Notes under the pieces: generated by a model
Database searches by the model: none
Told to the model about the DNA's origin: nothing
The model's input: only the letters and a program-made list of their open reading frames with translations
Made by a program: the position numbers and the translations under genes
In this document: piece by piece, positions 1 to 64,000 of the stretch
How positions within the stretch are numbered: position 1 is the stretch's first letter
Layout of the letters: every line of letters begins with the position of its first letter
NCBI GenBank assembly: GCA_012840135.1
Contig: DUMA01000036.1
Location: 1-64,000, forward strand
DNA: 64,000 bases
Direction: 5' to 3'
Source: Thermoanaerobacterales bacterium
GTDB lineage: Bacteria; Bacillota; Thermosediminibacteria; Thermosediminibacterales; Tepidanaerobacteraceae

Positions 1-10
1 ATTTTCATAT

Positions 11-71
11 GACCTCACCTTCCTGTTGAGTTTTTTAACTCATCCTTGTGGAGGATGGTGAGGTCTTTTTT
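11..71 (+). terminator. Rho-independent terminator of a gene left of the window
   Basis: A 9-bp stem (GACCTCACC at 12-20 against GGTGAGGTC at 57-65) encloses a smaller GAGTT/AACTC hairpin and is followed by a run of T at 66-71. The T run is on the plus strand, so it would end a plus-strand transcript entering from the left. Confidence 0.6.
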
Positions 72-115
72 CTACGTACGTCCACCGTTTTCCTGCTTTT
101 TGACCTAATAATATT

Positions 116-667
116 TTACACTATCCTGAAAACATTGCCGTTTTTAATCATGTAGTCATAATAATTTAGGTCATCCACCGATATTATAAGGGGTTTTTTG
201 CCCGGGGGAAGCATCAAGGTTTTTTTAACCAGGACTTTTTTTCCATCCACTATCTTTTCCTCAAAAATAGATTTCGTATCTATCAGTATGTAATTGTTTT
301 TGTAAAGAGCCTCAAGGATTCTCTTGAATTCATTTACAGTGACGAACCAGTCATCATATCCCTTTGAAAGATAGTCCCCGTCAAAGGCAAGTTTTGGGTA
401 TGCAATAAGTGGATGAAAAAATATATTTTCTATAGGGCCATTGTAGGGTAAAAGTTCCGGTTTTGCGGGACTTTTCTTTTCAGGGGAGGAAACCTGTGAA
501 CTTATATCCGGGGCTTTATCTTTATTATCATTACTCTTTGAGTTTTCCTCTGAAGAAGGATTTACTCGAGAAAGGGATTCCGACAAAGCCTGGGTCTTTA
601 ATGTGTAATAAGTAATCGGAATAATGAAAATAACGATAAAAACAACTATAAAGATGGTCTTCTTCAT
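116..667 (-). pseudogene. Truncated polysaccharide-deacetylase-like membrane protein
   Basis: About 183 codons from ATG (complement 665-667), with a GGGCGG ribosome site just upstream. An N-terminal membrane anchor (residues 3-23) is followed by a Ser/Lys/Pro-rich linker and then the start of a globular domain with FHPLIAYP, DDWFVTV and KPLIISVDDLNYY. From memory, these phrases occur in the N-terminal part of deacetylase-like exported proteins of Thermoanaerobacterales, where the catalytic domain would continue. Here the reading frame stops eight residues after DDLNYY, and the next 115 bases encode nothing that resembles the missing part. I therefore call it a 3'-deleted remnant. It could still be expressed as a short anchored protein. 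Confidence 0.5.
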
Positions 668-731
668 GGAGCACCGCCCTTCTTTAAAATTAAGCAAGTA
701 AAGCCTAAAATAATTTTTATTATTCTATTAT

Positions 732-802
732 GTTAGACGAAAAAAGTCGGAAAAAGTTCCGCTTTTTTAATGGAACTTTTTTTGACTTTTCTTCGTCTAA
801 AC
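732..802. repeat. Large imperfect palindrome (hairpin)
   Basis: A 29-base left arm (732-760) pairs with a 31-base right arm (772-802), with only two single-base bulges and two G-T positions. The loop is about 11 bases. It lies between two divergent broken genes. No coding signal is seen in 803-993 beyond the ribosome site of the next gene. It may be a miniature transposable element or a two-way terminator remnant. Confidence 0.6.
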
Positions 803-993
803 AGGTGGAAAGGAAAAGGGTAGTGAGAATTATAAAAATGTAATTCTAAAAAGGTTTGAGGGAGGGATCTTTAAAATGTTGTAATTCATGGGATAAAAAT
901 ATAATAACGCCAGGCTTAAAAAAGAACTTAAGGAATAAATAACTTGAATGTTGCTTTTGGTGAAAATAACGTAAATAATCGGAGGGATTTACA

Positions 994-1719
994 ATGAAAA
1001 GAAAATTATTACCTATAATTGCTATCTTCTTGATTTCAGTTGGGATCTTCACAATAGCTTACGCTGCTTCCCCTATCAAGATTATTTTGAACGGCAGGGA
1101 GCTAAAAGTAGATGTGCCTCCTCAGAATGTAAACGGCAGAGTATTGGTGCCTATAAGAGGATATCGGAAGCCTTCGGAGCCGATGTATCTTGGGATGAGA
1201 AAAACGGTGCGGTCAGGATAGAGTCCAGCTTGGGTGAGTCAACAGAATTTAGAATTAATCAACTGGAACGGGCGTTAGCTCCAAAAGATCCAATGGAAGC
1301 CGTTACCACCTGGGTTAAAGCCGTAAAAGATAGAAGTGGGGCCGTGCAGTATGCGGTTTTGTCCCCCGAGCTAAAAAAGGCTATGTATTCAGAACTTGCC
1401 GGCATGAATTGGGTTACCGGAGTCTCGAGCCCCTGGGTCGATAGCTACAAAATTACAGACTTGGGAAGAGGAGAGGATGGAAGCTACAGATATAAGGTCG
1501 ATATTTTATGGATGACTTCTGCGGGAAGCTCCACTGGGGAAGAGTATGTCACCGTGAAAAAATACGATGAAAACTTCTTTATTTCGAGTATAGGAAGATA
1601 GACATTAGAGAAAAAATCACAAAACTGGATGAAGAAAAGGATAATAAGACTATAAGCATAACGGTCGAAGGCTCCAAGGAATACGATACTTCTTATGATA
1701 AGGCAAAGGTGGCAGTCTA
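994..1719 (+). pseudogene. Frameshifted copper-amine-oxidase-type stalk-domain protein
   Basis: ATG 994 follows a GGAGGG site and starts a signal peptide (KRKLLPIIAIF...AYA). After it comes a typical stalk domain: ILNGRELKVDVPPQNVNGRVLVPIR. The expected next phrase, ISEAFGADVSWDE, is present but in another frame from about 1157, so there is a frameshift near 1155-1160. The second frame runs to 1601 (C-terminal domain with MEAVTTWVKAVKDR and EEYVTVKKYDENFFISSIGR). A second shift near 1590-1600 would join a further coding-looking stretch (DIREKITKLDEEKDNKTISITVEG) ending at a TAG at 1717-1719. Two shifts in one gene argue for a decayed exported protein rather than one sequencing error. Confidence 0.6.
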
Positions 1720-1782
1720 GAAATACTTGACGCGATCCGAGCTCAAGCAGACTTTTGCAGCAGAATGAAAACTGTGATATAA

Positions 1783-2055
1783 AGGGGACTCCCCGAGAAG
1801 GAAAAGAGAGGGCTTTCGGAAGTAATAGAAGAAAGCGAGGAGGTGGATGAGATGATATATAACCTTGAAAGAGCTTTACAGGAAGAATTTCAGAAAAGGG
1901 AAATTATAGGGATGGAAAAAGGGATGGAAAAAGGGATGCTGGAAGCTAAGTTAGAAATAGCAAGAAAACTCATAAATAAAGGCAGAAAAGTGGACGAGAT
2001 AATTGAAATTACCGGTTTGTCTGAAGAAGAAATATTAAAATTACAAGTAAATTAA
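1783..2055 (+). pseudogene. C-terminal remnant of an Rpn-family nuclease/transposase
   Basis: The open frame reads ...GLSEVIEESEEVDEMIYNLERALQEEF, then MEKGMEKGMLEAKLEIARKLINKG and VDEIIEITGLSEEEI. This is the characteristic tail of the Rpn (PD-(D/E)XK recombination-promoting nuclease / 'putative transposase') family, with its repeated EKGMEKG stretch. The N-terminal nuclease domain is missing: the frame is closed by a TAA at 1780-1782, and upstream sequence is remnant of another gene. A GTG at 1843 behind GAGGAGG could start a 70-residue peptide, but a functional enzyme is not possible. Confidence 0.6.
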
Positions 2056-2201
2056 AGCAAAGGAAAACGGGAATACTAGGACAGGCTTGAATTATTCGCC
2101 TTTATCGAAATCATGATTTACAGAAAAAATATAGTGGCCCCTTTTGCAATATATATGGCACTTTTTATAATTGAATATAAATTATTGACTATCTCATTTA
2201 T

Positions 2202-2235
2202 AAACTCCTGGCCTTGCTCAGGAGTTTATTTATTT
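2202..2235 (+). terminator. Hairpin terminator after the Rpn remnant
   Basis: AAACTCCTG (2202-2210) pairs with CAGGAGTTT (2219-2227), 8-base loop, followed by the T-rich ATTTATTT. Confidence 0.5.
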
Positions 2236-2247
2236 AAACCAAATCCC

Positions 2248-2276
2248 TTGTTAAAAACGAAAAGCTGTGCTATAAT
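2248..2276 (+). promoter_or_regulatory. Sigma-A-type promoter of rpmE
   Basis: TTGTTA at 2248-2253, 17-base spacer, TATAAT at 2271-2276. It lies 70 bases before the rpmE start with no gene between. Confidence 0.6.
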
Positions 2277-2345
2277 AACAAAGGTATTTTTATAGCCTGA
2301 AATTTAAGCGATATTCGCTGAAAATAAGTTAAAGAGGTGAAAACG

Positions 2346-2555
2346 ATGAAAGAAGGAATTCATCCCAAATACGGAAAAGCCATTGTAAAATGCGCCTGCG
2401 GCAACACCTTCGAGACGGGGTCCACAAAACCCGAGCTGCATGTGGAAATTTGCTCCAAGTGTCATCCTTTCTTTTCCGGCAAGCAGAAGCTGGTAGATAC
2501 CGGCGGACGTGTAGAAAGATTCAAGAAGAGATTTGGTCTGAAAGACCAGGAGTAG
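2346..2555 (+). CDS. rpmE: 50S ribosomal protein L31
   Basis: A 69-residue protein, [20 protein letters not shown]..., that fits L31 over its full length. Cys16, Cys18, Cys36 and Cys39 form the zinc site, so this is the zinc-containing (C+) form of L31 rather than the zinc-free paralogue. I chose ATG 2346 because AGAGGTGA (2333-2340) is placed correctly for it; an in-frame GTG at 2337 lies inside that site. It has its own promoter and terminator, and DUF1385-prfA-prmC follow, an order common in thermophilic Clostridia. Confidence 0.95.
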
Positions 2556-2560
2556 TCTTA

Positions 2561-2592
2561 AAAGGTTAGAGTTTTGCTCTAGCCTTTATTAG
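2561..2592 (+). terminator. rpmE terminator
   Basis: AAAGGTTAGAG (2561-2571) pairs with CTCTAGCCTTT (2577-2587) with one G-T pair, just after the rpmE stop; a short T-rich tail follows. Confidence 0.6.
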
Positions 2593-2700
2593 TATATAAA
2601 GCTGATTGGGATATTGTAAAAAGTTATATGAAAACAAAGTTCTATACCAGAGGAACTACAAAATAGCATAAAATGTTAGAGATAACGAGAGGGGTCTTTT

Positions 2701-3552
2701 ATGAAGCCGGTAAGACCTAACATAGGCGGCCAGGCAGTTATCGAAGGGGTGATGATGCGGGGCCCGAAGTTTACTGCCATTGCCGTCAGAAAAAATGACG
2801 AAATAATTATAAAGAAAGAGGAAAACCGCTCTCTTTCCGATAAATATAAATTCTTGAAATTGCCCATCCTCAGGGGGATGCTTTCCCTGGTGGAAATGCT
2901 CATCGTAGGCATACAGGCCCTCTCTTATTCAGCAAGCATGGCGGGGGATGAAGAAGAAAAACTTTCAAGCAAAGATATCGCACTGGCCCTCCTTTCTGCA
3001 ATCGGTTTTGCTGTCCTGCTTTTTATCATAATCCCTACCGCAGCGGTTAAACTAATTGGAGAAAACGTCAAAAGCCCATTCTGGCTCAATATGATAGAAG
3101 GCATACTGCGGATCTTGATATTCCTGGCTTATCTTTTGATAATTACGTCGATGAAAGATATAAGGAGGGTCTTTGAATACCACGGTGCCGAACACAAGGT
3201 GGTCCACTGTTATGAGCACGATGAGAAACTGACCCCTGAAAATGCCGCAAAATATACTACCCTCCACCCCAGGTGCGGTACCAGTTTCCTGATGGTAGTG
3301 ATGGTGGTAAGCATTTTGCTTTTTTCCCTGCTGGGCTGGCCGGGAATAATTATGCGGATACTTTCAAGGGTTTTCCTCCTGCCGCTGGTAGCGGGGATAT
3401 CCTATGAATTTATCAGGCTAGCGGGCAGGAGCAGTTCTCCGGTCGTGAACATTTTGAACAAACCGGGCATCTGGCTTCAGAAGCTGACTACGCGGGAACC
3501 GGACGAGTCACAGCTTGAGGTGGCCATAGCAGCCCTCAAGAGTGTCCTTTAA
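2701..3552 (+). CDS. DUF1385 family membrane protein (YqhQ-like)
   Basis: A 283-residue integral membrane protein opening with NIGGQAVIEGVMMRGP, the signature of DUF1385 (B. subtilis YqhQ). Hydrophobic segments lie near residues 95-120, 128-150 and 195-245. A conserved polar region between them holds EYHGAEHKVVHCYE and LHPRCGTSF, whose His, Glu and Cys residues look like a metal or catalytic site. The molecular function of the family is not established. It stands directly before prfA with a 30-base gap and is probably co-transcribed with prfA-prmC. The ATG at 2701 follows GAGAGGGG. Confidence 0.85.
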   Translation: MKPVRPNIGGQAVIEGVMMRGPKFTAIAVRKNDEIIIKKEENRSLSDKYKFLKLPILRGMLSLVEMLIVGIQALSYSASMAGDEEEKLSSKDIALALLSAIGFAVLLFIIIPTAAVKLIGENVKSPFWLNMIEGILRILIFLAYLLIITSMKDIRRVFEYHGAEHKVVHCYEHDEKLTPENAAKYTTLHPRCGTSFLMVVMVVSILLFSLLGWPGIIMRILSRVFLLPLVAGISYEFIRLAGRSSSPVVNILNKPGIWLQKLTTREPDESQLEVAIAALKSVL

Positions 3553-3582
3553 AGCGTACAGTGTTGCAGGAAGGTGATATTG

Positions 3583-4677
3583 ATGATTGAAAGACTGGAC
3601 GAAGTCGAAAAAAGATATGATGAACTTACGGAAAAGATAAGCGATCCCGATATTATCGCAAGACAGGACGAATGGAGAAAGCTTACAAAAGAGCACGCTT
3701 CTCTGGAGGAAATAGTCTCATGCTACCGGGAGTATAAAAAGGTGACCAAGGAAATAGGTGAAAACCGGGAACTTTTAAAAGAAAATTCCGGTGACAGCGA
3801 GATGGAAGAGTTGATAAAAAGCGAGCTGGAAACCCTTCAGGCAAGGCAGGAGAGCCTTGAGGAAAAGCTTAAGATCATGCTGCTTCCCAAAGACCCCAAT
3901 GATGAAAAGGATGTCATCATGGAAATTAGGGCCGGAACCGGAGGCGAAGAAGCTGCCCTCTTCGCAGGGGATTTGTTCAGGATGTATAACAGGTATGCTG
4001 AAAGCAGGGGATGGAAAGTAGAGCTGATGAGCTCGAATCCAACCGAATTGGGAGGATTTAAAGAAGTGATCCTCGAAATTTCGGGTAGGGGAGCCTTCAG
4101 CCGCTTGAAATATGAATCGGGGGTCCACCGGGTGCAGCGCATCCCGGCTACGGAAGCCGGTGGCAGGATTCACACTTCGGCCGCTACAGTGGCCGTCCTG
4201 CCCGAGGCTGAAGAAGTGGATCTGGAAATAAATCCTGCGGACCTTCGCATCGATATATACAGAGCATCGGGCCACGGCGGGCAGGGTGTAAATACCACCG
4301 ATTCCGCCGTGAGGATAACACATCTTCCTACAGGGCTGGTGGTGACGTGTCAGGATGAGCGTTCCCAGATAAAGAATCGAGATAAGGCCATGAAGGTGTT
4401 GCGGTCAAGGCTTCTTGAAAAGATGCAGGAAGAGCAGAACAGAGAGATTGCGGAAAACCGCCGCAGTCAGGTGGGTACCGGCGACAGAAGCGAAAGGATA
4501 AGGACCTACAACTTTCCCCAGGGGCGCGTCACCGATCACCGCATCGGCTTGACCCTTCACCAGCTGGAGAACATATTGAACGGTGATCTGGATCCCATCA
4601 TAGATGCCCTCATAGCGGAAGACCAGGCGAGAAAACTGGCAAAATCCGGAGACGATCAGGAGTCGATGGCTCGATGA
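3583..4677 (+). CDS. prfA: Peptide chain release factor 1
   Basis: A 364-residue class I release factor that reads UAA and UAG. The GGQ motif (residues 232-234, in [16 protein letters not shown]), which triggers peptidyl-tRNA hydrolysis, and the stop-codon-reading PAT tripeptide (in [12 protein letters not shown]) identify it as RF1 rather than RF2. The N-terminal coiled-coil domain covers about residues 1-110. AGGAAGG at 3568-3574 sits 8 bases before ATG 3583; the upstream GTG 3574 overlaps this site and is rejected. The stop overlaps the prmC start, so the methyltransferase that modifies this GGQ glutamine is translationally coupled. Confidence 0.96.
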
Positions 4678-5525
4678 TGATTCGCAAGGCTTTAAATATG
4701 GCTCGCCGGAAGCTTTCTGAAAGCGGCGTGGAAAACCCCGGGCTGGATGCGGAGCTTCTTTTGGCTCATGTGCTTTCGATGGATCGCCTGGGAGTTCTGG
4801 TGAATGATGAAGTAGAGCTATCCGGCGAAGAGGAGGCATGTTTTGAAAAACTCCTGGCTCTGAGATGCAGCCACATGCCAGTGGCCTATTTGACAGGTCA
4901 TAAAGAGTTTTTTGGCCTTGACATATCTGTGGGTCCCGGGGTGCTCATACCCCGGCCCGAAACGGAACTTGCGGTGGAAGAGGCCCTCCGGGCAGTTAAA
5001 AATTTCAAAAATCCCAGAGTTGTAGATTTATGCAGCGGCAGCGGGGCCATAGCCGTATCCGTAGCTGTAAACCATCCTGACGCCATTGTCTTTGCATCGG
5101 ATATATCCGAGATGGCGGAAAAATACACAAAGGAAAACGCACTAAAGCATCATGTGGAAAACAGGGTTTTTTTTATAAGGGGAGATCTTTGGCAGCCCTT
5201 TGAAGAAAGAAAAATGGAGCCCTTTGATTTGATAATTTCCAATCCTCCCTATATTCCGGTGGACGAGATGGACAATCTTCCTGAAGATGTAAAAAAGGAA
5301 CCCGAAATAGCGTTAAACGGTGGCGTTAATGGCCTTGAATACTACGAAAAAATCATCTCGAAGGCGCATCAGTTTTTAAAAACCGGAGGGAACGTGGTCC
5401 TGGAGATCGGATGGAATCAAGCCGGGTTTGTGCAAGACCTTTTGAAGGCAAAAGGCTTTAAAGAAATAAAAGTACTGAAGGATTATGGAGGTTTTGACCG
5501 GGTCGTTTGCGCCGCAAGAGTCTGA
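4674..5525 (+). CDS. prmC: Release factor glutamine methyltransferase
   Basis: A 283-residue SAM-dependent N5-glutamine methyltransferase that modifies the GGQ glutamine of release factors. An N-terminal helical domain (about 1-75) precedes a Rossmann methyltransferase domain with [14 protein letters not shown] (SAM binding) and the diagnostic NPPY motif at residues 190-193, which holds the substrate glutamine. The start ATG lies inside the prfA stop (ATGATGA), the usual tight coupling of the pair. Confidence 0.95.
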
Positions 5526-5574
5526 TAAAACTTCGGAAAGCCGGATTTAAATAAACTTTTAGGTGGTGAAACAA

Positions 5575-6147
5575 TTGCATCATAAACTTTCGCCCAAAGA
5601 GCTATTGCTTATGTTTTGGGCTTTTTTCAAAATAGGCGCCTTTACCCTGGGCGGCGGCTTTGCCATGATTCCATTGATGAAGGTTGAGATGGTGGACAGG
5701 CAGAAGTGGATCAAAGAAGAAGAGTTTCTTGACATAATTGCCGTAACTCAATCGGCACCGGGGGCTGTGGCTATAAATTCCTCCATATACATAGGTTATA
5801 AGTTGGCCGGATTTTCAGGTTCTGTGATCGCCACACTTGGGACCGTGCTGCCGTCCTTTCTCATTATTTTATTTGTCGCCCTCTTTTATGCCGACATGAA
5901 ATCCAATGTATATGTGAAAAAGGCTTTTTCCGGCATTTATCCGGCCATAGTGGTGCTGATTCTTGCTGCAGCCATAAATCTCTGGAAGGCTGCCTTCAAG
6001 GATAAAACAGGTCTTGCCCTGGCATTGCTGTCACTTGCAGCATTGATTGTATTTGATGTGCACCCCATACTGGTGATTTTATTGGCGGGCATTACAGGAA
6101 TATTTTTAAAGAAGAATACGGTGGGGCACGGAGGTGGCCAGAAGTGA
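5575..6147 (+). CDS. Chromate transporter, first half-size subunit
   Basis: About 190 residues of the CHR family. It has the FKIGAFTLGGGFAMIPLM opening and QSAPGAVAINSSIYIGYKLAG, the repeat unit found twice in full-length ChrA. In Firmicutes ChrA is often split into two half-size proteins that work as a pair, and the second half follows with a 4-base overlap. Five or six membrane segments are visible. The strong site AGGTGG (5561-5566) fits best with TTG 5575; GTG codons at 5563 and 5566 lie inside it. The transported anion is inferred from family only; sulfate-like oxyanions are possible. Confidence 0.85.
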   Translation: MHHKLSPKELLLMFWAFFKIGAFTLGGGFAMIPLMKVEMVDRQKWIKEEEFLDIIAVTQSAPGAVAINSSIYIGYKLAGFSGSVIATLGTVLPSFLIILFVALFYADMKSNVYVKKAFSGIYPAIVVLILAAAINLWKAAFKDKTGLALALLSLAALIVFDVHPILVILLAGITGIFLKKNTVGHGGGQK

Positions 6148-6662
6148 TTTATCTTATGCTTTTCTGGGCGTTTTTTAAAGTGGGAGCCTTCAGTTTTGGC
6201 GGCGGGTATGCCATGATCCCCCTCATTGAAAAGGAAATCATAGACATACACCACTGGCTGCCCATGCAGGAGTTTCTGGATATTCTTGCCATTTCTCAGA
6301 TGACCCCGGGCCCCATAGCCATAAACTCGGCAACCTTCGTGGGCTATAAGGTGGCAGGTTTCTGGGGATCGGTAATGGCTACTCTGGGTGTCACGGCACC
6401 GTCTTTTCTGGTTATCCTGATACTGGCACTGCTCATTTTAAAGTACCGGCACCTTCCGTTGTTGGATGCCTTTTTCAAAGGAGTTAGGCCTGCGGTCATA
6501 GCCCTCATTGTCCAGGCGGCCTATTCGGTAGGCAGGAGTTCTTTTTCCGGCGTAAAGGATGTCATTTTAGCCCTGGCAGTCTTCGTGGGGCTGTACAAGC
6601 TTAAAATGAACCCGCTCATAATCATAGCCCTTTCAGCCGCTGCGGGTATAATCATGTATTAA
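6144..6662 (+). CDS. Chromate transporter, second half-size subunit
   Basis: 172 residues with the same fold as the preceding gene: FKVGAFSFGGGYAMIPLIEKEI, then SQMTPGPIAINSATFVGYKVAG. It starts at GTG 6144 inside the end of the first half, behind GGAGGTGG. The pair together equals one two-domain ChrA. The two halves are clearly diverged paralogues, so they probably form a heterodimer. Substrate assignment is by family only. Confidence 0.85.
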   Translation: MIYLMLFWAFFKVGAFSFGGGYAMIPLIEKEIIDIHHWLPMQEFLDILAISQMTPGPIAINSATFVGYKVAGFWGSVMATLGVTAPSFLVILILALLILKYRHLPLLDAFFKGVRPAVIALIVQAAYSVGRSSFSGVKDVILALAVFVGLYKLKMNPLIIIALSAAAGIIMY

Positions 6663-6718
6663 TCGTTACAATCATAAATACCGTTGCGGCGCATATGATT
6701 TACCTGTAGAGGTGAATC

Positions 6719-7450
6719 ATGATGGGCATATGGATCGCAACTTTCATCGGGTTTATGGCAGGCGTCGGGGGAACCGGCGCCGGTGGCTTATATATATTCT
6801 TCATAAAGGATGCGATGAGACGCAGGATGAGCGACATCCTGGGCTTTTCTGGTGGCATTATGCTGGTGGCGGTTTTTCTTGAACTGGTGCCGGAAGCCCT
6901 CGCGATTTCGGGTTTGATTTACACCATGATAGGCATAATAATAGGGATAATGTTTTTAGTAATTTCCGAATGGGTGATAGAACTTCTGGGCCCCCGCCAC
7001 GGCAGTGCCGAGACACACTTTGCCAGGGCCGGCATCGTGCTGTTTCTGGCCATAACATGCCACAATTTCCCGGAAGGTCTGGCCATAGGCGGCAGTTATG
7101 CCGCTTCCAGCGGCTTGGGCTTTTTGATGGCTGTGGCCCTGGCTGTTCACAACATTCCTGAAGGTCTGGCGGTGGCTGCCGCCTTCAGACTGTCGGGCAG
7201 GACACCTTTGAGAGCATCTGTATATGCTGCTCTGGCAGGATTGCCCATGGGGCTCGGAGCAATGGCAGGGCAGGTTCTGGGAGAAATATCCCCCGTTTTG
7301 ATCACCATATCCCTGGGGTTTGCTGCAGGTGCTATGGTATATACCACATGCGAAGAAATCCTGCCCGATGTTTTTCTGGTGGAGCAGGCATCTTCCCGGG
7401 GCTTTATAGTAGGACTAATTTTGGGAACGGTTTTTTTTAATTTGATTTAA
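6719..7450 (+). CDS. ZIP family divalent metal transporter
   Basis: A 243-residue membrane protein with eight predicted segments. The two ZIP signature helices contain CHNFPEGLAIG and VHNIPEGLAVA, whose His and Glu residues build the binuclear metal site in this family (zinc, iron or manganese uptake). The N-terminus starts directly in a membrane helix, as in bacterial ZupT/GufA-like members. Two ATGs are adjacent (6719, 6722) behind AGAGGTG. It stands alone between the chromate transporter and the Sua5 gene with short gaps, so it may share their transcript. Confidence 0.85.
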   Translation: MMGIWIATFIGFMAGVGGTGAGGLYIFFIKDAMRRRMSDILGFSGGIMLVAVFLELVPEALAISGLIYTMIGIIIGIMFLVISEWVIELLGPRHGSAETHFARAGIVLFLAITCHNFPEGLAIGGSYAASSGLGFLMAVALAVHNIPEGLAVAAAFRLSGRTPLRASVYAALAGLPMGLGAMAGQVLGEISPVLITISLGFAAGAMVYTTCEEILPDVFLVEQASSRGFIVGLILGTVFFNLI

Positions 7451-7465
7451 AGAAGGTTACATGAT

Positions 7466-8509
7466 ATGTTGAAAACCAGGATGGTAGCAATAGATAAAGA
7501 TAATCCTAAGCCGCAATTGATAGACGTTGCGGCAAAAATCATAAGGGCAGGAGGCCTGGTGGCCTTCCCCACCGAAACGGTATACGGGCTGGGAGGCAAT
7601 GCCATGGATGAAGAAGCTGCGGCAAAAATCTACGCCGCCAAGGGAAGACCTCAGGACAATCCTCTTATCGTCCACATACATCATATTAAAGAACTGGAAG
7701 ATATTGCAGAGGAAGTGCCCCCCGGGGCAGACCGGTTGATGAAAATCTTCTGGCCCGGCCCCCTGACCATTTTGTTCAGAAAAAAACCCGAGGTGCCTTC
7801 CGGCACCACGGCAGGCCTTGACACTGTAGCCGTAAGAATGCCGGACCACAGGATAGCTCTCGAGCTCATAAAATCTGCAGGAGTTCCCATAGCGGCTCCC
7901 AGCGCCAACATTTCCGGCAGGCCCAGTCCCACATGTGCCCGGGATGTGCTTGAGGATTTGGACGGCAGAATCGACATGATCCTTGATGGTGGGACATGCC
8001 CGGTAGGGGTGGAGTCCACTGTGCTGGATCTTTCAGGGCCGGTGCCTTTGATCTTAAGGCCGGGAGGCTTGCCGAAGGAAGAACTGGAGAAAGTGCTGGG
8101 ACATGTAGAACTCGACCCCGGTCTTTTGCCTGGTCAAAAGCCGCGCTCGCCGGGTCAGAAATACAGGCATTATGCTCCGAGAGCCCGTATGACTCTGGTG
8201 GAAGGGCCCGTGGAACGTCAGGTGGCAGAAATCATAGATCTTGCTGCAAAGCTGGAATCGTCGGGCAGGAAGGTGGGCATAATGGCCACTGCTCAGACCC
8301 GGCAGCGGTACCCGGTGGGCACTGTCATCTCGGTGGGGGACAGGAAAGCACCCCTTACGATTTCTTCCAATCTCTTCTCCATTTTAAGGAAATTCGACCG
8401 TCTGGGAGTGGATGAAATTCTGGCGGAGGGCATTTCGAAGGAAGGCCTGGGGCTAGCGGTGATGAACAGACTGTACAAAGCCGCAGGATATAATATAATA
8501 AAAGTATAA
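7466..8509 (+). CDS. L-threonylcarbamoyladenylate synthase (Sua5 type)
   Basis: 347 residues. This enzyme makes threonylcarbamoyl-AMP for the t6A37 modification of ANN-decoding tRNAs. The N-terminal YrdC domain (about 15-205) shows FPTETVYGLGGNA, KGRPQDNPLIVHI and APSANISGRPSPT, with the PGPLT nucleotide-site motif. A linker with RSPGQKYRHYAPRA leads to the C-terminal Sua5 domain (about 235-345), so this is the long Sua5/YwlC form rather than short TsaC. In B. subtilis ywlC is likewise near ywlE, the next gene here. Confidence 0.93.
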   Translation: MLKTRMVAIDKDNPKPQLIDVAAKIIRAGGLVAFPTETVYGLGGNAMDEEAAAKIYAAKGRPQDNPLIVHIHHIKELEDIAEEVPPGADRLMKIFWPGPLTILFRKKPEVPSGTTAGLDTVAVRMPDHRIALELIKSAGVPIAAPSANISGRPSPTCARDVLEDLDGRIDMILDGGTCPVGVESTVLDLSGPVPLILRPGGLPKEELEKVLGHVELDPGLLPGQKPRSPGQKYRHYAPRARMTLVEGPVERQVAEIIDLAAKLESSGRKVGIMATAQTRQRYPVGTVISVGDRKAPLTISSNLFSILRKFDRLGVDEILAEGISKEGLGLAVMNRLYKAAGYNIIKV

Positions 8510-8530
8510 CTGAGGGTGAGGTGGTCCTGG

Positions 8531-8998
8531 TTGAAAAGAGTTGTCTTCGTATGTACGGGCAATACATGCAGGAGCAGCATGGCGGAGGCGCTGTTTAAAA
8601 AGATACTGCAGGAACAGGGCAGGGAGAGGGATATAATGGTGGAGTCCTGCGGCATAGCGGCGGTGGAGGGGATGCCCGCTTCATCCAATGCCGTAAAAGT
8701 CATGAAAGAAGAAGGAATAGACATTTCATCCCATAGGGCAAGGCAGCTTTCGGAAGAGATACTAAAGGCGGATCTGATTTTAACCATGACCAAAAACCAC
8801 AAAGATTATATTTTGAACAGATTTCCGAATACCAAGGGGAGAGTGTTTGTGCTGGAGGAATTTGCTTCCGACAGGATGGGAGATGAAGATGTGGACATCT
8901 CCGACCCCTATGGTGGCGATGAAGAGACCTATCGCAGGGTGGCCATGGAAATAAAGGAAAAGTTAAAGAATGTTTTGGCGAGGCTTGAAAAAAACTAG
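8531..8998 (+). CDS. Low-molecular-weight protein arginine phosphatase (YwlE-like)
   Basis: About 155 residues. The phosphatase loop CTGNTCRS lies at residues 8-15 and the general-acid aspartate in SDPYGG near the C-terminus. Thr12 in the loop, in place of the Ile/Leu of tyrosine phosphatases, is the residue known to give YwlE its preference for phospho-arginine. YwlE reverses McsB-type arginine phosphorylation in the stress response. TTG 8531 is chosen because GAGGTGG (8519-8525) precedes it; GTG 8516 lies upstream of that site. It follows sua5 by 21 bases, as in Bacillus. Confidence 0.88.
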   Translation: MKRVVFVCTGNTCRSSMAEALFKKILQEQGRERDIMVESCGIAAVEGMPASSNAVKVMKEEGIDISSHRARQLSEEILKADLILTMTKNHKDYILNRFPNTKGRVFVLEEFASDRMGDEDVDISDPYGGDEETYRRVAMEIKEKLKNVLARLEKN

Positions 8999-9028
8999 AC
9001 AAGTACAATCTTTTTTTTATATAATGAA

Positions 9029-9058
9029 TTGACAGGCAGGAAAAACACTTTATATATT
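9029..9058 (+). promoter_or_regulatory. Sigma-A-type promoter of rpiB-glyA-upp run
   Basis: TTGACA at 9029-9034, 18-base spacer, TATATT at 9053-9058, 28 bases upstream of the rpiB start. Confidence 0.55.
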
Positions 9059-9085
9059 GAGTAAAAAGGTGACGGGGTGAAAAAG

Positions 9086-9532
9086 ATGAAAATAGCCATT
9101 GCCAGCGACCACGGAGGTTTTGAATTAAAAAAGGAGATAATAAAGTTTCTGGAACAAAAGAATATACAGTACAAAGACTTTGGGACATTTTCATCAGATT
9201 CGGTGGATTATCCCGATGTGGCCATTCCATGCGCCGAAGCCGTGGCCCGCGGTGAATTTACCCGCGGCATAATCATCTGCGGCACGGGGATAGGCGTATG
9301 CATCGCCGCCAATAAGGTAAAAGGCATAAGGGCGGCCCTTTGCCACGATACTTTTTCCGCCAGGATGTCCCGCATGCACAATGATGCCAATATACTTACA
9401 ATGGGAGGGAGGGTCATCGGGCCCGGACTCGCTACTGCCATCGTTGAGGAGTGGCTCAAAGGGGAGTTTGAAGGAGGCCGCCATAAAAACAGGATAGACA
9501 AGATATCCAATTACGAAAATAACATGCGGTAG
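9086..9532 (+). CDS. rpiB: Ribose-5-phosphate isomerase B
   Basis: 148 residues; interconverts ribose 5-phosphate and ribulose 5-phosphate in the pentose phosphate pathway. It opens with MKIAIASDHGGFELK. Counting from ATG 9086, the catalytic Cys falls at 65 (in CGTGIGVC) and the His at 98 (in MHNDANIL), the positions usual for RpiB, which supports this start over GTG 9077. The phosphate-binding SDHGG (7-11) is intact. It heads a run with glyA, upp and dCMP deaminase, a nucleotide and one-carbon theme. Confidence 0.93.
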   Translation: MKIAIASDHGGFELKKEIIKFLEQKNIQYKDFGTFSSDSVDYPDVAIPCAEAVARGEFTRGIIICGTGIGVCIAANKVKGIRAALCHDTFSARMSRMHNDANILTMGGRVIGPGLATAIVEEWLKGEFEGGRHKNRIDKISNYENNMR

Positions 9533-9621
9533 AGTCCGCATTGTCATCGCAAGAGTGGACAGACATCTGCTTGCACTGATCGATGTATCGATGTTAATTT
9601 TTTAGTGAAGGGTGTGTTATT

Positions 9622-11516
<1,895 letters not shown>

Positions 11517-11540
11517 AGGGATGTTGAGGGAGGAGAGAGA

Positions 11541-11969
11541 TTGAGGAAAAACTGGGATGACTATTTTATGGATATTGCCTTCATGGTCAAGGAAAGAAGC
11601 ACATGTCCCAGATTGCAAGTTGGCGCTGTCATAGTTAAAGACAAAAGGATAAAAGCCACCGGGTATAACGGCAGTCCCCCGGGGTTTGACCACTGTGTTG
11701 ATGTGGGTTGTTTGATGATCGCCGGTCACTGCAGGAGGACTATTCACGCCGAAGTCAATGCCATAATGGAATGCTCGCCTGAAGAAAGAAAAGGCGCCAC
11801 AATTTACATCACCGCACAGCCGTGCATGGAATGCTCCAAGCTCATTATAGCCTCAGGCATAACCAGAGTTGTGTATTCCACTCCCTATGAACCCGAGTAC
11901 GACTTTTTTAAATACGCTCCCTGGATAGAAATAGTCCGCTGGGAAAGGGGTCAGGAAGGCATAGGATAG
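11541..11969 (+). CDS. dCMP deaminase (ComEB-like)
   Basis: 142 residues of the zinc cytidine/deoxycytidylate deaminase family; makes dUMP from dCMP for thymidylate synthesis. The zinc ligands are His69 with the proton shuttle Glu71 (HAEVNAI) and Cys95/Cys98 (PCMEC). The N-terminal RKNWDDYFMDIA is typical of the dCMP-specific branch. It starts at TTG 11541 behind GGGAGGAGAG and follows upp by 24 bases. Confidence 0.9.
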   Translation: MRKNWDDYFMDIAFMVKERSTCPRLQVGAVIVKDKRIKATGYNGSPPGFDHCVDVGCLMIAGHCRRTIHAEVNAIMECSPEERKGATIYITAQPCMECSKLIIASGITRVVYSTPYEPEYDFFKYAPWIEIVRWERGQEGIG

Positions 11970-12040
11970 ATGACGTATGCTGTCCCGGTGCTCAGCTCCT
12001 TTAAACGTCTGCAAGACCTGATGATCCCTTTTTTCGCCGA

Positions 12041-12069
12041 TTGACAACTGCATAGAATTAAAATAAAAT
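12041..12069 (+). promoter_or_regulatory. Sigma-A-type promoter of tagO-wecB
   Basis: TTGACA at 12041-12046, 17-base spacer, TAAAAT at 12064-12069, with a 55-base leader to the tagO start. Confidence 0.65.
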
Positions 12070-12124
12070 TATATAGAATATGAAAGGGACAGTCCAGTCT
12101 TTTATTTAAAAAGGAGCGATTACA

Positions 12125-13162
12125 TTGCCTCTTTACATATATGCCTTTTTGACGGCCATGGTCATAGCATATGTGGTGACACCCGGAGTTATTAAGCTGG
12201 CGTGGAAGATAGGCGCCATCGACGTGCCCAGAGATAGCAGGAGGGTACACAAAAAGCCCATTCCGAGGCTGGGCGGCCTTGCCATATTTATCGCTTTTAC
12301 TGCAGCCGGCCTTGTAACTCTGCCCCTGAACTTTTCTTCGATAAAGGGAATGCTTCTGGGCGGAGCTTTCATAGTGATCATAGGAATCCTGGATGACATT
12401 TACAGCCTGCCTCCGAAGGTGAAGCTCTTAGGTCAGACGGCTGCGGCGGGTATTCTTTTGCTTTTTGGCCTCGAGGTGGAATGGGTGACAAACCCGCTGG
12501 GAGGCATGATTTATCTCGGACGATGGAGTATACCCATAACCCTTTTCTGGGTGGTGGGCATAACCAATACTTTAAATTTCATCGACGGACTGGACGGACT
12601 GGCGGCAGGAATAGCCGCCATAGCTTCTGTCACCATGATGCTGGTAAACCTCAGCCTCCATCAGACCAATGCGGTTCTGGTGACGGCTCTGCTGGCAGGA
12701 TCTGCCGTAGGATTCCTGCCGCACAATTTCAACCCTGCTAGAATATTCATGGGAGATACCGGGGCCATGTTTTTGGGATTCATCCTGTCCGCAGTGGCCA
12801 TCGACGGAGCCGTAAAAAGTGCGACGGCCATAGCGCTCATAGTTCCGATCCTGGCCCTTGGGCTGCCCATATTCGATACTGCCTTCGCCATACTGCGCCG
12901 TTTTATGAACGGAAAGCCCATCATGCAGGCCGACAAGGGGCATTTGCACCACAGGCTTATGGCTATAGGACTTTCCCAGAAACAGGCCGTATTGTTCATG
13001 TATTTTGTCAGCATTTCACTGGGAATATGTTCCATTATACTGGCAAAGCTGGGAATTAAAGAAGCTATAATAGCACTCTTTGTGGTGCTCATTACACTGA
13101 TGTTTTCCATAAGACAGTTCAATATCTCCCGTGAAGCAAAAAAATCCACACACAGCATGTGA
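12125..13162 (+). CDS. tagO: Undecaprenyl-phosphate GlcNAc-1-phosphate transferase
   Basis: A 345-residue polytopic membrane enzyme of the MraY/WecA family that puts GlcNAc-1-P on undecaprenyl phosphate, the first step of wall teichoic acid and other secondary polymers. DDIYSLPPKVKLLGQ, NFIDGLDGLAAG and FNPARIFMGDTGAMFLG are the cytoplasmic catalytic motifs with their Asp residues. HLHHRLMAIGLS near the C-terminus is the sugar-phosphate recognition loop. It starts at TTG 12125 behind AAAGGAG. The next gene makes ManNAc precursor, which fits a wall-polymer role. Confidence 0.9.
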   Translation: MPLYIYAFLTAMVIAYVVTPGVIKLAWKIGAIDVPRDSRRVHKKPIPRLGGLAIFIAFTAAGLVTLPLNFSSIKGMLLGGAFIVIIGILDDIYSLPPKVKLLGQTAAAGILLLFGLEVEWVTNPLGGMIYLGRWSIPITLFWVVGITNTLNFIDGLDGLAAGIAAIASVTMMLVNLSLHQTNAVLVTALLAGSAVGFLPHNFNPARIFMGDTGAMFLGFILSAVAIDGAVKSATAIALIVPILALGLPIFDTAFAILRRFMNGKPIMQADKGHLHHRLMAIGLSQKQAVLFMYFVSISLGICSIILAKLGIKEAIIALFVVLITLMFSIRQFNISREAKKSTHSM

Positions 13163-13177
13163 AGGGGAATATGCAAA

Positions 13178-14335
13178 TTGAGAAGGTTAAAGATACTGAC
13201 CGTTTTCGGCACAAGGCCGGAAGCTATTAAGATGTCTCCGCTGGTGCAGGAATTAAAAAGAAATGAGTTTTTCCACTGCGAGGTGGCAGTTACGGCTCAA
13301 CACCGGCAGATGCTCGACCAGGTGCTGAGCCTTTTTGATGTGGTGCCGGACTATGACCTTGACATAATGACAGACAGGCAGACTCTGTTTGACATCACTG
13401 CAAGGGCGTTGACCGGATTAAAAGATGTGCTGGAGAAATCTCGCCCCGATTTGGTGCTGGTCCACGGCGATACCACCACCACTTTTATAGGAGCTCTGGC
13501 GGCATTTTACATGCATATAAAGGTGGGCCACGTAGAGGCTGGCCTTCGAACTTTTGACAAATGGCTCCCCTTTCCGGAGGAAATGAATAGAAAATTGACC
13601 GGTTCCCTGGCGGATCTGCATTTTTCACCTACAAAGACCGCCAGAAACAATCTGTTGAGGGAGGGTGTAAGGTCTGACAGCATATTCGTGACGGGCAATA
13701 CCGTCATTGACGCCCTCAAAACCACAGTAAAGGAAAACTTTATCTTTTCAACAAATATCTTAAATGAACTTGATTACAAAGGCAAAAAAGTGATCCTTGT
13801 CACGGCTCACAGAAGGGAAAACCTGGGAGAACCCCTGAGGAACATTTGCCTGGGGCTAAAGGATATCGTTGAAAAAAATCCCGATGTGGTGCTGGTATAC
13901 CCCGTGCACTTGAATCCTGCGGTACGGGATGTGGTGGAGAAGATACTGGGCGGGCAGGAACGTATAGTGCTGCTGCCGCCACTTGACACCGATGAAATGC
14001 ACAACCTGATGGCCCGGTGCTACATGGTAATGACAGACTCCGGCGGTTTGCAGGAGGAAGCTCCCTCGCTGGGCAAACCGGTGCTAGTCTTAAGAAGAGA
14101 AACCGAGAGGCCAGAAGCGGTAAAAGCGGGTACCGTCAAGGTCATCGGCACCGATCGCCGGAATGTGTATGAAGAAGCGGCAAAACTTCTATGCGATCGC
14201 ACTGCCTACGACAGAATGGCTGGAGCCATAAACCCTTACGGCGATGGCCGGGCTTCCCAGCGCATAGCCGGATGCATAATGTATCATTTCGGACTCACCG
14301 AATATAAGCCCGAGGAATTTGATGCACAAATCTGA
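13178..14335 (+). CDS. wecB: UDP-N-acetylglucosamine 2-epimerase (non-hydrolysing)
   Basis: 385 residues; interconverts UDP-GlcNAc and UDP-ManNAc for wall teichoic acid or capsule. Signatures: FGTRPEAIKMSPLV at the N-terminus, VHGDTTTT, HVEAGLRT, VTAHRRENLG and TDSGGLQEEAP, including the catalytic His and Glu of the GT-B-like fold. It starts at TTG 13178, 15 bases after tagO, behind GAAGGGG, so the two are co-transcribed. B. subtilis calls the homologue mnaA. Confidence 0.93.
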   Translation: MRRLKILTVFGTRPEAIKMSPLVQELKRNEFFHCEVAVTAQHRQMLDQVLSLFDVVPDYDLDIMTDRQTLFDITARALTGLKDVLEKSRPDLVLVHGDTTTTFIGALAAFYMHIKVGHVEAGLRTFDKWLPFPEEMNRKLTGSLADLHFSPTKTARNNLLREGVRSDSIFVTGNTVIDALKTTVKENFIFSTNILNELDYKGKKVILVTAHRRENLGEPLRNICLGLKDIVEKNPDVVLVYPVHLNPAVRDVVEKILGGQERIVLLPPLDTDEMHNLMARCYMVMTDSGGLQEEAPSLGKPVLVLRRETERPEAVKAGTVKVIGTDRRNVYEEAAKLLCDRTAYDRMAGAINPYGDGRASQRIAGCIMYHFGLTEYKPEEFDAQI

Positions 14336-14346
14336 ACCGACAAATA

Positions 14347-14375
14347 TTGACGGGATTTGCGCCATATGGTATTAT
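14347..14375 (+). promoter_or_regulatory. Sigma-A-type promoter of the uracil permease leader
   Basis: TTGACG at 14347-14352, 17-base spacer, TATTAT at 14370-14375, directly upstream of the PyrR-type attenuator. Confidence 0.55.
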
Positions 14376-14391
14376 AAAGAAAAATGAAGAT

Positions 14392-14486
14392 GGACAACCT
14401 TTAAACTGGTCCCGTGAGGCTGGTAAGGTGAAAGTGAAGTATTGCGATAAAAACCTTTCTCCTGCCTGAGGAGAAAGGTTTTTTTG
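14392..14486 (+). promoter_or_regulatory. PyrR-binding attenuator of the uracil permease gene
   Basis: GGTCCCGTGAGGCT at 14408-14421 fits the PyrR binding-loop consensus ARUCCNGNGAGGYU except at its first base. It is framed by ACCTT (14397 region) and AAGGT (14425 region), which pair as the anti-antiterminator stem. A strong terminator follows: AACCTTTCTCCT (14452-14463) against AGGAGAAAGGTT (14469-14480), then T7. With UMP bound, PyrR would hold this stem and let the terminator form. A second hairpin (AGCCCTTGC/GCAAGGGCT, 14495-14521) without T run lies between the terminator and the start. Confidence 0.85.
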
Positions 14487-14579
14487 ATGAACAAAGCCCT
14501 TGCCGCCCTGCAGCAAGGGCTGCTATGCGTACAGGCGCTCTATTATTACATTAATTATATTTGAGGAGGGCATCATCAT

Positions 14580-15821
14580 ATGGAAAACTCTAAAAAAGAA
14601 GCTGTATCTTCCAGAAACCCCATAAGACCCGGCGACTATCTTCCACCGATGCAGCTTTTTATACTGGGGGTGCAGCATACGTTTACCATGTTCGGCGCTA
14701 CGGTACTGGTGCCGCTGCTGACGGGTATGAGTGTGAGCGTGGCACTCTTTACTGCGGGAATAGGAACGTGGTGGTTTCATATGGTCACAAAAATGAAGGT
14801 CCCGATTTTTCTCGGGTCTTCCTTTGCGTTCATAGCTCCCGTGGCACTGGTGGTAAAGGAAATGGGAATTCCCGCCGCTCAGGGAGGAATCATCGTGGCG
14901 GGGCTGCTGTACTGCATAATGGCCGCATTTATCTACTTTCTCGGGCCAAAATTCATGGAGTCTCTGCTGCCGCCCGTCATAACCGGGCCCATCATTATGG
15001 TTATAGGGTTGAATCTTGCGCCGGTAGCCATTGGCAGTGCAAGCAAAAACTGGATGATAGCCCTGGCAGTGCTGGCAGTAGTTGCCTTTGTGAACCTTTA
15101 TGTGAAGGGCTTCTTGCGATTGCTTCCGGTCATCAGCGGAATCCTGGTAGGCTACGTCATATCACTTGCTGCAGGGCTTGTTGATTTCAAGCCCATCATT
15201 GAGGCCAAATGGTTTGCCATGCCCGATTTCACATGGCCGGTGTTCAACCCTGCAGCCATCGGCCTTATAGCGCCGGTGGCCATTGCCACCATGGTGGAAC
15301 ATGTGGGTGACGTACTGGCGGTAGGCGCTACCGTGGAGCAGGATTTCGTAAAAGATCCGGGCCTTCACAGGACGCTGATAGGTGACGGTATCGGCACTTC
15401 CCTGGCCGGTATTTTCGGCGGCCCCGCCAATACCACATACTCTGAAAACACCGGTGTTCTGGCGTTGACGCGGGTGTGGAAGCCGGAGGTAATGAGGATA
15501 GCCGCCTGCCTGGCCATATTCCTCTCTTTTATTCAAAAACTGGAGGCGGCGATAAGGACGATTCCGGAACCGGTCATTGGCGGCATATCCATAGTGCTGT
15601 TCGGCATGATTGCCAGCATCGGCATCAGAACTGTCGTGGAAAACCAGGTGGATTTTAAGCAGTCGAGAAACCTTCTCATTTCCAGCGTAATTCTTGTGGT
15701 GGGCATAGGGGGTGCCATAATCAAATTATGGGGCGGCATACAGTTCGGAGGCATGGGCCTTGCCGCCATACTGGGAATAATATTAAATCAGGTTTTGCCG
15801 AAAGAGGAAGAAACAAAATAG
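14580..15821 (+). CDS. uraA: Uracil permease (NCS2 family)
   Basis: A 413-residue membrane protein with about 14 helices of the nucleobase-cation symporter 2 family. FGATVLVPLLTGMSVSVALFTAGIGT and FLGSSFAFIAPVALVVKE are uracil-permease phrases. The binding-site region EHVGDVLAVGATVEQDF and FGGPANTTYSENTGVLALT contain the conserved Glu residues that hold the base. The PyrR attenuator upstream independently supports uracil as substrate. ATG 14580 follows TGAGGAGGG. An NCS2 member was chosen over NCS1 on these motifs. Confidence 0.93.
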   Translation: MENSKKEAVSSRNPIRPGDYLPPMQLFILGVQHTFTMFGATVLVPLLTGMSVSVALFTAGIGTWWFHMVTKMKVPIFLGSSFAFIAPVALVVKEMGIPAAQGGIIVAGLLYCIMAAFIYFLGPKFMESLLPPVITGPIIMVIGLNLAPVAIGSASKNWMIALAVLAVVAFVNLYVKGFLRLLPVISGILVGYVISLAAGLVDFKPIIEAKWFAMPDFTWPVFNPAAIGLIAPVAIATMVEHVGDVLAVGATVEQDFVKDPGLHRTLIGDGIGTSLAGIFGGPANTTYSENTGVLALTRVWKPEVMRIAACLAIFLSFIQKLEAAIRTIPEPVIGGISIVLFGMIASIGIRTVVENQVDFKQSRNLLISSVILVVGIGGAIIKLWGGIQFGGMGLAAILGIILNQVLPKEEETK

Positions 15822-15839
15822 AGTACCACAAAAACGAAT

Positions 15840-15864
15840 GGGAACCGGCAGGTTCCCTTTTTTT
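15840..15864 (+). terminator. uraA terminator
   Basis: GGGAACC (15840-15846) pairs with GGTTCCC (15851-15857), GGCA-type loop, followed by T7. Confidence 0.8.
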
Positions 15865-15977
15865 GTACCGGCGATGGGAGCGAGAAAACATGGTAATAAA
15901 TGGCAATAGTTACAGAAAGAAGGAAATCAGAGATAAAAATCGAAATAATTTATAAGACCGGTTATTCGGAGGAAAAG

Positions 15978-16682
15978 ATGAAAGATTTCGGTTTAAATGA
16001 GAGGGTCCTAAAAGTAAAAGATGATGCCGATGAAATCAGCAGGCTAATCGAAGAGTACAAGCCCTTTATAGCATCCGTCGTGGAAAAACACGTAGGTCAC
16101 TACGTTGAATACGGCAGGGATGATGAGCTGAGCATCGCATTGATGGCTTTTCATGAGGCTGTGGAGAAGTACGATATAGCTAAAGGAAATTTTTTATCTT
16201 TTGCGAGGATGACCATAAAACACCGTCTTGTGGATTTTTACAGGCGGGAGCCCAAAAATGTATCGATGGTTTACCTGGACAGCACTGATGATGAGGAAGA
16301 CGAGAGCTATCGTGACATAACCTTCGATAAATCTTTAAAAGAGTATGATGAACGGCAGATAAGCGAGCTCCGGCGGTTGGAGCTTGTGGAAATGAAAAAT
16401 GAGTTGTCACAATGGGGTATTACCTTTGCCGATGTGGCAAGAAGTTCGCCGAAGCAGGAGTCCACCAGAAAGGCATATCTGAAAGCGGCGAATTTTGTGA
16501 TAAAATCTCCGGAAGTGCTGGAAATAATGAAAACAAAGAGATATTTGCCGGTGGACAAAATTGTGAAGGCTACAGGAATACCCCGCAAAACGGTGGAGCG
16601 TGGTCGGAATTATATAATAGCGGCAGTGCTTATATTATCCGGAGACTATCAATATATTAGAGAATATATACAGTGGAGGTAA
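15978..16682 (+). CDS. sigI: RNA polymerase sigma factor SigI
   Basis: About 234 residues. The region-2-like part carries EEYKPFIASVVEKHVGHYVEYGRDDELSIALMAFHEAVEKYD and FLSFARMTIKHRLVDFYRRE, the diagnostic SigI core. The C-terminal helix-turn-helix contains VDKIVKATGIPRKTVERGRNYIIAAVLI. I chose ATG 15978, placed after GGAGG; the upstream ATG at 15900 lacks a good site. The anti-sigma gene follows 6 bases later. SigI controls heat and wall stress in Bacillus and polysaccharide degradation in cellulolytic Clostridia. Confidence 0.88.
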   Translation: MKDFGLNERVLKVKDDADEISRLIEEYKPFIASVVEKHVGHYVEYGRDDELSIALMAFHEAVEKYDIAKGNFLSFARMTIKHRLVDFYRREPKNVSMVYLDSTDDEEDESYRDITFDKSLKEYDERQISELRRLELVEMKNELSQWGITFADVARSSPKQESTRKAYLKAANFVIKSPEVLEIMKTKRYLPVDKIVKATGIPRKTVERGRNYIIAAVLILSGDYQYIREYIQWR

Positions 16683-16688
16683 GATTCT

Positions 16689-17831
16689 TTGAAAGCCATT
16701 ATCGTTGACAGGAACGACAGATTTCTTATCGTTCTGGACAAAAAAGGCGACTTTATAAAAATATATAACAGCATTCCCGATTGTCAGATCGGGGACGAAG
16801 TCGATATTCCCGACAAGATGCCGTTATTTGGACTTTTCCCTGGGGGGCTGATTGCTTTTGCTCCATTGAGAAAAATGGTGGCGGCTCTTGTGGCTTTTCT
16901 GCTTTTGCTGGGGATGGGCGGCTACGCCATTGCTGATTATTTTACACCTGTGACCTTCGTCACTATGGATATAAATCCCAGTGTGGAACTGGCCCTAAAC
17001 AGATATGAAAGGGTACTAAGCGTGAATACTTTTAATGAAGAAGGAAATCTTCTGGCAAAAGATGCAGGTTCTTTCAGAAACATGAAGGTGGAAGATGCCA
17101 TTAAAAAACTTCTGGACCGGGCGGAAGCTCAAAACTACCTGAAAACTCAGGGCACCCTTATGTTCACGGTTTCCAGCGTGAAAAATAATGTGCCCGATGA
17201 GCTTGACAAGAAGCTGAAAGAAGCGATAAAAACCCGGCCGAACATCAAAGTGGTAGTGGAGAATACCACCATTGAAAAACATGAGGAAGCCAGGAAAATG
17301 AACATTTCCCAGGGCAAGCTCCTGATATATGAAAGATTGAAAAAGATAAATCCCGGGATCACCCTTGAAGAAATTAAAAAATCGCCGGTATCTCGGATGA
17401 TGGAACAGCTGAATAGACCTCTTTCGGACAGGGAAAAAAATCTAACAGAGAAGAAGGATGAAAAAAAGACGGGTTCAAAAGTCCCGGAGGCAAGCAAAGG
17501 AAAGTCCGATTCAAACACTAATGGGAATTCCACCGAAAAAATGAGGAGAAAGTTTGAAAAAGTAGAGACTCCGGAAAATTTGAATAAAAATAATGGGTTA
17601 AAATTGCCGGATAAAAAAAGTCATACGAACAAATCTTCGATTGATATTATAAATATTGAGGAAAAGAAGAACATAGACATGTCGGATACAATCGAAAAAT
17701 TTAAGGAAGATGCTGGCAAAAAGGAGCATAAAGATAAAAATGAGACATTTAGGGAACAAAGGGATCAAGGACGCGGAAAAGAGGGAGATCGAAGATTTTT
17801 TAACAATTACACGAAAGGCAACGGAAAATAA
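16689..17831 (+). CDS. rsgI: Anti-sigma-I factor RsgI-like membrane protein
   Basis: A 380-residue single-pass protein. The cytoplasmic RsgI N-terminal domain (about 1-55: KAIIVDRNDRFLIVLDKKGDFIKI) binds SigI, and a membrane segment follows (about 60-82). The extracellular part starts with TFVTMDINPSVELALNRYERVL, the conserved juxtamembrane beta domain that undergoes cleavage in signalling. After about residue 230 the chain becomes Lys/Glu/Asn-rich and of low complexity (EKKDEKKTGSK..., GKSDSNTNGNS). No carbohydrate-binding module is visible, unlike the sensors of cellulolytic Clostridia. It starts at TTG 16689. Confidence 0.85.
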   Translation: MKAIIVDRNDRFLIVLDKKGDFIKIYNSIPDCQIGDEVDIPDKMPLFGLFPGGLIAFAPLRKMVAALVAFLLLLGMGGYAIADYFTPVTFVTMDINPSVELALNRYERVLSVNTFNEEGNLLAKDAGSFRNMKVEDAIKKLLDRAEAQNYLKTQGTLMFTVSSVKNNVPDELDKKLKEAIKTRPNIKVVVENTTIEKHEEARKMNISQGKLLIYERLKKINPGITLEEIKKSPVSRMMEQLNRPLSDREKNLTEKKDEKKTGSKVPEASKGKSDSNTNGNSTEKMRRKFEKVETPENLNKNNGLKLPDKKSHTNKSSIDIINIEEKKNIDMSDTIEKFKEDAGKKEHKDKNETFREQRDQGRGKEGDRRFFNNYTKGNGK

Positions 17832-17979
17832 AAGATATGATGGATGCTAGAAAAAGCATAAAAAAGTAATGTAAAAAGTTATATAGCAAAACAGGAAATA
17901 CTTGAAGAATTACAGAAGAGAACATAGGGATGGCAGGATTTAAAAGTTTTTTCTTGTCAAGGATTGCAAATCTTTGATA

Positions 17980-18012
17980 TTGCGACATATTGTGACATAT
18001 TTCACATATAAT
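17980..18012 (+). promoter_or_regulatory. Putative Rex/CRP-FNR-type operator before the V-ATPase operon
   Basis: TGTGA-CATATT-TCACA at 17991-18006 is a perfect TGTGA-N6-TCACA inverted repeat. The left half is preceded by a direct repeat, so TTGCGACATAT and TTGTGACATAT lie in tandem (17980-18000). The site sits about 40 bases upstream of the -35 of the promoter at 18047. Rex (TTGTGA..TCACAA) and CRP/FNR proteins both bind such sites. Which regulator acts is inference. Confidence 0.5.
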
Positions 18013-18046
18013 CGAAAATAATTTGGGTATATATAAAAATTTTAAT

Positions 18047-18075
18047 TTGAATTTTTTTTATCAATGTTATATAAT
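18047..18075 (+). promoter_or_regulatory. Sigma-A-type promoter of the V-type ATPase operon, apparently leaderless
   Basis: TTGAAT at 18047-18052, exactly 17 bases, TATAAT at 18070-18075. A start of transcription about 7 bases downstream (near 18082) would leave only a few bases before the ATG at 18086, and no Shine-Dalgarno sequence is present there. Confidence 0.55.
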
Positions 18076-18085
18076 ATAAAACAGT

Positions 18086-18307
18086 ATGAAGAATTATAAG
18101 GGTATCCAATATCTAGTATTGTTATCCCAAATAGGTCTCAATATGGCACTACCCATAGTAGGTGGTGTGTACGCTGGAGCCTATCTGGATCAGAGGTTTT
18201 CCACGGGTAGCGCTTTTTTAATTTTAGGGACCTTTATGGGAGTCTTCTCAGGAATAGCCGGAGTATATCGGCTCATATCGATTGAATTCAGAAAAAAAAG
18301 CAAATAA
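18086..18307 (+). CDS. AtpZ/AtpI-type small membrane protein
   Basis: 73 residues with two hydrophobic helices: QIGLNMALPIVGGVYAGAYLD, a short loop RFSTGS, then FLILGTFMGVFSGIAGVYRLI. This is the AtpZ/AtpI fold, known next to F-type ATPase operons and linked there to ring assembly or Mg2+ handling. Here it heads a V-type operon, 19 bases before the stalk subunit gene. The start codon lacks a ribosome site and lies immediately after a promoter, so translation may be leaderless. A downstream ATG (18143) would remove half of helix 1 and is less likely. Confidence 0.7.
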   Translation: MKNYKGIQYLVLLSQIGLNMALPIVGGVYAGAYLDQRFSTGSAFLILGTFMGVFSGIAGVYRLISIEFRKKSK

Positions 18308-18325
18308 GAATATTGAGGAGGTGGT

Positions 18326-18652
18326 ATGTTGAGGGAGATTCTGGAGGATGTCAAAGCCACGGAACAGAGGGCCAGGCAACTGGTAGAAGAAGCCGAACAG
18401 CAGTCGAAAACCATCATTTTAAATGCAAAAAAAGAAGTCGAAAAATTAATTCTAGAACAAAAAAAGAGAAGTGATGAGGAAGGCGCCAGGATAATACAAA
18501 AAGCCAGGGCAGAGGCGGAGGAACAGGCGAAAAATCTTTCAAAGAAATATGAGCAGGAGATAAAGGAATTGAAACTTAAGGCCGCCAATAAAATACCCCA
18601 GGCGGTCCAATTGATTAAAGAGAGGATAGTGAAGGCCCATGGCGATAGTTAA
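18326..18652 (+). CDS. ntpF: V-type ATPase peripheral-stalk subunit G/H
   Basis: 108 residues, almost entirely a heptad-patterned charged helix rich in Glu, Lys, Ala and Gln (for example VEEAEQQSKTIILNAKKEVEKLI). It matches the small stalk subunit of A/V-type ATPases (AhaH, NtpF, Thermus G), which pairs with subunit E to form the stator coiled coil. The name of this subunit differs between organisms. ATG behind GGAGGTGG. It overlaps the start of subunit I by 14 bases. Confidence 0.8.
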   Translation: MLREILEDVKATEQRARQLVEEAEQQSKTIILNAKKEVEKLILEQKKRSDEEGARIIQKARAEAEEQAKNLSKKYEQEIKELKLKAANKIPQAVQLIKERIVKAHGDS

Positions 18653-20570
18653 TATGAAAAAAATGCACCTTTTGGGCCTTAAAAATGAGCAGGACAAAAT
18701 CTTGAGCACCATTCAGAAAACCGGTGCTGTAGAGGTTATAGACATAACACAGCAGGTGCCGGAACATGAGGTGCAGCAAATTCAGATTCACCAGGGTTTG
18801 GAAAAGGAACTGTCTGAACTGGACTCCAAATTAAGCAAACTTAAATTTGGAATTGACTTTTTAAAGCCCTATGTCATGGAAAAAAATCCTCTTTTATATG
18901 GAAGGCCGGCGGTTCAAAAAGAGCAGCTCGATGAAATGCTCTCCCGGGAAGACCAGTATTTTACGACTCTCCAGGCTATTTCCGGATTGGAACAGCGGCT
19001 TTCTCACCTAAAGGGAGAGGAGTCCAAGATAAACAACCGTATAGAATTATTGTCTTCGTGGGAGAATCTGGATATTCCCCTGGAGCAACTGGGTCACACC
19101 GAAAAAACCGAGTTTTTGCCCATTGTTGTTCCGATAAAGGCTTTTGAGGATTTCAAGAACAGGTTGAAAGATAGACAGCTTTCTGCCGAAGTTATGACCA
19201 TCGGGGGAAACCGGGATGAAACATTTGGCCTGCTTATTTACTACAGGGCTCAAAAGAGCGAACTGCAGGATATTATGAAGGAATTTTCTGTGAGTGTCCA
19301 GGAGTTTTCGGGTCTAAAGGGTACCCCCCGGGAGATAATAGCCCGAGATAAGGAGAGGCTCTCCGGCATAGAAGCCGAAAGGCAGGGCATAAAGCGGGAA
19401 GCCCAGGCTCTTGCTGACCAGCGGTTTTTCTTCGAGGTATTGTACGATTACTGGAGCGTTGTCAGGGACAAGAAACAAAATATGCTCAAGATGGTGGGAA
19501 CACGAGATACCTTTTTACTGACCGCATGGGTGCCGGAGCCCCTGGAAGATAAACTTAAACAGAGGATTCTCGATACCACTGATGCCGTATATATCGAGTT
19601 TTCACCGCCGGAAGAGGGTGAAGAAATACCGGTGATGCTCGAAAATCCCAGGCTTGTCCAACCTTTCGAACTCATTACCGAACTATACAGTTTGCCTGAT
19701 CCCAAAGGTTTGGATCCAAACCTTTATATGGCACCTTTCTACTTCATATTTTTTGGTATGATGGTCAGTGATGCCGGATACGGTCTGGTGCTGTCGCTGC
19801 TGACTGGACTTGCCCTCTGGAAATTGAAGCTGGCAGGCCAGGGCAAGAAACTGGTAGAGCTTCTGTTTCTTGGAGGCATATCCACCTTTATCTGGGGAGC
19901 CATTTTTGGAGGCTGGTTTGGAGACCTCATAAAACTAAAACCCCTCTGGATAAACCCGCTGGACAATCCCATGGCCATACTGGTATTGAGCTTTGCCTTT
20001 GGTGTCATACAGATATATGCAGGCTTGTTGCTCTCTGCCTATAAGAATATCAGGGCGGGACGTACAGCCGATGCCTTTATGGATCAAGGGCTCTGGATAG
20101 TATTTCTGTCGGGCCTTATAATGCTGGCCTTCCCGCAGCTTGGCTTTATAGCTAAATACGTAGCCTTCGCCGGTGCCCTGGGCTTGCTTTTAACTCAGGG
20201 AAGGGCCCAAAAAAGCATTGTGATGAAGTTTTTATCCGGTCTCTTAAGCCTTTACGGTGTCACGGGGTATTTGAGCGATGTGCTGTCATATTCCAGGCTG
20301 CTGGCCCTGGGCCTTGCTACCGGAGTTATTGCGGTGGTGATAAACACCATGGCAAGACTCGTAGGGGTAAATGCCATCGGAGTGATTATCATGATTATAA
20401 TCATGATAGGTGGACACATCTTCAATATCGCCATAAATACCCTGGGTGCCTATGTGCACAGCAGCCGTCTGCAGTATATAGAGTTCTTCAGCAAGTTTTA
20501 CGACAGCGGTGGAAGAGCCTTCGACCCCATGAAGGTAAAAACCACCTATGTTGACTTTGAAAATTTATAA
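18639..20570 (+). CDS. ntpI: V-type ATPase membrane subunit I (a-type)
   Basis: 643 residues. The cytoplasmic half (about 1-330) has two coiled coils (from residue 45 and around 230-260) that link stator and membrane. The membrane half (about 355-640) has eight segments. FFGMMVSDAGYGLV and YLSDVLSYSRLLALGLATGVIA are the conserved ion-channel helices, the latter with the essential Arg facing the ring. The C-terminus YIEFFSKFYDSGGRAFDPM is typical. It starts inside the previous gene. Confidence 0.93.
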   Translation: MAIVNMKKMHLLGLKNEQDKILSTIQKTGAVEVIDITQQVPEHEVQQIQIHQGLEKELSELDSKLSKLKFGIDFLKPYVMEKNPLLYGRPAVQKEQLDEMLSREDQYFTTLQAISGLEQRLSHLKGEESKINNRIELLSSWENLDIPLEQLGHTEKTEFLPIVVPIKAFEDFKNRLKDRQLSAEVMTIGGNRDETFGLLIYYRAQKSELQDIMKEFSVSVQEFSGLKGTPREIIARDKERLSGIEAERQGIKREAQALADQRFFFEVLYDYWSVVRDKKQNMLKMVGTRDTFLLTAWVPEPLEDKLKQRILDTTDAVYIEFSPPEEGEEIPVMLENPRLVQPFELITELYSLPDPKGLDPNLYMAPFYFIFFGMMVSDAGYGLVLSLLTGLALWKLKLAGQGKKLVELLFLGGISTFIWGAIFGGWFGDLIKLKPLWINPLDNPMAILVLSFAFGVIQIYAGLLLSAYKNIRAGRTADAFMDQGLWIVFLSGLIMLAFPQLGFIAKYVAFAGALGLLLTQGRAQKSIVMKFLSGLLSLYGVTGYLSDVLSYSRLLALGLATGVIAVVINTMARLVGVNAIGVIIMIIIMIGGHIFNIAINTLGAYVHSSRLQYIEFFSKFYDSGGRAFDPMKVKTTYVDFENL

Positions 20571-20576
20571 ATTTAA

Positions 20577-21080
<504 letters not shown>

Positions 21081-21093
21081 GGGAGTGGCCGGC

Positions 21094-21696
21094 ATGGAGG
21101 GTATCGAGAGGATTAAAGAAAAGATCATGCAGGAGGCCCGGGAAAAAGAGCAGCAAATTTTGAATGAAGCTAGGGCCGAGGCCGATCAGATTCTGAAAAA
21201 CTCCGAGCAAACAGCGGAGGAAATAAAGCAACAATCCCTTCAAAAAGCCAAGAGGCAGGCTGAAGAGGAAAAGAGGAAGATTCTTTCCATGGCCGAACTT
21301 GAGGAGAGAAAGGGGTTGCTTCAGGCAAAACAGCAGATTATAGACGAGGTATTTGATAAAGCCCGTCAGGAACTGGCGAATTTGCCGGCGGAAGATTACC
21401 GGCAGTGGTTTTGTGAAATGCTGCTGGAAAACTCCGTCACCGGTGATGAGGAAATAATCATCGATGAAAAGGACAAATCCAGGATAACACCGGACCTGTT
21501 GGCAAAGGTCAATGAAGAACTTAAAAAACGGGGTAAATCCGGCAACCTCAAGATTTCTGCAAAGACCCGTCCCATGATAGGCGGTTTTATTCTGAAAGCC
21601 CGGGATATGGAGATTAATAGTACATTTGATTCACTGATCAAATTGCAGAGAGAAGAATTGGAGACCGGAATTGCGAAAATACTTTTCGAGGAGTGA
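21094..21696 (+). CDS. ntpE: V-type ATPase peripheral-stalk subunit E
   Basis: 200 residues. The first 100 form a long charged coiled coil (EAREKEQQILNEARAEADQIL) that pairs with the G/H subunit. The C-terminal globular part ends with RPMIGGFILKARDMEINSTFDSLI, the conserved signature of subunit E that caps the catalytic head. ATG 21094 is chosen because GGAGTGG precedes it; the longer frame overlaps subunit K. Confidence 0.88.
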   Translation: MEGIERIKEKIMQEAREKEQQILNEARAEADQILKNSEQTAEEIKQQSLQKAKRQAEEEKRKILSMAELEERKGLLQAKQQIIDEVFDKARQELANLPAEDYRQWFCEMLLENSVTGDEEIIIDEKDKSRITPDLLAKVNEELKKRGKSGNLKISAKTRPMIGGFILKARDMEINSTFDSLIKLQREELETGIAKILFEE

Positions 21697-21700
21697 TACT

Positions 21701-22705
21701 ATGGGCAGGGAAATGGAATTTTTATATGTGTCGTCCCGGATCAAGGCCCTGGAGACCAGACTCCTCGGTAAAAGCGCTATAGACAGGATACTGGAGGCTG
21801 ACGGGCCGGAAGAAGCCCTGAAGGTGCTGAGCGATACTGATTATGGCGCCGATATCGCCGAAATGGAAAATATCTATGATTTTGAAAAGGTCCTGGAAAA
21901 AAGCCTTAAGAGGACTTTTAAAACCATAGCCGATTCCATGAAAGATTATCGCTTCATAAGGTTTTTCACACTGAAGAACGATTACCATAATCTGAAGATA
22001 ATTATCAAGAACAAAATTCTTGGGTTTGAAGGTAAGGATTATTTTTCATCCCTGGGGGAAGTTCAGATCGAAGAACTTCAAAAGCTTGTTTCGGAAGATG
22101 TGACGGCTGCGGTCCCCGAAAACATGAAAGTGGCCTATAAAAGAGCCGTTGAAATATACGAGGATACCAGGGATCCCCAGCAGATTGACCTGCTGGTGGA
22201 CCGCATGCTGTTTGAAGAACTGGCAAGGCTTGTGGATGATACCGGGGAGGAATTTTTAAGAGAGTATTTTACTTCCTGGGTGGATCTTACCAACATCAGG
22301 ACTGTTATAAGGTTGATGCATATAAAAGCGGAAACAAGGGTCCTGGAAAGATCCCTCCTTCCTGGAGGCAGCATTAAAAAGGATGTATTTGTGAAGCTCT
22401 ATGGCGAGCCCATGCAGGGTGTGATAGATGCCCTTGCCGCATCGCCATACCATAGAGTGGTGGAGGAAGGGGTTTCCGCATGGGCCAGTAATGGCAGCCC
22501 TGCCGTTTTTGAAAAGTTGTCGGATGACTACCTGCTTAAACTGGCAAGGCGCGGGCTTTATAAACCTTACGGTCCCGAGACTGTGGTGGGTTATCTTGCA
22601 GCTCGTGAAAACGAGGTGAAGCTCCTTAGAATGATACTGGTGGGAAAGATAAATGGCATCTCCTCGGAGATGATAAAGGAGAGGTTGAGAGATGTCTACG
22701 TATAA
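21701..22705 (+). CDS. ntpC: V-type ATPase subunit C (d-type)
   Basis: 334 residues of the V-ATPase C/AC39 family, the funnel-shaped collar between rotor ring and central stalk. It opens with FLYVSSRIKALETRLLGKSAIDRIL and ends with GYLAARENEVKLLRMILVGKINGIS, both family signatures. ATG 21701 follows GAGGAGTGA. It overlaps the F subunit by 14 bases. Confidence 0.88.
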   Translation: MGREMEFLYVSSRIKALETRLLGKSAIDRILEADGPEEALKVLSDTDYGADIAEMENIYDFEKVLEKSLKRTFKTIADSMKDYRFIRFFTLKNDYHNLKIIIKNKILGFEGKDYFSSLGEVQIEELQKLVSEDVTAAVPENMKVAYKRAVEIYEDTRDPQQIDLLVDRMLFEELARLVDDTGEEFLREYFTSWVDLTNIRTVIRLMHIKAETRVLERSLLPGGSIKKDVFVKLYGEPMQGVIDALAASPYHRVVEEGVSAWASNGSPAVFEKLSDDYLLKLARRGLYKPYGPETVVGYLAARENEVKLLRMILVGKINGISSEMIKERLRDVYV

Positions 22706-23027
22706 AATAGGCGTAATCGGTGACAAAGACACGGTCCTTGCCTTCAAGTCTCTGGGAGTGGATATCTTTCCGGCCATGGACGAAAAGGAAGCCGGCTCCA
22801 TGCTCGCTCAGCTTGCAAAGCAAAACTATGCCGTGATATTTATTACGGAGCAGCTGGCAAAAAACATGAAAGAAAGGATAGATATGTACAGGAGCAGAAT
22901 GCTGCCGGCCATAACGCTTATACCCAGCAACAGAGGTTCAATCGGAATTGGAATGCAGGAAGTAAAAAAATCCGTGGAAAAAGCCATAGGAGTGGATATC
23001 TTATTTGAAAGAGAGGGAGAGGAATGA
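22692..23027 (+). CDS. ntpG: V-type ATPase central-stalk subunit F
   Basis: 111 residues. The start [25 protein letters not shown] and the central [14 protein letters not shown] give the Rossmann-like fold of subunit F, which sits beside subunit D in the rotor shaft. The C-terminus has [14 protein letters not shown]. It overlaps both neighbours, so it is coupled to C and A. Confidence 0.88.
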
Positions 23028-24799
23028 GCCATGGAGTTGTAGTTAAGGTTTCCGGTCCTCTCGTGGTGGCCACGGGATTGCCCGAGGCCAAAATGTTCGA
23101 CGTGGTGAAAGTGGGAAAGCAGGGCCTGATTGGAGAAGTCATAGAGGTGCATGGAGAAAAGCTCTCCATTCAGGTTTATGAGGAGACTTCGGGACTGGGT
23201 CCCGGGGACCCGGTCATATCCACGGGAGTCCCCCTCAGCGTTGAACTGGGACCGGGAATGCTGGAAGGAATTTTTGACGGAATTCAAAGGCCGCTGGATG
23301 TCATAGAATCCAAAGCCGGCAGTTTTATAACAAGGGGAATAGATGTTCCAGCATTAAACCGCGATAAAAAATGGGCCTTCAAGCCCACCGCCAAAAAAGG
23401 CGATAGGCTCACGGGCGGAGATATCATAGGTACCGTGCAGGAAACCGTCATAGTGGAGCACCGCATCATGATACCCCCGGGAATATCCGGAACCTTGGTA
23501 GATATCAGGGAGGGCGAGTTTACGGTGACGGAGCCCGTGGCAAAACTCAAGACCGACAAGGGTGATATCATCGATATAACCATGATGCAAAAATGGCCTG
23601 TGAGGAAGATAAGACCGTACAGGGAAAAACTTCCCCCGGAAGAACCCATGGCCACGGGCCAGAGGGTAATAGATACCTTCTTCCCCGTCACCAAGGGAGG
23701 AACCGCCTGTATTCCTGGGCCCTTCGGCAGCGGCAAGACGGTGGTGCAGCACCAGCTGGCCAAGTGGGCCGATGCCGAAATAGTGGTATATATCGGCTGC
23801 GGAGAGCGGGGCAACGAGATGACCGATGTGCTTCTGGAGTTTCCGGAGCTAAAAGATCCCAAGACCGGCGAACCCCTTATGAAGAGGACGGTGCTCATAG
23901 CCAACACCTCCAACATGCCGGTGGCCGCCCGGGAAGCGTCCATATACACCGGCATCACCATAGCGGAGTATTTCAGAGACATGGGATACAGTGTGGCACT
24001 CATGGCCGATTCCACATCCCGCTGGGCCGAAGCTCTTCGCGAGATGTCCGGAAGGCTTGAGGAAATGCCCGGTGAAGAAGGATACCCGGCGTATCTTTCC
24101 AGAAGGTTGGCGGAATTCTATGAGAGGGCAGGAAAAGTTATATGCCTCGGCAGCCAGGAGCGGCAGGGAGCCCTTACTGCAGTCGGCGCTGTGTCGCCAC
24201 CGGGCGGAGACCTTTCGGAGCCGGTAACCCAGGCTACCCTCCGGGTGGTGAAGGTATTCTGGGCTCTGGACGCGCAGCTTGCCTATGCAAGACACTTCCC
24301 GGCCATCAACTGGCTTACCAGCTATTCGCTGTACTCCGATACAGTTGAAGAGTTCATGAATAAAAACATCAGCCCTGAGTGGCACGACCTGAGAACCGAA
24401 GCCATGAAGCTTTTGCAGGAAGAGGCGAGCCTTCAGGAAATAGTAAGGCTGGTAGGTATAGATGCCCTTTCCGTAAGGGACAGGCTGGTGCTGGAGGCGG
24501 CAAAATCCATCAGGGAAGATTTCCTGCATCAAAACGCTTTCCACGAGGTAGACACCTACACGTCTCTAAACAAGCAGTACCGCATGCTGAAATTGATACT
24601 GCTGTTTTATCACGAATCACAAAAAGCCATAGATCAGGATGTAGTGTTTTCCGAGATAGAACAACTGCCGGTAAGGGAAAAGATCGCAAGAGCCAAGTTT
24701 ATCGATGAAAAAGAACTGGAAAAGTTCGACGAGATAGAAAAAGAATTGAAAGACCAGATAGCGGAGCTTCTTTCGGAAGGAGGGAGAGTGAATGCTTAA
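23024..24799 (+). CDS. ntpA: V-type ATPase catalytic subunit A
   Basis: 591 residues. The Walker A motif GPFGSGKT is at residues 232-239. The extra 'non-homologous' bulge domain (about 110-190), present only in A/V-type catalytic subunits, is visible, so it is not an F-type beta subunit. The catalytic Glu lies in [36 protein letters not shown] and the C-terminal helical domain are intact. The ATG overlaps the end of F (ATGAG), and the last bases overlap subunit B by 8. Confidence 0.96.
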
Positions 24800-26174
24800 G
24801 GAATACAGGACAGCCCGTGAAATTGCCGGCCCTCTGATGCTGGTGGAAAATGTGGAGGGCGTGAAATACAATGAACTGGTAGAAATAGAGACTTCCGAGG
24901 GAGAAATCCGCCGGGGACAGGTGCTGGAAATTGACGGCGATAAGGCTCTGGTACAGCTCTTTGAAGGCTCCACAGGCCTCAACATTAACGACTGCAAGGT
25001 AAGATTTCTCGGGAAAAGCATAGAGCTAGGGGTATCCATCGACATGCTGGGCCGTGTATTCGACGGTTTCGGCAGGCCAAAGGATAATGGCCCCAGAATA
25101 ATACCGGAAAAGAAACTGGATATCAACGGCAGCCCCATAAACCCCACGGCCCGGGACTATCCTTCGGAATTCATCCAGACGGGGATCTCCGCCATCGACG
25201 GCCTGAACACCCTGGTCAGGGGGCAGAAGTTGCCCATATTCTCGGGTTCGGGTCTTCCCCATGCCCAGCTGGCGGCTCAGATAGCGAGACAATCCAGAGT
25301 CCTGGGCACTGAGAGCAAATTCGCCGTGGTATTTGCGGCCATGGGCATAACCTTCGAAGAAGCCGATTACTTCATATCGGACTTCAGAAGGACCGGTGCT
25401 ATAGACAGGTCGGTACTATTCATAAACCTGGCCAACGATCCGGCCATTGAGCGCATAGCCACGCCGCGCATGGCCTTGACCTGTGCCGAGTTTCTGGCCT
25501 ATGAAAAGGATATGCATGTTCTGGTCATTTTGACGGATATGACCAACTATTGCGAAGCTCTCCGGGAGGTCTCCGCCGCCCGCAAGGAGGTTCCGGGCCG
25601 GCGCGGTTATCCTGGATATCTCTATACGGACCTTTCGACCATCTATGAAAGGGCGGGCCGTATCCGCGGAAAGGCAGGTTCCATCACCCAGATTCCGATT
25701 CTCACCATGCCTGAAGATGACAAGACTCATCCTATTCCTGACCTTACCGGATACATCACGGAAGGACAGATTATATTGAGTCGAGAGCTCTACAGAAAAG
25801 GGGTTTTGCCTCCCATCGATGTGCTGCCGTCCCTTTCCCGTCTGAAGGATAAGGGCATCGGCAGAGGCAAGACCCGGGAAGACCACGCCGACACCATGAA
25901 CCAGCTCTTTGCCTCTTACGCCAGGGGCAAACAGGCCAAGGAACTGGCGGTAATCCTTGGTGAGGCGGCCCTTTCCGACGTAGATAAGCTCTATGCGAAA
26001 TTTGCGGATGAGTTCGAAAAGAGGTATGTCTCCCAGGGCGAAAATGAGGATAGGTCCATAGAAGAAACGCTCAATCTGGGGTGGGAACTTCTGACAATAC
26101 TGCCTAAACTGGAGCTCAAGAGAATCAGGGACGAATACATTGAAAAATATCTGCCGGAAAAAGGAGAAGAATAA
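24792..26174 (+). CDS. ntpB: V-type ATPase regulatory subunit B
   Basis: 460 residues; the non-catalytic partner of A in the hexameric head. It has the B-type sequence [17 protein letters not shown] in place of a complete Walker A, plus [21 protein letters not shown] and [33 protein letters not shown], typical of V/A-type B subunits. The C-terminus ends with helical [24 protein letters not shown] precedes ATG 24792 within the end of A. Confidence 0.96.
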
Positions 26175-26176
26175 AC

Positions 26177-26803
26177 ATGTTGATGCGGGTAAACCCCACC
26201 CGGATGGAGCTGACAAGACTCAAAAAGCAGCTTGTGACCGCTAGAAGGGGCCACAAGCTCTTGAAAGACAAGCAGGATGAACTAATCAAGAAGTTCATCG
26301 ACATGGTGAAAAAGAACAAGGAACTTCGAGAAGAGGTGGAACGGGAGCTGGAAAGCGCCTTCAAAAGCTTTACCATGGCCCGCAGCCAGATGCCCCAGGA
26401 GGTGCTGGAGGAAAGCCTCATGATTCCCGCAGCCAGGGCCAGCATCGGCATATCGAAGGCCAACATCATGAGTGTCAATGTTCCGAAGATAGAGATATCC
26501 AGCGAGGAGGGAGGCAACATTTACTCTTACGGTTTTGCCCAGACTTCCGTCGAGCTGGATAACGCCATAGGCATCCTTGCCGGCATGCTGCCTAAAATGC
26601 TCAGGCTTTCGGAAATAGAGAAGGCCTGCCAGCTCATGGCCGATGAAATAGAAAAGACCCGCCGCCGGGTCAATGCCCTGGAGTATGTCATGATTCCTTC
26701 CCTAGAAGAGACCATAAAATACATCACCATGAAGCTGGACGAAAACGAGCGCGGCAATATTACGCGCCTCATGAAGATAAAGGAAATGGTGATGAACGGG
26801 TAA
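26177..26803 (+). CDS. ntpD: V-type ATPase central-stalk subunit D
   Basis: 208 residues, two long antiparallel helices that form the rotor shaft. MRVNPTRMELTRLKKQLVTARRGHKLLKDKQDEL is the classic start and RRRVNALEYVMIPSLEETIKYI the classic end. It is the last gene of the operon (order: AtpZ-like, G/H, I, K, E, C, F, A, B, D), with a hairpin 60 bases downstream. Confidence 0.93.
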   Translation: MLMRVNPTRMELTRLKKQLVTARRGHKLLKDKQDELIKKFIDMVKKNKELREEVERELESAFKSFTMARSQMPQEVLEESLMIPAARASIGISKANIMSVNVPKIEISSEEGGNIYSYGFAQTSVELDNAIGILAGMLPKMLRLSEIEKACQLMADEIEKTRRRVNALEYVMIPSLEETIKYITMKLDENERGNITRLMKIKEMVMNG

Positions 26804-26860
26804 AATAAAAATTCCCAGGATAAAAGTATAAGAATGCAGGTCTGCTATTTAAAAAAAATG

Positions 26861-26890
26861 AATATCCGGGACTGTTCCTGAATATTTATT
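26861..26890 (+). terminator. Hairpin ending the V-ATPase operon
   Basis: AATATCCGGGA (26861-26871) pairs with TCCTGAATATT (26876-26886) with one mismatch and one G-T pair; a short T-rich tail follows. Confidence 0.5.
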
Positions 26891-26898
26891 TAACAATG

Positions 26899-26976
26899 CG
26901 TATCGTGAAGATACGAATACATGACCATGAAGGTCTGAGACGGATGAATCCGTTGCAACTTCATGGTCATTTTTGC
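26899..26976 (+). promoter_or_regulatory. Structured leader ahead of the ECF S-component gene
   Basis: Three nested or adjacent stems: CGTATC/GATACG (26899-26915), a perfect 12-bp stem ATGACCATGAAG/CTTCATGGTCAT (26921-26932 with 26959-26970) and inside it ACGGA/TCCGT (26940-26953). The 12-bp stem is followed by T5, so it can act as a terminator. I do not recognise the fold as a known riboswitch. It may be an attenuator for the transporter gene 30 bases downstream or a second terminator of the V-ATPase operon. Confidence 0.5.
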
Positions 26977-27006
26977 TTTGTTATAAAAAAACAGGGGGTA
27001 TGCTAA

Positions 27007-27522
27007 ATGTCATCAAAAAACTATAATCTTACAATTTCAGGCTTGCTGGTGGCTAGCGGAATTCTATTGCCCATAGCCTTTCACTCTTTTAAACTGGGGG
27101 GCCAGATCTTTCTACCCATGCACTTGCCGGCATTTCTGGGCGGTTTTATATTGCCCTGGCAATTTGCCGGAGCGGTAGGGCTAATTACTCCATTTCTTAG
27201 CTTTCTATTTACTTCAATGCCGCCCATGCCCGGAGTATTTAGCATGATGGCTGAACTCTTTACATACGGGTTTGTTACATCTTTAGCTTATAATAAACTT
27301 AGGTTGGGAGTCTATCCTTCTTTGATAATATCAATGCTGGCCGGAAGACTTGTATCTATTGTCGGTAACTGGATTATCGCTGCAATTATTATGGGAAAAA
27401 CCTTTAATTTTGTAAATTTCACTTACGGGCTCTTTGTGGTGGCACTGCCAGGAATAGCTATTCAATTAATATTGCTGCCGATTCTTGTAAGGTTAATTCT
27501 AAGAGACAAGAAAAATAAATGA
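27007..27522 (+). CDS. ECF transporter S component, substrate unknown
   Basis: 171 residues with five or six membrane helices. FKLGGQIFLPMHLPAFLGGFILPWQFAGAVGLITPFLSFLFTSMPPMPG is the loop-helix pattern of S components of energy-coupling-factor (vitamin/metal) transporters, which share a common EcfAA'T module encoded elsewhere. No substrate-specific signature (BioY, ThiT, RibU, FolT) is recognised. The structured leader and the adjoining methyltransferase gene are the only clues to the ligand. Start ATG 27007 behind CAGGGGG. Confidence 0.75.
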   Translation: MSSKNYNLTISGLLVASGILLPIAFHSFKLGGQIFLPMHLPAFLGGFILPWQFAGAVGLITPFLSFLFTSMPPMPGVFSMMAELFTYGFVTSLAYNKLRLGVYPSLIISMLAGRLVSIVGNWIIAAIIMGKTFNFVNFTYGLFVVALPGIAIQLILLPILVRLILRDKKNK

Positions 27523-28154
27523 AACATATTAAACAAAGGAATGTGATAAAATTGGCTTTAACGCAGAGAGAATTTTTTAACAGTCTGGCTTCTGAATGGG
27601 ACAACAGGGCAAGACATGATCCATCCAAGTTGGCAGAAATAATAAATCTGATAAATTTTTCAAAAGGCGCCAATGTTTTGGATGTGGGGTGCGGCACCGG
27701 AGTGCTGATCCCATATATAATCGAAAAAATAGGGTACTCCGGCCGCATCGTGGGCCTTGACATTGCTGAAAAAATGCTAGAAAAGGCTCGACAAAAATTT
27801 CCACATCAAAATTTTCCAAATGTGGATTTCGTGGTTGGAGACATCATGAATTATAATCCCCGATTATTTTTTGATTATATAGTGTGTTATTCATCTTTCC
27901 CGCACTTTCCAGACAAAAAAAATAGCATCAAAAAAATGGCCTCATTGCTAGATTCCGAAGGCAAGCTCATCATATGCCACTCCGAAAGCAGGCAAAAGAT
28001 TAACAGCCTGCATCAATCTTTAGATAAATCAGTATCTTCGGACATACTGCCTTCGGGCATGCAGGTATCCGCCTATATGCAATCGGCCGGATTAAAAGTG
28101 GAAACTGTAATAGATGATGAAGAAAAGTATGTTATAATTGGTGCGAAGTTGTAG
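27519..28154 (+). CDS. Class I SAM-dependent methyltransferase
   Basis: 211 residues. Motif I is LDVGCGTGVLIPYI (SAM glycine loop), then IVGLDIAEKMLEKARQKF and FDYIVCYSSFPHFPDK, the UbiE/COQ5-like Rossmann order. The substrate cannot be told from sequence. It overlaps the S-component gene by 4 bases (ATGA), so the two are coupled; it may act on the compound imported by that transporter. An internal start (TTG 27552, beginning LALTQREFFNSLASEWD) also has family-like sequence and could be the true N-terminus. Confidence 0.8.
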   Translation: MKHIKQRNVIKLALTQREFFNSLASEWDNRARHDPSKLAEIINLINFSKGANVLDVGCGTGVLIPYIIEKIGYSGRIVGLDIAEKMLEKARQKFPHQNFPNVDFVVGDIMNYNPRLFFDYIVCYSSFPHFPDKKNSIKKMASLLDSEGKLIICHSESRQKINSLHQSLDKSVSSDILPSGMQVSAYMQSAGLKVETVIDDEEKYVIIGAKL

Positions 28155-28206
28155 GAAATATATCAACGAACAGCAAGTGAGAACGTAATGAAAATAAAAA
28201 ATGATT

Positions 28207-28236
28207 AAAGCCCCGTTTTAAGCACGGGGCTTTTTA
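28207..28236 (+). terminator. Terminator after the methyltransferase gene
   Basis: AAAGCCCCG (28207-28215) pairs with CGGGGCTTT (28225-28233), followed by T5. Confidence 0.85.
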
Positions 28237-28576
28237 TAAGTGTTAATAGTATTCAGCAGCGGGTTGCTTCATGAGAGGCTTCACTGAAACTTACAGTTGA
28301 GTTGGCATTTGTCGTAACTGGGGAACCGGCTGTAACATTGTAACATTGAGCAAATAAAAACCAATCGAATGATTCTCGAATGTATGAAGATATATGTGCT
28401 GCCCTCGATGGCGGTTTAATTCAGCTTACATCTTTAAAATAAGGGGATGAAGGGGAAATTTCTATGGCAAGTCTCGCCATGATGCTGCTGGTAGCAATGC
28501 GGCGGGACAAACCTGAATGAGAAATTTAACATCTGCTAAACTCCCGTCTTTTACCTTTATAAGTAGAATATAATTG
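28237..28576. other. 340-base gap without a recognised gene
   Basis: No open frame of useful length. Notable parts: a tandem GTAACATT (near 28331-28346), and a paired region where AAATTTCT (about 28456-28463) matches AGAAATTT (about 28521-28528), enclosing short hairpins (GGCAAGTCTCGCC and TGCTGCTGGTAGCA). An 18-codon frame starting ATG at 28464 is present but not convincing. A small structured RNA is possible. Confidence 0.3.
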
Positions 28577-28625
28577 TTGACATAAGTTCATAATAATTAT
28601 ATAATAAAATCAAAGAGTTATGAAC
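28577..28625 (+). promoter_or_regulatory. Consensus promoter with palindromic operator before the DUF134 gene
   Basis: TTGACA at 28577-28582, 17 bases, TATAAT at 28600-28605: a near-perfect sigma-A promoter. An 8-base inverted repeat frames the -10: GTTCATAA at 28586-28593 and TTATGAAC at 28618-28625, separated by 24 bases. The placement would let a bound dimer block RNA polymerase. Autoregulation by the DUF134 protein encoded next is the natural hypothesis. Confidence 0.65.
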
Positions 28626-28655
28626 AAACGACCATAACAAGAGAGGAGAGAAAAA

Positions 28656-29108
28656 GTGCCAAGACCACCGAAATGGCGAAGAGTGGAATTTTTGCCTGAT
28701 ATAACCTATTTTAAACCCGCAGGTGTGCCCCTGCGGCAGTTGGAAGAAGTTATCCTGACGGTGGAAGAGCTGGAAGCCATCAGATTAAAGGATCTAAAAG
28801 GGCTAGAGCAGGAAGATTGCGCCGAAAAAATGGCTATCTCCAGGCCGACATTCTTCAGGATATTAAATTCAGCTCATAGCAAAGTGGCCGATGCGCTGGT
28901 ATCTGGAAAGGCCATCAGAATACAAGGTGGGAAATATCATTTTTCACAATTTGTGAAGTGTGAAAAATGCGGCCATGTCTGGCAGGAAGTTCAGAAGGAA
29001 AATATTCAGGCCTTTGAATGCCCGGAATGTCACAGTACGGAATGGGTTCCAGCGGGAAATCACAGGGGATGGTGTCATGGTCACCGGCAAAGAGGGCCGT
29101 TTGATTAA
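28656..29108 (+). CDS. DUF134 family DNA-binding protein
   Basis: 150 residues. The N-terminal part (about 25-90) has [21 protein letters not shown]-like sequence and a helix-turn-helix in [28 protein letters not shown], similar to sigma region 4. The C-terminal part carries a CxxC...CxxC zinc ribbon ([20 protein letters not shown]). DUF134 members are common beside NifX-like and Mrp genes in anaerobes and are likely transcription regulators of them. It starts at GTG 28656 behind AGAGGAGAG and has a strong promoter with a palindrome. Confidence 0.85.
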
Positions 29109-29201
29109 TGTGTTGGTATTTTGGATACTGCAAAGACTGCAGGGATAAAGCTAAAATAAGATAATAGGTGGCAATTGAAAATACCTTTTGTTATTTAAGG
29201 T

Positions 29202-29230
29202 GTACATTGTATTTTTATTATATTATGTAC
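29202..29230 (+). promoter_or_regulatory. Inverted repeat upstream of the Mrp gene
   Basis: GTACAT at 29202-29207 and ATGTAC at 29225-29230, 17 A/T-only-rich bases apart. It lies 65 bases before the Mrp start. It may be an operator; the sequence differs from the GTTCATAA/TTATGAAC site upstream of DUF134. Confidence 0.3.
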
Positions 29231-29294
29231 CGCACTTGTGGTTAAGAATACATTAGTTTTAATAAACTTGATAATAAAAGAAAGGGTGTATTTA

Positions 29295-30134
29295 ATGAAT
29301 CAAAACGAAACCACCGCGCAAAAAGATCGGGAGGAAACAGCCTCTACTGCTCCTGGAGTAGAAAAAATCCCTGGGGGTGAGTTAAACCGCATAAAAAATG
29401 TAGTAGCGATTATGAGCGGAAAAGGCGGAGTGGGTAAGTCCACCGTCACCGGGCTTCTGGCTGTAAGCCTGCAGAGGAAAGGATATAAAGTGGGCATCCT
29501 TGATGCCGATATTACCGGACCCAGCATACCCAGGATGTTCGGTGTAAAAAAACGCCCCGAGGATATAGGTTTCGGATTGATGCCGCCCGAAAGCTCATCG
29601 GGAATTCGGATAATGTCGCTGAACCTGTTGCTGGAAAACGAGGATGACCCTGTAATCTGGAGAGGCCCGCTTATCGCCAATGCTGTAAAGCAGTTCTGGA
29701 CCGATGTGATCTGGGGAGACCTGGACTTCTTGCTCATTGACCTTCCTCCGGGCACCGGCGACGCGCCGCTTACCGTCATGCAGTCTTTGCCCGTGGACGC
29801 TTTGGTAATCGTCTCATCGCCCCAGGATCTGGTCATGATGGTAGTTAAAAAGGCCATAAATATGAGCAGGATGATGGGCGTTCCCGTGCTGGGCCTTGTA
29901 GAAAATTACAGCTATCTGGTTTGCCCCAAATGTGGCGAAAAGATAAACGTTTTTGGTGAAAGCCGCGGGCGACAGGCTGCGGAAGAGGTGCAGATTCCTT
30001 ACCTCGGTTCCATGCCAATTGATCACAGGTTAACCGAGTTGTGCGACAGCGGCAGGATAGAAATGTATAATAGCGATGAAATAAAGGTTATGAGAGAATG
30101 GGTTAAAGATCTGGAACGCCTTAAAAAGAAATGA
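29295..30134 (+). CDS. Mrp/NBP35-type P-loop ATPase, Fe-S cluster carrier
   Basis: 279 residues. The deviant Walker A is MSGKGGVGKSTV (about residues 40-50), with DADITGPSIPRMF and DLPPGTGDAPLTV for switch I/II. The C-terminal CPKCGEK pair (CxxC) is the bridging cluster site of NBP35/ApbC proteins, which scaffold and transfer [4Fe-4S] clusters as dimers. ATG 29295 is taken. It lies between DUF134 and DUF5320 genes in the NifX-MinD cluster, so it probably loads the metal centres of that system. Confidence 0.9.
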   Translation: MNQNETTAQKDREETASTAPGVEKIPGGELNRIKNVVAIMSGKGGVGKSTVTGLLAVSLQRKGYKVGILDADITGPSIPRMFGVKKRPEDIGFGLMPPESSSGIRIMSLNLLLENEDDPVIWRGPLIANAVKQFWTDVIWGDLDFLLIDLPPGTGDAPLTVMQSLPVDALVIVSSPQDLVMMVVKKAINMSRMMGVPVLGLVENYSYLVCPKCGEKINVFGESRGRQAAEEVQIPYLGSMPIDHRLTELCDSGRIEMYNSDEIKVMREWVKDLERLKKK

Positions 30135-30160
30135 GAATTTAAGAAGTAATAATAATATTG

Positions 30161-30253
30161 ACTATCAGAGATATACAGCTGCCTTAGGTAACAGCATTGG
30201 AGTCTTAGACCTAAATTGCTATTCTTCGAAAGATAAGGAGTTGATAGTCTTTT
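30161..30253 (+). other. Long-range stem in the DUF5320 leader
   Basis: GACTATCA (30161-30168) pairs with TGATAGTC (30242-30249), which is followed by TTTT. A second hairpin (AGTATGAAGGA/TCCTTCTTACT, near 30288-30313) lies just upstream of the ribosome site. Possibly a structured leader; not a known class. Confidence 0.3.
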
Positions 30254-30345
30254 CCCAAAAACTTAGTTCTATAACTTATTACGCTAGTATGAAGGAGTTT
30301 TCCTTCTTACTATCAATTATTTTAACAGATAAGGAGGTGAAAAAT

Positions 30346-30750
30346 ATGCCGAGAGGTGATGGTACTGGCCCCCTGGGGCTTGGCCCCATGACCGGCAGAG
30401 CCGCCGGTTTCTGTGCTGGTTTTCCCGTGCCGGGCTATATGAACCCTGTAGGGAGATTCTGGCGGAGAGCGGCTAGTTTTGGTTTTGGTTTCGGCCTCGG
30501 ACTTGGTGCCGGCCGGGGATGGAGAAGGCGCTACTATGCAACGGGGTTGCCCTTTTGGGCAAGGGGATATTACCCTTTTGACCCTGTGGCGGTATATCCT
30601 GCCGCCGAGGATGAACAAAAGTATGAGGCGGAGGCCCTTTCTCAGGAGGCCAAAATCTTAAAGGAGCAATTGAAAGAAATAGAAGCAAGATTGGAAGAGC
30701 TAAAAAGAGCAAAAAAAGAAGGCCCTGATGAAGAAAAAGATCAGGCCTAA
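30346..30750 (+). CDS. DUF5320 family protein
   Basis: 134 residues. The start MPRGDGTGPLGLGPMTGRAAGFC is the DUF5320 hallmark. A Gly/Phe/Arg-rich middle (GFGFGLGLGAGRGWRRR) and a Tyr/Pro part follow, then a charged coiled coil (AKILKEQLKEIEARLEELKRAKKE). Function unknown; such genes almost always stand beside NifX-like genes in anaerobes, so a role as partner or scaffold of the metal-cluster protein is likely. ATG 30346 sits behind AAGGAGGTGA, an unusually perfect site; the longer frame from 30241 has no such signal. Confidence 0.8.
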   Translation: MPRGDGTGPLGLGPMTGRAAGFCAGFPVPGYMNPVGRFWRRAASFGFGFGLGLGAGRGWRRRYYATGLPFWARGYYPFDPVAVYPAAEDEQKYEAEALSQEAKILKEQLKEIEARLEELKRAKKEGPDEEKDQA

Positions 30751-30766
30751 AAAGTAGAGGCGCATT

Positions 30767-30796
30767 GGCAGGGGCGGGTGTCGGCCTGCCCCTGCC
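30767..30796 (+). terminator. Stem-loop after the DUF5320 gene
   Basis: GGCAGGGGC (30767-30775) pairs with GCCCCTGCC (30788-30796), a very stable GC stem; the T-rich tail (TCTTTT) begins 4 bases later. Confidence 0.5.
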
Positions 30797-30894
30797 GCAT
30801 CTTTTAAACAATTTTATTATATCAAACTCATCACTGATAGTCGAGCTCAGGTACAAAGATTTGGTTATTTTATTTATTAATATTGGAAGCATAT

Positions 30895-30922
30895 TTGATA
30901 ATGCTCTGTGCAGCATTATCAA
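30895..30922. repeat. Perfect 11-bp inverted repeat in the gap before nifX-like gene 1
   Basis: TTGATAATGCT (30895-30905) and AGCATTATCAA (30912-30922), loop of 6. No T run, so not a terminator; it could be a protein-binding site for the gene at 31067. Confidence 0.45.
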
Positions 30923-31066
30923 GGTACAACTGGGTGTCATGTTTTACTGCAGCTTCAAAAATATATTTTAAAGATATTTCGGGAAAGATTTCGGTTTTGT
31001 CGGAAAAAAGAGGGCATTTTCATAAAAGTATGGCAGCCCTAAATTAAAAAGCGAGGGATTTAACTT

Positions 31067-31423
31067 ATGAAAGTTGCTGTTACAGCCGCAGGCAAAGATC
31101 TAAATTCCATGGTGGACGAAAGATTCGGCCGCTGCAGGTATTTTATATTTGCGGATTCTGATACGAAAGAATTTGAAGCCGTGGAAAACGAATATGCGAG
31201 CGGCGCCCACGGCACGGGTGTTCAGGTGGCCCAGTTCATAGTGGATAAAAAAGCTTCGGCTCTGATAACCGGGAACGTGGGTCCAAATGCCATGAGGGTA
31301 TTGACGGAATTCGGAATAGAAGTATATACAGCCCATTCTATGAGCGTAAAAGAGGCACTGGAACATTTTGAAAAAGGCAAATTGAGCATGGCTTCTGGCC
31401 CCACGACAACACCGCATATGTAA
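31067..31423 (+). CDS. NifX/NifB C-terminal family protein (dinitrogenase FeMo-cofactor domain) 1
   Basis: 118 residues with MKVAVTAAGKDLNSMVDERFGRCRYFIFAD and a central ASALITGNVGPNAMRVLTEFGIEVY, the RNase-H-like fold that binds metal-sulfur clusters in NifX, NafY and the Mo-Cu 'orange protein'. There are no nif structural genes nearby, so nitrogen fixation is not implied. It is the first of two different copies in the cluster. Confidence 0.85.
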   Translation: MKVAVTAAGKDLNSMVDERFGRCRYFIFADSDTKEFEAVENEYASGAHGTGVQVAQFIVDKKASALITGNVGPNAMRVLTEFGIEVYTAHSMSVKEALEHFEKGKLSMASGPTTTPHM

Positions 31424-31583
31424 AAAGACAAAAAGTGAGCCATTTCTGGCAGAAGAGCGACTTTCTACACTAAGTTCCACACTATAATATATTGTCCATG
31501 CCGTAAAATGCGGCACAAACAAGAATGAATTTTCGAAAGGTGACGTTTCATATTAATCAATCTATAGATTGGAGGAATTTTTC

Positions 31584-31952
31584 ATGAAAATAGCCATAGC
31601 TACCGAAGGAAATGTAGTTTCAGCCCATTTCGGGCACTGTCCCCAGTATACCATATATGATGTGGACGAAAAACAAAACAAGATAAACTCGAAAAAGATA
31701 ATTGAAAACCCGGGTCACCAGCCCGGCTTCCTGCCCGGGTATCTGGCAACATTGGGGGTAAACTGCATTATAGCCGGGGGTATGGGCCCAAGGGCTCAGG
31801 AACTGTTCGCCCAAAATAAAATAGCAACCATAACCGGCGTTTCCGGCAGGGTGGACGATGTAATACAGGAATATCTCAAAGGAAATATTGCAGACGGCGG
31901 CAACCTGTGCGATCACGGAGAAGGAGACCATGGCGGGCATTGCTCCCACTGA
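31584..31952 (+). CDS. NifX/NifB C-terminal family protein 2, His/Cys-rich tail
   Basis: 122 residues: MKIAIATEGNVVSAHFGHCPQYTIYDVDE, then NCIIAGGMGPRAQELFAQNKI and a tail rich in metal ligands (CDHGEGDHGGHCSH). The tail suggests an added metal site absent from copy 1. It directly precedes two MinD-ferredoxin ATPases, the order found for the orange-protein complex. ATG 31584 behind GGAGGAAT is chosen; the longer frame lacks a site. Confidence 0.85.
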   Translation: MKIAIATEGNVVSAHFGHCPQYTIYDVDEKQNKINSKKIIENPGHQPGFLPGYLATLGVNCIIAGGMGPRAQELFAQNKIATITGVSGRVDDVIQEYLKGNIADGGNLCDHGEGDHGGHCSH

Positions 31953-31986
31953 AGCTCAAGATTATTTTCTAATTGGCGGTGAAAAC

Positions 31987-32847
31987 ATGATAATTGCCAT
32001 TGCCAGCGGGAAAGGCGGCACCGGGAAAACCACGGTGGCCGCCAATCTTGCCGTTACATTAAAAGATAAAATGCCGGTGGCATTACTGGACTGCGATGTG
32101 GAAGAGCCCAATGACCACCTTTTCTTAATGCCCGAATTTACTGAAAAGGAATCTGTTACCCTGCCGGTGCCTTCCATAGATTCCGATAAATGCACCCACT
32201 GCGGAATTTGCACCAAAATATGCGACTATCATGCCCTGGCAGATCTGGGTAAAAAGATACTGGTGTTTGAGGAACTCTGCCACGGCTGCGGGGGATGCAG
32301 CCTGCTCTGCCCTGCCGGAGCCATAACGGAAATTCATAAGGAAATAGGGCTGGTAGAACGGGGTACAGCGAAAGGTATAGAATTTATCCGGGGGACCCTT
32401 TCCATCGGGAAGGTTTCAGCTCCGCCGGTAATCAGGAAAGTGAAAAGATGGATAAAAAGCGGCCCAGCAATTGCAACGGCTGCGGTAATAATCGATTCTC
32501 CGCCGGGCACATCGTGTCCCATGATAAATGCTGTATCCGGAGCCGATTACTGTGTGCTGGTGACAGAACCCACACCCTTCGGGTTAAACGACCTGAAGCT
32601 GGCCATAGGGGTTGTCAGGGAACTTAAGATTCCCTTTGGTGTCGTAATAAACAGGGCGGGTATGGGAGATGATGAAGTAGAAAAATACCTGCAGGAACAG
32701 AGTATTCCCCTGCTGATGAAAATCCCCTTTGACCGGCGGTATGCCGCCTGTTACGCCCGGGGGCGTCTTTTAGTCGAAGAATTTCCCGAACTTAAGCAGA
32801 CCTTTAACAACTTATGGAAGGCCATAGAAAGGCGGGTGGAGGCATGA
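31987..32847 (+). CDS. MinD-like P-loop ATPase with inserted 2[4Fe-4S] ferredoxin domain 1
   Basis: 286 residues. Walker A is ASGKGGTGKTTVAANLA at the N-terminus. Residues about 60-120 are an inserted ferredoxin with CTHCGICTKIC and CHGCGGCSLLC, eight cysteines for two [4Fe-4S] clusters. IIDSPPGTSCPMINAVSGADYCVLVTEP is the MinD switch II and adjoining strand. Such proteins occur in tandem pairs beside NifX-like genes. The ATG is taken at 31987 behind GGCGGTG; it overlaps the next gene by 4 bases. Confidence 0.88.
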   Translation: MIIAIASGKGGTGKTTVAANLAVTLKDKMPVALLDCDVEEPNDHLFLMPEFTEKESVTLPVPSIDSDKCTHCGICTKICDYHALADLGKKILVFEELCHGCGGCSLLCPAGAITEIHKEIGLVERGTAKGIEFIRGTLSIGKVSAPPVIRKVKRWIKSGPAIATAAVIIDSPPGTSCPMINAVSGADYCVLVTEPTPFGLNDLKLAIGVVRELKIPFGVVINRAGMGDDEVEKYLQEQSIPLLMKIPFDRRYAACYARGRLLVEEFPELKQTFNNLWKAIERRVEA

Positions 32848-33689
32848 AGGAAATTGTTGTCTTGAGCGGTAAGGGCGGCACGGGAAAGACCACCGTCACC
32901 GCCTCTCTTGCGGCTTTAGTAAAAAATGCGGTTTTAACCGACTGTGATGTGGACGCGGCTGACCTTTACCTGATTTTGAAGCCCGAGATTAAAGACACCT
33001 TTAAGTTCTGGGGAAGTCAAAAAGCCCGCATAAATGAAAAGACATGCATCAGGTGCGGCAAATGTGAAAATGTATGCCGCTTCGATGCCATCAAAGATTT
33101 TAAAGTAAACCCCACTTTTTGCGAGGGCTGCGGGGTGTGCTACAATATTTGCTCCCAGAAAGCCATTGACATGGTTGACACTCTTTCGGGCCACTGGTAT
33201 ATTTCCGACACCAGATACGGCCCCATGGTCCATGCCAGGCTGGGAATAGCCGAGGAAAATTCGGGCAAACTGGTTTCGCTGGTAAAAAAGACTGCCCGGG
33301 AAATAGCCGAAAGAAGGGGATATAAATATATAATCACCGACGGCCCGCCGGGAATAGGCTGCCCGGTGATTTCCACCCTTTCCGGAGCCGATGAGGCAAT
33401 GATTGTAACGGAGCCTACCGCCGCGGGATTGCATGATATGGAAAGGCTATTGAAGCTGGCAGAGAATTTTAAAGTGACCGTAAAAGTAGTGATCAATAAG
33501 TTCGACCTGGCCGAAGAAAAGAGCAAGGAGATCGAGCAATTTTGTATCGATAAAGGCATTGAGGTCATAGGAAAAATTCCCTTTGATGAAGATGTCGTAA
33601 AAGCCATATCGAAGGGCGTTCCGCCGGTTGAGTATTCCTCAGGCCCTGCGGCGGAGGCTTTAAATAATGTGGCGGTATTATTGCCTTAA
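32844..33689 (+). CDS. MinD-like P-loop ATPase with inserted 2[4Fe-4S] ferredoxin domain 2
   Basis: 281 residues, paralogue of the preceding gene. Walker A SGKGGTGKTTVTASLA, inserted ferredoxin with CIRCGKCENVC and CEGCGVCYNIC, then TDGPPGIGCPVISTLSGADEAMIVTEPT. The two ATPases likely form a heterodimer that couples ATP hydrolysis to electron or cluster delivery to the NifX-like proteins (inference from the Desulfovibrio orange-protein complex). ATG overlaps the TGA of the first copy. Confidence 0.88.
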   Translation: MKEIVVLSGKGGTGKTTVTASLAALVKNAVLTDCDVDAADLYLILKPEIKDTFKFWGSQKARINEKTCIRCGKCENVCRFDAIKDFKVNPTFCEGCGVCYNICSQKAIDMVDTLSGHWYISDTRYGPMVHARLGIAEENSGKLVSLVKKTAREIAERRGYKYIITDGPPGIGCPVISTLSGADEAMIVTEPTAAGLHDMERLLKLAENFKVTVKVVINKFDLAEEKSKEIEQFCIDKGIEVIGKIPFDEDVVKAISKGVPPVEYSSGPAAEALNNVAVLLP

Positions 33690-33931
33690 TCATAGAAAAA
33701 ACGCTTATTACTGTTATAAGATAAAGACAATACTGTAGAATTTGTGAGAGTAAAATAGCTACCTTTGTAGCTGACATTGAAAGATGCTGATGGAATCGGC
33801 CTGGCGGCACCATGATTTGGAAGATTCTATGAAGGATTTTTCTGGAAATCGATGCGGCCCTGAAGGCCAAAAGCGAATGGGAAAATATTTTCGTATTTTT
33901 TATGTCAACTCCATCATAATTAGGTGGTATA

Positions 33932-34252
33932 ATGCTTCCACAAAAACACTTAAACGTATTACAAAAAATATATAATAAGTTGAAGGAAACAAATATAAAC
34001 TGGGTCATCACGGGAAGCACAGCCTTTATCATCCAGGGAATTCCGCTTGTGCCAAGCGATATAGACATTCAAACCGATATAAAGAAATATAAAAAATATA
34101 TCAGCTTCAATGATATGCAACTGCCCGTTCTGGATCTGGAATATGAATATGAGGCATATATGAAAATGGGCAGAGTTGAAAAGGCAATGCTGCTAAAGGA
34201 ATGGGTATGCAAAATAAAAAAGTTGGAGGTCAAAGGTCGGACTAGAGACTGA
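33932..34252 (+). pseudogene. Nucleotidyltransferase-like gene with internal deletion
   Basis: The frame starts normally: INWVITGSTAFIIQGIPLVPSDIDIQTD, the minimal nucleotidyltransferase fold with its DxD metal pair. It then jumps directly into KKYKKYISFNDMQLPVLDLEYEYEAYMKMGRVEKAMLLKEW, which in full-length homologues is, from memory, the C-terminal end. About 60-80 residues between them are missing, so the fold is incomplete. The frame then runs into a repeat-like sequence (GTCAAAGGTCGG) before stopping. It has a good site (TAGGTGG) and may still be translated. Confidence 0.55.
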
Positions 34253-34310
34253 CCCTTTAAACAGAACCTGCTTGATTTGACCTTTGAACTTCGCTACTTA
34301 CTTCTGATAT
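34221..34310. repeat. Heptad-type repeat island (AGGTCAAAGGTCGG...)
   Basis: AGGTCAAAGGTCGG at about 34227-34242 faces TTTGACCTTTGAAC at about 34277-34291 in inverted orientation. The 7-base unit AAGGTCA/AAGTCGG also occurs near 38562-38580 and 52490-52555. The island begins inside the 3' end of the broken nucleotidyltransferase gene. Confidence 0.45.
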
Positions 34311-34317
34311 AAGAAAC

Positions 34318-34351
34318 AGCCGATGGGTGCAAGCACCTGTTGGCTTTTTTT
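34318..34351 (+). terminator. Terminator upstream of the F-ATPase operon
   Basis: AGCCGATGGGTGC (34318-34330) pairs with GCACCTGTTGGCT (34333-34345) with two mismatches, followed by T7. Confidence 0.75.
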
Positions 34352-34443
34352 ATTTTCAATAGGAAATAATAATTATATAGATTGGGTTTTTGCGATTGAC
34401 GGCCAAAGACACCGTAGATTGAGGCCAAAATGCAGGTGATGGG

Positions 34444-34833
34444 ATGGAAAGTATGAACAGGGATTTTGCACGGATTCTCCGGGAAAGCAGTTTTATATCA
34501 CTGGCGGCAGCGCTTTCGGCACTGCTGCTGGACAAAGACGGGCGGTGGGCTCTGGGACTTTTGGCAGGGTCTCTAGCGTCGAATATAAATTTCTCTTTAC
34601 TGTATATGAGCATTGTAAAATCGGTGAAAACGGATCATCGACGGGCATTCATCTTTGTGTATGGCATATATCTTGTGCGAATTGAGGTTATCATGAGCGT
34701 GTTATTGATTTGCCTGAAGGCTGGATTTGATATTTTTATATCGTCAGTTTTGGGATTGATGGTAATAAAACTCGTCATGTTTTCAAATACTATCTCTGGG
34801 AGGTGGAAAAGGTGGAATTCTTCCCAAAGGTAG
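34444..34833 (+). CDS. atpI: ATP synthase protein I
   Basis: 129 residues with four hydrophobic helices (for example SFISLAAALSALLLD, ALGLLAGSLASNINFSLLYMS). This is the UncI/AtpI family, a weakly conserved chaperone-like helper for c-ring assembly or Mg2+ supply. It overlaps the start of atpB, the normal place for atpI. The ATG at 34444 follows AGGTGA. The pairing with an AtpZ-like gene at the head of the V-ATPase operon is noteworthy. Confidence 0.75.
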   Translation: MESMNRDFARILRESSFISLAAALSALLLDKDGRWALGLLAGSLASNINFSLLYMSIVKSVKTDHRRAFIFVYGIYLVRIEVIMSVLLICLKAGFDIFISSVLGLMVIKLVMFSNTISGRWKRWNSSQR

Positions 34834-35471
34834 TTTTTGTTTTCCCTTTATTTGGCATGAATATCCCGGTGACGGAGACTGTAGTGGTAACATGGGGAAT
34901 AATGGCAGGATTGATGATTTTCGGGTATGTGGCCGGGAGAAACTTTGAAAAGATACCGCGTGGGCTTCAAAATGCGGTGGAAATACTTTATGAAGGGTTG
35001 GAAAGCCTGCTCAAGTCCACCATGGGAGAAGGTAGTGAGGGATTTGTGCCGTATATTGGTACGCTGGCGATGTTTTTGTTTGTTGCCAACCTCATAGGTT
35101 TGCTGACCTTCAGACCGCCCACGGCAGACCTGTCCACCACTCTTGCCCTGGCGGGAATCACATTTGTGCTTACACAATATGAAGGCTTAAAGAGGAAAGG
35201 GATAGTCGGGTATATCAGGGGATTCTTCGAACCCCTTCCTTTCATGGCTCCTCTGAACATTATAGGCCAAATAGCCAACCCGGTATCTTTAGCCTTCCGC
35301 CTTTTCGGCAATATCCTGGGCGGTATGATAATAATGAATCTGATATATTCTGTAGTTCCGGTGCTGATCCCGGCGCCATTGCATTTTTATTTCGATGTCT
35401 TCGCGGGTATTCTTCAAACTTTTATCTTTATCATGCTAACCATGACCTTTGTGGCTTCAGCCGCCGACTAG
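34812..35471 (+). CDS. atpB: F-type ATP synthase subunit a
   Basis: About 219 residues with five or six membrane helices. NPVSLAFRLFGNILGG contains the essential Arg that faces the c-ring; the last helices FYFDVFAGILQTFIFIMLTMTFVASAA complete the half-channels. GTG 34812 is chosen because GGGAGG (34798-34803) is 8 bases upstream; GTG 34803 overlaps that site. Order atpI-B-E-F-H-A-G-D-C is standard. Confidence 0.92.
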   Translation: MEFFPKVVFVFPLFGMNIPVTETVVVTWGIMAGLMIFGYVAGRNFEKIPRGLQNAVEILYEGLESLLKSTMGEGSEGFVPYIGTLAMFLFVANLIGLLTFRPPTADLSTTLALAGITFVLTQYEGLKRKGIVGYIRGFFEPLPFMAPLNIIGQIANPVSLAFRLFGNILGGMIIMNLIYSVVPVLIPAPLHFYFDVFAGILQTFIFIMLTMTFVASAAD

Positions 35472-35489
35472 AAAATCTTTGTACTGTAA

Positions 35490-35789
<300 letters not shown>

Positions 35790-35804
35790 AGAAGGCATGG
35801 TCGT

Positions 35805-36299
35805 ATGCTGGTGAATGTTTATACTATGATATTTCAACTTATCAACGTATTTATACTGTTCTACTTTTTGAGGAGGTTTTTGTATAGGCCTCTGGGGGAT
35901 TTTTTAAAAAAACGCCGGGAATATTTGAAATCCATCTTTGATGAGGCCGAAAGCCGGAAAATCGAGGCAGAAGAGCTCTATAAAGATTACCGGGCAAAGC
36001 TTGAAAACGCCAATGCCGAAGTCCGGTCGATCATAGAACAGGCAAAACAGGAGGCGGCGGTGCTCCGGCAGGAACTCACCCAGAAGGCGAAACAGGAAGC
36101 TGAAAGCATGATGGCCCAGGCGAGCAGAGAAATTGAAAGACAAAAGGAGAGGGCCGTTTCAGAAGTTATGGAAAAAGTGGCAGATTTATCAGTAATGATT
36201 TCATCAAAAATTCTGGAGGAGAGGCTCTCGCCTGAAGACCACCGGGAGCTCATACACCGGGTTATCGAAAGGATGGATGAAAGGCAATGGCTGCAGTGA
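35805..36299 (+). CDS. atpF: F-type ATP synthase subunit b
   Basis: 164 residues. One N-terminal membrane helix (about 3-25: IFQLINVFILFYFLRRFLYRPLG), then a long charged helix that dimerises as the peripheral stalk. The C-terminus ends EDHRELIHRVIERMDE. It starts at ATG 35805; the nearby ATG 35797 is out of frame. It overlaps atpH by 13 bases. Confidence 0.9.
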   Translation: MLVNVYTMIFQLINVFILFYFLRRFLYRPLGDFLKKRREYLKSIFDEAESRKIEAEELYKDYRAKLENANAEVRSIIEQAKQEAAVLRQELTQKAKQEAESMMAQASREIERQKERAVSEVMEKVADLSVMISSKILEERLSPEDHRELIHRVIERMDERQWLQ

Positions 36300-36814
36300 G
36301 CGTTCCTTATGCGGAAGCCCTCTTTTCGGTGGCTCGAAAGACCGGTAAAATAGAAGAATTTAAAAATGAACTGTGGATGATATGTCATATAATAAAAACT
36401 GACAGCAAATTCCGCCACTTCTTAACTCATCCCGAGATTCCGAAGGAAACTAAAAAAAATGTAATAAAGCAGAGTTTTGCTCGAAAAATAAGTCAGGAAA
36501 TGTTAAATTTTATTTTCTTTGTAATTGACAAAAGCAGGCAGGATTCTCTGCAGGAAATTTTTAGCGAATACTCGAATCTTTATCGTAAATATAAAGAGCG
36601 AAGATTTGCAAAGGTTTATACCGTTGTACCGCTGACCGATGAAGAAAAGCATGAGCTAAAAGAAAAACTGGATGAATTGTTTGATATTGATGCCGTCATC
36701 GAAAATATCCTGGAGCCGGCCATCATCGGTGGGATGATGATAAGGATGGGCTTTCAGGTGATAGACGGCACCATAAGGTCGGAGCTCGATCGCATCAAAG
36801 CTACTATATTTTGA
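36287..36814 (+). CDS. atpH: F-type ATP synthase subunit delta
   Basis: 175 residues of the OSCP/delta family, the cap between the stalk and the head. SVPYAEALFSVARKTGKIEEF at the start and PAIIGGMMIRMGFQVIDGTIRSELDRIK at the end are family signatures. ATG 36287 lies within the end of atpF; translation is coupled. Confidence 0.92.
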   Translation: MAAVSVPYAEALFSVARKTGKIEEFKNELWMICHIIKTDSKFRHFLTHPEIPKETKKNVIKQSFARKISQEMLNFIFFVIDKSRQDSLQEIFSEYSNLYRKYKERRFAKVYTVVPLTDEEKHELKEKLDELFDIDAVIENILEPAIIGGMMIRMGFQVIDGTIRSELDRIKATIF

Positions 36815-36826
36815 GGGGCAGTGGAC

Positions 36827-38440
36827 ATGAACCTGTCACCTGATGAGATAATATCTGTCATAGAAGATAAAATACGCGGCTATGAGAAGTATCTGCAAGT
36901 GGATGAATTAGGATATGTAATGAGCGTCGGCGATGGCATAGCCAGAATTTACGGAGCAAGAAGGGCTATGGCTGGAGAACTCCTTGTCTTTAAAAGCGGC
37001 GTGCGCGGCATGGCCCTGAACCTTGAGGAGGATTCCATAGGCTGCGTCCTCTTGGGGCCCGATACCGAAGTCAAGGAAGGAGATGAGGTGCACCTTACAG
37101 GCACGGTGCTGGAGGTGCCTGTGGGAGAAGAACTCCTGGGCAGGGTGGTGGACGCCCTGGGCAATCCCATAGATGGCCTGGGCCCAATAAAAACCCGCAT
37201 GACCCGCCCCATTGAATACCCGGCACCTGGCATCATAGAGCGCCGGCCGGTGAACACACCTTTGGAGACGGGCATAAAAGCCATCGATGCCATGATACCT
37301 ATAGGTCGGGGGCAGAGGGAACTCATCATAGGCGACCGTCAGACTGGCAAGACAGCCATAGCCGTTGACACCATCATAAATCAAAAGGGGAAGAATGTTT
37401 ACTGCATATATGTGGCCATAGGGCAGAAAAATTCCAGCGTAGCCCGGCTGGTGGAGATGTTGAGGGAAAACGGCGCCATGGACTATACCATAGTGGTGGT
37501 GGCCAATGCCAGCGAGCTGGCACCCCTTCAGTACATTGCTCCCTATGCGGGATGCGCCATGGCTGAAGAGTTCATGTACCGCGGCAAAGATGTTCTGATA
37601 GTTTACGACGACCTTTCCAAGCATGCCATTGCCTACAGGGCCATGTCACTGCTGCTGCGCCGCCCCCCGGGAAGGGAAGCTTTTCCGGGAGACATCTTTT
37701 ACCTTCACTCCAGGTTGCTGGAAAGAGCAGCCCGCCTGTCAAAAAAATACGGCGGAGGTTCCATGACTGCACTACCCATAGTGGAAACCCTGGCAGGGGA
37801 TGTTTCGGCATATATTCCCACCAATGTCATTTCCATCACCGACGGCCAGATATATCTGGAATCGGAGCTCTTCTATTCCGGCGTGAGGCCCGCCATAAAT
37901 GCCGGCCTTTCGGTCTCCAGGGTGGGGGGTGCCGCCCAGCATAAAATAATGAAACAGGTGGCGGGCAGGATAAGGCTGGATCTGGCTCAGTACCGGGAGC
38001 TTTCGGCCTTTGCCCAGTTTGGCACCGAACTTGACAGCGAAACCAGAAGCAGGCTAGCCCGAGGGGAGCGCATCGTGGAGATCTTAAAGCAGAATCAGCT
38101 CCAGCCCCTGGACCTTAACTCAGAGATACTGGCCCTCTATGCTGTGACCCACGGATTTTTAGATGATGTGGCTGTTGTCGATGTAAAAAGATTTGAAAAA
38201 GAGATGCTGGAATATATGAAGACCCTGCACAAAGGGCTGTTGGAAGAAATGGAACAAAAAAAGGTCCTGGACGATGAACTGGAAGAGAAAATGAGGAAGG
38301 CCATTGCCCAATTCAAGGAGAGGTTCATCTCCAGCGAAAAGGAATCCCCAGAAGAACTTCACCAGAAAGATGAAGAAAACGCCGACTTCATAAAGGATAA
38401 GGCAAAGGACAGAATTCAGACGGGGGCAGAAAATGGATAA
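36827..38440 (+). CDS. atpA: F-type ATP synthase subunit alpha
   Basis: 537 residues. Walker A GDRQTGKT at residues 169-176; the alpha signature [17 protein letters not shown] is intact. Most alpha subunits end near residue 505, whereas this one carries an extra C-terminal charged tail of about 30 residues ([21 protein letters not shown] and onward). ATG 36827 is chosen with GAGGGG 8 bases upstream; GTG 36821 is too close. A 157-base gap follows, which is unusual inside this operon. Confidence 0.95.
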
Positions 38441-38597
38441 AAAACTGCAAGGTCAGGCCTTTTAAATCAGGCTAGGGGTTTATATCGGGGCAGAAAACAG
38501 ACAAAACTTTGTGAGGAGGTAGCGGCGGGAGGGACCATAGTGCGCTCGGAAATTATATTCTGACATCCGACTTCTCACCTCCGGCCAACAATACAGT
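38441..38597. other. Unusual atpA-atpG gap with repeat sequence
   Basis: Other gaps up to atpA are under 60 bases. GGGGCAGAAAAtgGA (near 38423) recurs as GGGGCAGAAAACAGA (near 38488). GAGGAGGT (38512-38520) is complementary to CACCTCC (38576-38582) further on. A degenerate copy of the AAGTCGG heptad lies in inverse orientation at about 38562-38580. No ribosome site directly precedes atpG. Confidence 0.5.
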
Positions 38598-39413
38598 ATG
38601 TCCGGCATAAGGGATATAAAAAGACGTCTTTCCGGAATCAAAAACATGCGCAAAATTACAGGAGCCATGCATATGGTTTCTTCAGCCCGCCTGAAAGGAG
38701 CCCAGATCCGGGCCCGAAATTTTGGAGATTTTTTTGAGAAGGCCCTGGATATCATGGTTAAAATCCAGGCTCCATTAAAACATAGGGAGGGCGGCCCGCC
38801 GCTTTTTATCGTGATTGCCTCAGATAAAGGCCTGGCGGGAGATTATAATGCGGGGGTCCTGAAGCTGGCAGAACTGGAAATCAACAGGTTTGAAAAAGTC
38901 GATGTGATAACCGTAGGTCAAAAGGCCGAAAGGTTTTTTTTGAGCAGAGGCATAAAACCGCTTTTACGGTACCACGGTATGAATAAAGAACTGACGCCTG
39001 AAGCCCTTGGAGAGATATCCCGGAGGGCCGTTCAGGAATACAAAAACCACCGCTGTGTCTATGCAGTTTATACTTATTTTAAAAATCCCGCGGTACAGCA
39101 GGCAAGAGTAGTAAAGCTGCTGCCGCCCGAGAAAAGCGGTTCAGGGCAAATGCGGGAGTATATCTTTGAACCTTCCCCCGAAGAACTCATGGAATCAGTC
39201 TTGGAATTTTATGTAAGAAACAGCCTTTATGGTTTTTATATCCATTCTTATGCCAGCGAGCAGGCTTTTCGGGTGAGAGCCATGGAAAATGCCACCCAGA
39301 ACGCCGATGACCTTCTGGAAGATTTAAGCCTTAAATTTCATCAGGAAAGAAAGGCCATAATCACAAGGGAGATTACCGAGATAGTCAGCGGTGCAGAAAA
39401 CTACCTGCATTGA
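38598..39413 (+). CDS. atpG: F-type ATP synthase subunit gamma
   Basis: 271 residues. SGIRDIKRRLSGIKNMRKITGAMHMVSSARL is the N-terminal shaft helix, and FRVRAMENATQNADDLLEDLSLKFHQERKAIITREITEIVSGAE is the conserved C-terminal helix. Both form the rotor axle. No Shine-Dalgarno sequence lies just before ATG 38598; the closest GGAGG is at 38514-38530, about 70 bases upstream, partly pairable with CACCTCC at 38576-38582, so folding could bring a site near the start. Confidence 0.93.
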   Translation: MSGIRDIKRRLSGIKNMRKITGAMHMVSSARLKGAQIRARNFGDFFEKALDIMVKIQAPLKHREGGPPLFIVIASDKGLAGDYNAGVLKLAELEINRFEKVDVITVGQKAERFFLSRGIKPLLRYHGMNKELTPEALGEISRRAVQEYKNHRCVYAVYTYFKNPAVQQARVVKLLPPEKSGSGQMREYIFEPSPEELMESVLEFYVRNSLYGFYIHSYASEQAFRVRAMENATQNADDLLEDLSLKFHQERKAIITREITEIVSGAENYLH

Positions 39414-41313
<1,900 letters not shown>

Positions 41314-41367
41314 CTGTACTTTTTTTGGCAATAATCATAAAGAAAAAATATGTTGGGGGGATGAATT

Positions 41368-42114
41368 GTGAAATTTTTTAAGATACTGCTCATAGGAATT
41401 ATTCTCGTCATACTTTTGCCGGGCATCACATGGAGTTATGAAGAAAATGACGTGCTAAAAACAGCCTTTCTATCGTCCGGGGCCAGGCTGGAATCCTTTG
41501 ATGTGGTGGACTGGTCTGTCATAAATCGGGAGTTTATGAGTTTTGAAGACATGGAAAAAAATAAGGATAGAATAATAAAACTTTTTGGCGGGAAAACTCA
41601 AAATTTCAAAAGCACGAAGGAATCTGACGAAATGTACCGAATAATAAATACGGAAGGATGGCTCGATGCCGATACTTTTCTCGGGGTCATACTGCAATCG
41701 GTGGTTTTGCCCGAAGAATACGAAAGAGAACCGCAGACATACCTGGTTGTGACAGCCACTTCGAGGGATATGGAGAAATTAAAAGAACTCCAGGCAAAAG
41801 TCCGGGATGCGATTACTTCCAGCGGAGGACAGTCAAGAATTACCACTTGTATAACCGGGACTTTTGATGGTAAACTTAATGAGGTGGAACAGGACAAAAT
41901 CCTGGAGAAATTTGCACAGGATCTGAAAATTGAGAATCCCGAACAGATGCGGGACGAGCATACAGTAAGCTTGCTGGGTTTCAGCACGCAACTTTCCGAC
42001 AGTATAACCATTATGGGACACAGCTATAATGTGAACATAGCCATTAGGTATAATTCGGAAGATGACAGGACTTATATCTGGATAGGAACGCCGGTTATTT
42101 CAGTGGAGTACTAA
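41368..42114 (+). CDS. YwmB family protein
   Basis: 248 residues with an N-terminal signal segment ([21 protein letters not shown]). The family, named after B. subtilis YwmB, has a TATA-binding-protein-like fold and unknown function. The C-terminus ([37 protein letters not shown]) is its most conserved part. Its place just before murA and spoIID is the same as in Bacillus. GGGGGGATG-type site precedes the GTG start at 41368. Confidence 0.8.
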
Positions 42115-42134
42115 TAAACTTGGGGGGAAAGGCG

Positions 42135-43385
42135 TTGTCGGGTTTTATTATCGAGGGCGGCAGTAAACTTTCTGGCACTGTCAAAATAAGCAGCGCAAAA
42201 AATGCGGTGCTGCCTGTAATTGCTGCTTCTCTTCTGACCGAAGCAGATTGTATTATAGAAGATGCACCTGAACTCGAAGATGTAAGGGTAATGAAAGAAG
42301 TGCTCATGTCTCTGGGAGCAAAAGTATCATGCGAATCAAAATCCATCAAAATTAATGCGGCGCCCATAAATTCCTTTGAGGCCCCTTATGACCTCGTAAG
42401 GAAAATGAGGGCTTCTTTTTTGGTGATGGGGCCCCTACTGGCAAGAAAAGGTAAGGCCCGCATATCGATGCCCGGCGGTTGTGCCATAGGTTCAAGGCCC
42501 ATCGATCTTCACCTGAAAGGTTTTGCGTCACTGGGAGCAGAGATTGAACTGGGCCACGGCTTCGTGGAGGCTCGCTGCGAAAAGCTCAGAGGCGCCACCA
42601 TATACCTGGATTTTCCCAGCGTTGGCGCTACGGAAAACATAATGATGGCTGCCGCACTGGCAGAAGGCCAGACCGTGGTGGAAAATGCGGCCAAGGAGCC
42701 GGAGATCATAGATCTGGCCAATTTTTTAAATTCCATGGGAGCCCATATTCGCGGCGCCGGCACGGATTTAATAAAGATTGAAGGGGTAAGGGAACTTAAA
42801 GGTATATCCTATACGGTTATTCCCGACCGCATCGAAACGGGAACCTTTCTGGTGGCTGGAGCCATCACCGGTGGGAATATCCTCCTGGAAAACGTGGTAT
42901 CCGAACACTTAAAGCCTGTCATAGCAAAGCTTATAGAATGCGGAGCCCAGATTATCGAGGAACCGGATGGGTTGAGGGTCATAGGTGACGGCAGGCCGCT
43001 GCCTTCTGATGTGAAGACATTGCCGTACCCCGGCTTTCCGACGGACATGCAGGCCCAGATCATGGCCTTTTTGAGTCTGGCCAGCGGGACCAGCATGATC
43101 ATAGAGACGGTTTTTGAAAACCGATTCATGCATGTGGAAGAGCTAAGGCGCATGGGAGCCCGCATCAAGATAGAAGGCCGCAGCGCCGTCATAGAAGGTG
43201 TGGAAAAGCTGTCGGGAGCCCCGGTGAAGGCTACGGACCTCAGAGCCGGAGCCGCCCTGATCCTGGCGGGCCTCGCAGCGGAAGGCACCACCACCGTCAT
43301 GAATGCTCACCATGTGGAAAGAGGTTATGAGGATATAGCGGGAAAACTATCGGCCCTTGGAGCAAATATAAAAAAAATAGAATGA
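42135..43385 (+). CDS. murA: UDP-N-acetylglucosamine 1-carboxyvinyltransferase
   Basis: 416 residues; the first committed step of peptidoglycan synthesis, transferring enolpyruvate from PEP to UDP-GlcNAc. The catalytic Cys116 lies in [16 protein letters not shown], the position where fosfomycin binds. [16 protein letters not shown] is the N-terminal signature. TTG 42135 is chosen with GGGGGGAAAGG upstream. The six-fold repeat of the EPSP-synthase fold is complete. It ends in a strong terminator. Confidence 0.95.
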
Positions 43386-43428
43386 AAAACGGGGGCAACA
43401 TTGCTTTGATGTTGCCCCGTTTTTTTTG
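43386..43428 (+). terminator. murA terminator
   Basis: ACGGGGGCAACAT (about 43389-43401) pairs with ATGTTGCCCCGT (about 43409-43420), followed by T8. Confidence 0.88.
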
Positions 43429-43469
43429 CTATCATATCCCTCGAGCTTTACAAATAGAATAGTTATACG

Positions 43470-43594
43470 GATGTAAAAACCCAGCTTATGTGGTTCGTGA
43501 CGGCCAAAGGCACCGATAATAGGTAAGGGGACACACCTCCTTTTATGTCACAACCGTCTGAAACGACTTTTTACACCCGAATCAATATTAAAGA
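43470..43594. repeat. REP/MITE-like element with 30-34 bp inverted ends before spoIID
   Basis: The left arm (GGATGTAAAAACCCAG...GTGGTTCGTGAC, 43470-43501) is the imperfect reverse complement of the right arm (GTCACAACCGTC...ACTTTTTACACCC, 43547-43579). The centre contains CGGCCAAAGGCACCG, also found as CGGCCAAAGACACCG near 34401-34415 upstream of atpI, and GGGGACACACCTCC. The right arm and flank reappear in the atpG-atpD gap. Confidence 0.55.
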
Positions 43595-43615
43595 ATGTTG
43601 AGAAGCCGGAGGGAT

Positions 43616-44626
43616 ATGATGAAAAAGATCGGCTATATTGTTATTTTTTTTATATTTTTTATCGTGATAGTTGTCCCCGGGCTCATAGTCAAAAGCTGCA
43701 GACCCGTATCTCCGGAAAAGCCGGGAGGACAGACGGCGCCCGGAGCAAAGCAGGGTCAAAAGGTGGGTACCGTGGCCCTTTATATTAATTCTCTAAAGAG
43801 AATCGAGAACATACCGGTGGAGGAATACGTAAAGGGAGTAGTGGCGGCGGAAATGCCGGCCAGCTTCGGCATGGAAGCAATCAAGGCTCAGGCCGTGGCT
43901 GCCAGAACCTATGTATATAAAAGGTGGGTGCAGGCCGGGGGCAGCGGATGCAGCCTTCACCCGGGAGCCGATGTGTGCGACGATCCCACCCATTGTCAGG
44001 CATGGATCACAAAAGGTGAAATGTTAAAAAAGTGGGGCATCTTTTCTTATTATCATTACTACAGCAAGATAAACCAGTCGGTAAATTCCACCGCGGGCAT
44101 GATAATACTGTACGGCGGTGAGCCCATCGATCCCCTGTTTTTTTCCACCAGCAACGGAAAGACCGAAAACTCCGAAGATGTCTGGGAAAAATACGTGCCG
44201 TACCTTCGCAGCGTAGTGAGCCCCGGTGAAGAAACATCTCCGAGATTTCTTGAGATAAAGCAAATTCCCGTTGACGAAGTAGTGAATAAGTTAAGAGCCA
44301 AATGGCCGGACCTGGCCATCGATGTTAAAAATCCCGAGCGGCAGTGGAAGGTGCTGCAGACCAGCGCCGGAGGCAGGGTAAAAATACTTCAGGTGGGAAA
44401 CAAAGTTGTAAAGGGCACCGAATTCAGGCAGCTTTTCGACCTTAATTCCACCGACTTCAAATGGGCGAGGGCAGGCGGGAACATAAAATTCACCTGCGTG
44501 GGTTTCGGCCACGGCGTGGGTATGAGCCAGTACGGAGCAAACGCCATGGCAAAAAACGGCGCCACCTTTGTGGATATATTAAAACATTATTATACGGGAG
44601 TGGAAATCAAAAAAATTACTCCATGA
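43616..44626 (+). CDS. spoIID: Stage II sporulation protein D (lytic transglycosylase)
   Basis: 336 residues. An N-terminal membrane anchor (about 5-28) precedes the SpoIID domain: IPVEEYVKGVVAAEMPASFGMEAIKAQAVAARTYV, with the catalytic Glu in AAEMP, and FGHGVGMSQYGANAMAKNG near the end. It cleaves glycan strands during engulfment of the forespore together with SpoIIP and SpoIIM. ATG 43616 (or 43619) follows GCCGGAGGG. Confidence 0.93.
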   Translation: MMKKIGYIVIFFIFFIVIVVPGLIVKSCRPVSPEKPGGQTAPGAKQGQKVGTVALYINSLKRIENIPVEEYVKGVVAAEMPASFGMEAIKAQAVAARTYVYKRWVQAGGSGCSLHPGADVCDDPTHCQAWITKGEMLKKWGIFSYYHYYSKINQSVNSTAGMIILYGGEPIDPLFFSTSNGKTENSEDVWEKYVPYLRSVVSPGEETSPRFLEIKQIPVDEVVNKLRAKWPDLAIDVKNPERQWKVLQTSAGGRVKILQVGNKVVKGTEFRQLFDLNSTDFKWARAGGNIKFTCVGFGHGVGMSQYGANAMAKNGATFVDILKHYYTGVEIKKITP

Positions 44627-44648
44627 AGTTCAAAATACTGGAATGAAT

Positions 44649-44677
44649 GTATAATTGAGGAAATTTCCGGTCATAAT
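44649..44677 (+). promoter_or_regulatory. Possible sigma-F promoter of spoIIQ
   Basis: GTATA at 44649-44653, 15-base spacer, GGTCATAAT at 44669-44677, which fits the sigma-F pattern GyATA...GGnnAnAnT. SpoIIQ is sigma-F-dependent in B. subtilis. The distance to the ATG is short, so confidence is limited. Confidence 0.35.
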
Positions 44678-44694
44678 AATGATGAGGTGATTTT

Positions 44695-45606
44695 ATGTAC
44701 CGATTCAAGTGGCCGGTGAAATTTTCCTTGCCCGCAGCAAAATTTGAAAAAGTGCTCAAAGCCGTGAGAAATATGGGACCGATGAGAATGCTAGGCAGGA
44801 TGCCTAAAGGGGCCATGGCCTTTACGGCGGTGCTGGCAATGCTTCTTTGTGTAAACGGCGCATTCTGGTATTTCAGGGCAACGCACCGGGACATCGGCTC
44901 GGGCCGGGAGCAAACTCCAGAATTGAAAGAATGGCAGATAAACCTCAATGAGGATCGGGTGGACGAAGGACAGATGAAAAAGGAGTACTCCCTTCCGGGT
45001 TCCGGAGAAAAACCTGCAGAAAAAGATATCAAGCAAACCGGAGATATAAGTGATAAAAAATCAGAAAATAGCGTCAAAAACCAGGCCCATGCGGCCGTAA
45101 AAGGCGAAGCTTCATCTCTAAAAGAACAGGATGAGGCGGGTAATGAGGCGAAGGCCGAGATCGCAGCAGTTGTAAGCCAGCCGTCTCTTGCCACCATGGC
45201 CATGCCGGCGGTGGGCAAGGTTATAGCCGATTATGCGGTAGACAAACTCATATATTCTAAGACACTGGAGCAGTGGAATTCGCATGGAGGCATTGATATT
45301 GCTGCAGAAGAAGGGACGCCTGTTAAAGCGGCCATGGACGGAACGGTGGCTGAGGTAAGAAAAAGTGACCCGAGGCTCGGAGTTGTGGTCATCATCGACC
45401 ATGGGGGGGATGTGAGGACACTGTATGCCAATCTCTCATCGGACAAACTGGTGCAAAAAGGGAAATACGTTAAAAAAGGCCAGATTATAGGTGCGGTGGG
45501 GAGGACGGCACCCTATGAAATAGAGGACCCACCACACCTGCACTTTGAGGTATTAAAGGGCGGAGAAAATATAGATCCCCAGCAATATCTTCCGAAAATA
45601 AACTGA
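44695..45606 (+). CDS. spoIIQ: SpoIIQ-like M23 peptidase-domain protein
   Basis: 303 residues. Cytoplasmic basic N-terminus, one membrane helix (about 40-58), a charged linker, then a LytM/M23 domain (about 190-300). The zinc-site residues are present: HxxxD in SHGGIDIAAEEG and HxH in PPHLHFEVLKGG. SpoIIQ of Bacillus has lost part of this site, whereas clostridial homologues keep it and can be active. It links the forespore membrane to SpoIIIAH across the septum. It lies between spoIID and spoIIID, its standard position. Confidence 0.85.
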   Translation: MYRFKWPVKFSLPAAKFEKVLKAVRNMGPMRMLGRMPKGAMAFTAVLAMLLCVNGAFWYFRATHRDIGSGREQTPELKEWQINLNEDRVDEGQMKKEYSLPGSGEKPAEKDIKQTGDISDKKSENSVKNQAHAAVKGEASSLKEQDEAGNEAKAEIAAVVSQPSLATMAMPAVGKVIADYAVDKLIYSKTLEQWNSHGGIDIAAEEGTPVKAAMDGTVAEVRKSDPRLGVVVIIDHGGDVRTLYANLSSDKLVQKGKYVKKGQIIGAVGRTAPYEIEDPPHLHFEVLKGGENIDPQQYLPKIN

Positions 45607-45610
45607 GTTA

Positions 45611-45648
45611 AAAAAAGTGCGGTAAAAAATGCCGCACTTTTGTTTTTT
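45611..45648 (+). terminator. spoIIQ terminator
   Basis: AAAGTGCGG (about 45614-45622) pairs with CCGCACTTT (about 45632-45640), then TGTTTTTT. Confidence 0.85.
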
Positions 45649-45711
45649 ATCTTCTAGAAAAGCATGATGCATCATATATATTTACTAAAATTGCTTGGAG
45701 GGGGAATTGCC

Positions 45712-45960
45712 GTGAAGGACTATATGAGAGAAAGAATTCTCGAGATTGCGGCGTACATTATAGACACCAAAGCCACCGTAAGGCAGGCAGCAAAAATATT
45801 CGGCGTTTCTAAAAGCACGGTGCACAAGGACATGACCGAAAGGCTGCCCGAGATAAATCCGGAAAAAGCAAAACTTGTAAAGGAAGTGCTGGAATATAAC
45901 AAGGCCGAGCGGCATATCCGGGGCGGAAAGGCCACCAAAAAAAAGTATTTAAATCTTTAA
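45712..45960 (+). CDS. spoIIID: Sporulation transcription factor SpoIIID
   Basis: 82 residues. The helix-turn-helix is RQAAKIFGVSKSTVHKDMTERL, and the basic tail (RHIRGGKATKKKYLNL) binds DNA as well. SpoIIID modulates sigma-E and sigma-K genes in the mother cell. GTG 45712 is chosen with GGAGGGGG upstream; the longer frame from 45664 runs into the promoter region. The spoIIID-mreB/mbl order matches Bacillus. Confidence 0.93.
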   Translation: MKDYMRERILEIAAYIIDTKATVRQAAKIFGVSKSTVHKDMTERLPEINPEKAKLVKEVLEYNKAERHIRGGKATKKKYLNL

Positions 45961-46052
45961 CAAGTTTGGATAAACATAGGAGGATTTTTTATAAAAATGT
46001 AGAATTAAAATACGTAATGTGGTTAAATCTGACAGGGGGTTACAAATTTTTC

Positions 46053-47051
46053 ATGGATATAGGCATCGATCTGGGAACGGCATCAGTTCTTGTATATGTA
46101 AGAGGAAAAGGAATAGTGCTCAGGGAACCTTCCGTAGTGGCGCTTGATAAAGACAGCGGCAAAATGCTGGCCGTGGGGGAAGAAGCCAGAAAAATGATAG
46201 GCAGGACTCCGGGAAACATAGTGGCCATAAGGCCTCTTCGCGAAGGGGTCATTGCCGATTACAGCACCACCGAGCTCATGCTCAAATATTTTTTAAACAA
46301 GGTGATTCCGCGCAGGATTTTTCGCCCCAGAATCATGATCTGCGTACCTGCTGTCATTACGACGGTGGAAAAAAGGGCCGTCATTGAAGCTTCCACTGCT
46401 GCGGGAGCACGACAGACTTTTCTTATCGAGGAACCCATAGCGGCCGCCATAGGCGCTGGCATTGACATATCAAAACCCTTTGGAAGCATGGTGGTGGACG
46501 TAGGAGGAGGCACCACCGATATTGCCGTGCTCTCTCTTGGCGGCATTGTATGCGGCGAGTCCATCCGGGTGGCAGGGGACAAGTTCGATGAAGCCATTGT
46601 GAGATACGTTAAAAAAGAATTCAATTTGATGATCGGAGAAAGGACCGCCGAAGAAGTAAAAATAGGTGTTGCCAATGTTTTTCCCGAGGGTGACAATTCT
46701 GCAGCCATAGATGTGAGAGGAAGGAGTCTCATAACCGGTCTCCCCCAGAATATAACCATTACAGCCGAACAGACCCGCGAGGCTTTGATGGAACCTGTCG
46801 AACAGATAATAAACGCCATATTTGGAGTGCTTGAGAAGACCCCGCCGGAGCTTTCCTCAGATATCAGCGAACGGGGCATAGTCATGACCGGCGGCGGCTC
46901 TCTGCTCAGAGGCCTCGACCGACTGATTTCTCACAAAACCGGCATACCGGTTACCGTAGCCGAAGATGCGGTCTCCTGTGTCGCCCTTGGGGCGGGCAGG
47001 GCTCTCGAAAATCTGGACATGCTGGGGCCCAATGCGATTTATACCAGGTAG
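46053..47051 (+). CDS. Rod shape-determining actin-like protein (MreB/Mbl)
   Basis: 332 residues of the MreB/Mbl family, the actin-like filament that guides cell-wall synthesis. DIGIDLGTASVLVYVRGKG is the phosphate-1 loop, VVDVGGGTTDIAVLSLGG the phosphate-2 loop, and GIVMTGGGSLLRGLDRLI the adenosine motif. In Bacillus this position, after spoIIID, is occupied by mbl. ATG 46053 is the best start, although GGGGG is 14 bases upstream; ATG 46017 is an alternative. Confidence 0.9.
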   Translation: MDIGIDLGTASVLVYVRGKGIVLREPSVVALDKDSGKMLAVGEEARKMIGRTPGNIVAIRPLREGVIADYSTTELMLKYFLNKVIPRRIFRPRIMICVPAVITTVEKRAVIEASTAAGARQTFLIEEPIAAAIGAGIDISKPFGSMVVDVGGGTTDIAVLSLGGIVCGESIRVAGDKFDEAIVRYVKKEFNLMIGERTAEEVKIGVANVFPEGDNSAAIDVRGRSLITGLPQNITITAEQTREALMEPVEQIINAIFGVLEKTPPELSSDISERGIVMTGGGSLLRGLDRLISHKTGIPVTVAEDAVSCVALGAGRALENLDMLGPNAIYTR

Positions 47052-47080
47052 CGAGGAGATATTTTCAAGGAGGTGAGAAA

Positions 47081-47848
47081 ATGATAAGAGGCCTTTACAC
47101 GGCGGCCTCAGGTCTGATGGCGGAAATGGCCAGGACTGATGTGATATCAAATAATCTGGCCAATGTAAATACCGCCGGATTTAAAAAGGACAGAGCGATA
47201 TTTCGGGCCTTTCCGGAAATGGACATTTACCGCATAGACGATCCTGCCGCTTCAAGCCCGATGGGGGAAGTTGATTTAAGACCTTTCATCGGGGTGCTGG
47301 GCACCGGAGTGATGCTGGATGAGATCAGTACAGACTTTTCCCCGGGCCCTGTTAAAAATACATCCAACCCTCTGGATCTGGCGCTGGCCGGAGACGGTTT
47401 TTTCGAAGTACAAACACCGGCCGGGGTGCGCTATACCAGGGATGGGAGCTTCACGAGAGATCAGGAGGGTTATCTTGTAACCGCGGAGGGGTATTATGTG
47501 CTGGGGCAGAACGGCCCCGTGCGGCTGCCCGGTGATGAGGATATTTCCATAAACCGGCGCGGCGAAATATTTTCCGGTGGCGCTTTTGTGGACAGGCTCA
47601 TGGTGGTGGATTTTGCAGACCGGAGGCAGTTGTTGAAGGAGGGCGACAATCTATATGCCGCAAATCAGCAGCCTGTCCCTTCCGCAAGCGAAGTGATCCA
47701 GGGGGCGCTGGAAAGCTCCAATGTCAACCCCATCGGTGAAATGGTGAACTTAATTACCGCCTTCAGGGCCTATGAGGCCAGCCAGAAAGTAGTAAGTGCC
47801 AATGACGACACGCTGAACAAGGCTGTGAACGAGATAGCCAGACTGTAA
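47081..47848 (+). CDS. Flagellar hook-basal body protein (FlgF/FlhO-like)
   Basis: 255 residues. MIRGLYTAASGLMAEMARTDVISNNLANVNTAGFKKDRAIF is the rod-protein N-terminal helix, and the C-terminal NPIGEMVNLITAFRAYEASQKVV matches the D0 helix. These two ends form the coiled outer shell of the flagellar rod. Located like flhO in Bacillus, after mbl. ATG 47081 follows AAGGAGGTGAG. Confidence 0.88.
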   Translation: MIRGLYTAASGLMAEMARTDVISNNLANVNTAGFKKDRAIFRAFPEMDIYRIDDPAASSPMGEVDLRPFIGVLGTGVMLDEISTDFSPGPVKNTSNPLDLALAGDGFFEVQTPAGVRYTRDGSFTRDQEGYLVTAEGYYVLGQNGPVRLPGDEDISINRRGEIFSGGAFVDRLMVVDFADRRQLLKEGDNLYAANQQPVPSASEVIQGALESSNVNPIGEMVNLITAFRAYEASQKVVSANDDTLNKAVNEIARL

Positions 47849-47931
47849 CTTAGGGCCGGACTGCATTGCAGGGGCCCTCTACTGCGGAACGACCGAAGCA
47901 GTAAACAAAAGCTTAAAGGAGGGTTTTCGAC

Positions 47932-48738
47932 ATGATGCGGGCGCTTTGGAGTGCCAGTTCGGGAATGCTGGCACAACAACTCAATGTGGATATTATTTCC
48001 AATAATCTGGCCAATGTGAATACTACCGGCTTTAAAAAGAACAGGCTTGAATTCAAAGATCTGTTGTATGATACCTTAAAAAGGCCCGATGTCTACCAGC
48101 AGGGGCTGGGCAACCCCATAGGATTGCAGGTAGGGCACGGTGTCAGGCCGTCGGCCACTACCAGGACCTTTACTGAAGGAAATTTGCAGCAGACGGGAAA
48201 CACCTTCGACCTGGCTATTGAAGGAGACGGGTTTTTTATGGTAGAAAAGCCCGACGGCACCCTGGCCTTCACCCGGGACGGAGCCTTTAAGGTTTCTCTG
48301 GACGGCACCGACAGAAACCTGGTCACATCGGAGGGTTACTATGTTCTAAGCTCCGATGAGGATTACATAACGATTCCCGAGGGATATCAGGATATCAGCA
48401 TTTCAGCCGACGGCCTCATAACGGGAAAGGATGAAACCGGCAATATTCAGGAACTGGGGCAGATAGGGCTGGTAAAGTTTATGAACCCAGAAGGTTTGCT
48501 TGCTACCGGCAATAACTTGTTCGAGCAGACCGCCGCATCGGGACAGTACCAGTTAAGGCAGGATGTTACCGATCCGGGATACGGCTCTATCCTGCAGGGT
48601 TTTCTGGAGATGTCCAATGTGCAGGTGGTGGAGGAAATGGTAAATCTCATCACCGCTCAGAGAGCTTATGAGATAAATACCAAGGCCATTCAGACCTCCG
48701 ACGAGATGCTGGGAGAGGCAAATAATCTCAGGCGATAG
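47932..48738 (+). CDS. flgG: Flagellar basal-body rod protein FlgG
   Basis: 268 residues, paralogue of the preceding gene: MMRALWSASSGMLAQQLNVDIISNNLANVNTTGFKKNRLEFKDLLYDTL, and C-terminal VQVVEEMVNLITAQRAYEINTKAIQTSDEML. The L-Y-D-T-L stretch and length point to FlgG, the distal rod protein (called FlhP in Bacillus). AAAGGAGGG precedes the start. FlgF- and FlgG-like genes stand together with flgJ, so the rod is completed here. Confidence 0.88.
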   Translation: MMRALWSASSGMLAQQLNVDIISNNLANVNTTGFKKNRLEFKDLLYDTLKRPDVYQQGLGNPIGLQVGHGVRPSATTRTFTEGNLQQTGNTFDLAIEGDGFFMVEKPDGTLAFTRDGAFKVSLDGTDRNLVTSEGYYVLSSDEDYITIPEGYQDISISADGLITGKDETGNIQELGQIGLVKFMNPEGLLATGNNLFEQTAASGQYQLRQDVTDPGYGSILQGFLEMSNVQVVEEMVNLITAQRAYEINTKAIQTSDEMLGEANNLRR

Positions 48739-48750
48739 GAATGATGGACC

Positions 48751-49041
48751 ATGGATAAAATAGCGGACCAAATTTACTTCCTGCCACAAAACGATGCTGT
48801 AAAAAAGAAGGCCTCATCTGAAGAACTCAAAAAAGCGTGCCAGCAGTTCGAATCGATTTTTATATATTACCTTCTGCAGAAGATGCGGGAGACCGTTCCC
48901 AAAAACGGTTTTTTTGAACAGGGTCTTTCTTTTGATATCGTTCAATCAATGCATGACCAGGCACTGGCTGAGGAGCTTTCAAAAAGCGGAAGCCTGGGCC
49001 TGGCGGAGCAGATGTACTCCCAGATGTCAAAATATATATAA
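48751..49041 (+). CDS. flgJ: FlgJ N-terminal rod-binding protein
   Basis: 96 residues. LKKACQQFESIFIYYLLQKMRETVPKNGFFEQG and FDIVQSMHDQALAEELSKSGSLGLAEQMY are the rod-capping domain. The muramidase half found in proteobacterial FlgJ is absent, as is usual in Firmicutes and some others, so another hydrolase would open the wall. It follows flgG by 12 bases. Confidence 0.85.
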   Translation: MDKIADQIYFLPQNDAVKKKASSEELKKACQQFESIFIYYLLQKMRETVPKNGFFEQGLSFDIVQSMHDQALAEELSKSGSLGLAEQMYSQMSKYI

Positions 49042-49099
49042 AAAGCATATGAATTTTGTCAGGGACGGGCTTTTGGCCGTCCCTGAAAGTTTTGGAGGA

Positions 49100-50188
49100 G
49101 TGATTGCATTAAAGAACATATTTTTCATATCCATACTGCTTTTCAATATTATTTTCGGGGGGAATGCTTTCGACGATGGTATTTCTTTTGAGGAGAAAGT
49201 AATTGCCACCGAATCCGGCAGCGAAAAGGCTTATGTAATTATTGCAGATCCGAAAAATCCGGAGTTATCGATAAAGCCGGTTTTATCCTTTGACCAGATC
49301 TTCGGCTTTGAAACTCTGGATGTTATGGCAAAAAAAAATCTTGCCCTGGCAGGCATCAATGGCGGTTTTTTTCATTCTTACGGCCAGCCGGTAGGGCAGG
49401 TGGTGATCGATGGGGAATGGATTGCCATGCCCACGGGCCAAAATCCCGTTTTCGTTATTGATAGCCTCGGCAAACCCCACCTGGTGCCGGTTAAAGCTAA
49501 AGCTTACGTGGCAGTGGGAGGAGAAAAGTTTTACCTGGACGGTTTCAACCGCTTTGGCTCTTCAAGAGAAGCCATACTTTACACCCCCAGGTACGGCACA
49601 TCAACCCGGCAAAAACCTCAGGGAGCCAATATAATCATAAGCCGGGGAAAGGTCAGGGATATCGTCACGGGATCTTATGTTCAGATCCCGCCTGAAACAT
49701 GCGTCCTTTACATAGGCACGGATTCTTCCATAAAAAAAACCATTCTGGGAAAAATAAGAGAGGGGATGGAAGTCAAAACGGGATTTGATGTGGATTTCCC
49801 CCGGTTGGAGCCGCATGAAATAAAAAATGCCATGGAGGCCGGGCCCTTTCTCATAAAGGAAGGGAAATCGGTGATAAAGCGGTGGGAGCCGGGAATCGGC
49901 CTTACCACCATTCCCATGGCCAGAAGCGCCATAGGCATCACGGAAGATGAAAAAGTGGTGCTGGTTACGGTGGAGGGCAGCGGCCCTGGCAGGGGAATAA
50001 GCTTGAAAAAGCTGTCGGATTTTTTGCTGCAGATGGGTGTAAAACAAGCGGCAGCTCTGGACGGCGGGGCTTCAGCCACCATGTATTATAACGGCAGGAT
50101 TGTAAATAAGCCTTCGGGAGGCAGGGCAAGACCTCTGGGGGGCGGGATAATGATTATCAGGAGGAGCGATAGAAATGTTGAATATTGA
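49100..50188 (+). CDS. Phosphodiester glycosidase (NAGPA domain) family protein
   Basis: About 362 residues. An N-terminal hydrophobic segment ([20 protein letters not shown]) is followed by the NAGPA fold: [21 protein letters not shown], and [16 protein letters not shown] with [26 protein letters not shown]. The family includes the uncovering enzyme of mannose-6-phosphate tagging and bacterial wall-polymer glycosidases. The start is uncertain: GGAGG at 49094-49098 is too close to GTG 49100. The longer frame would cross a stable hairpin (CAGGGACGG/CCGTCCCTG, about 49061-49086). Confidence 0.8.
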
Positions 50189-50603
50189 GGAAATTCAGAA
50201 GATAATACCCCATAGATATCCCTTTTTGCTGGTAGACAGAATACTGGAGCTGGAAGAAGGCAAGAGAGCCGTAGGCATTAAAAATGTTTCAGTAAATGAT
50301 CCGTTCTTCCAGGGGCATTTTCCGGGAAAGCCCATCATGCCGGGGGTGCTCATAGTGGAAGCTCTGGCTCAGGTAGGAGCCTGCGCCATTTTGAGCGCTG
50401 AGGCCAACAGAGGGAAATTAGCCCTTTTTGCCGGCATAGACGGGATGAGATTCAAAAGGCAGGTGGTGCCGGGAGATTGCCTTACACTGGAAGTGGAACT
50501 CACACGGGTTAAAGGACCTGTCGGAAAGGGGAAAGCCAGAGCCAGCGTCCAGGATGAAGTGGCCGCAGATGGAGAACTCATGTTCGCTCTTGTTGAACCG
50601 TGA
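50175..50603 (+). CDS. fabZ: 3-hydroxyacyl-ACP dehydratase FabZ
   Basis: 142 residues of the hot-dog fold; dehydrates 3-hydroxyacyl-ACP in fatty acid elongation. The catalytic His48 ([16 protein letters not shown]) and Glu62 (VEALAQVG) are in place. It overlaps the glycosidase gene by 14 bases. The fabZ gene at the end of the flagellar-rod run also fits the Bacillus ywpB location next to flhP. Confidence 0.94.
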
Positions 50604-50686
50604 GAAGTCATTGATGGTTAAATATATGTGGATAAAGAAAATGCGTCTGGGAAAAATACTCTTAGGGATTTTATCGAGGTGATGTT

Positions 50687-51589
50687 ATGAATGCCTGTAA
50701 AAAACCTGGAGTATTTTTATTTGCCCTATTGGTTGTCATCGCTATTACCATTTCGGGGTTGATGGAAGGCTGTTCAAAAAAACCGGCAAAATCTCCCTCC
50801 AAGCCTTCGGGCGATGAAAAACAGGAATCCCAGAGCCTGAAAAAACTTCAGACAGGTATAGAAAGTCTAGTGAAAGATTTTGAAAAGGAGTATTTAAAAC
50901 AACAGGCTCCGCCTCCAAAACCTCCGGTTCAGGCAAAACCTGAAGGTCAGGAGAAAAAACAGGAGGAAGGGCAGTCAAAAGGCGGAAAGCAGAAAGAGCA
51001 GGGAAGTCAGGGTCAGCAGGGAAGCAAGGAGCAGCAAGGGGGTCAGGGCCAGGCCGAACAGGCTCCAAAGCCCGACTGGACAAAATTTGAAAAGGCCATA
51101 ACGCAGATTCACACTCAGTGGAACAGTTTCCAGCCTGAAGCCATAAAGAGCGGCGCTACTTTGGACATGGTGGACGGCTTCAGTAGAAATCTCAATGAAC
51201 TCACCGTGACCCTCACCCGGCAGGAACTGTATAAAGGATTGCTGGCGGCCAATGACCTGTATGAAAAAACCGTATCCTTTGAAAAATTGTTCAAGACCCA
51301 GTCCCCTCCCGATGCCAAAAAAGTGCTTTATAATCTGAGAAATGCCACATATAGAGCTCTTGCGGGAGAGGATGTTGAAGCGGAAAAATCCATAAACAGC
51401 GGCTTGAGGGTGTGGGAAACGGTAAAACCTCAGATAAAGGATATGGGCACTGCCAGCAAGGTGGAATATTCTTTAAAAGAACTCGGGCAGGCCATAAAGG
51501 AAAAAGACCCCAATCTCATAAAGATCAAGGCTCAAGTTGCAGAAAAGAATGTTCAGGATGCAATAAAATCCATGGAAAAGCAACAATGA
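50687..51589 (+). CDS. Putative lipoprotein with Gln/Gly-rich linker, function unknown
   Basis: 300 residues. A signal peptide ends in GLMEGC with a lipid-attachment Cys at 29, although the Glu at -2 is unusual for a lipobox. Residues about 65-125 form a low-complexity Pro, then Gln/Gly/Lys/Glu-rich stretch (GKQKEQGSQGQQGSKEQQGG). The rest is helical (WTKFEKAITQIHTQWNSFQPEAIKSG, LTRQELYKGLLAANDLYE). I recognise no domain. It is monocistronic with GAGGTGAT before ATG 50687. Confidence 0.55.
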   Translation: MNACKKPGVFLFALLVVIAITISGLMEGCSKKPAKSPSKPSGDEKQESQSLKKLQTGIESLVKDFEKEYLKQQAPPPKPPVQAKPEGQEKKQEEGQSKGGKQKEQGSQGQQGSKEQQGGQGQAEQAPKPDWTKFEKAITQIHTQWNSFQPEAIKSGATLDMVDGFSRNLNELTVTLTRQELYKGLLAANDLYEKTVSFEKLFKTQSPPDAKKVLYNLRNATYRALAGEDVEAEKSINSGLRVWETVKPQIKDMGTASKVEYSLKELGQAIKEKDPNLIKIKAQVAEKNVQDAIKSMEKQQ

Positions 51590-51602
51590 TATGATTTAGT
51601 GC

Positions 51603-51644
51603 GGGGCGATGTCCTGACTTAACCGGTAAGCCGAGCATCGCCCC
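51603..51644. terminator. Hairpin between the convergent lipoprotein and cblS genes
   Basis: GGGGCGATG (51603-51611) pairs with CATCGCCCC (51636-51644). It lies between the stop codons of two converging genes and can end both transcripts; T runs are weak. Confidence 0.55.
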
Positions 51645-51654
51645 CTTGCAGTTA

Positions 51655-52401
51655 TTATGACAGCATTCCCACAAGGGATACGGGTTTTGCGCAGGAAAGA
51701 TGAAGCTCCTCGGGACCCGTCGCTATGACACATGTATTCGGCCCGCCCGACTTCATAATGTCCACAGCAAGATCGTCCCTCCACTTCACCGAAAGGCCCA
51801 GGTGTGATGCCAGTACTTCCGCTTCCCTTTTTATTCCCCCGGATCCCACGGGGATAATGTCATGGATCAAAGGTTGGTTTAAAAGTTCTTTTACCAGCAT
51901 TGAATCGGCAATTTCGGGATCTTCCAATCTCACTTCATTTCCGACTTTCGGTATACCAATGCAGTATATGCGATCACCTTTTTGAGTATTATTCATGCGT
52001 AGGCTTTTTTCATGCACTGTGCCTATCACCGTCACCCCCAGACCCGTCTGACACGTAGGGATGTTCTTTTCGGTGCTGATTACAATGGGGAGGTCCATTT
52101 TAACGGATTTTAGTTCATCTTTAATTCCGGATATTACACCTTCGCCCGTGGGCGATGGTTCGCTGCATATGGCAGCGGTGACGGCACAGGGATCGGCACC
52201 CACCGACAGGACTTCCATCAGAGCCACCCTCAGCGTGAATCTTCCCAGAACGTAAGAAGGTACCTTCACCGCATCCAGCTGCTTTTCGCCTATTCCCCCC
52301 GCTGAATCGCAGGCCACCACCATACATAAATCTCCGGCCAGCTTTATAAGCCCTACATCTCGATTTCCCGGGAAAACCTGCTCGGTTCTTCTGGAATCCA
52401 T
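51655..52401 (-). CDS. cblS: AIR-synthase-fold kinase, probable alpha-ribazole kinase (CblS)
   Basis: 248 residues of the PurM/AIR-synthase N-terminal fold (VVACDSAGGIGEKQLDAVKVP near the start; PVGSGGIKREAEVLASHLGLSV in the second half). It is too short for PurM or SelD. Its partner upstream is an ECF S component under a cobalamin riboswitch. Geobacillus CblS, an AIR-synthase-like alpha-ribazole kinase working with the transporter CblT, has this arrangement. The product, alpha-ribazole phosphate, enters the lower-ligand part of cobalamin salvage. The identification rests on this context; the fold alone would not give the substrate. Confidence 0.7.
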   Translation of the reverse strand: MDSRRTEQVFPGNRDVGLIKLAGDLCMVVACDSAGGIGEKQLDAVKVPSYVLGRFTLRVALMEVLSVGADPCAVTAAICSEPSPTGEGVISGIKDELKSVKMDLPIVISTEKNIPTCQTGLGVTVIGTVHEKSLRMNNTQKGDRIYCIGIPKVGNEVRLEDPEIADSMLVKELLNQPLIHDIIPVGSGGIKREAEVLASHLGLSVKWRDDLAVDIMKSGGPNTCVIATGPEELHLSCAKPVSLVGMLS

Positions 52402-52439
52402 GTTATATTAATCCTCCGTTCTATATATTGATACAGGTA

Positions 52440-52560
52440 TAAACAGACGTTTTAAGTGATTGTGACAGCCCGGCACTGACCCTATATCAGAAGTCGGAAG
52501 TCGGAATAGAAAATTTTACCTTTTCAGCAAGCCCGACTTTATCTGACCTCTGAATTGACT
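52440..52560. repeat. Heptad-type repeat island between cblS and cblT
   Basis: TCAGAAGTCGGAAGTCGGA (about 52489-52507) is a tandem of the 7-base unit AAGTCGG. TCTGACCTCTGA (about 52541-52553) is its degenerate inverse copy. The gap is a 167-base stretch without a gene inside a probable operon. Confidence 0.5.
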
Positions 52561-52568
52561 GCGGTATG

Positions 52569-53069
52569 TTACTGCTCCTGGCGGATAGCGCCGTGTTTTA
52601 GTCCCCCTACTGCCTTATAAATAAGAAACGAAACTGCTACATTGGCGGCCGATGCCACCATCAGCGGGATGACCATGGCTGTGAAAAATCCCGTGCCGAA
52701 TTGAGGCAGTGGTATAAAACTTGCCGGAGCGAGAATTCCATTCAAAAGACTGGTTAAAATTACCGCCAGCAACAGGTTGAACCTTTTCAGAATCCCGTAG
52801 ATGGATGCGAAGGCTGCCATTTCGACGGCGATTATAAGATGAACGGGCAAACTCAGCGGGAACCCAGCAGACAGGCTGGTAAAAAGATGGCCCAGAGCCG
52901 CTGTCATGGCACCGTAGCCCGGCCCTAGCAATAGGGCGGCAAGATACCCGGGAGCCGAGTCGAAGGCCACCGTTCCCGTAGGGCTCGGCACCTTGATGGC
53001 GGCCCCTGCCGCGCTCAGCGCAACAAACAACGCCGCCAGCACTAAATTTTTCGTTTTTTGATTTGCCAT
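52569..53069 (-). CDS. cblT: ECF transporter S component, probable alpha-ribazole transporter (CblT)
   Basis: 166 residues, about five membrane helices (LVLAALFVALSAAGAAIKVPSPTGTVAFDSAPGYLAALLLGPGYGAMTAALGHLFTSL). It fits the S component fold of ECF transporters, which work with shared EcfA/T subunits. The cobalamin riboswitch just upstream and the cblS-like gene downstream point to alpha-ribazole as ligand. AAAGGAGGA precedes ATG (53067-53069); the longer frame to 53126 crosses the riboswitch terminator and is rejected. Confidence 0.75.
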   Translation of the reverse strand: MANQKTKNLVLAALFVALSAAGAAIKVPSPTGTVAFDSAPGYLAALLLGPGYGAMTAALGHLFTSLSAGFPLSLPVHLIIAVEMAAFASIYGILKRFNLLLAVILTSLLNGILAPASFIPLPQFGTGFFTAMVIPLMVASAANVAVSFLIYKAVGGLKHGAIRQEQ

Positions 53070-53100
53070 AAAGATTCCTCCTTTTATTAATGTATAAAAA

Positions 53101-53143
53101 GTAAAAGTCCGCAGTCTAACTCGCATTAGACCGTGGACTTTAC
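53101..53143 (-). terminator. Riboswitch expression-platform terminator
   Basis: On the minus strand AAGTCCACGGTCTAA pairs with TTAGACTGCGGACTT (15 bp with two G-T pairs), followed by a T-rich tail, between the cobalamin aptamer and cblT. Confidence 0.8.
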
Positions 53144-53164
53144 CATCATCCCCGGGAATATACG

Positions 53165-53315
53165 CTTCTCAAGGCAGGTCTCCTGGCTCGGGTTCATGGC
53201 GGACTTTTCCTTCCCGGTTTCCCAGTGGATCCATAAAGGCCGCTCCCCGTTACAGTGGCGGGACCGCGCCGGACTTTCACCGGTCTTCCCTATTCTCCCC
53301 GAAGGGCACCTCAAG
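53165..53315 (-). promoter_or_regulatory. Cobalamin riboswitch
   Basis: On the minus strand the order is GAGGTGCCC, GGGAAGACCGGTGAAAGTCC, GCCACTGTAACGGGGAGC and, at the 3' end, the B12 box AGCCAGGAGACCTGCC (plus-strand 53173-53188). These are the conserved core elements of the AdoCbl aptamer. A terminator follows within 30 bases, so excess cobalamin should switch off cblT-cblS. Confidence 0.95.
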
Positions 53316-53440
53316 AAACATTTTACTTTTGTATAAATAATATACTAATCTTTGGATTATGTCAAATGATGAAATTCATCGACTCATCGAAAGACAAATT
53401 AAAACTTACCAGGCATCAACTGTTCAAGTAAGCTTTTTTG

Positions 53441-54739
53441 TTATTCCATTTCAGCCTTGGGTTCAATCGAAATACACAGACCCAACGCTCTATGATAGAT
53501 ATAGTATAATAGTCCGCCTATGATAAGTCCATTTATGGCCGGTATGAAGAATTTAACTTTCCACGATACAAAACCGCCTATTAATACTGAGATTAGACCC
53601 GGCCAGTATATGCCTTCCTTTTGAATAAAACTTTTTCTGGAAACGAAGAAGTATTCGGTAATTATTACACCGGCAACAGGCGTTACCCAGGAAGCGAGAA
53701 TCGATACAAAGCCAAGGAAGTGACTTACAATACCGGATATGGCAAATGCGGTGCCGACTAGAGCGGAAAAAAGCGTAAGATAGAACCGGCTGCCACCAAA
53801 CACCTTTTTTAATGCAAGACCCGAACTGTATGCAGATGTGATGCATGTGGTCCACTGAAGCAAAAAGACAAACACCAAGGCCATAGCCGGCATACCCAAT
53901 TTCATCATAACCTCTACTATATTCCATGGTTCCTTTACACCGAGTTTCGTTGCCGAAAGGGCCATTATCATACCGGCAATTGTAAGTACTGAGGTTGCCG
54001 GAAAAAGACCTACAATGCCAGAATACGTTATATCGCTCCACTTATTTTTTATCCATCTCGTATAATCGGCCACAAAAGAACATCCTACGGCAATCATGCC
54101 GATCTGCATGTTTATGCCCCACATCAACCCCATATTTTGCTGCGGATTATAAGCCCAGAGGCTGCCTATACCCACTCCCATGATAGCTTTACCGACGCCG
54201 AATATAATGATATAAATCATTATAGGTAGACTTACCTAGTTTAACCATGCCATGGATATAATACCGTACATGGCAGGGATCGCAAATACGATGCCAAATA
54301 TTAATGTTACAATATTAAAAACTGTTTTACTCATGGGAATCACTGCAGCCATTGCCTGAGTGGCTATTGAAACCTCTATGCCGTACCAGGCAATACAAGG
54401 TATGACAGTGACAATAAAGGATGTTGCTATATCGCTTCCTCTTTTTCCAAAGGCGCATTCACCAATCAGATAAGTGTTTAATCCCTGTTCCGCTCCAATT
54501 TTACCAAGCGGGATGTAAAATAATACAAGAAGGGCGACAAGGCCTAAAAACATAGCTACAATGGCCTGCGACAATGTGAGGCCGTAAATCAAGCCTCCGC
54601 CTGCCATACTACACGCAAGCACGGCACACATTCCAATATATACGCTGGCCGCATAAAACCAATGTTTCCGCATCGACTGTGGTATCGGCTTTTGAGAATA
54701 CTCTTCTTCAAAATTTACTTGATTTTTACTTTTTTCCAT
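53441..54739 (-). pseudogene. NCS1 family permease interrupted by an in-frame TAG
   Basis: Two open segments in the same frame (54739-54236 and 54220-53441) read as one NCS1 nucleobase/hydantoin permease of 433 codons. MRKHWFYAASVYIGMCAVLACSMAGGGLIYGLTLSQAIVA opens it, and VGCSFVADYTRWIKNKWSD and SYAFFR-like helices follow. The junction reads ...SMAWLN-TAG-VSLPIMIYIIIFGVGKAI. One base change (for example TGG to TAG) explains it; no frameshift is needed. The second half alone starts at an internal ATG without a site. The family includes cytosine (CodB) and hydantoin (Mhp1) carriers, which fits the neighbouring HyuA-like genes. Confidence 0.75.
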
Positions 54740-55000
54740 ACTACTGTACTCCTTTCAGAAAATAAAAGATTTGTGTAGTTTAATATATAAATTTTTGGAG
54801 CAGGAACTTTTTCAATATCACCTCCACATTTTTATGATAATTTTTGACATTTTGATGAAAATATAAAAAAAGTTGGTATAATATATTAAATAAAACTAGC
54901 TTTTTTCCTGCTCGTAAAATAAAAATAACGTTGGCAGTTAAAAACAAAATTAAGCACATTATTTATTTTTGAAAGACAAAGCAATAACGGAGGAATTTTG

Positions 55001-56704
55001 ATGGAAGGCATAACTGTAAAAGAGGCTTATGAAATTTTAAAAGAAGACGGCGTTTATTGGGCTGGTGGAAGAAACGGGGAAACCAGGGTTATAAAATCGG
55101 TGAGTGTTATAGAAATCCCCGATTGCTTAGAGTGGCTTCAGGGTGGAGAAATGATATTGACCACGCTGTATCCATATAAAACTATTGATGAGAGACTCAA
55201 TCTTATAAGAGGTTTGAGCAGAGGTGAAGCTGCGTGTATTTGCATACATCCGGGCAATGATCCGTTTCCTCAGGTGCCCGATTGTTTGGTAAAGCTTGCA
55301 GATGAAATAAATTTTCCCTTATTTTTAATAGACAGAAAACTACCTTATTCTATAATCATGAAAAAAATATATGAAGCTTTACTTAACAGGGAAGAGCTGG
55401 CTCTAAAAAAAGCTCAGGAGATTAACAATATAATGAATAATATCTTATTGACCAATGGAGGGGCGCATGAAATAATAGACAAATTATCAGCGATTACAAA
55501 TAAAAGTGTGCTTTTTCTCGATGAAAATTTTAAACCAGTTGATGTGATTTTAAGAGGGAAAAATGACAGTTTAATTGAAGAAGATTTTACAAAAATATGC
55601 GATTTTGCAAAAAGTTATATTGAAGCGAATATTTTACACAAAAGAAGTAAAAATAAACCCGACCAAACTTACATTGTCACCGGGGAAGATGGCTTTAATC
55701 TTGCAATTTCCATTGTGAATATCAATGATGAGATGGATTATTATTTGTTAGTCATAAAGCAGGGTGAAATGACTGAGTTTGACAATAAATTATACAAAAT
55801 TGCATTTCCCGGGACAATTACTGCTTTAAAGATAGATATATTAAAGAATCTGGCTATCCTGGAAACAGAACAAAGACTTAAATCAGACTTTTTTGAAGAC
55901 ATAATAAATGATGCCTATACATCGGATGAGCTTATGAAAAAAAGAGCCCGAACCCTTGGTTTAAATCTCCTTGACAAAAACTTTGTTGTCATTTTTGATA
56001 TTGACGATTTTGAGAAATACTGCAGAGATAATTATGAAAAAGGTGAAGAACATATACAGAAGATAAAAAGAGACTTGAAAAAGGCGATTGAAGAAGCATG
56101 TAAAGATATAAAGAACAGGGTCCTGCTGTTTGTTCCTAAAAGCGACGCCGGTGTATTACTTTTAGGTTTTACTCAAATTGAATATATGAGAGAAATGCTG
56201 TATAAAAAAATGTTAAACGATTTGTTTTTTAAAGTAGTAGATAGATTTTCCTCAAAGAATCCGGATGTCACATTATCAATGGGAGTAAGTTCGGGCATAG
56301 AAAATATTGGAGAGTTCAAGAGGGCTTACAAAGAAGCTATTTTTGCAAAAGATATAGGCAATAAATTGTTCGGCAGGGGGAAAATTAATTTTTATGATGA
56401 TCTCGGGATATATAAATTGATATCAATTCCGGACAAAAAAGAGGATATATTAAGGGATAGATGGTTTTCCAGGCTTTATGAGCATGATAGGAATAAAAGC
56501 GGTGACCTTATAGAAACACTGGAGGTTTTTCTGGACAGCAACGGCAGCATAAAAGATACGGCGAAAAAGCTTTACACCCATCCAAATACGATAAAGTACC
56601 GCCTTAAAAAGGTTAAGGAACTGACCGGTGAAGATATACTTCAGGATGAACAAAAAAGGCTTTATTATCATATTCTCATAAAAGCTTTGAAGATGCTTTC
56701 TTGA
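55001..56704 (+). CDS. PucR family transcriptional regulator
   Basis: 567 residues. The N-terminal PucR sensor domain (about 1-125) includes GITVKEAYEILKEDGVYWAGGRNGETRVIKSVSVIEIPDCLEWLQGGEMILTT. A central GGDEF-like domain follows (about 320-440). The C-terminal helix-turn-helix (about 510-560) reads NGSIKDTAKKLYTHPNTIKYRLKKVKELTG. PucR activates purine and related heterocycle catabolism genes in Bacillus. It stands divergent from the permease and upstream of the HyuA-DUF917 genes, so it probably senses their substrate. GGAGGAATTTTG precedes ATG 55001. Confidence 0.88.
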   Translation: MEGITVKEAYEILKEDGVYWAGGRNGETRVIKSVSVIEIPDCLEWLQGGEMILTTLYPYKTIDERLNLIRGLSRGEAACICIHPGNDPFPQVPDCLVKLADEINFPLFLIDRKLPYSIIMKKIYEALLNREELALKKAQEINNIMNNILLTNGGAHEIIDKLSAITNKSVLFLDENFKPVDVILRGKNDSLIEEDFTKICDFAKSYIEANILHKRSKNKPDQTYIVTGEDGFNLAISIVNINDEMDYYLLVIKQGEMTEFDNKLYKIAFPGTITALKIDILKNLAILETEQRLKSDFFEDIINDAYTSDELMKKRARTLGLNLLDKNFVVIFDIDDFEKYCRDNYEKGEEHIQKIKRDLKKAIEEACKDIKNRVLLFVPKSDAGVLLLGFTQIEYMREMLYKKMLNDLFFKVVDRFSSKNPDVTLSMGVSSGIENIGEFKRAYKEAIFAKDIGNKLFGRGKINFYDDLGIYKLISIPDKKEDILRDRWFSRLYEHDRNKSGDLIETLEVFLDSNGSIKDTAKKLYTHPNTIKYRLKKVKELTGEDILQDEQKRLYYHILIKALKMLS

Positions 56705-56948
56705 TGATAATTTTTATAAACCTAAAGCATGAGATGTTTTCTAAAATCGTTATAAAACTCTAATTGTCGAACAGACAGGCTGTCATTGGCAGATGAATAT
56801 TTTTTCTGCCATGAGCAGCCTGTTATTCTTGTTATCTTTATGCGACAAAAAATCTTCATTTTTTTGTTGTTTAAAGATATGGCTTTTAATAAGTTAAAAA
56901 AATTATAATAAAACTATTAGATTTTTTGGAAGGAGGGATTTTGCATTA
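56705..56948. other. Gap after pucR
   Basis: Contains a hairpin (CAGGCTGTCATTGGCAG.../CTGCCATGAGCAGCCTG near 56773-56822) that would end the pucR transcript, with TTATTCTTG after it. No promoter is obvious. Confidence 0.5.
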
Positions 56949-57119
56949 TGTCTAAAATTTTGTGGATTAACTTGAAACGCTGCATTTAATAAAACAGGCC
57001 GAAAATGACGGTTATGATGCCGCCGTAAAAAATACGGCTTTGAAACGCCGCCGCTTTTTGAGATAAAACAGTGGGAATTGGAAAAACAATATGATATTAA
57101 AGGATTATGGGACAAATAA
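56949..57119 (+). pseudogene. Decayed racemase-like gene remnant
   Basis: ATG 56949 behind AAGGAGGGA starts MSKILWINLK and stops within 14 codons. A second frame reads LHLIKQAENDGYDAAV (to about 57025). A third, from about 57028, reads RKKYGFETPPLFEIKQWELEKQYDIKGLWDK and stops at 57117-57119. The start and the QAENDGYDAAV phrase resemble Asp/Glu/hydantoin racemases, which commonly stand before HyuA genes. Most of the middle is deleted. Confidence 0.45.
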
Positions 57120-57132
57120 GGAGGAAAAACAT

Positions 57133-58728
57133 ATGGCAAAAGATGTAAGAATTGGATTTGATGTCGGCGGGACTTTTACCGACGGCGTAATGCTCAGAGG
57201 CAAAGAGGTTCTGGCAAAGGCAAAAGCTCTCACTACCGATGATGTTACTACGGGAATCATAAATGCTCTGGATGTTTTATTGAAAACCAAAAAAGCCGAA
57301 GTTTCTGAAATAAGCCTGGTATCGCTGGGAACAACCCATACCACCAATGCAATTATCGAAAGGAAAAATTTGAATAAAGTTGGTATTTTCAGGTTGGGTG
57401 CACCGGCCACCACCGCCATCCCCCCACTCACAGGTTGGCCGGAGGATTTGAAAGCGGCCATCGGTGGAATCGATAATATATTCATTATCCGCGGAGGAAA
57501 AGAGTACGACGGAAGAGACATTGTTCCCCTCGATGAAGAAGCAATCAGAAGCGCATGCAGGAAAATCAAGGGGAAAGTTGACTCCATAGCCATAACCGGC
57601 GTCTTTTCTCCCATGATCCCCGACCAGGAAGAAAGAGCCGCGGAAATCATAAGAGAAGAACTGGGAGACATACCGATTACCCTTTCAAACCATATTGCTT
57701 CCATATCTCTCCTGGAGAGAGAAAACTCTACCATTTTAAATGCATCAGTCATTACCGTAATGAGAAAGGCTGTGGAAGCCCTTAAAAAGGCCGCAAAAGA
57801 GCGCGGCATTGAGGCGCCTCTTTTCATAGTTCAAAATGACGGGACGGTCATGTCTGCAGATTATGCGGTGAATTACCCGATTTTCACAGTGGCGTCGGGA
57901 CCTGCGGCCAGTGTCAGAGGTGCGGTTTATCTTTCCGGCATTGATAATGGTGTTGTGGTAGACATAGGCGGGACTTCGACAGATGTCGCATATATAGTAA
58001 ACGGATTCCCGAGAGAGTCTTCAATAACGGTAACGATTGGCGGTGTTAAGACAAATATCAGATGCCCGGACCTTATGTCCATAGCTCTTGGCGGCGGAAC
58101 AATAGTAAAGACTAAAGGCAACGAGGTTATAGCCCATGGCCCCGAGAGCGTCGGATATAACCTGGTCAAATTGGGCAAGTCTTTCGGTGGCCCGATAATT
58201 ACAACCCATGATATTGCAGTGGCCAAGGGAATCCTTGATAAGAAGCTCGATATCTTTGACACGGACTTTGCGCCTCATATTGATAAGGTTAAAGCTTTAG
58301 ACAAAGACCTTGTAGAAGCGGCATATAATATAATAAAGAATACACTGGAAGTGGCCGTAGACCAGATGAAGACAGTGGCCGGCAATGTCAAGGCTATTTT
58401 CGTCGGCGGTGGCGCGCTTGTGGTGCCCAGGGAAAATCTTGAAGGCATATCTGAAGTCGTAATGCCGCCTCACTTCGAAGTTTGCGGTGCCATCGGTACA
58501 ACCATTGCAGAAATCGGCGCTTATGCAGAAGGTGTGGCGGATTTAGAGATTGAGGATAGGGATGACGCTATAAATAAAGTAATTGAAAAGGCAAAAGACG
58601 AAGCGGAAAAAGCAGGAGCAATTCGAGATACAGTAGAAGTGCTGGATGTGGAAGAGATTCCGTTTGCATACATGCCCGGAAAACGTGAAAAGATACGCAT
58701 CAGAGTCAAAGGTAAAATATTTGAATAA
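57133..58728 (+). CDS. HyuA-like hydantoinase/oxoprolinase family protein
   Basis: 531 residues. RIGFDVGGTFTDGVML is the N-terminal phosphate-binding motif of the HyuA/acetone carboxylase/actin-like ATPase fold; SLGTTHTTNAIIERK and NGVVVDIGGTSTDVAYIVNG are the other two. FVGGGALVVPRENL completes the ATP site. The family members use ATP to open cyclic imides such as 5-oxoproline or hydantoins and normally pair with a HyuB subunit. No HyuB gene is seen here; two DUF917 genes follow instead. ATG 57133 behind AGGAGGAAA is chosen. Confidence 0.85.
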   Translation: MAKDVRIGFDVGGTFTDGVMLRGKEVLAKAKALTTDDVTTGIINALDVLLKTKKAEVSEISLVSLGTTHTTNAIIERKNLNKVGIFRLGAPATTAIPPLTGWPEDLKAAIGGIDNIFIIRGGKEYDGRDIVPLDEEAIRSACRKIKGKVDSIAITGVFSPMIPDQEERAAEIIREELGDIPITLSNHIASISLLERENSTILNASVITVMRKAVEALKKAAKERGIEAPLFIVQNDGTVMSADYAVNYPIFTVASGPAASVRGAVYLSGIDNGVVVDIGGTSTDVAYIVNGFPRESSITVTIGGVKTNIRCPDLMSIALGGGTIVKTKGNEVIAHGPESVGYNLVKLGKSFGGPIITTHDIAVAKGILDKKLDIFDTDFAPHIDKVKALDKDLVEAAYNIIKNTLEVAVDQMKTVAGNVKAIFVGGGALVVPRENLEGISEVVMPPHFEVCGAIGTTIAEIGAYAEGVADLEIEDRDDAINKVIEKAKDEAEKAGAIRDTVEVLDVEEIPFAYMPGKREKIRIRVKGKIFE

Positions 58729-58744
58729 GGGAGGCGGAAAACAA

Positions 58745-59917
58745 ATGTCGAAAAAAGTCTTTGAGACACTGGAAAAATGGGGAATTAAAAACTATAAAAT
58801 CATAGACAAGCAGGCAGTAAAAGAAATCACTCTCGGAGCATCCATCCTAGCAACGGGCGGCGGAGGAGACCCCGAGATAGGGCTACTATGGGCATATAAA
58901 GTGCTGGATGAAGGCAAGATTGTGGTAATGGTTGATCCGATGGACATACCCGATGATATTCTGGTGGCGAGCCCCGCCTGCCTGGGCGCACCTGTGGTAC
59001 TTACCGAAAAGCCGCCGTCTTATGATGTATTAAATAATGCCATAAGAAAACTTGAGCAGTACTGGGGAAAGAAACTTGGCGCGACAATTCCAATTGAATG
59101 CGGAGGAGTAAATTCCACCGTCGCTTATGCGGCCGCAGGAGAATTTGAAGTTCCGGTAATCGACGTAGACGGTATGAACAGGGCCTTTCCCGAGCTTCAG
59201 ATGACCTCATGGGTTACAAACGGAGTAAATGCCTCCCCTACGGTTTCCTGTGATGACAGGGGCAACGTAACTGTAATTGATACCGGCGATGACAACAAGA
59301 TGGCCGAAAATATCGCAAGGCGTGTCGCCATGGCCTACGGCGGCATTTCCTGGATTGCGACATACCCCATGACGGGAAAACAGGTTAAGGAAGCTTCTAT
59401 TTTAAATTCACAGAGCATTGCGTGGGAATTGGGCAAAGCCGTTTACAGGGCAAGAGAAAAGCACCTGGACCCTGTGAAGGAAATGCTCGACAGCCTTAAG
59501 GCTACGAGAAACGTGACGGGGATGAAGGTATTCAAAGGCAAGATAGTGGATATTTCCAGGGAATTCGGCGGAGAGTCGACAAAAGGCTTCAGCCTCGGCA
59601 GAATAAAAATGGACGGGCTTGACGAATATAAGGGAAGTGTGGCAGAAATCGACTTTCAAAATGAATGGCTTGTTTTAAGGATTGACGGCAAAATAAGGTG
59701 TCTGCCGCCGGATCTAATTGCCATAGTGGATTCTGAAACGGGAGAACCAATTCGCACCGATATCATGAAATACGGCTACAGAGGTTCCATCATCCTCATT
59801 CCCGCTCACGAAAGGATGAGGACGCCTAAAGGAATACAGCTGTTCGGGCCCGGGTATTTTGGCTACGACATGGATTATGTTCCTGTAGAAGAACTAAATA
59901 AGGAGGTGGCAAAATAA
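58745..59917 (+). CDS. DUF917 family protein 1 (S-methyl-thiohydantoin desulfurase-like)
   Basis: 390 residues. ITLGASILATGGGGDPEIGLLWA, CLGAPVVLTEKPP, ECGGVNSTVAYAAAG and DVDGMNRAFPELQMTSW are the conserved DUF917 core. NCBI and Pfam now tie this family to S-methyl-thiohydantoin desulfurases, although most members are uncharacterised. It starts 16 bases after the HyuA-like gene (GGGAGG before ATG 58745) and ends in a 1-base overlap with the next small gene. A second copy stands 1.3 kb downstream. Confidence 0.85.
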   Translation: MSKKVFETLEKWGIKNYKIIDKQAVKEITLGASILATGGGGDPEIGLLWAYKVLDEGKIVVMVDPMDIPDDILVASPACLGAPVVLTEKPPSYDVLNNAIRKLEQYWGKKLGATIPIECGGVNSTVAYAAAGEFEVPVIDVDGMNRAFPELQMTSWVTNGVNASPTVSCDDRGNVTVIDTGDDNKMAENIARRVAMAYGGISWIATYPMTGKQVKEASILNSQSIAWELGKAVYRAREKHLDPVKEMLDSLKATRNVTGMKVFKGKIVDISREFGGESTKGFSLGRIKMDGLDEYKGSVAEIDFQNEWLVLRIDGKIRCLPPDLIAIVDSETGEPIRTDIMKYGYRGSIILIPAHERMRTPKGIQLFGPGYFGYDMDYVPVEELNKEVAK

Positions 59918-60168
59918 TGGCTTACAGCTTTAATGAAACGGAAAAAGCCATTATAAAGTTCCTGAAAGAAAACCCCTATAGCGAGAGAAAAGCCGTTGTT
60001 GAAGCACTTTCGAGCATGCCAGGATTGGAAGAATCTCTGGAAAAACTTGCAAATGACATGGTGTTGATAGAACTTACCGGGCCGATGGAATCAAGCCTGG
60101 AATCCAGGGTACCGAAGAAGATATACATGATAAATCCCGAAAAAGAAAGTGAATTAGAAGGGATATAA
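59917..60168 (+). CDS. Small conserved-looking protein of unknown function
   Basis: 83 residues: AYSFNETEKAIIKFLKENPYSERKAVVEALSSMPGLEESLEKLANDMVLIELTGPMESSLESRVPKKIYMINP in outline. The pattern (three short helices then a beta wing) suggests a winged helix, possibly a small regulator or an adapter for the enzymes around it. It starts in the TAATGG junction with DUF917-1 behind AAGGAGGTGGC and is 1 base from the M24 gene, so it is clearly part of this operon. Confidence 0.6.
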   Translation: MAYSFNETEKAIIKFLKENPYSERKAVVEALSSMPGLEESLEKLANDMVLIELTGPMESSLESRVPKKIYMINPEKESELEGI

Positions 60169-60169
60169 G

Positions 60170-61255
60170 ATGAATTATAAAAGGCGTGTGGATAAATTAA
60201 TCGAGTTTTTCCAGGAAAAGGATCTGGATGCGGTAATTCTGGGAGATAGAGCCAATGTGAGGTATTTTACCGGTATGCGGTTTAATACCGCATCCTTTTC
60301 CATCCTTTTTATATCAAAAAATGGCGATGTTGTGCTTTTGACCGCCGTTCTAGACTATAAAAGAGTAAAAAGGAATTGCTGGATAAAAGATATTAGAAAG
60401 TTCCCGGAAGATGACCCAAATTATCTAAATCCATTAAAAGAACTGCTTTATGGCAGAAATATAAAGCGCGTAGGCGTTGAGTTTTCAACCGTTACAGTTG
60501 AGAGAGAAAATTTAATAAAAGAGGTAACGAACGCCGAACTGGTAAACATTGAAAACGATCTTTTAAGGCTCAGAATGGTTAAAGACATGGAAGAAATCGA
60601 AATCATAAGAGCTGCTGCAAAAATCGCGGAAAAAGCCATGATTAATGCCGTAGAGAGCATAAGAGAGGGAATTAAGGAATATGAAGTGTCCGCCATTGCC
60701 CAGGACGTGATGATGCGAGAAGGTGCGGAGGGATTGTCCTTTGAACCTTTTGTCATGTCCGGGGAGAACGCATGGCTCCCACAGCGATTTTCTTCAGATA
60801 AAGAACTTAAAAAGGGTGAACTTGTTCTTTTCGACATGGGATGTGTATACAGGGGTTATTGCTCTGATATCACCAGGACGTTTTCCCTTGGAGGACTTTC
60901 CGACGAACAAAAACACCTTTTTCGGGTGGCTTATGAAGCTCAACAGAAAGCCATAGAGGCCGTGAAGCCTGGGATGGCTGCAGAGGATATTGATAAAGCC
61001 GCCAGAGATTATATTACGCAAAAAGGGTATGGTAAATATTTTCCCCACCTTACAGGTCATGGCCTAGGCCTTAGCATTCATGAAATGCCGATAGTGGATG
61101 TAGGAAGTAAAATTTTGCTGGAACCGGGAATGATAGTTACCATTGAACCCGGCATATATGTGGAAGGCCTTGGAGCGGCCCGGGTAGAAGACATGGTGCT
61201 TGTGACGGATGGTGGGTATGAACTACTAACAAATGCTCCTAGAGAGCTGATATAG
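60170..61255 (+). CDS. M24 (aminopeptidase P/creatinase-type) metallohydrolase
   Basis: 361 residues. The N-terminal creatinase domain (about 1-130) is followed by the pita-bread catalytic domain. The five metal ligands are present: Asp222 (LFDMGCV), Asp233 (SDITRTF), His297 (TGHGLGLSIHE), Glu326 (TIEPGIYVE) and Glu340 (RVEDMVL). Prolidase activity is the default annotation, but the same fold hydrolyses creatine and related C-N bonds. In this operon, cleavage of an opened hydantoin-like product is an attractive alternative. Confidence 0.88.
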   Translation: MNYKRRVDKLIEFFQEKDLDAVILGDRANVRYFTGMRFNTASFSILFISKNGDVVLLTAVLDYKRVKRNCWIKDIRKFPEDDPNYLNPLKELLYGRNIKRVGVEFSTVTVERENLIKEVTNAELVNIENDLLRLRMVKDMEEIEIIRAAAKIAEKAMINAVESIREGIKEYEVSAIAQDVMMREGAEGLSFEPFVMSGENAWLPQRFSSDKELKKGELVLFDMGCVYRGYCSDITRTFSLGGLSDEQKHLFRVAYEAQQKAIEAVKPGMAAEDIDKAARDYITQKGYGKYFPHLTGHGLGLSIHEMPIVDVGSKILLEPGMIVTIEPGIYVEGLGAARVEDMVLVTDGGYELLTNAPRELI

Positions 61256-61264
61256 GTGATGAAT

Positions 61265-62395
61265 ATGAGCGTATATGATATTTTAAAAAGATGGGGTATA
61301 GAAAATTACAGGGTTGTTGACGAACAGGGCCTGAAAGAAATAACCCTGGGAGCGTCTATCCTTGCTACCGGTGGCGGGGGTGATCCGGAGATAGGATTTT
61401 TATGGGCTCTCAATGTGGTCAAAGAGAGAAATGATATTGTGTTAATAGACCCAAAAGACTTTCCGGATGACGCCCTGGCCGCCATAGCCGGTTGCCTGGG
61501 AGCGCCTGTTGTTTTGACGGAAAAACCCCCGAATGGTAAGGAAGTCCTGTGGTGCTTAGAAAGTTTAAAAAGGTATTTGGGAAAAGAAATTCAGGCCATT
61601 GTCCCTCCTGAGGCCGGAGGGGTAAATACTCCTGTTCCGATGGCGGTTGCCGGGGCTGTAGGCATCCCGGTGGTCGATGCGGACGGCATGGGGAGGGCTT
61701 TTCCAGAGCTTCAGATGACCTCCTTTTATACCCATGGCATTATGCCGTCTCCCACGGCGGCGGCCAATGAAAAAGGAGCGGTAACTGTGGCGGATACCGC
61801 ATGTGCCCTTATGGCGGAAAGAATAATAAGAAATGCGGCCATGGCCTACGGTGGAATATCCTGGATTGCGGGGTACCCGATGACCGGCAGGCAGCTTAAA
61901 GAAGCGGCCATCTTTAATTCCATTTCAAAGAGCTGGGAACTGGGTAAGGCGGTCTACAAATGCAGGAAAACCCATGACGACCCCATTGAAAACATAGTGA
62001 AGATAGTCGGAGGATATAAAGTTTTCAAGGGCAAGATTGTAGATATAAATCGCGAATTCGGAGCGGAAAAGACTAAAGGGTTCTCCATGGGGAGGCTCAC
62101 TCTGGAAGGACTTGAGGAATATAAGGGTGAAAGGGCTTTCGTGGATTTCCAGAACGAATGGCTGAGGCTTGAAATAAGCGGAAAAGTCAAATGCCTGACG
62201 CCGGATTTAATATTAATACTGGATTCGGAAACCGGTGAGCCTATAAGGACCGATATAGTAAAATACGGATATCGCGGAAGCATAGTTGTAGTTCCCGCCG
62301 ATGAAAAGATGCGAACCGAACTGGGCATTGAAACCTTCGGGCCGAAGTATTTTGGATATGAAGAGGATTATACTACCGTAGAAAAGCTGGTATGA
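61265..62395 (+). CDS. DUF917 family protein 2
   Basis: 376 residues, paralogue of DUF917-1 with the same core: ITLGASILATGGGGDPEIGFLWAL, CLGAPVVLTEKPP, EAGGVNTPVPMAVAG and DADGMGRAFPELQMTSF. The C-terminal phrases PIRTDIVKYGYRGS and FGPKYFGYEEDYT match copy 1. The two differ at several core positions (ECGGVNST against EAGGVNTP), so they may form a heteromer or act on different intermediates. ATG 61265 behind AGGTGA is chosen over 61256/61259. Confidence 0.85.
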   Translation: MSVYDILKRWGIENYRVVDEQGLKEITLGASILATGGGGDPEIGFLWALNVVKERNDIVLIDPKDFPDDALAAIAGCLGAPVVLTEKPPNGKEVLWCLESLKRYLGKEIQAIVPPEAGGVNTPVPMAVAGAVGIPVVDADGMGRAFPELQMTSFYTHGIMPSPTAAANEKGAVTVADTACALMAERIIRNAAMAYGGISWIAGYPMTGRQLKEAAIFNSISKSWELGKAVYKCRKTHDDPIENIVKIVGGYKVFKGKIVDINREFGAEKTKGFSMGRLTLEGLEEYKGERAFVDFQNEWLRLEISGKVKCLTPDLILILDSETGEPIRTDIVKYGYRGSIVVVPADEKMRTELGIETFGPKYFGYEEDYTTVEKLV

Positions 62396-62397
62396 TT

Positions 62398-62431
62398 AAA
62401 AAGCTCCTACCTTTGGGTAGGAGCTTTTTTA
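62398..62431 (+). terminator. Terminator of the HyuA-DUF917 operon
   Basis: AAGCTCCTAC (62401-62410) pairs with GTAGGAGCTT (62417-62426), followed by T6. Confidence 0.88.
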
Positions 62432-62712
62432 AGGGTGTGCATGCCGGGTTGGTTTAAAAATATTTATCTTTTACACTTTATATTGTATAATCATATATAA
62501 CATATCTTCTGGCTCAATCACAGCAGGGAGAAAGTTTGCTGCGATGGCGGAAGCACAGAAAAATTATGGGGAGATGGTAGGATGGTAGGGAAGGTGTTTT
62601 TAAAGGCCCCGGGCCTTTTGTTTTTAAGCGGTGGAAAGAACCTGCACTTTTTATCAATTTCACAGCCTATCCGCAGGTTGTATTTTGCACATCGTAATGG
62701 GGAGGAAGGGCT
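62432..62712. other. Gap before paaK with an internal terminator
   Basis: AAAGGCCCCGGGCCTTTT (near 62605-62622), followed by GTTTTT, is a terminator inside a probable leader. AACCTGC (near 62639) and GCAGGTT (near 62674) form another stem. TATAAT at 62486-62491 may be a -10 with a poor -35. An attenuated leader is possible; no known riboswitch core is recognised. Confidence 0.4.
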
Positions 62713-64000
62713 ATGCTGTGGTCGAAGGTTGAGGCATTGACCAGAAAAGAAATAGAAGATATGCAGCTTGAGCGGTTGAAATACATTGTGAATTATGCAT
62801 ATGAGAAAGTGCCCTTTTACAGGCAGGCTTTTGACCGCATCAATCTTTCTCCCGGGGATATCAATTCTTTGAAAGACATCGAAAAAATACCCTTTACTAC
62901 TAAAGATGATCTGCGGGACAATTATCCCTACGGGATGTTTGCCGTACCGATGAAGGACGTGGTCCGCATCCATGCCTCCTCCGGCACCACCGGCAGGCCC
63001 ACTGTGGTGGGATACACTAGAAAGGACCTGGACACATGGTCGGAACTGGTGGCCCGCATAGCCTTCATGGCGGGAGCGCGCGAACATGATATCGCCCAGA
63101 TTTCTTTCGGCTACGGCCTTTTTACGGGAGCTCTGGGTCTCCACTACGGCCTTGAAAGGATAGGCGCCGCGGTGGTCCCCGTTTCCAGCGGCAATACCGA
63201 AAGGCAGATAAACCTCATGCGGGATTTTGGAACTACGGTGCTGGTGAGCACCCCTTCTTACGCCATGTATATGGCGGAGGTATCGGAAGAAATGGGGGTA
63301 AGGCGGGAGGATATCCGCCTGAGGCTCGGGCTCTTTGGTGCCGAGGGGTCCACTAAGGAGATGCGAAATGAATTGGAAAAACGGTGGGGTATCACCGCCA
63401 CGGAGAATTATGGGTTGAGCGAGATTATTGGTCCCGGAGTGTCCGGCGAGTGCGATGAAAAAGACGGCATGCACATTGCCGAAGACCATTTTCTGGCGGA
63501 AATTATAGATCCTGAGACGGGACGCAAACTGGACTTCGGAGAAAAAGGGGAGCTGGTCATAACCACCCTGACAAAGGAAGCACTGCCCCTCCTGCGCTAC
63601 AGGACCAGGGACATCACCAGTCTGAATCCGGAGCCCTGCCGCTGCGGCAGGACTTTGCTGAGGATGTCCACGGTGGAAGGCAGGAGCGATGATATGCTCA
63701 TAATCCGCGGGGTCAACGTTTTCCCTTCCCAGATAGAGAGCGTATTGATGAACATCAAGGGAGTGGGGCCCCATTATGAGATCGTGGTTACAAAAAAAGG
63801 ATATCTAGACGAACTTACGGTAAATGTAGAGCTTGCTGACGGAGAAATGCTGGACGAATACCGGAGGCTGGAGGAACTGAATGCCATTATCCGCCAGAAG
63901 CTTAAGACCGTGCTTCAGATTGACGCGAAGGTAAATCTCGTAGAGCCCAGAAGTCTTGCGAGATTTGAAGGCAAGGCCCGGAGGGTCAGGGACTTGAGGA
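62713..64000 (+). CDS. paaK: Phenylacetate-CoA ligase, 3' end outside window
   Basis: 429 codons visible, open to the right edge. The family is normally about 430-440 residues, so only the last few are missing. RKEIEDMQLERLKYIVNYAYEKVPFYRQ at the start, SSGTTGRP at residues 89-96 (AMP-binding), YGLSEIIGPG and ALPLLRYRTRDIT with the CRCGRT zinc-like knot are PaaK signatures. It activates phenylacetate or related aryl acids with ATP and CoA. In anaerobes such genes often stand with indolepyruvate or aryl-acid ferredoxin oxidoreductases. ATG 62713 follows GGGGAGGAAGGG. Confidence 0.93.
   Translation, partial: MLWSKVEALTRKEIEDMQLERLKYIVNYAYEKVPFYRQAFDRINLSPGDINSLKDIEKIPFTTKDDLRDNYPYGMFAVPMKDVVRIHASSGTTGRPTVVGYTRKDLDTWSELVARIAFMAGAREHDIAQISFGYGLFTGALGLHYGLERIGAAVVPVSSGNTERQINLMRDFGTTVLVSTPSYAMYMAEVSEEMGVRREDIRLRLGLFGAEGSTKEMRNELEKRWGITATENYGLSEIIGPGVSGECDEKDGMHIAEDHFLAEIIDPETGRKLDFGEKGELVITTLTKEALPLLRYRTRDITSLNPEPCRCGRTLLRMSTVEGRSDDMLIIRGVNVFPSQIESVLMNIKGVGPHYEIVVTKKGYLDELTVNVELADGEMLDEYRRLEELNAIIRQKLKTVLQIDAKVNLVEPRSLARFEGKARRVRDLR

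Follow-up and report, generated by a model that had tools for sequence, protein, structure and literature searches.

Footprints of Rex in S. avermitilis cover TTGTGATACGGTTCACGA at atpI and TTGTGACCTGCTTCACAT at nuoA1, both between promoter elements (PMC5355995). The motif of T. ethanolicus Rex, the protein of the solved structures 3wg9 and 3wgi (PMC8836258), is given as ATTGTTANNNNNNTAACAAT, i.e. ATTGTTA-N6-TAACAAT (PMC5886521). Rex motifs of the TTGTGA type have been described for Caldicellulosiruptor and, as predictions, for Calderihabitans. In T. maritima, the Rex-DNA structure shows Arg48 and Lys49 in contact with the operator bases Gua5 and Gua7 (PMC8836258). For HcpR of Desulfovibrio, the motif is wTGTGAnnnnnnTCACAw, which has been linked to residues R180 and E181, with hcp and frdX as the published target pair (PMC1274295). 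The V-ATPase genes of Caproicibacterium lactatifermentans are up on lactate, a condition for which the authors suppose a greater supply of NADH (PMC9600882). Rex control of a V-type ATPase was not reported among the full-text matches listed, and we do not claim its absence from print.

We describe a palindromic site in front of a V-ATPase operon in a 64 kb stretch of DNA, the whole of which we call the window. We put at roughly 60% the probability that this site is a Rex operator, probably bound by the Lys-type Rex protein of the same genome (L005), which would repress promoter P1 of a predicted Na+-type V-ATPase operon until NADH rises.

The palindrome and the operon behind it

A preliminary description of this DNA had claimed a perfect TGTGA-N6-TCACA palindrome upstream of the V-ATPase operon, and this claim was borne out: the palindrome, TGTGACATATTTCACA, occupies 17991-18006, is the sole match without mismatch in the window and falls within the 254-base gap between the end of rsgI at 17831 and the ATG of the V-ATPase gene1 at 18086. 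The features of the locus are as follows.

15900-17831, + strand: upstream neighbours, a sigma factor gene (Sigma70_r2, 15900-16682) and rsgI (16689-17831)
17980-17985, + strand: TTGCGA, the tandem half-site of the preliminary description, perhaps a -35-like element
17990-18007, no strand assigned: operator TTGTGACATATTTCACAT, an 18-mer with the palindrome core at 17991-18006, from sequence and conservation in relatives
18007-18012, + strand: TATAAT, -10 box of the putative promoter P1, abutting the operator, from sequence and conservation in family f1
18047-18075, + strand: promoter P2, TTGAAT-17-TATAAT, 10 nt before the gene1 ATG, from a consensus scan
18086-18307, + strand: gene1 (PF09527, ATPase_gene1; family match), probably leaderless
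18326-18652, + strand: V-ATPase subunit G/H-like (match below the family cut-off)
18639-20570, + strand: V-ATPase subunit I
20580-21080, + strand: V-ATPase subunit K, nearest among solved structures to the K ring of the V-type sodium ATPase (2bl2)
21016-21696, + strand: V-ATPase subunit E
21671-22705, + strand: V-ATPase subunit C
22692-23027, + strand: V-ATPase subunit F
23024-24799, + strand: V-ATPase subunit A
24792-26174, + strand: V-ATPase subunit B
26177-26803, + strand: V-ATPase subunit D

The operon thus runs in the order gene1, G, I, K, E, C, F, A, B, D. For subunit K, the match to the sodium-type K ring (2bl2) has E = 4.5e-40, and the PGTQG, AQG and VETYA blocks, which we take to carry the Na+ ligands, align; by this likeness of the K subunit, the enzyme is predicted to be of the Na+ type. 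A sigma factor/RsgI anti-sigma pair stands directly upstream of the operon, and in relatives as well an rsgI-like gene ends there; the operator lies after rsgI and not in front of the sigma factor and rsgI genes. No terminator-like structure was found in 17832-18120.

Two more ATPase operons, which make three in one genome (two V-type, one F-type), were seen. One, encoding an F-type ATP synthase, is also in the window, 16 kb downstream of the V-ATPase operon (34444-35471 onwards, with an AtpI/AtpR-like gene and the a subunit at 34803-35471). The other is a second V-type operon; it was recognised by its reading frames on another contig (C33, locus L256), where it adjoins dihydroxyacetone kinase-like genes. 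The same control of these two operons was considered and rejected, there being no Rex-type palindrome in front of either.

Conservation of the site and its place at the promoters

Loci of V-ATPase subunit I were compared from 22 genomes of the family and the order (Thermosediminibacterales); named relatives whose subunit I is 76-79% identical carry the title Tepidanaerobacteraceae. Twenty of the 22 were assessable, the contigs of the other two (G005 and G011) stopping short of the region. Upstream of the V-ATPase operon, the palindrome is perfect in 16 of the 20, has one mismatch in G020 and G002 and is missing from G014 and G019; a one-mismatch match in G019 sits inside the rsgI coding sequence and was dropped, with the numbers recomputed. 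Over 17 aligned sites (the 16 perfect ones and that of G020, the G002 site with its inner base A being excluded from the conservation count), the ten fixed bases hold 1.97 of 2 bits vs. 0.43 for the flanks. Within these 17 sites, the T preceding TCACA is invariant (17/17), and the base following TGTGA is never A (0/17), with the next base being A in 16/17. Beyond the order, four class-level relatives yielded no match better than two mismatches. In one genome (L141, G010:C1:2177800-2184800), the V-ATPase promoter is separated from rsgI by a transposase-like ORF of 639 residues, on either side of which lies a copy of a ~60-bp direct duplication that bears the operator (sites 488 and 2775).

The preliminary description had also named a motif frequency no higher than chance as a refutation. 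Looser matches in the window (up to two mismatches) were at chance level, with 20 found vs. 19.5 expected, and the window's own genome (3.18 Mb, 56 contigs) holds 4 exact copies vs. 2 for the reversed-pattern control, so that the own-genome count does not by itself exclude chance; across the 22 genomes, exact copies numbered 65 vs. 16 for the control. That the palindrome is a real site is confirmed, the proof resting on its conservation rather than on the own-genome count.

The site had been placed just upstream of the promoter, which proved not to be so, as the operator abuts a TATAAT at 18007-18012. This hexamer follows the palindrome immediately in every family-f1 genome whose site is perfect (10/10), so the operator overlaps the promoter by sequence in this family; in family f2, an abutting TATAAT was found in 0/7. 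In 6 of the 10 f1 genomes, the spacing from a -35-like hexamer to TATAAT is exactly 17 bp, with the hexamer at about the position of the tandem half-site, so in these six genomes the operator would fill the spacer of P1. In the window, TTGCGA precedes TATAAT by 21 bp, as compared with 17 bp in G003 and G008. The -35 of P1 is poor in the window's own genome, and a consensus promoter scan did not report P1, with a scan count (4) not clearly above that of shuffles (2.6). The tandem half-site TTGCGACATAT, which had been suggested to support cooperative binding, is present at 17980-17990, yet we rejected this role, as the copy at 17980 is not conserved in the sister genome G001 and in relatives resembles a -35 element.

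Nearer to gene1 lies promoter P2, the block of which was found in the 16 upstream regions listed, of 20 tried. The gene1 ATG is situated ten nt past a perfect -10 box with no evident Shine-Dalgarno sequence (18047-18086), an arrangement that recurs in relatives. Because the P2 block stands ten bases before the ATG and is kept in relatives, the gene1 mRNA is probably leaderless. We also rejected a CRP-like protein as a class I activator of P2, the distance from palindrome to P2 being ~70 to 120 bp with no fixed spacing.

In the reading that we favour, NAD+-bound Rex, in all likelihood L005, would cover the spacer and -10 box of P1 and exclude RNA polymerase. With a rise in NADH, Rex would be released and P1 opened, resulting in more expression of the Na+-type V-ATPase operon, while P2, ~60 bp closer to the gene and free of an operator, would provide a basal transcript. 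In relatives, alcohol dehydrogenase and hydrogenase-maturation genes may show the same response to NADH.

Two look-alike site classes and their candidate regulators

Outside the V-ATPase loci, the exact palindrome recurs in two sets, at hcp (11 genomes) and at a ferredoxin-like gene resembling frdX (10 genomes), with one hcp member confirmed by NCBIfam and the frdX-like gene named by resemblance; in f1 genomes, the frdX-like site also faces a divergent gene. We therefore weighed an alternative in which a CRP/FNR-family protein, the HcpR-like L007 with the helix SRETVTR, reads the V-ATPase site, so that the operon would answer nitrosative stress or another signal. The preliminary description had named Rex and CRP/FNR proteins together, and the genome does hold homologues of both, two of each. 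The V-ATPase site contains the core of the Desulfovibrio HcpR motif, and L007 has R and E at the positions presumed to be R180 and E181 (PMC1274295). In addition, hcp and/or frdX sites occur in 12 of the 13 genomes with a CRP-family protein of the SRETV[TS]R helix type vs. 1 of the 9 without, whereas the V-ATPase site is independent of this type (10/12 with vs. 6/8 without); the Fisher tests on these tallies, with genome types and sites entered by hand, ignore the phylogeny of related genomes, and their p-values are a guide only. G008 was scored among the genomes without the SRETVTR type, an uncertain call, as a contig end truncates one of the three matches there and leaves its helix unreadable; leaving G008 out, the tallies become 12/13 vs. 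0/8 for hcp/frdX and 10/12 vs. 5/7 for V-ATPase.

Other observations likewise separate the two sets. A half of the form TGTGAA/TTCACA occurs in 16/16 perfect V-ATPase sites vs. 0/21 hcp and frdX sites, a comparison that again ignores shared ancestry. The perfect V-ATPase site is kept in five genomes that yielded no SRETV[TS]R-type member (G004, G006, G009, G010 and G012, four of them 99% complete and G009 68%), with G008 as an uncertain sixth. Only the SRETVTR type is present in G001 and G013 and only the SRPSxSR type in G004 and G010, and since the genomes keeping the site do not share any one CRP subtype, a CRP/FNR protein is disfavoured there. These patterns suggest that hcp/frdX sites track a CRP/HcpR-type regulator and the V-ATPase site does not, the two being separate classes. 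We consider control of the V-ATPase by L007 unlikely, and rejected it as first choice on the distribution and inner-base tests.

Of a stricter form of the V-ATPase site, WTGTGABNNNNTTCACW, the 22 genomes contain 42 sites vs. 6 for the control. As classed by us, with some members named by resemblance to a tested one, these comprise 17 V-ATPase sites (16 and one duplicate from the insertion element), 8 at the Lys-type rex gene, 4 at selenium genes, 2 at Fe-ADH, 2 at a YedE-like gene facing a LysR gene, and 1 each at adhE, hydEF, a DeoR-like regulator and an oxidoreductase, with the remaining 5 inside or overlapping coding genes. Known Rex-target genes with the motif are thus rex (8 genomes), Fe-ADH (2), adhE (1) and hydEF (1). 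At adhE and Fe-ADH, the site begins ~9-13 nt after TATAAT, which we read as the position of a repressor. In four genomes of one genus, the operator form lies by selenium genes (yedE in G016, G017 and G020; the selD gap in G015; loci L229, L230, L231 and L232 at about 2501-2569), which suggests redox control of selenium use. A related palindrome is borne by a DeoR/SorC-like regulator gene in G000, G004, G009 and G013 (L222 at 2501; L135, L136 and L154 at 1501).

The preliminary description had proposed a scan for the motif at fermentation genes, and in relatives the form of the site does recur at such genes (adhE and Fe-ADH) and at the hydrogenase-maturation gene hydEF. In the window's own genome, a one-mismatch search for TTGTKA-N6-TMACAA gave 35 sites, fewer than the 45 of the control, so that a Rex regulon does not stand out there by count. 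Two TTGTGA-N6-TAACAA sites in this genome precede a zinc alcohol dehydrogenase gene and a ferredoxin gene with a neighbour resembling CO dehydrogenase; because the same search fell below its control, these sites are weak evidence. Another form, the exact GTTAA palindrome (TTGTTA-N6-TAACAA), occurs 17 times in the 22 genomes vs. 0 for the control, with 14/17 at the promoter of the Lys-type rex gene, where GTTAA-type sites within one mismatch are present in 19/21 genomes. In the window's own genome, the Lys-type rex promoter shows no TGTGA-form site, only the GTTAA type, and the same is true of 8/9 such promoters in family f2.

Two Rex paralogues and comparison with described systems

At least one Rex was found in each of the 22 genomes, with a recognition helix of the Lys type (QVRKDL) in 21/22 and of the Gln type (Q[IV]RQDL) in 20/22. 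The window's genome has both, L005 of the Lys type on contig C37 and L006 of the Gln type; each exceeds the NCBIfam Rex equivalog cut-offs and comprises Put_DNA-bind_N and CoA_binding domains. By our alignment, Gua5 and Gua7 of the T. maritima operator would be the two G's of TGTGA (PMC8836258), and both contact residues, Arg and Lys, are present in L005. A Lys at the base-reading position fits TTGTGA half-sites, and a Gln would fit TTGTTA. With respect to the Rex consensus palindrome TTGTGAANNNNTTCACAA (Clostridia TTGTTAANNNNTTAACAA), TTGTGACATATTTCACAT departs at 2 of the 14 fixed positions and the G016 site at 1; footprinted or bound Streptomyces Rex operators deviate likewise, with 1 to 3 mismatches (PMC5355995).

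A second alternative is that the Gln-type L006, or a Rex heterodimer, reads the site in place of the Lys type. Gln-type promoters in several f1 genomes bear mixed sites such as ATGTTAANNNNATCACAA, and the two TTGTGA-N6-TAACAA sites of the window's genome suggest that one Rex may read both half-sites. However, the Gln type is closest to T. ethanolicus Rex (3wg9/3wgi), with its motif ATTGTTANNNNNNTAACAAT (PMC8836258, PMC5886521), and G005 (88% complete), the sole genome with a Gln type and no Lys type found, has zero stricter sites; we regard this alternative as distinctly doubtful. Recognition of the site by a protein from some other regulator family is improbable: our survey covered Rex and CRP/FNR proteins only and the DeoR/SorC-like gene also bears related palindromes, but the target set of rex, adhE, Fe-ADH and hydEF is that of Rex, and the DeoR-like gene may be just another target. 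That the palindrome is a functionless chance match, as own-genome exact copies merely twice the control would allow, is hardly credible against its perfect preservation in 16/20 relatives amid poorly conserved flanks.

Several observations tell against the Rex operator as well: 1) the Rex consensus has A as the inner base of its left half, an A found in 0/17 sites here, although this main departure from the consensus is tolerated by a real Rex, since the S. avermitilis atpI operator has a non-A inner base (PMC5355995); 2) G014 holds both Rex types and has no V-ATPase site; 3) G002 and G019 hold the Lys type and have zero stricter sites; 4) family f2 has no TATAAT abutting the palindrome (0/7), so that the action proposed for P1 may not apply there; 5) adhE and hydEF each come from one genome and Fe-ADH from two; 6) the own-genome rex promoter is without the TGTGA form, and P1 was missed by the consensus scan. 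Taken with these, the suggestion of a redox operator on a Na+-type V-ATPase in the preliminary description stands well supported as to the redox link, with Rex fitting better than CRP/FNR, and finds no support as to the cooperative half-site and the promoter position.

Tentatively, and at short of even odds, we speculate that the two Rex proteins have split an ancestral motif, the Gln type reading TTGTTAA and the Lys type TTGTGAB-N4-TTCAC, to form a two-tier NADH circuit that singles out the Na+-type V-ATPase. On this view, the Gln type would act through TTGTTAA sites, most of which precede the gene for the Lys-type Rex. The Lys type would have its sites at the V-ATPase and, for some of the relatives, at its own promoter (8/21 genomes) as well as at alcohol, hydrogenase-maturation and selenium genes. 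The F-type and second V-type operons of the same genome are without a TTGTGAB-N4-TTCAC site. Rex control of the V-ATPase operon would tie the NADH/NAD+ state directly to an ion-translocating V-ATPase in anaerobes, and would help explain why three ATPase operons are kept in one genome. The Rex paralogues, side by side in most genomes, offer a natural test of the recognition-helix residue that sets the operator.

Among the systems described, HcpR of Desulfovibrio shares the TGTGA-N6-TCACA core, and hcp and frdX-like genes carry this core here too, but the V-ATPase site differs in inner bases and distribution (PMC1274295). In C. lactatifermentans, the V-ATPase operon is absent from the table of predicted Rex sites in the accessible part of that paper (PMC9600882). 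Rex of Thermoanaerobacter and Thermoanaerobacterium provides a likeness in its targets in thermophilic Clostridia (adhE, adhA and predicted hydrogenase genes), but the reported motif is TTGTTA-N6-TAACAA (PMC5886521), which is found here mostly at rex (14/17) and not at the V-ATPase. The S. avermitilis atpIBEFHAGDC operon (PMC5355995) encodes an F-type enzyme of an actinobacterium, unlike the Na+-type V-ATPase of anaerobic Clostridia described here, where the F-type operon has no such site. Nevertheless, its operator resembles ours in serving an ATP-synthase-type operon, in lying before the first gene and between promoter elements, and in having the same non-A inner base as the G016 site (PMC5355995), and the S. 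avermitilis footprints match the V-ATPase site of G016 at 17/18 positions (TTGTGATACGGTTCACGA) and that of the window at 15/18.

Follow-up and report, generated by a model that had tools for sequence, protein, structure and literature searches.

A conserved operon joining a short HyuA-type ATPase to two DUF917 proteins and an M24 hydrolase, a candidate cyclic-amide degradation system in a Thermoanaerobacterales bacterium

The window studied here is a stretch of 64,000 nucleotides from contig DUMA01000036.1 of a Thermoanaerobacterales bacterium (genome G000), and it carries a five-gene operon on the forward strand (57133-62395). In order, the operon encodes a short HyuA of 531 aa, which is an ASKHA-type ATPase (57133..58728), DUF917a of 390 aa (58745..59917), an 83-aa protein (59917..60168), a PepQ-like M24 or pita-bread metallohydrolase (60170..61255) and DUF917b of 376 aa (61265..62395). 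The tight order with gaps of 16, -1, 1 and 9 bases, as given by the initial annotation, was reproduced upon rechecking of coordinates, order and gaps, with ATG 61265 as start of DUF917b. Its family assignments agree with Pfam, which detects Hydant_A_N and Hydantoinase_A in HyuA, S-Me-THD_N/C (equivalent to DUF917) in both DUF917 proteins and Creatinase_N plus Peptidase_M24 in the hydrolase, and the shared terminator it described corresponds to an intrinsic terminator, a strong hairpin with a T-run 3' of DUF917b (62398..62430, forward strand; -22.1 kcal/mol, z -5.3).

Conserved co-occurrence of the five families, for which a genome search had been suggested, was indeed found: all five genes appear in the same order in 12 loci retrieved by HyuA, from Thermosediminibacterales, Synergistota, Desulfosporosinus and Bacillaceae. 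Comparison with the two nearest relatives gives dN/dS values of 0.016-0.10 for the window's genes, hence purifying selection acts on all five. Gene order across phyla and dN/dS together demonstrate that the arrangement is real and beyond chance. The component families are already known; their combination in one operon is undescribed.

The ancestral unit contains a sixth gene directly before HyuA, overlooked previously, that encodes an Asp/Glu/hydantoin racemase. In the window only a remnant is left (56948..57122, forward strand), with pieces starting at 56948, 56974 and 57027; compared with locus L014, stretches of about 145 and 458 bp are deleted inside it. G001, a finished one-contig genome of the same genus, has an intact racemase of 257 aa, and both catalytic cysteines are present in the operon-associated racemase. 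Divergent from the operon lies an NCS1 (cytosine/hydantoin-type) permease gene (53441..54739, reverse strand) with an in-frame TAG at 54236-54238, codon 168, which is Trp in the sister genome; apart from this stop it shows 95% identity to the intact 432-aa copy of G001, the genome that holds both an intact six-gene operon and an intact permease. Between permease and racemase remnant, a PucR-type transcriptional regulator with PucR, GGDEF_2 and HTH_30 domains is encoded by an intact gene (54998..56704, forward strand) and likely regulates the operon. A HyuA fragment with two stops was also found on contig C51 of the window's genome. TAG accounts for every one of the four premature stops detected in accessory genes. 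They are read as decay rather than as pyrrolysine codons, since none of the 26 genomes searched in the class has a PylS hit at the cut-off. With the racemase lost and the permease apparently so, the window copy is probably only partly functional or takes a substrate that arrives by another route.

The short HyuA has both phosphate motifs, DVGGTFTD at residue 10 and DIGGTSTD at residue 277, that fit DxGGTxTD and DxGGT, the ATP-phosphate motifs described for caprolactamase (PMC8453981). The short HyuA has these motifs, and a clear sequence similarity, in common with the large subunits of caprolactamase CapAB, 5-oxoprolinase and acetophenone carboxylase. In contrast to these systems the operon has no CapB/HyuB subunit, with the metal site it carries, and its HyuA comprises 531 rather than about 690 aa, lacking the C-terminal domain of canonical HyuA. 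The GxxPGP adenosine motif is found in the canonical HyuA rows aligned but is missing in the window's HyuA and its DUF917-paired relatives. The window's genome encodes two HyuA proteins. Retrieval by HyuA sequence and nothing else gave 23 loci, of which 21 have a DUF917 gene adjoining HyuA; of the two exceptions, one is a contig end and the other a gene fragment. Short HyuA beside DUF917 is a widespread pair, seen also in Haloferax, Mesorhizobium, Streptomycetaceae, Parageobacillus and Lactiplantibacillus plasmids. The plasmid regions examined contain such pairs but not the five-gene unit. Similarly, unnamed RefSeq clusters of DUF917, HyuA and cytosine permease have a short HyuA adjoining DUF917, often together with NCS1 and PucR, but usually have one DUF917 per HyuA and, in those examined, neither M24 nor the 83-aa protein.

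DUF917a and DUF917b, which share 61% identity, both match PF06032 and PF20906 above the gathering cut-off. The predicted fold of DUF917a has 2o3i as sole significant PDB match; therefore no functional hint can be drawn from other folds. The superfamily includes thiohydantoin and S-methyl-thiohydantoin desulfurases (NCBIfam NF058529 and NF058532), which share the 2o3i fold and nearly full-length homology; the operon's proteins, however, score 72-87 bits against these equivalogs, far under the cut-offs of 440-450, and differ by being paired with HyuA and duplicated. No open paper with assays behind the desulfurase names was found, and the open literature searched on DUF917 gives no functional role for the pair with HyuA. 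The window's genome has five DUF917 genes. Some DUF917 genes stand without HyuA, and others in this genome are grouped with peptide-type transporters and M29-like aminopeptidases.

Creatinase has the pita-bread fold without metal ligands and retains a catalytic histidine. The M24 protein of the operon keeps D222, D233, H297, E326 and E340, the five dinuclear ligands of prolidases, all of them invariant, and has Xaa-Pro dipeptidase as best solved relative. Since all five ligands are kept it is not creatinase-like, and the creatinase-type cleavage of guanidino C-N bonds considered in the initial annotation was rejected. Family and ligands are shared with Xaa-Pro dipeptidase PepQ and Pyrococcus prolidase (1pv9), but where prolidases have LPH the operonic copies have LPQR, as in the window, or LPRR, the histidine being replaced by Gln or Arg, and the score against the PepQ equivalog is 279.7 bits with a cut-off of 630. 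The 83-aa protein represents a new family without matches in Pfam or NCBIfam and without a significant PDB sequence match. Its model (pLDDT 77) predicts a winged-helix fold; the best PDB matches are of MarR/PadR type with TM about 0.7, none at E < 0.001. Within the predicted wing and following it, the ESRV..K....NP residues are invariant in the family.

The operon was described as lacking a HyuB partner, and this extends to the whole genome: a profile search with PF02538 detected no HyuB in G000 or in finished G001, by which a HyuB hidden elsewhere in these genomes was rejected. Since G001 has an intact six-gene operon, HyuB is not required, contrary to what would be expected if a needed HyuB always resided elsewhere. 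In a sample of the class, HyuB occurs in six of nine operon-bearing and two of 17 operon-free genomes (Fisher p = 0.008). Canonical HyuA/HyuB pairs are often found in the same cluster as the operon (L018, L029/L053, L023-L027), whereas in L014 and L019-L021 the unit has no adjoining HyuB. The idea that DUF917 takes HyuB's role thus stands in as far as HyuB is dispensable, but as most operon-bearing genomes also carry canonical HyuA/HyuB, DUF917 is not simply its replacement. Given this frequent clustering, HyuA/HyuB may do the ring opening in those genomes.

The gene set of racemase, ATPase and NCS1 permease parallels hyu operons. The hyu operon of Pseudomonas sp. NS671, taken with Mhp1, likewise combines a HyuA-type ATPase, an Asp/Glu/hydantoin racemase, an NCS1 permease and a distinct enzyme that hydrolyses the linear product; hydantoin transporter Mhp1 belongs to the NCS1 family (PMC4195764). 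Here, unlike in NS671, HyuB is absent from the unit, HyuA is short and without C-terminal domain, DUF917 occurs twice, the 83-aa protein is additional and M24 replaces the HyuC-type carbamoylase. The TIGR01879 carbamoylase is missing from G000, G001, G007, G013, G017, Desulfosporosinus and Thermovorax, and therefore M24 remains a candidate for the second step.

We propose, with a probability of about one half, that the operon serves ATP-dependent degradation of a cyclic amide of hydantoin type, most likely a 5-substituted hydantoin or a close analogue. In the ancestral unit an NCS1 or MFS permease would bring in the ring compound, of which the racemase would interconvert the enantiomers. The short HyuA would activate a ring carbonyl by ATP-dependent phosphorylation, and DUF917a/b, possibly in complex with it, would act as hydrolytic partner by which water attacks the activated ring carbon and the ring opens. 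In relatives named thiohydantoin desulfurases the chemistry would be the same, with sulfur as the group that leaves the ring carbon. Hydrolysis by the M24 metalloenzyme would then turn the linear product, an N-carbamoyl amino acid or a dipeptide-like amide, into the amino acid. PucR would control expression, and the 83-aa protein might serve in local regulation or else form a small subunit. Less in keeping with this reading are the missing GxxPGP motif of the short HyuA, the DUF917 genes that stand without HyuA and the presence of HyuB in most operon-bearing genomes.

Three other pathways can be envisaged. HyuA and DUF917 might open the six-membered ring of a cyclic dipeptide (diketopiperazine), M24 then cleaving the resulting dipeptide. 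This would suit the similarity of M24 to metal-dependent Xaa-Pro dipeptidases, the proline-racemase-family gene adjoining the operon in L015 and L021 and the peptide-related neighbours of the other DUF917 genes. DUF917 genes are moreover enriched near cyclodipeptide oxidases (PMC11055893), and in a 2013 study 15 peptidases had no activity on diketopiperazines, which left the responsible enzymes unclear (PMC3852281). We nevertheless consider cyclic dipeptides unlikely substrates, given that operon loci usually have NCS1 or MFS rather than peptide transporters, that M24 lacks the LPH histidine and that hydantoin-type racemase and PucR suit hydantoins at least equally.

An equally doubtful option is a two-ring or two-step pathway in which canonical HyuA/HyuB would be one enzyme and HyuA/DUF917 another, working one after the other on a single compound, genomes of the window's type having kept the second half only. 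The clusters that hold both modules, the statistical association of HyuB with the operon and the HyuA fragment, decayed racemase and interrupted permease of G000 would all fit, but the units without adjoining HyuB and its complete absence from G001 do not. Least probable is a sulfur-ring pathway, in which a (methyl)thiohydantoin would lose sulfur or methanethiol through DUF917 and become a hydantoin, on which HyuA, with HyuB where present, would act next. Desulfuration provides the only NCBIfam functions for the superfamily, and one HyuA-DUF917 pair from Streptomycetaceae has OsmC and a cysteine-synthase-family gene behind it. Against it are the low desulfurase scores, the lack of a recognised sulfur gene, among the families searched, in the five-gene loci and the fact that G001 has no HyuB to act after desulfuration.

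Returning to ATP-dependent opening of a hydantoin-type ring, a broader and more tentative suggestion is that short HyuA with DUF917 represents a second class of ATP-dependent cyclic amidases, two-component and independent of HyuB, that is spread over bacteria and archaea and in which DUF917 would hydrolyse the phosphorylated ring. The five-gene operon would then be its elaborated form, having two DUF917 copies, a dedicated amidase of M24 type and, as a small subunit, a new winged-helix protein. Genomes such as G001, with a six-gene unit and no HyuB at all, make the biochemical test simple. There is also a practical use for enzymes able to open stable cyclic amides, cyclic dipeptides perhaps among them. 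DUF917 is a common family, and among loci fetched by HyuA it nearly always stands beside the short form; if the pair is indeed a HyuB-free ATP-dependent ring opener, many annotations as hydantoinase/oxoprolinase would be reassigned.

ORF coordinates bear out the five-gene layout proposed in the initial annotation (window 57133-62395, forward strand; intergenic gaps of 16, -1, 1 and 9 bases), and the observation itself is confirmed. Pfam assigns Hydant_A_N and Hydantoinase_A to the first ORF, S-Me-THD_N and S-Me-THD_C, formerly DUF917, to the second and fifth (DUF917a and DUF917b) and Creatinase_N and Peptidase_M24 to the fourth; the third, an 83-aa protein, has no Pfam match. A strong terminator lies 3' of DUF917b. 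The window's own genome, G000 (3.18 Mb, 99% complete), holds two HyuA proteins and five DUF917 genes.

A scan of the genome collection with the HyuA sequence as sole query returned 23 loci. DUF917 is the immediate neighbour of HyuA in 21, the other two being L030, at a contig end, and L035, a gene fragment. All five genes occur in the same order in 12 loci (L014, L016, L018-L021, L023-L027 and L029; the small protein of L027 came from tblastn), so that the expected co-occurrence of the families holds across several phyla; hosts are Thermosediminibacterales, Acetomicrobium (Synergistota), Desulfosporosinus and Bacillaceae, with HyuA identities of 68-98%. In L017 these parts are present in another arrangement, and L028 (Brevibacillus) has no more than HyuA-DUF917a, PucR and MFS. 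Since the small protein is present in 6 of 398 genomes sampled from the phylum, the unit is rare and scattered, and 85% identity with the HyuA of a Synergistota genome makes its horizontal transfer likely. The pair of short HyuA and a single DUF917 is far wider, occurring in Haloferax, Parageobacillus, Mesorhizobium, Streptomycetaceae and Lactiplantibacillus plasmids, as well as in an archaeal MAG and spirochaetes (L031-L033). A Haloferax mediterranei plasmid (L055 6007-10835) carries an ABC transporter followed by DUF917-HyuA-DUF917-DUF917.

By the motif definitions of PMC8453981, window HyuA keeps both ATP-phosphate motifs, whereas GxxPGP is absent, as is the C-terminal domain. For caprolactamase, ATP-dependent activation of the lactam is attributed to the large subunit and its opening to a metal-bearing partner subunit (PMC8453981); DUF917 would, by the same logic, take the place of that second partner. 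DUF917a and DUF917b (61% identity) fall inside a single operon-specific clade (support 99/100), in which the DUF917a side has 99/97 and the DUF917b-side fork just 82/91 and is drawn open. Their conserved residues GGGG, E118, D140, R146 and NE306-307 are also found in 2o3i, the only solved relative. The second HyuA-like protein of G000 (~557 aa; L011 5361-8346) has no DUF917 beside it and adjoins what by eye resembles a histone deacetylase/acetoin-utilisation protein, a pair seen again in G001, a finished one-contig genome of the same genus, and G013 (L038, L042); most genomes of the class encode similar HyuA proteins.

The initial interpretation, a HyuB-less hydantoin-type operon with DUF917 in the HyuB role, is supported in part. 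Genome searches found no HyuB in G000 or G001, so the refutation foreseen in the initial annotation, a HyuB always present elsewhere, fails. It was found in all eight further five-gene-unit genomes searched, and L018, L029/L053 and L023-L027 have a canonical HyuA/HyuB pair within the same cluster. Within the class HyuB occurs in 8 of 26 genomes, namely 6/9 with window-type HyuA (including G014, with a HyuA fragment only) vs 2/17 others (Fisher p = 0.008, indicative only since related genomes are not independent). A functional connection of the operon with HyuA/HyuB is likely in most hosts. That HyuA/HyuB and HyuA/DUF917 act in sequence seems improbable, and overlaps the preferred explanation, because HyuA/DUF917 would still be one enzyme, given a second step.

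The operon shares with hyu operons a gene set of racemase, HyuA, permease and hydrolase, but has DUF917 in the HyuB slot and M24 in the HyuC slot. The permease family, NCS1, includes the hydantoin transporter Mhp1 (PMC4195764). TIGR01879 carbamoylase, the one such family searched, was not found in several operon genomes (G000, G001, G007, G013, G017, Desulfosporosinus and Thermovorax among them), making M24 a candidate for the HyuC-type carbamoylase step. The M24 protein keeps D222, D233, H297, E326 and E340, and its best solved relative is a Pyrococcus Xaa-Pro dipeptidase; Gln or Arg replaces the histidine of the dipeptidase LPH motif in operonic copies, and extra copies in L023 and L026 have HH at that site. 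This prolidase kinship, proline racemase neighbours in L015 and L021 and the peptide-linked surroundings of other DUF917 genes keep degradation of cyclic dipeptides in consideration, as an unlikely function. Another G000 DUF917 (L010 1710-10201) lies in a run of genes named by eye as M29-like aminopeptidase-type, OPT-like oligopeptide transporter, racemase-like, DUF1177-like and AroM-like. A sulfur-ring pathway is very unlikely: what favours it is limited to desulfurase family names and one Streptomycetaceae cluster, and DUF917a/b are near thiohydantoin desulfurases in NCBIfam but far under the cut-off. That plasmid cluster (L058 4436-9757), HyuA-DUF917-OsmC-cysteine-synthase-like-DUF917, itself hints at a sulfur-containing substrate. 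For the 83-aa protein the predicted model has the order H-H-H-E-E and best matches MarR/PadR winged-helix proteins (TM about 0.7, weak E-values), and its conservation peaks in an ESRV..K segment between the predicted wing strands.

Relatives usually carry, directly 5' of HyuA, a 256-257-aa Asp/Glu/hydantoin racemase (PF01177, 121.9 bits) with both active-site cysteines. In the window three collinear pieces remain (starts 56948, 56974 and 57027); relative to L014, stretches of about 145 and 458 bases have been deleted. The window's permease frame is interrupted by a TAG at codon 168 (54236-54238). The L014 permease also has a TAG, L015/L049 combine a broken racemase with a truncated DUF917b, and L035 (Fervidicola) retains nothing but a HyuA fragment; the island therefore seems prone to decay. 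In G001 the racemase and the 432-aa NCS1 permease are intact, and PucR is separated from the racemase by a 492-aa ORF that may encode a transposase (L037 10661-12139), a place where the window has none. Premature stops in the decayed accessory genes of the window, L014 and L015 are TAG in 4/4 cases; no pyrrolysyl-tRNA synthetase scored above cut-off in genomes of the class. A Cobalamin riboswitch (RF00174, 53156-53328, reverse strand, 113 bits) closely precedes the gene for a 185-aa membrane protein (52569-53126), by eye vitamin transporter component-like. For the window's five genes dN/dS is 0.016-0.10 against G001 and L014, an average that includes the time before racemase loss and so does not prove present-day selection. 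The operon is best read as a variation on ATP-dependent cyclic-amide hydrolases, and the copy in the window is partly decayed.
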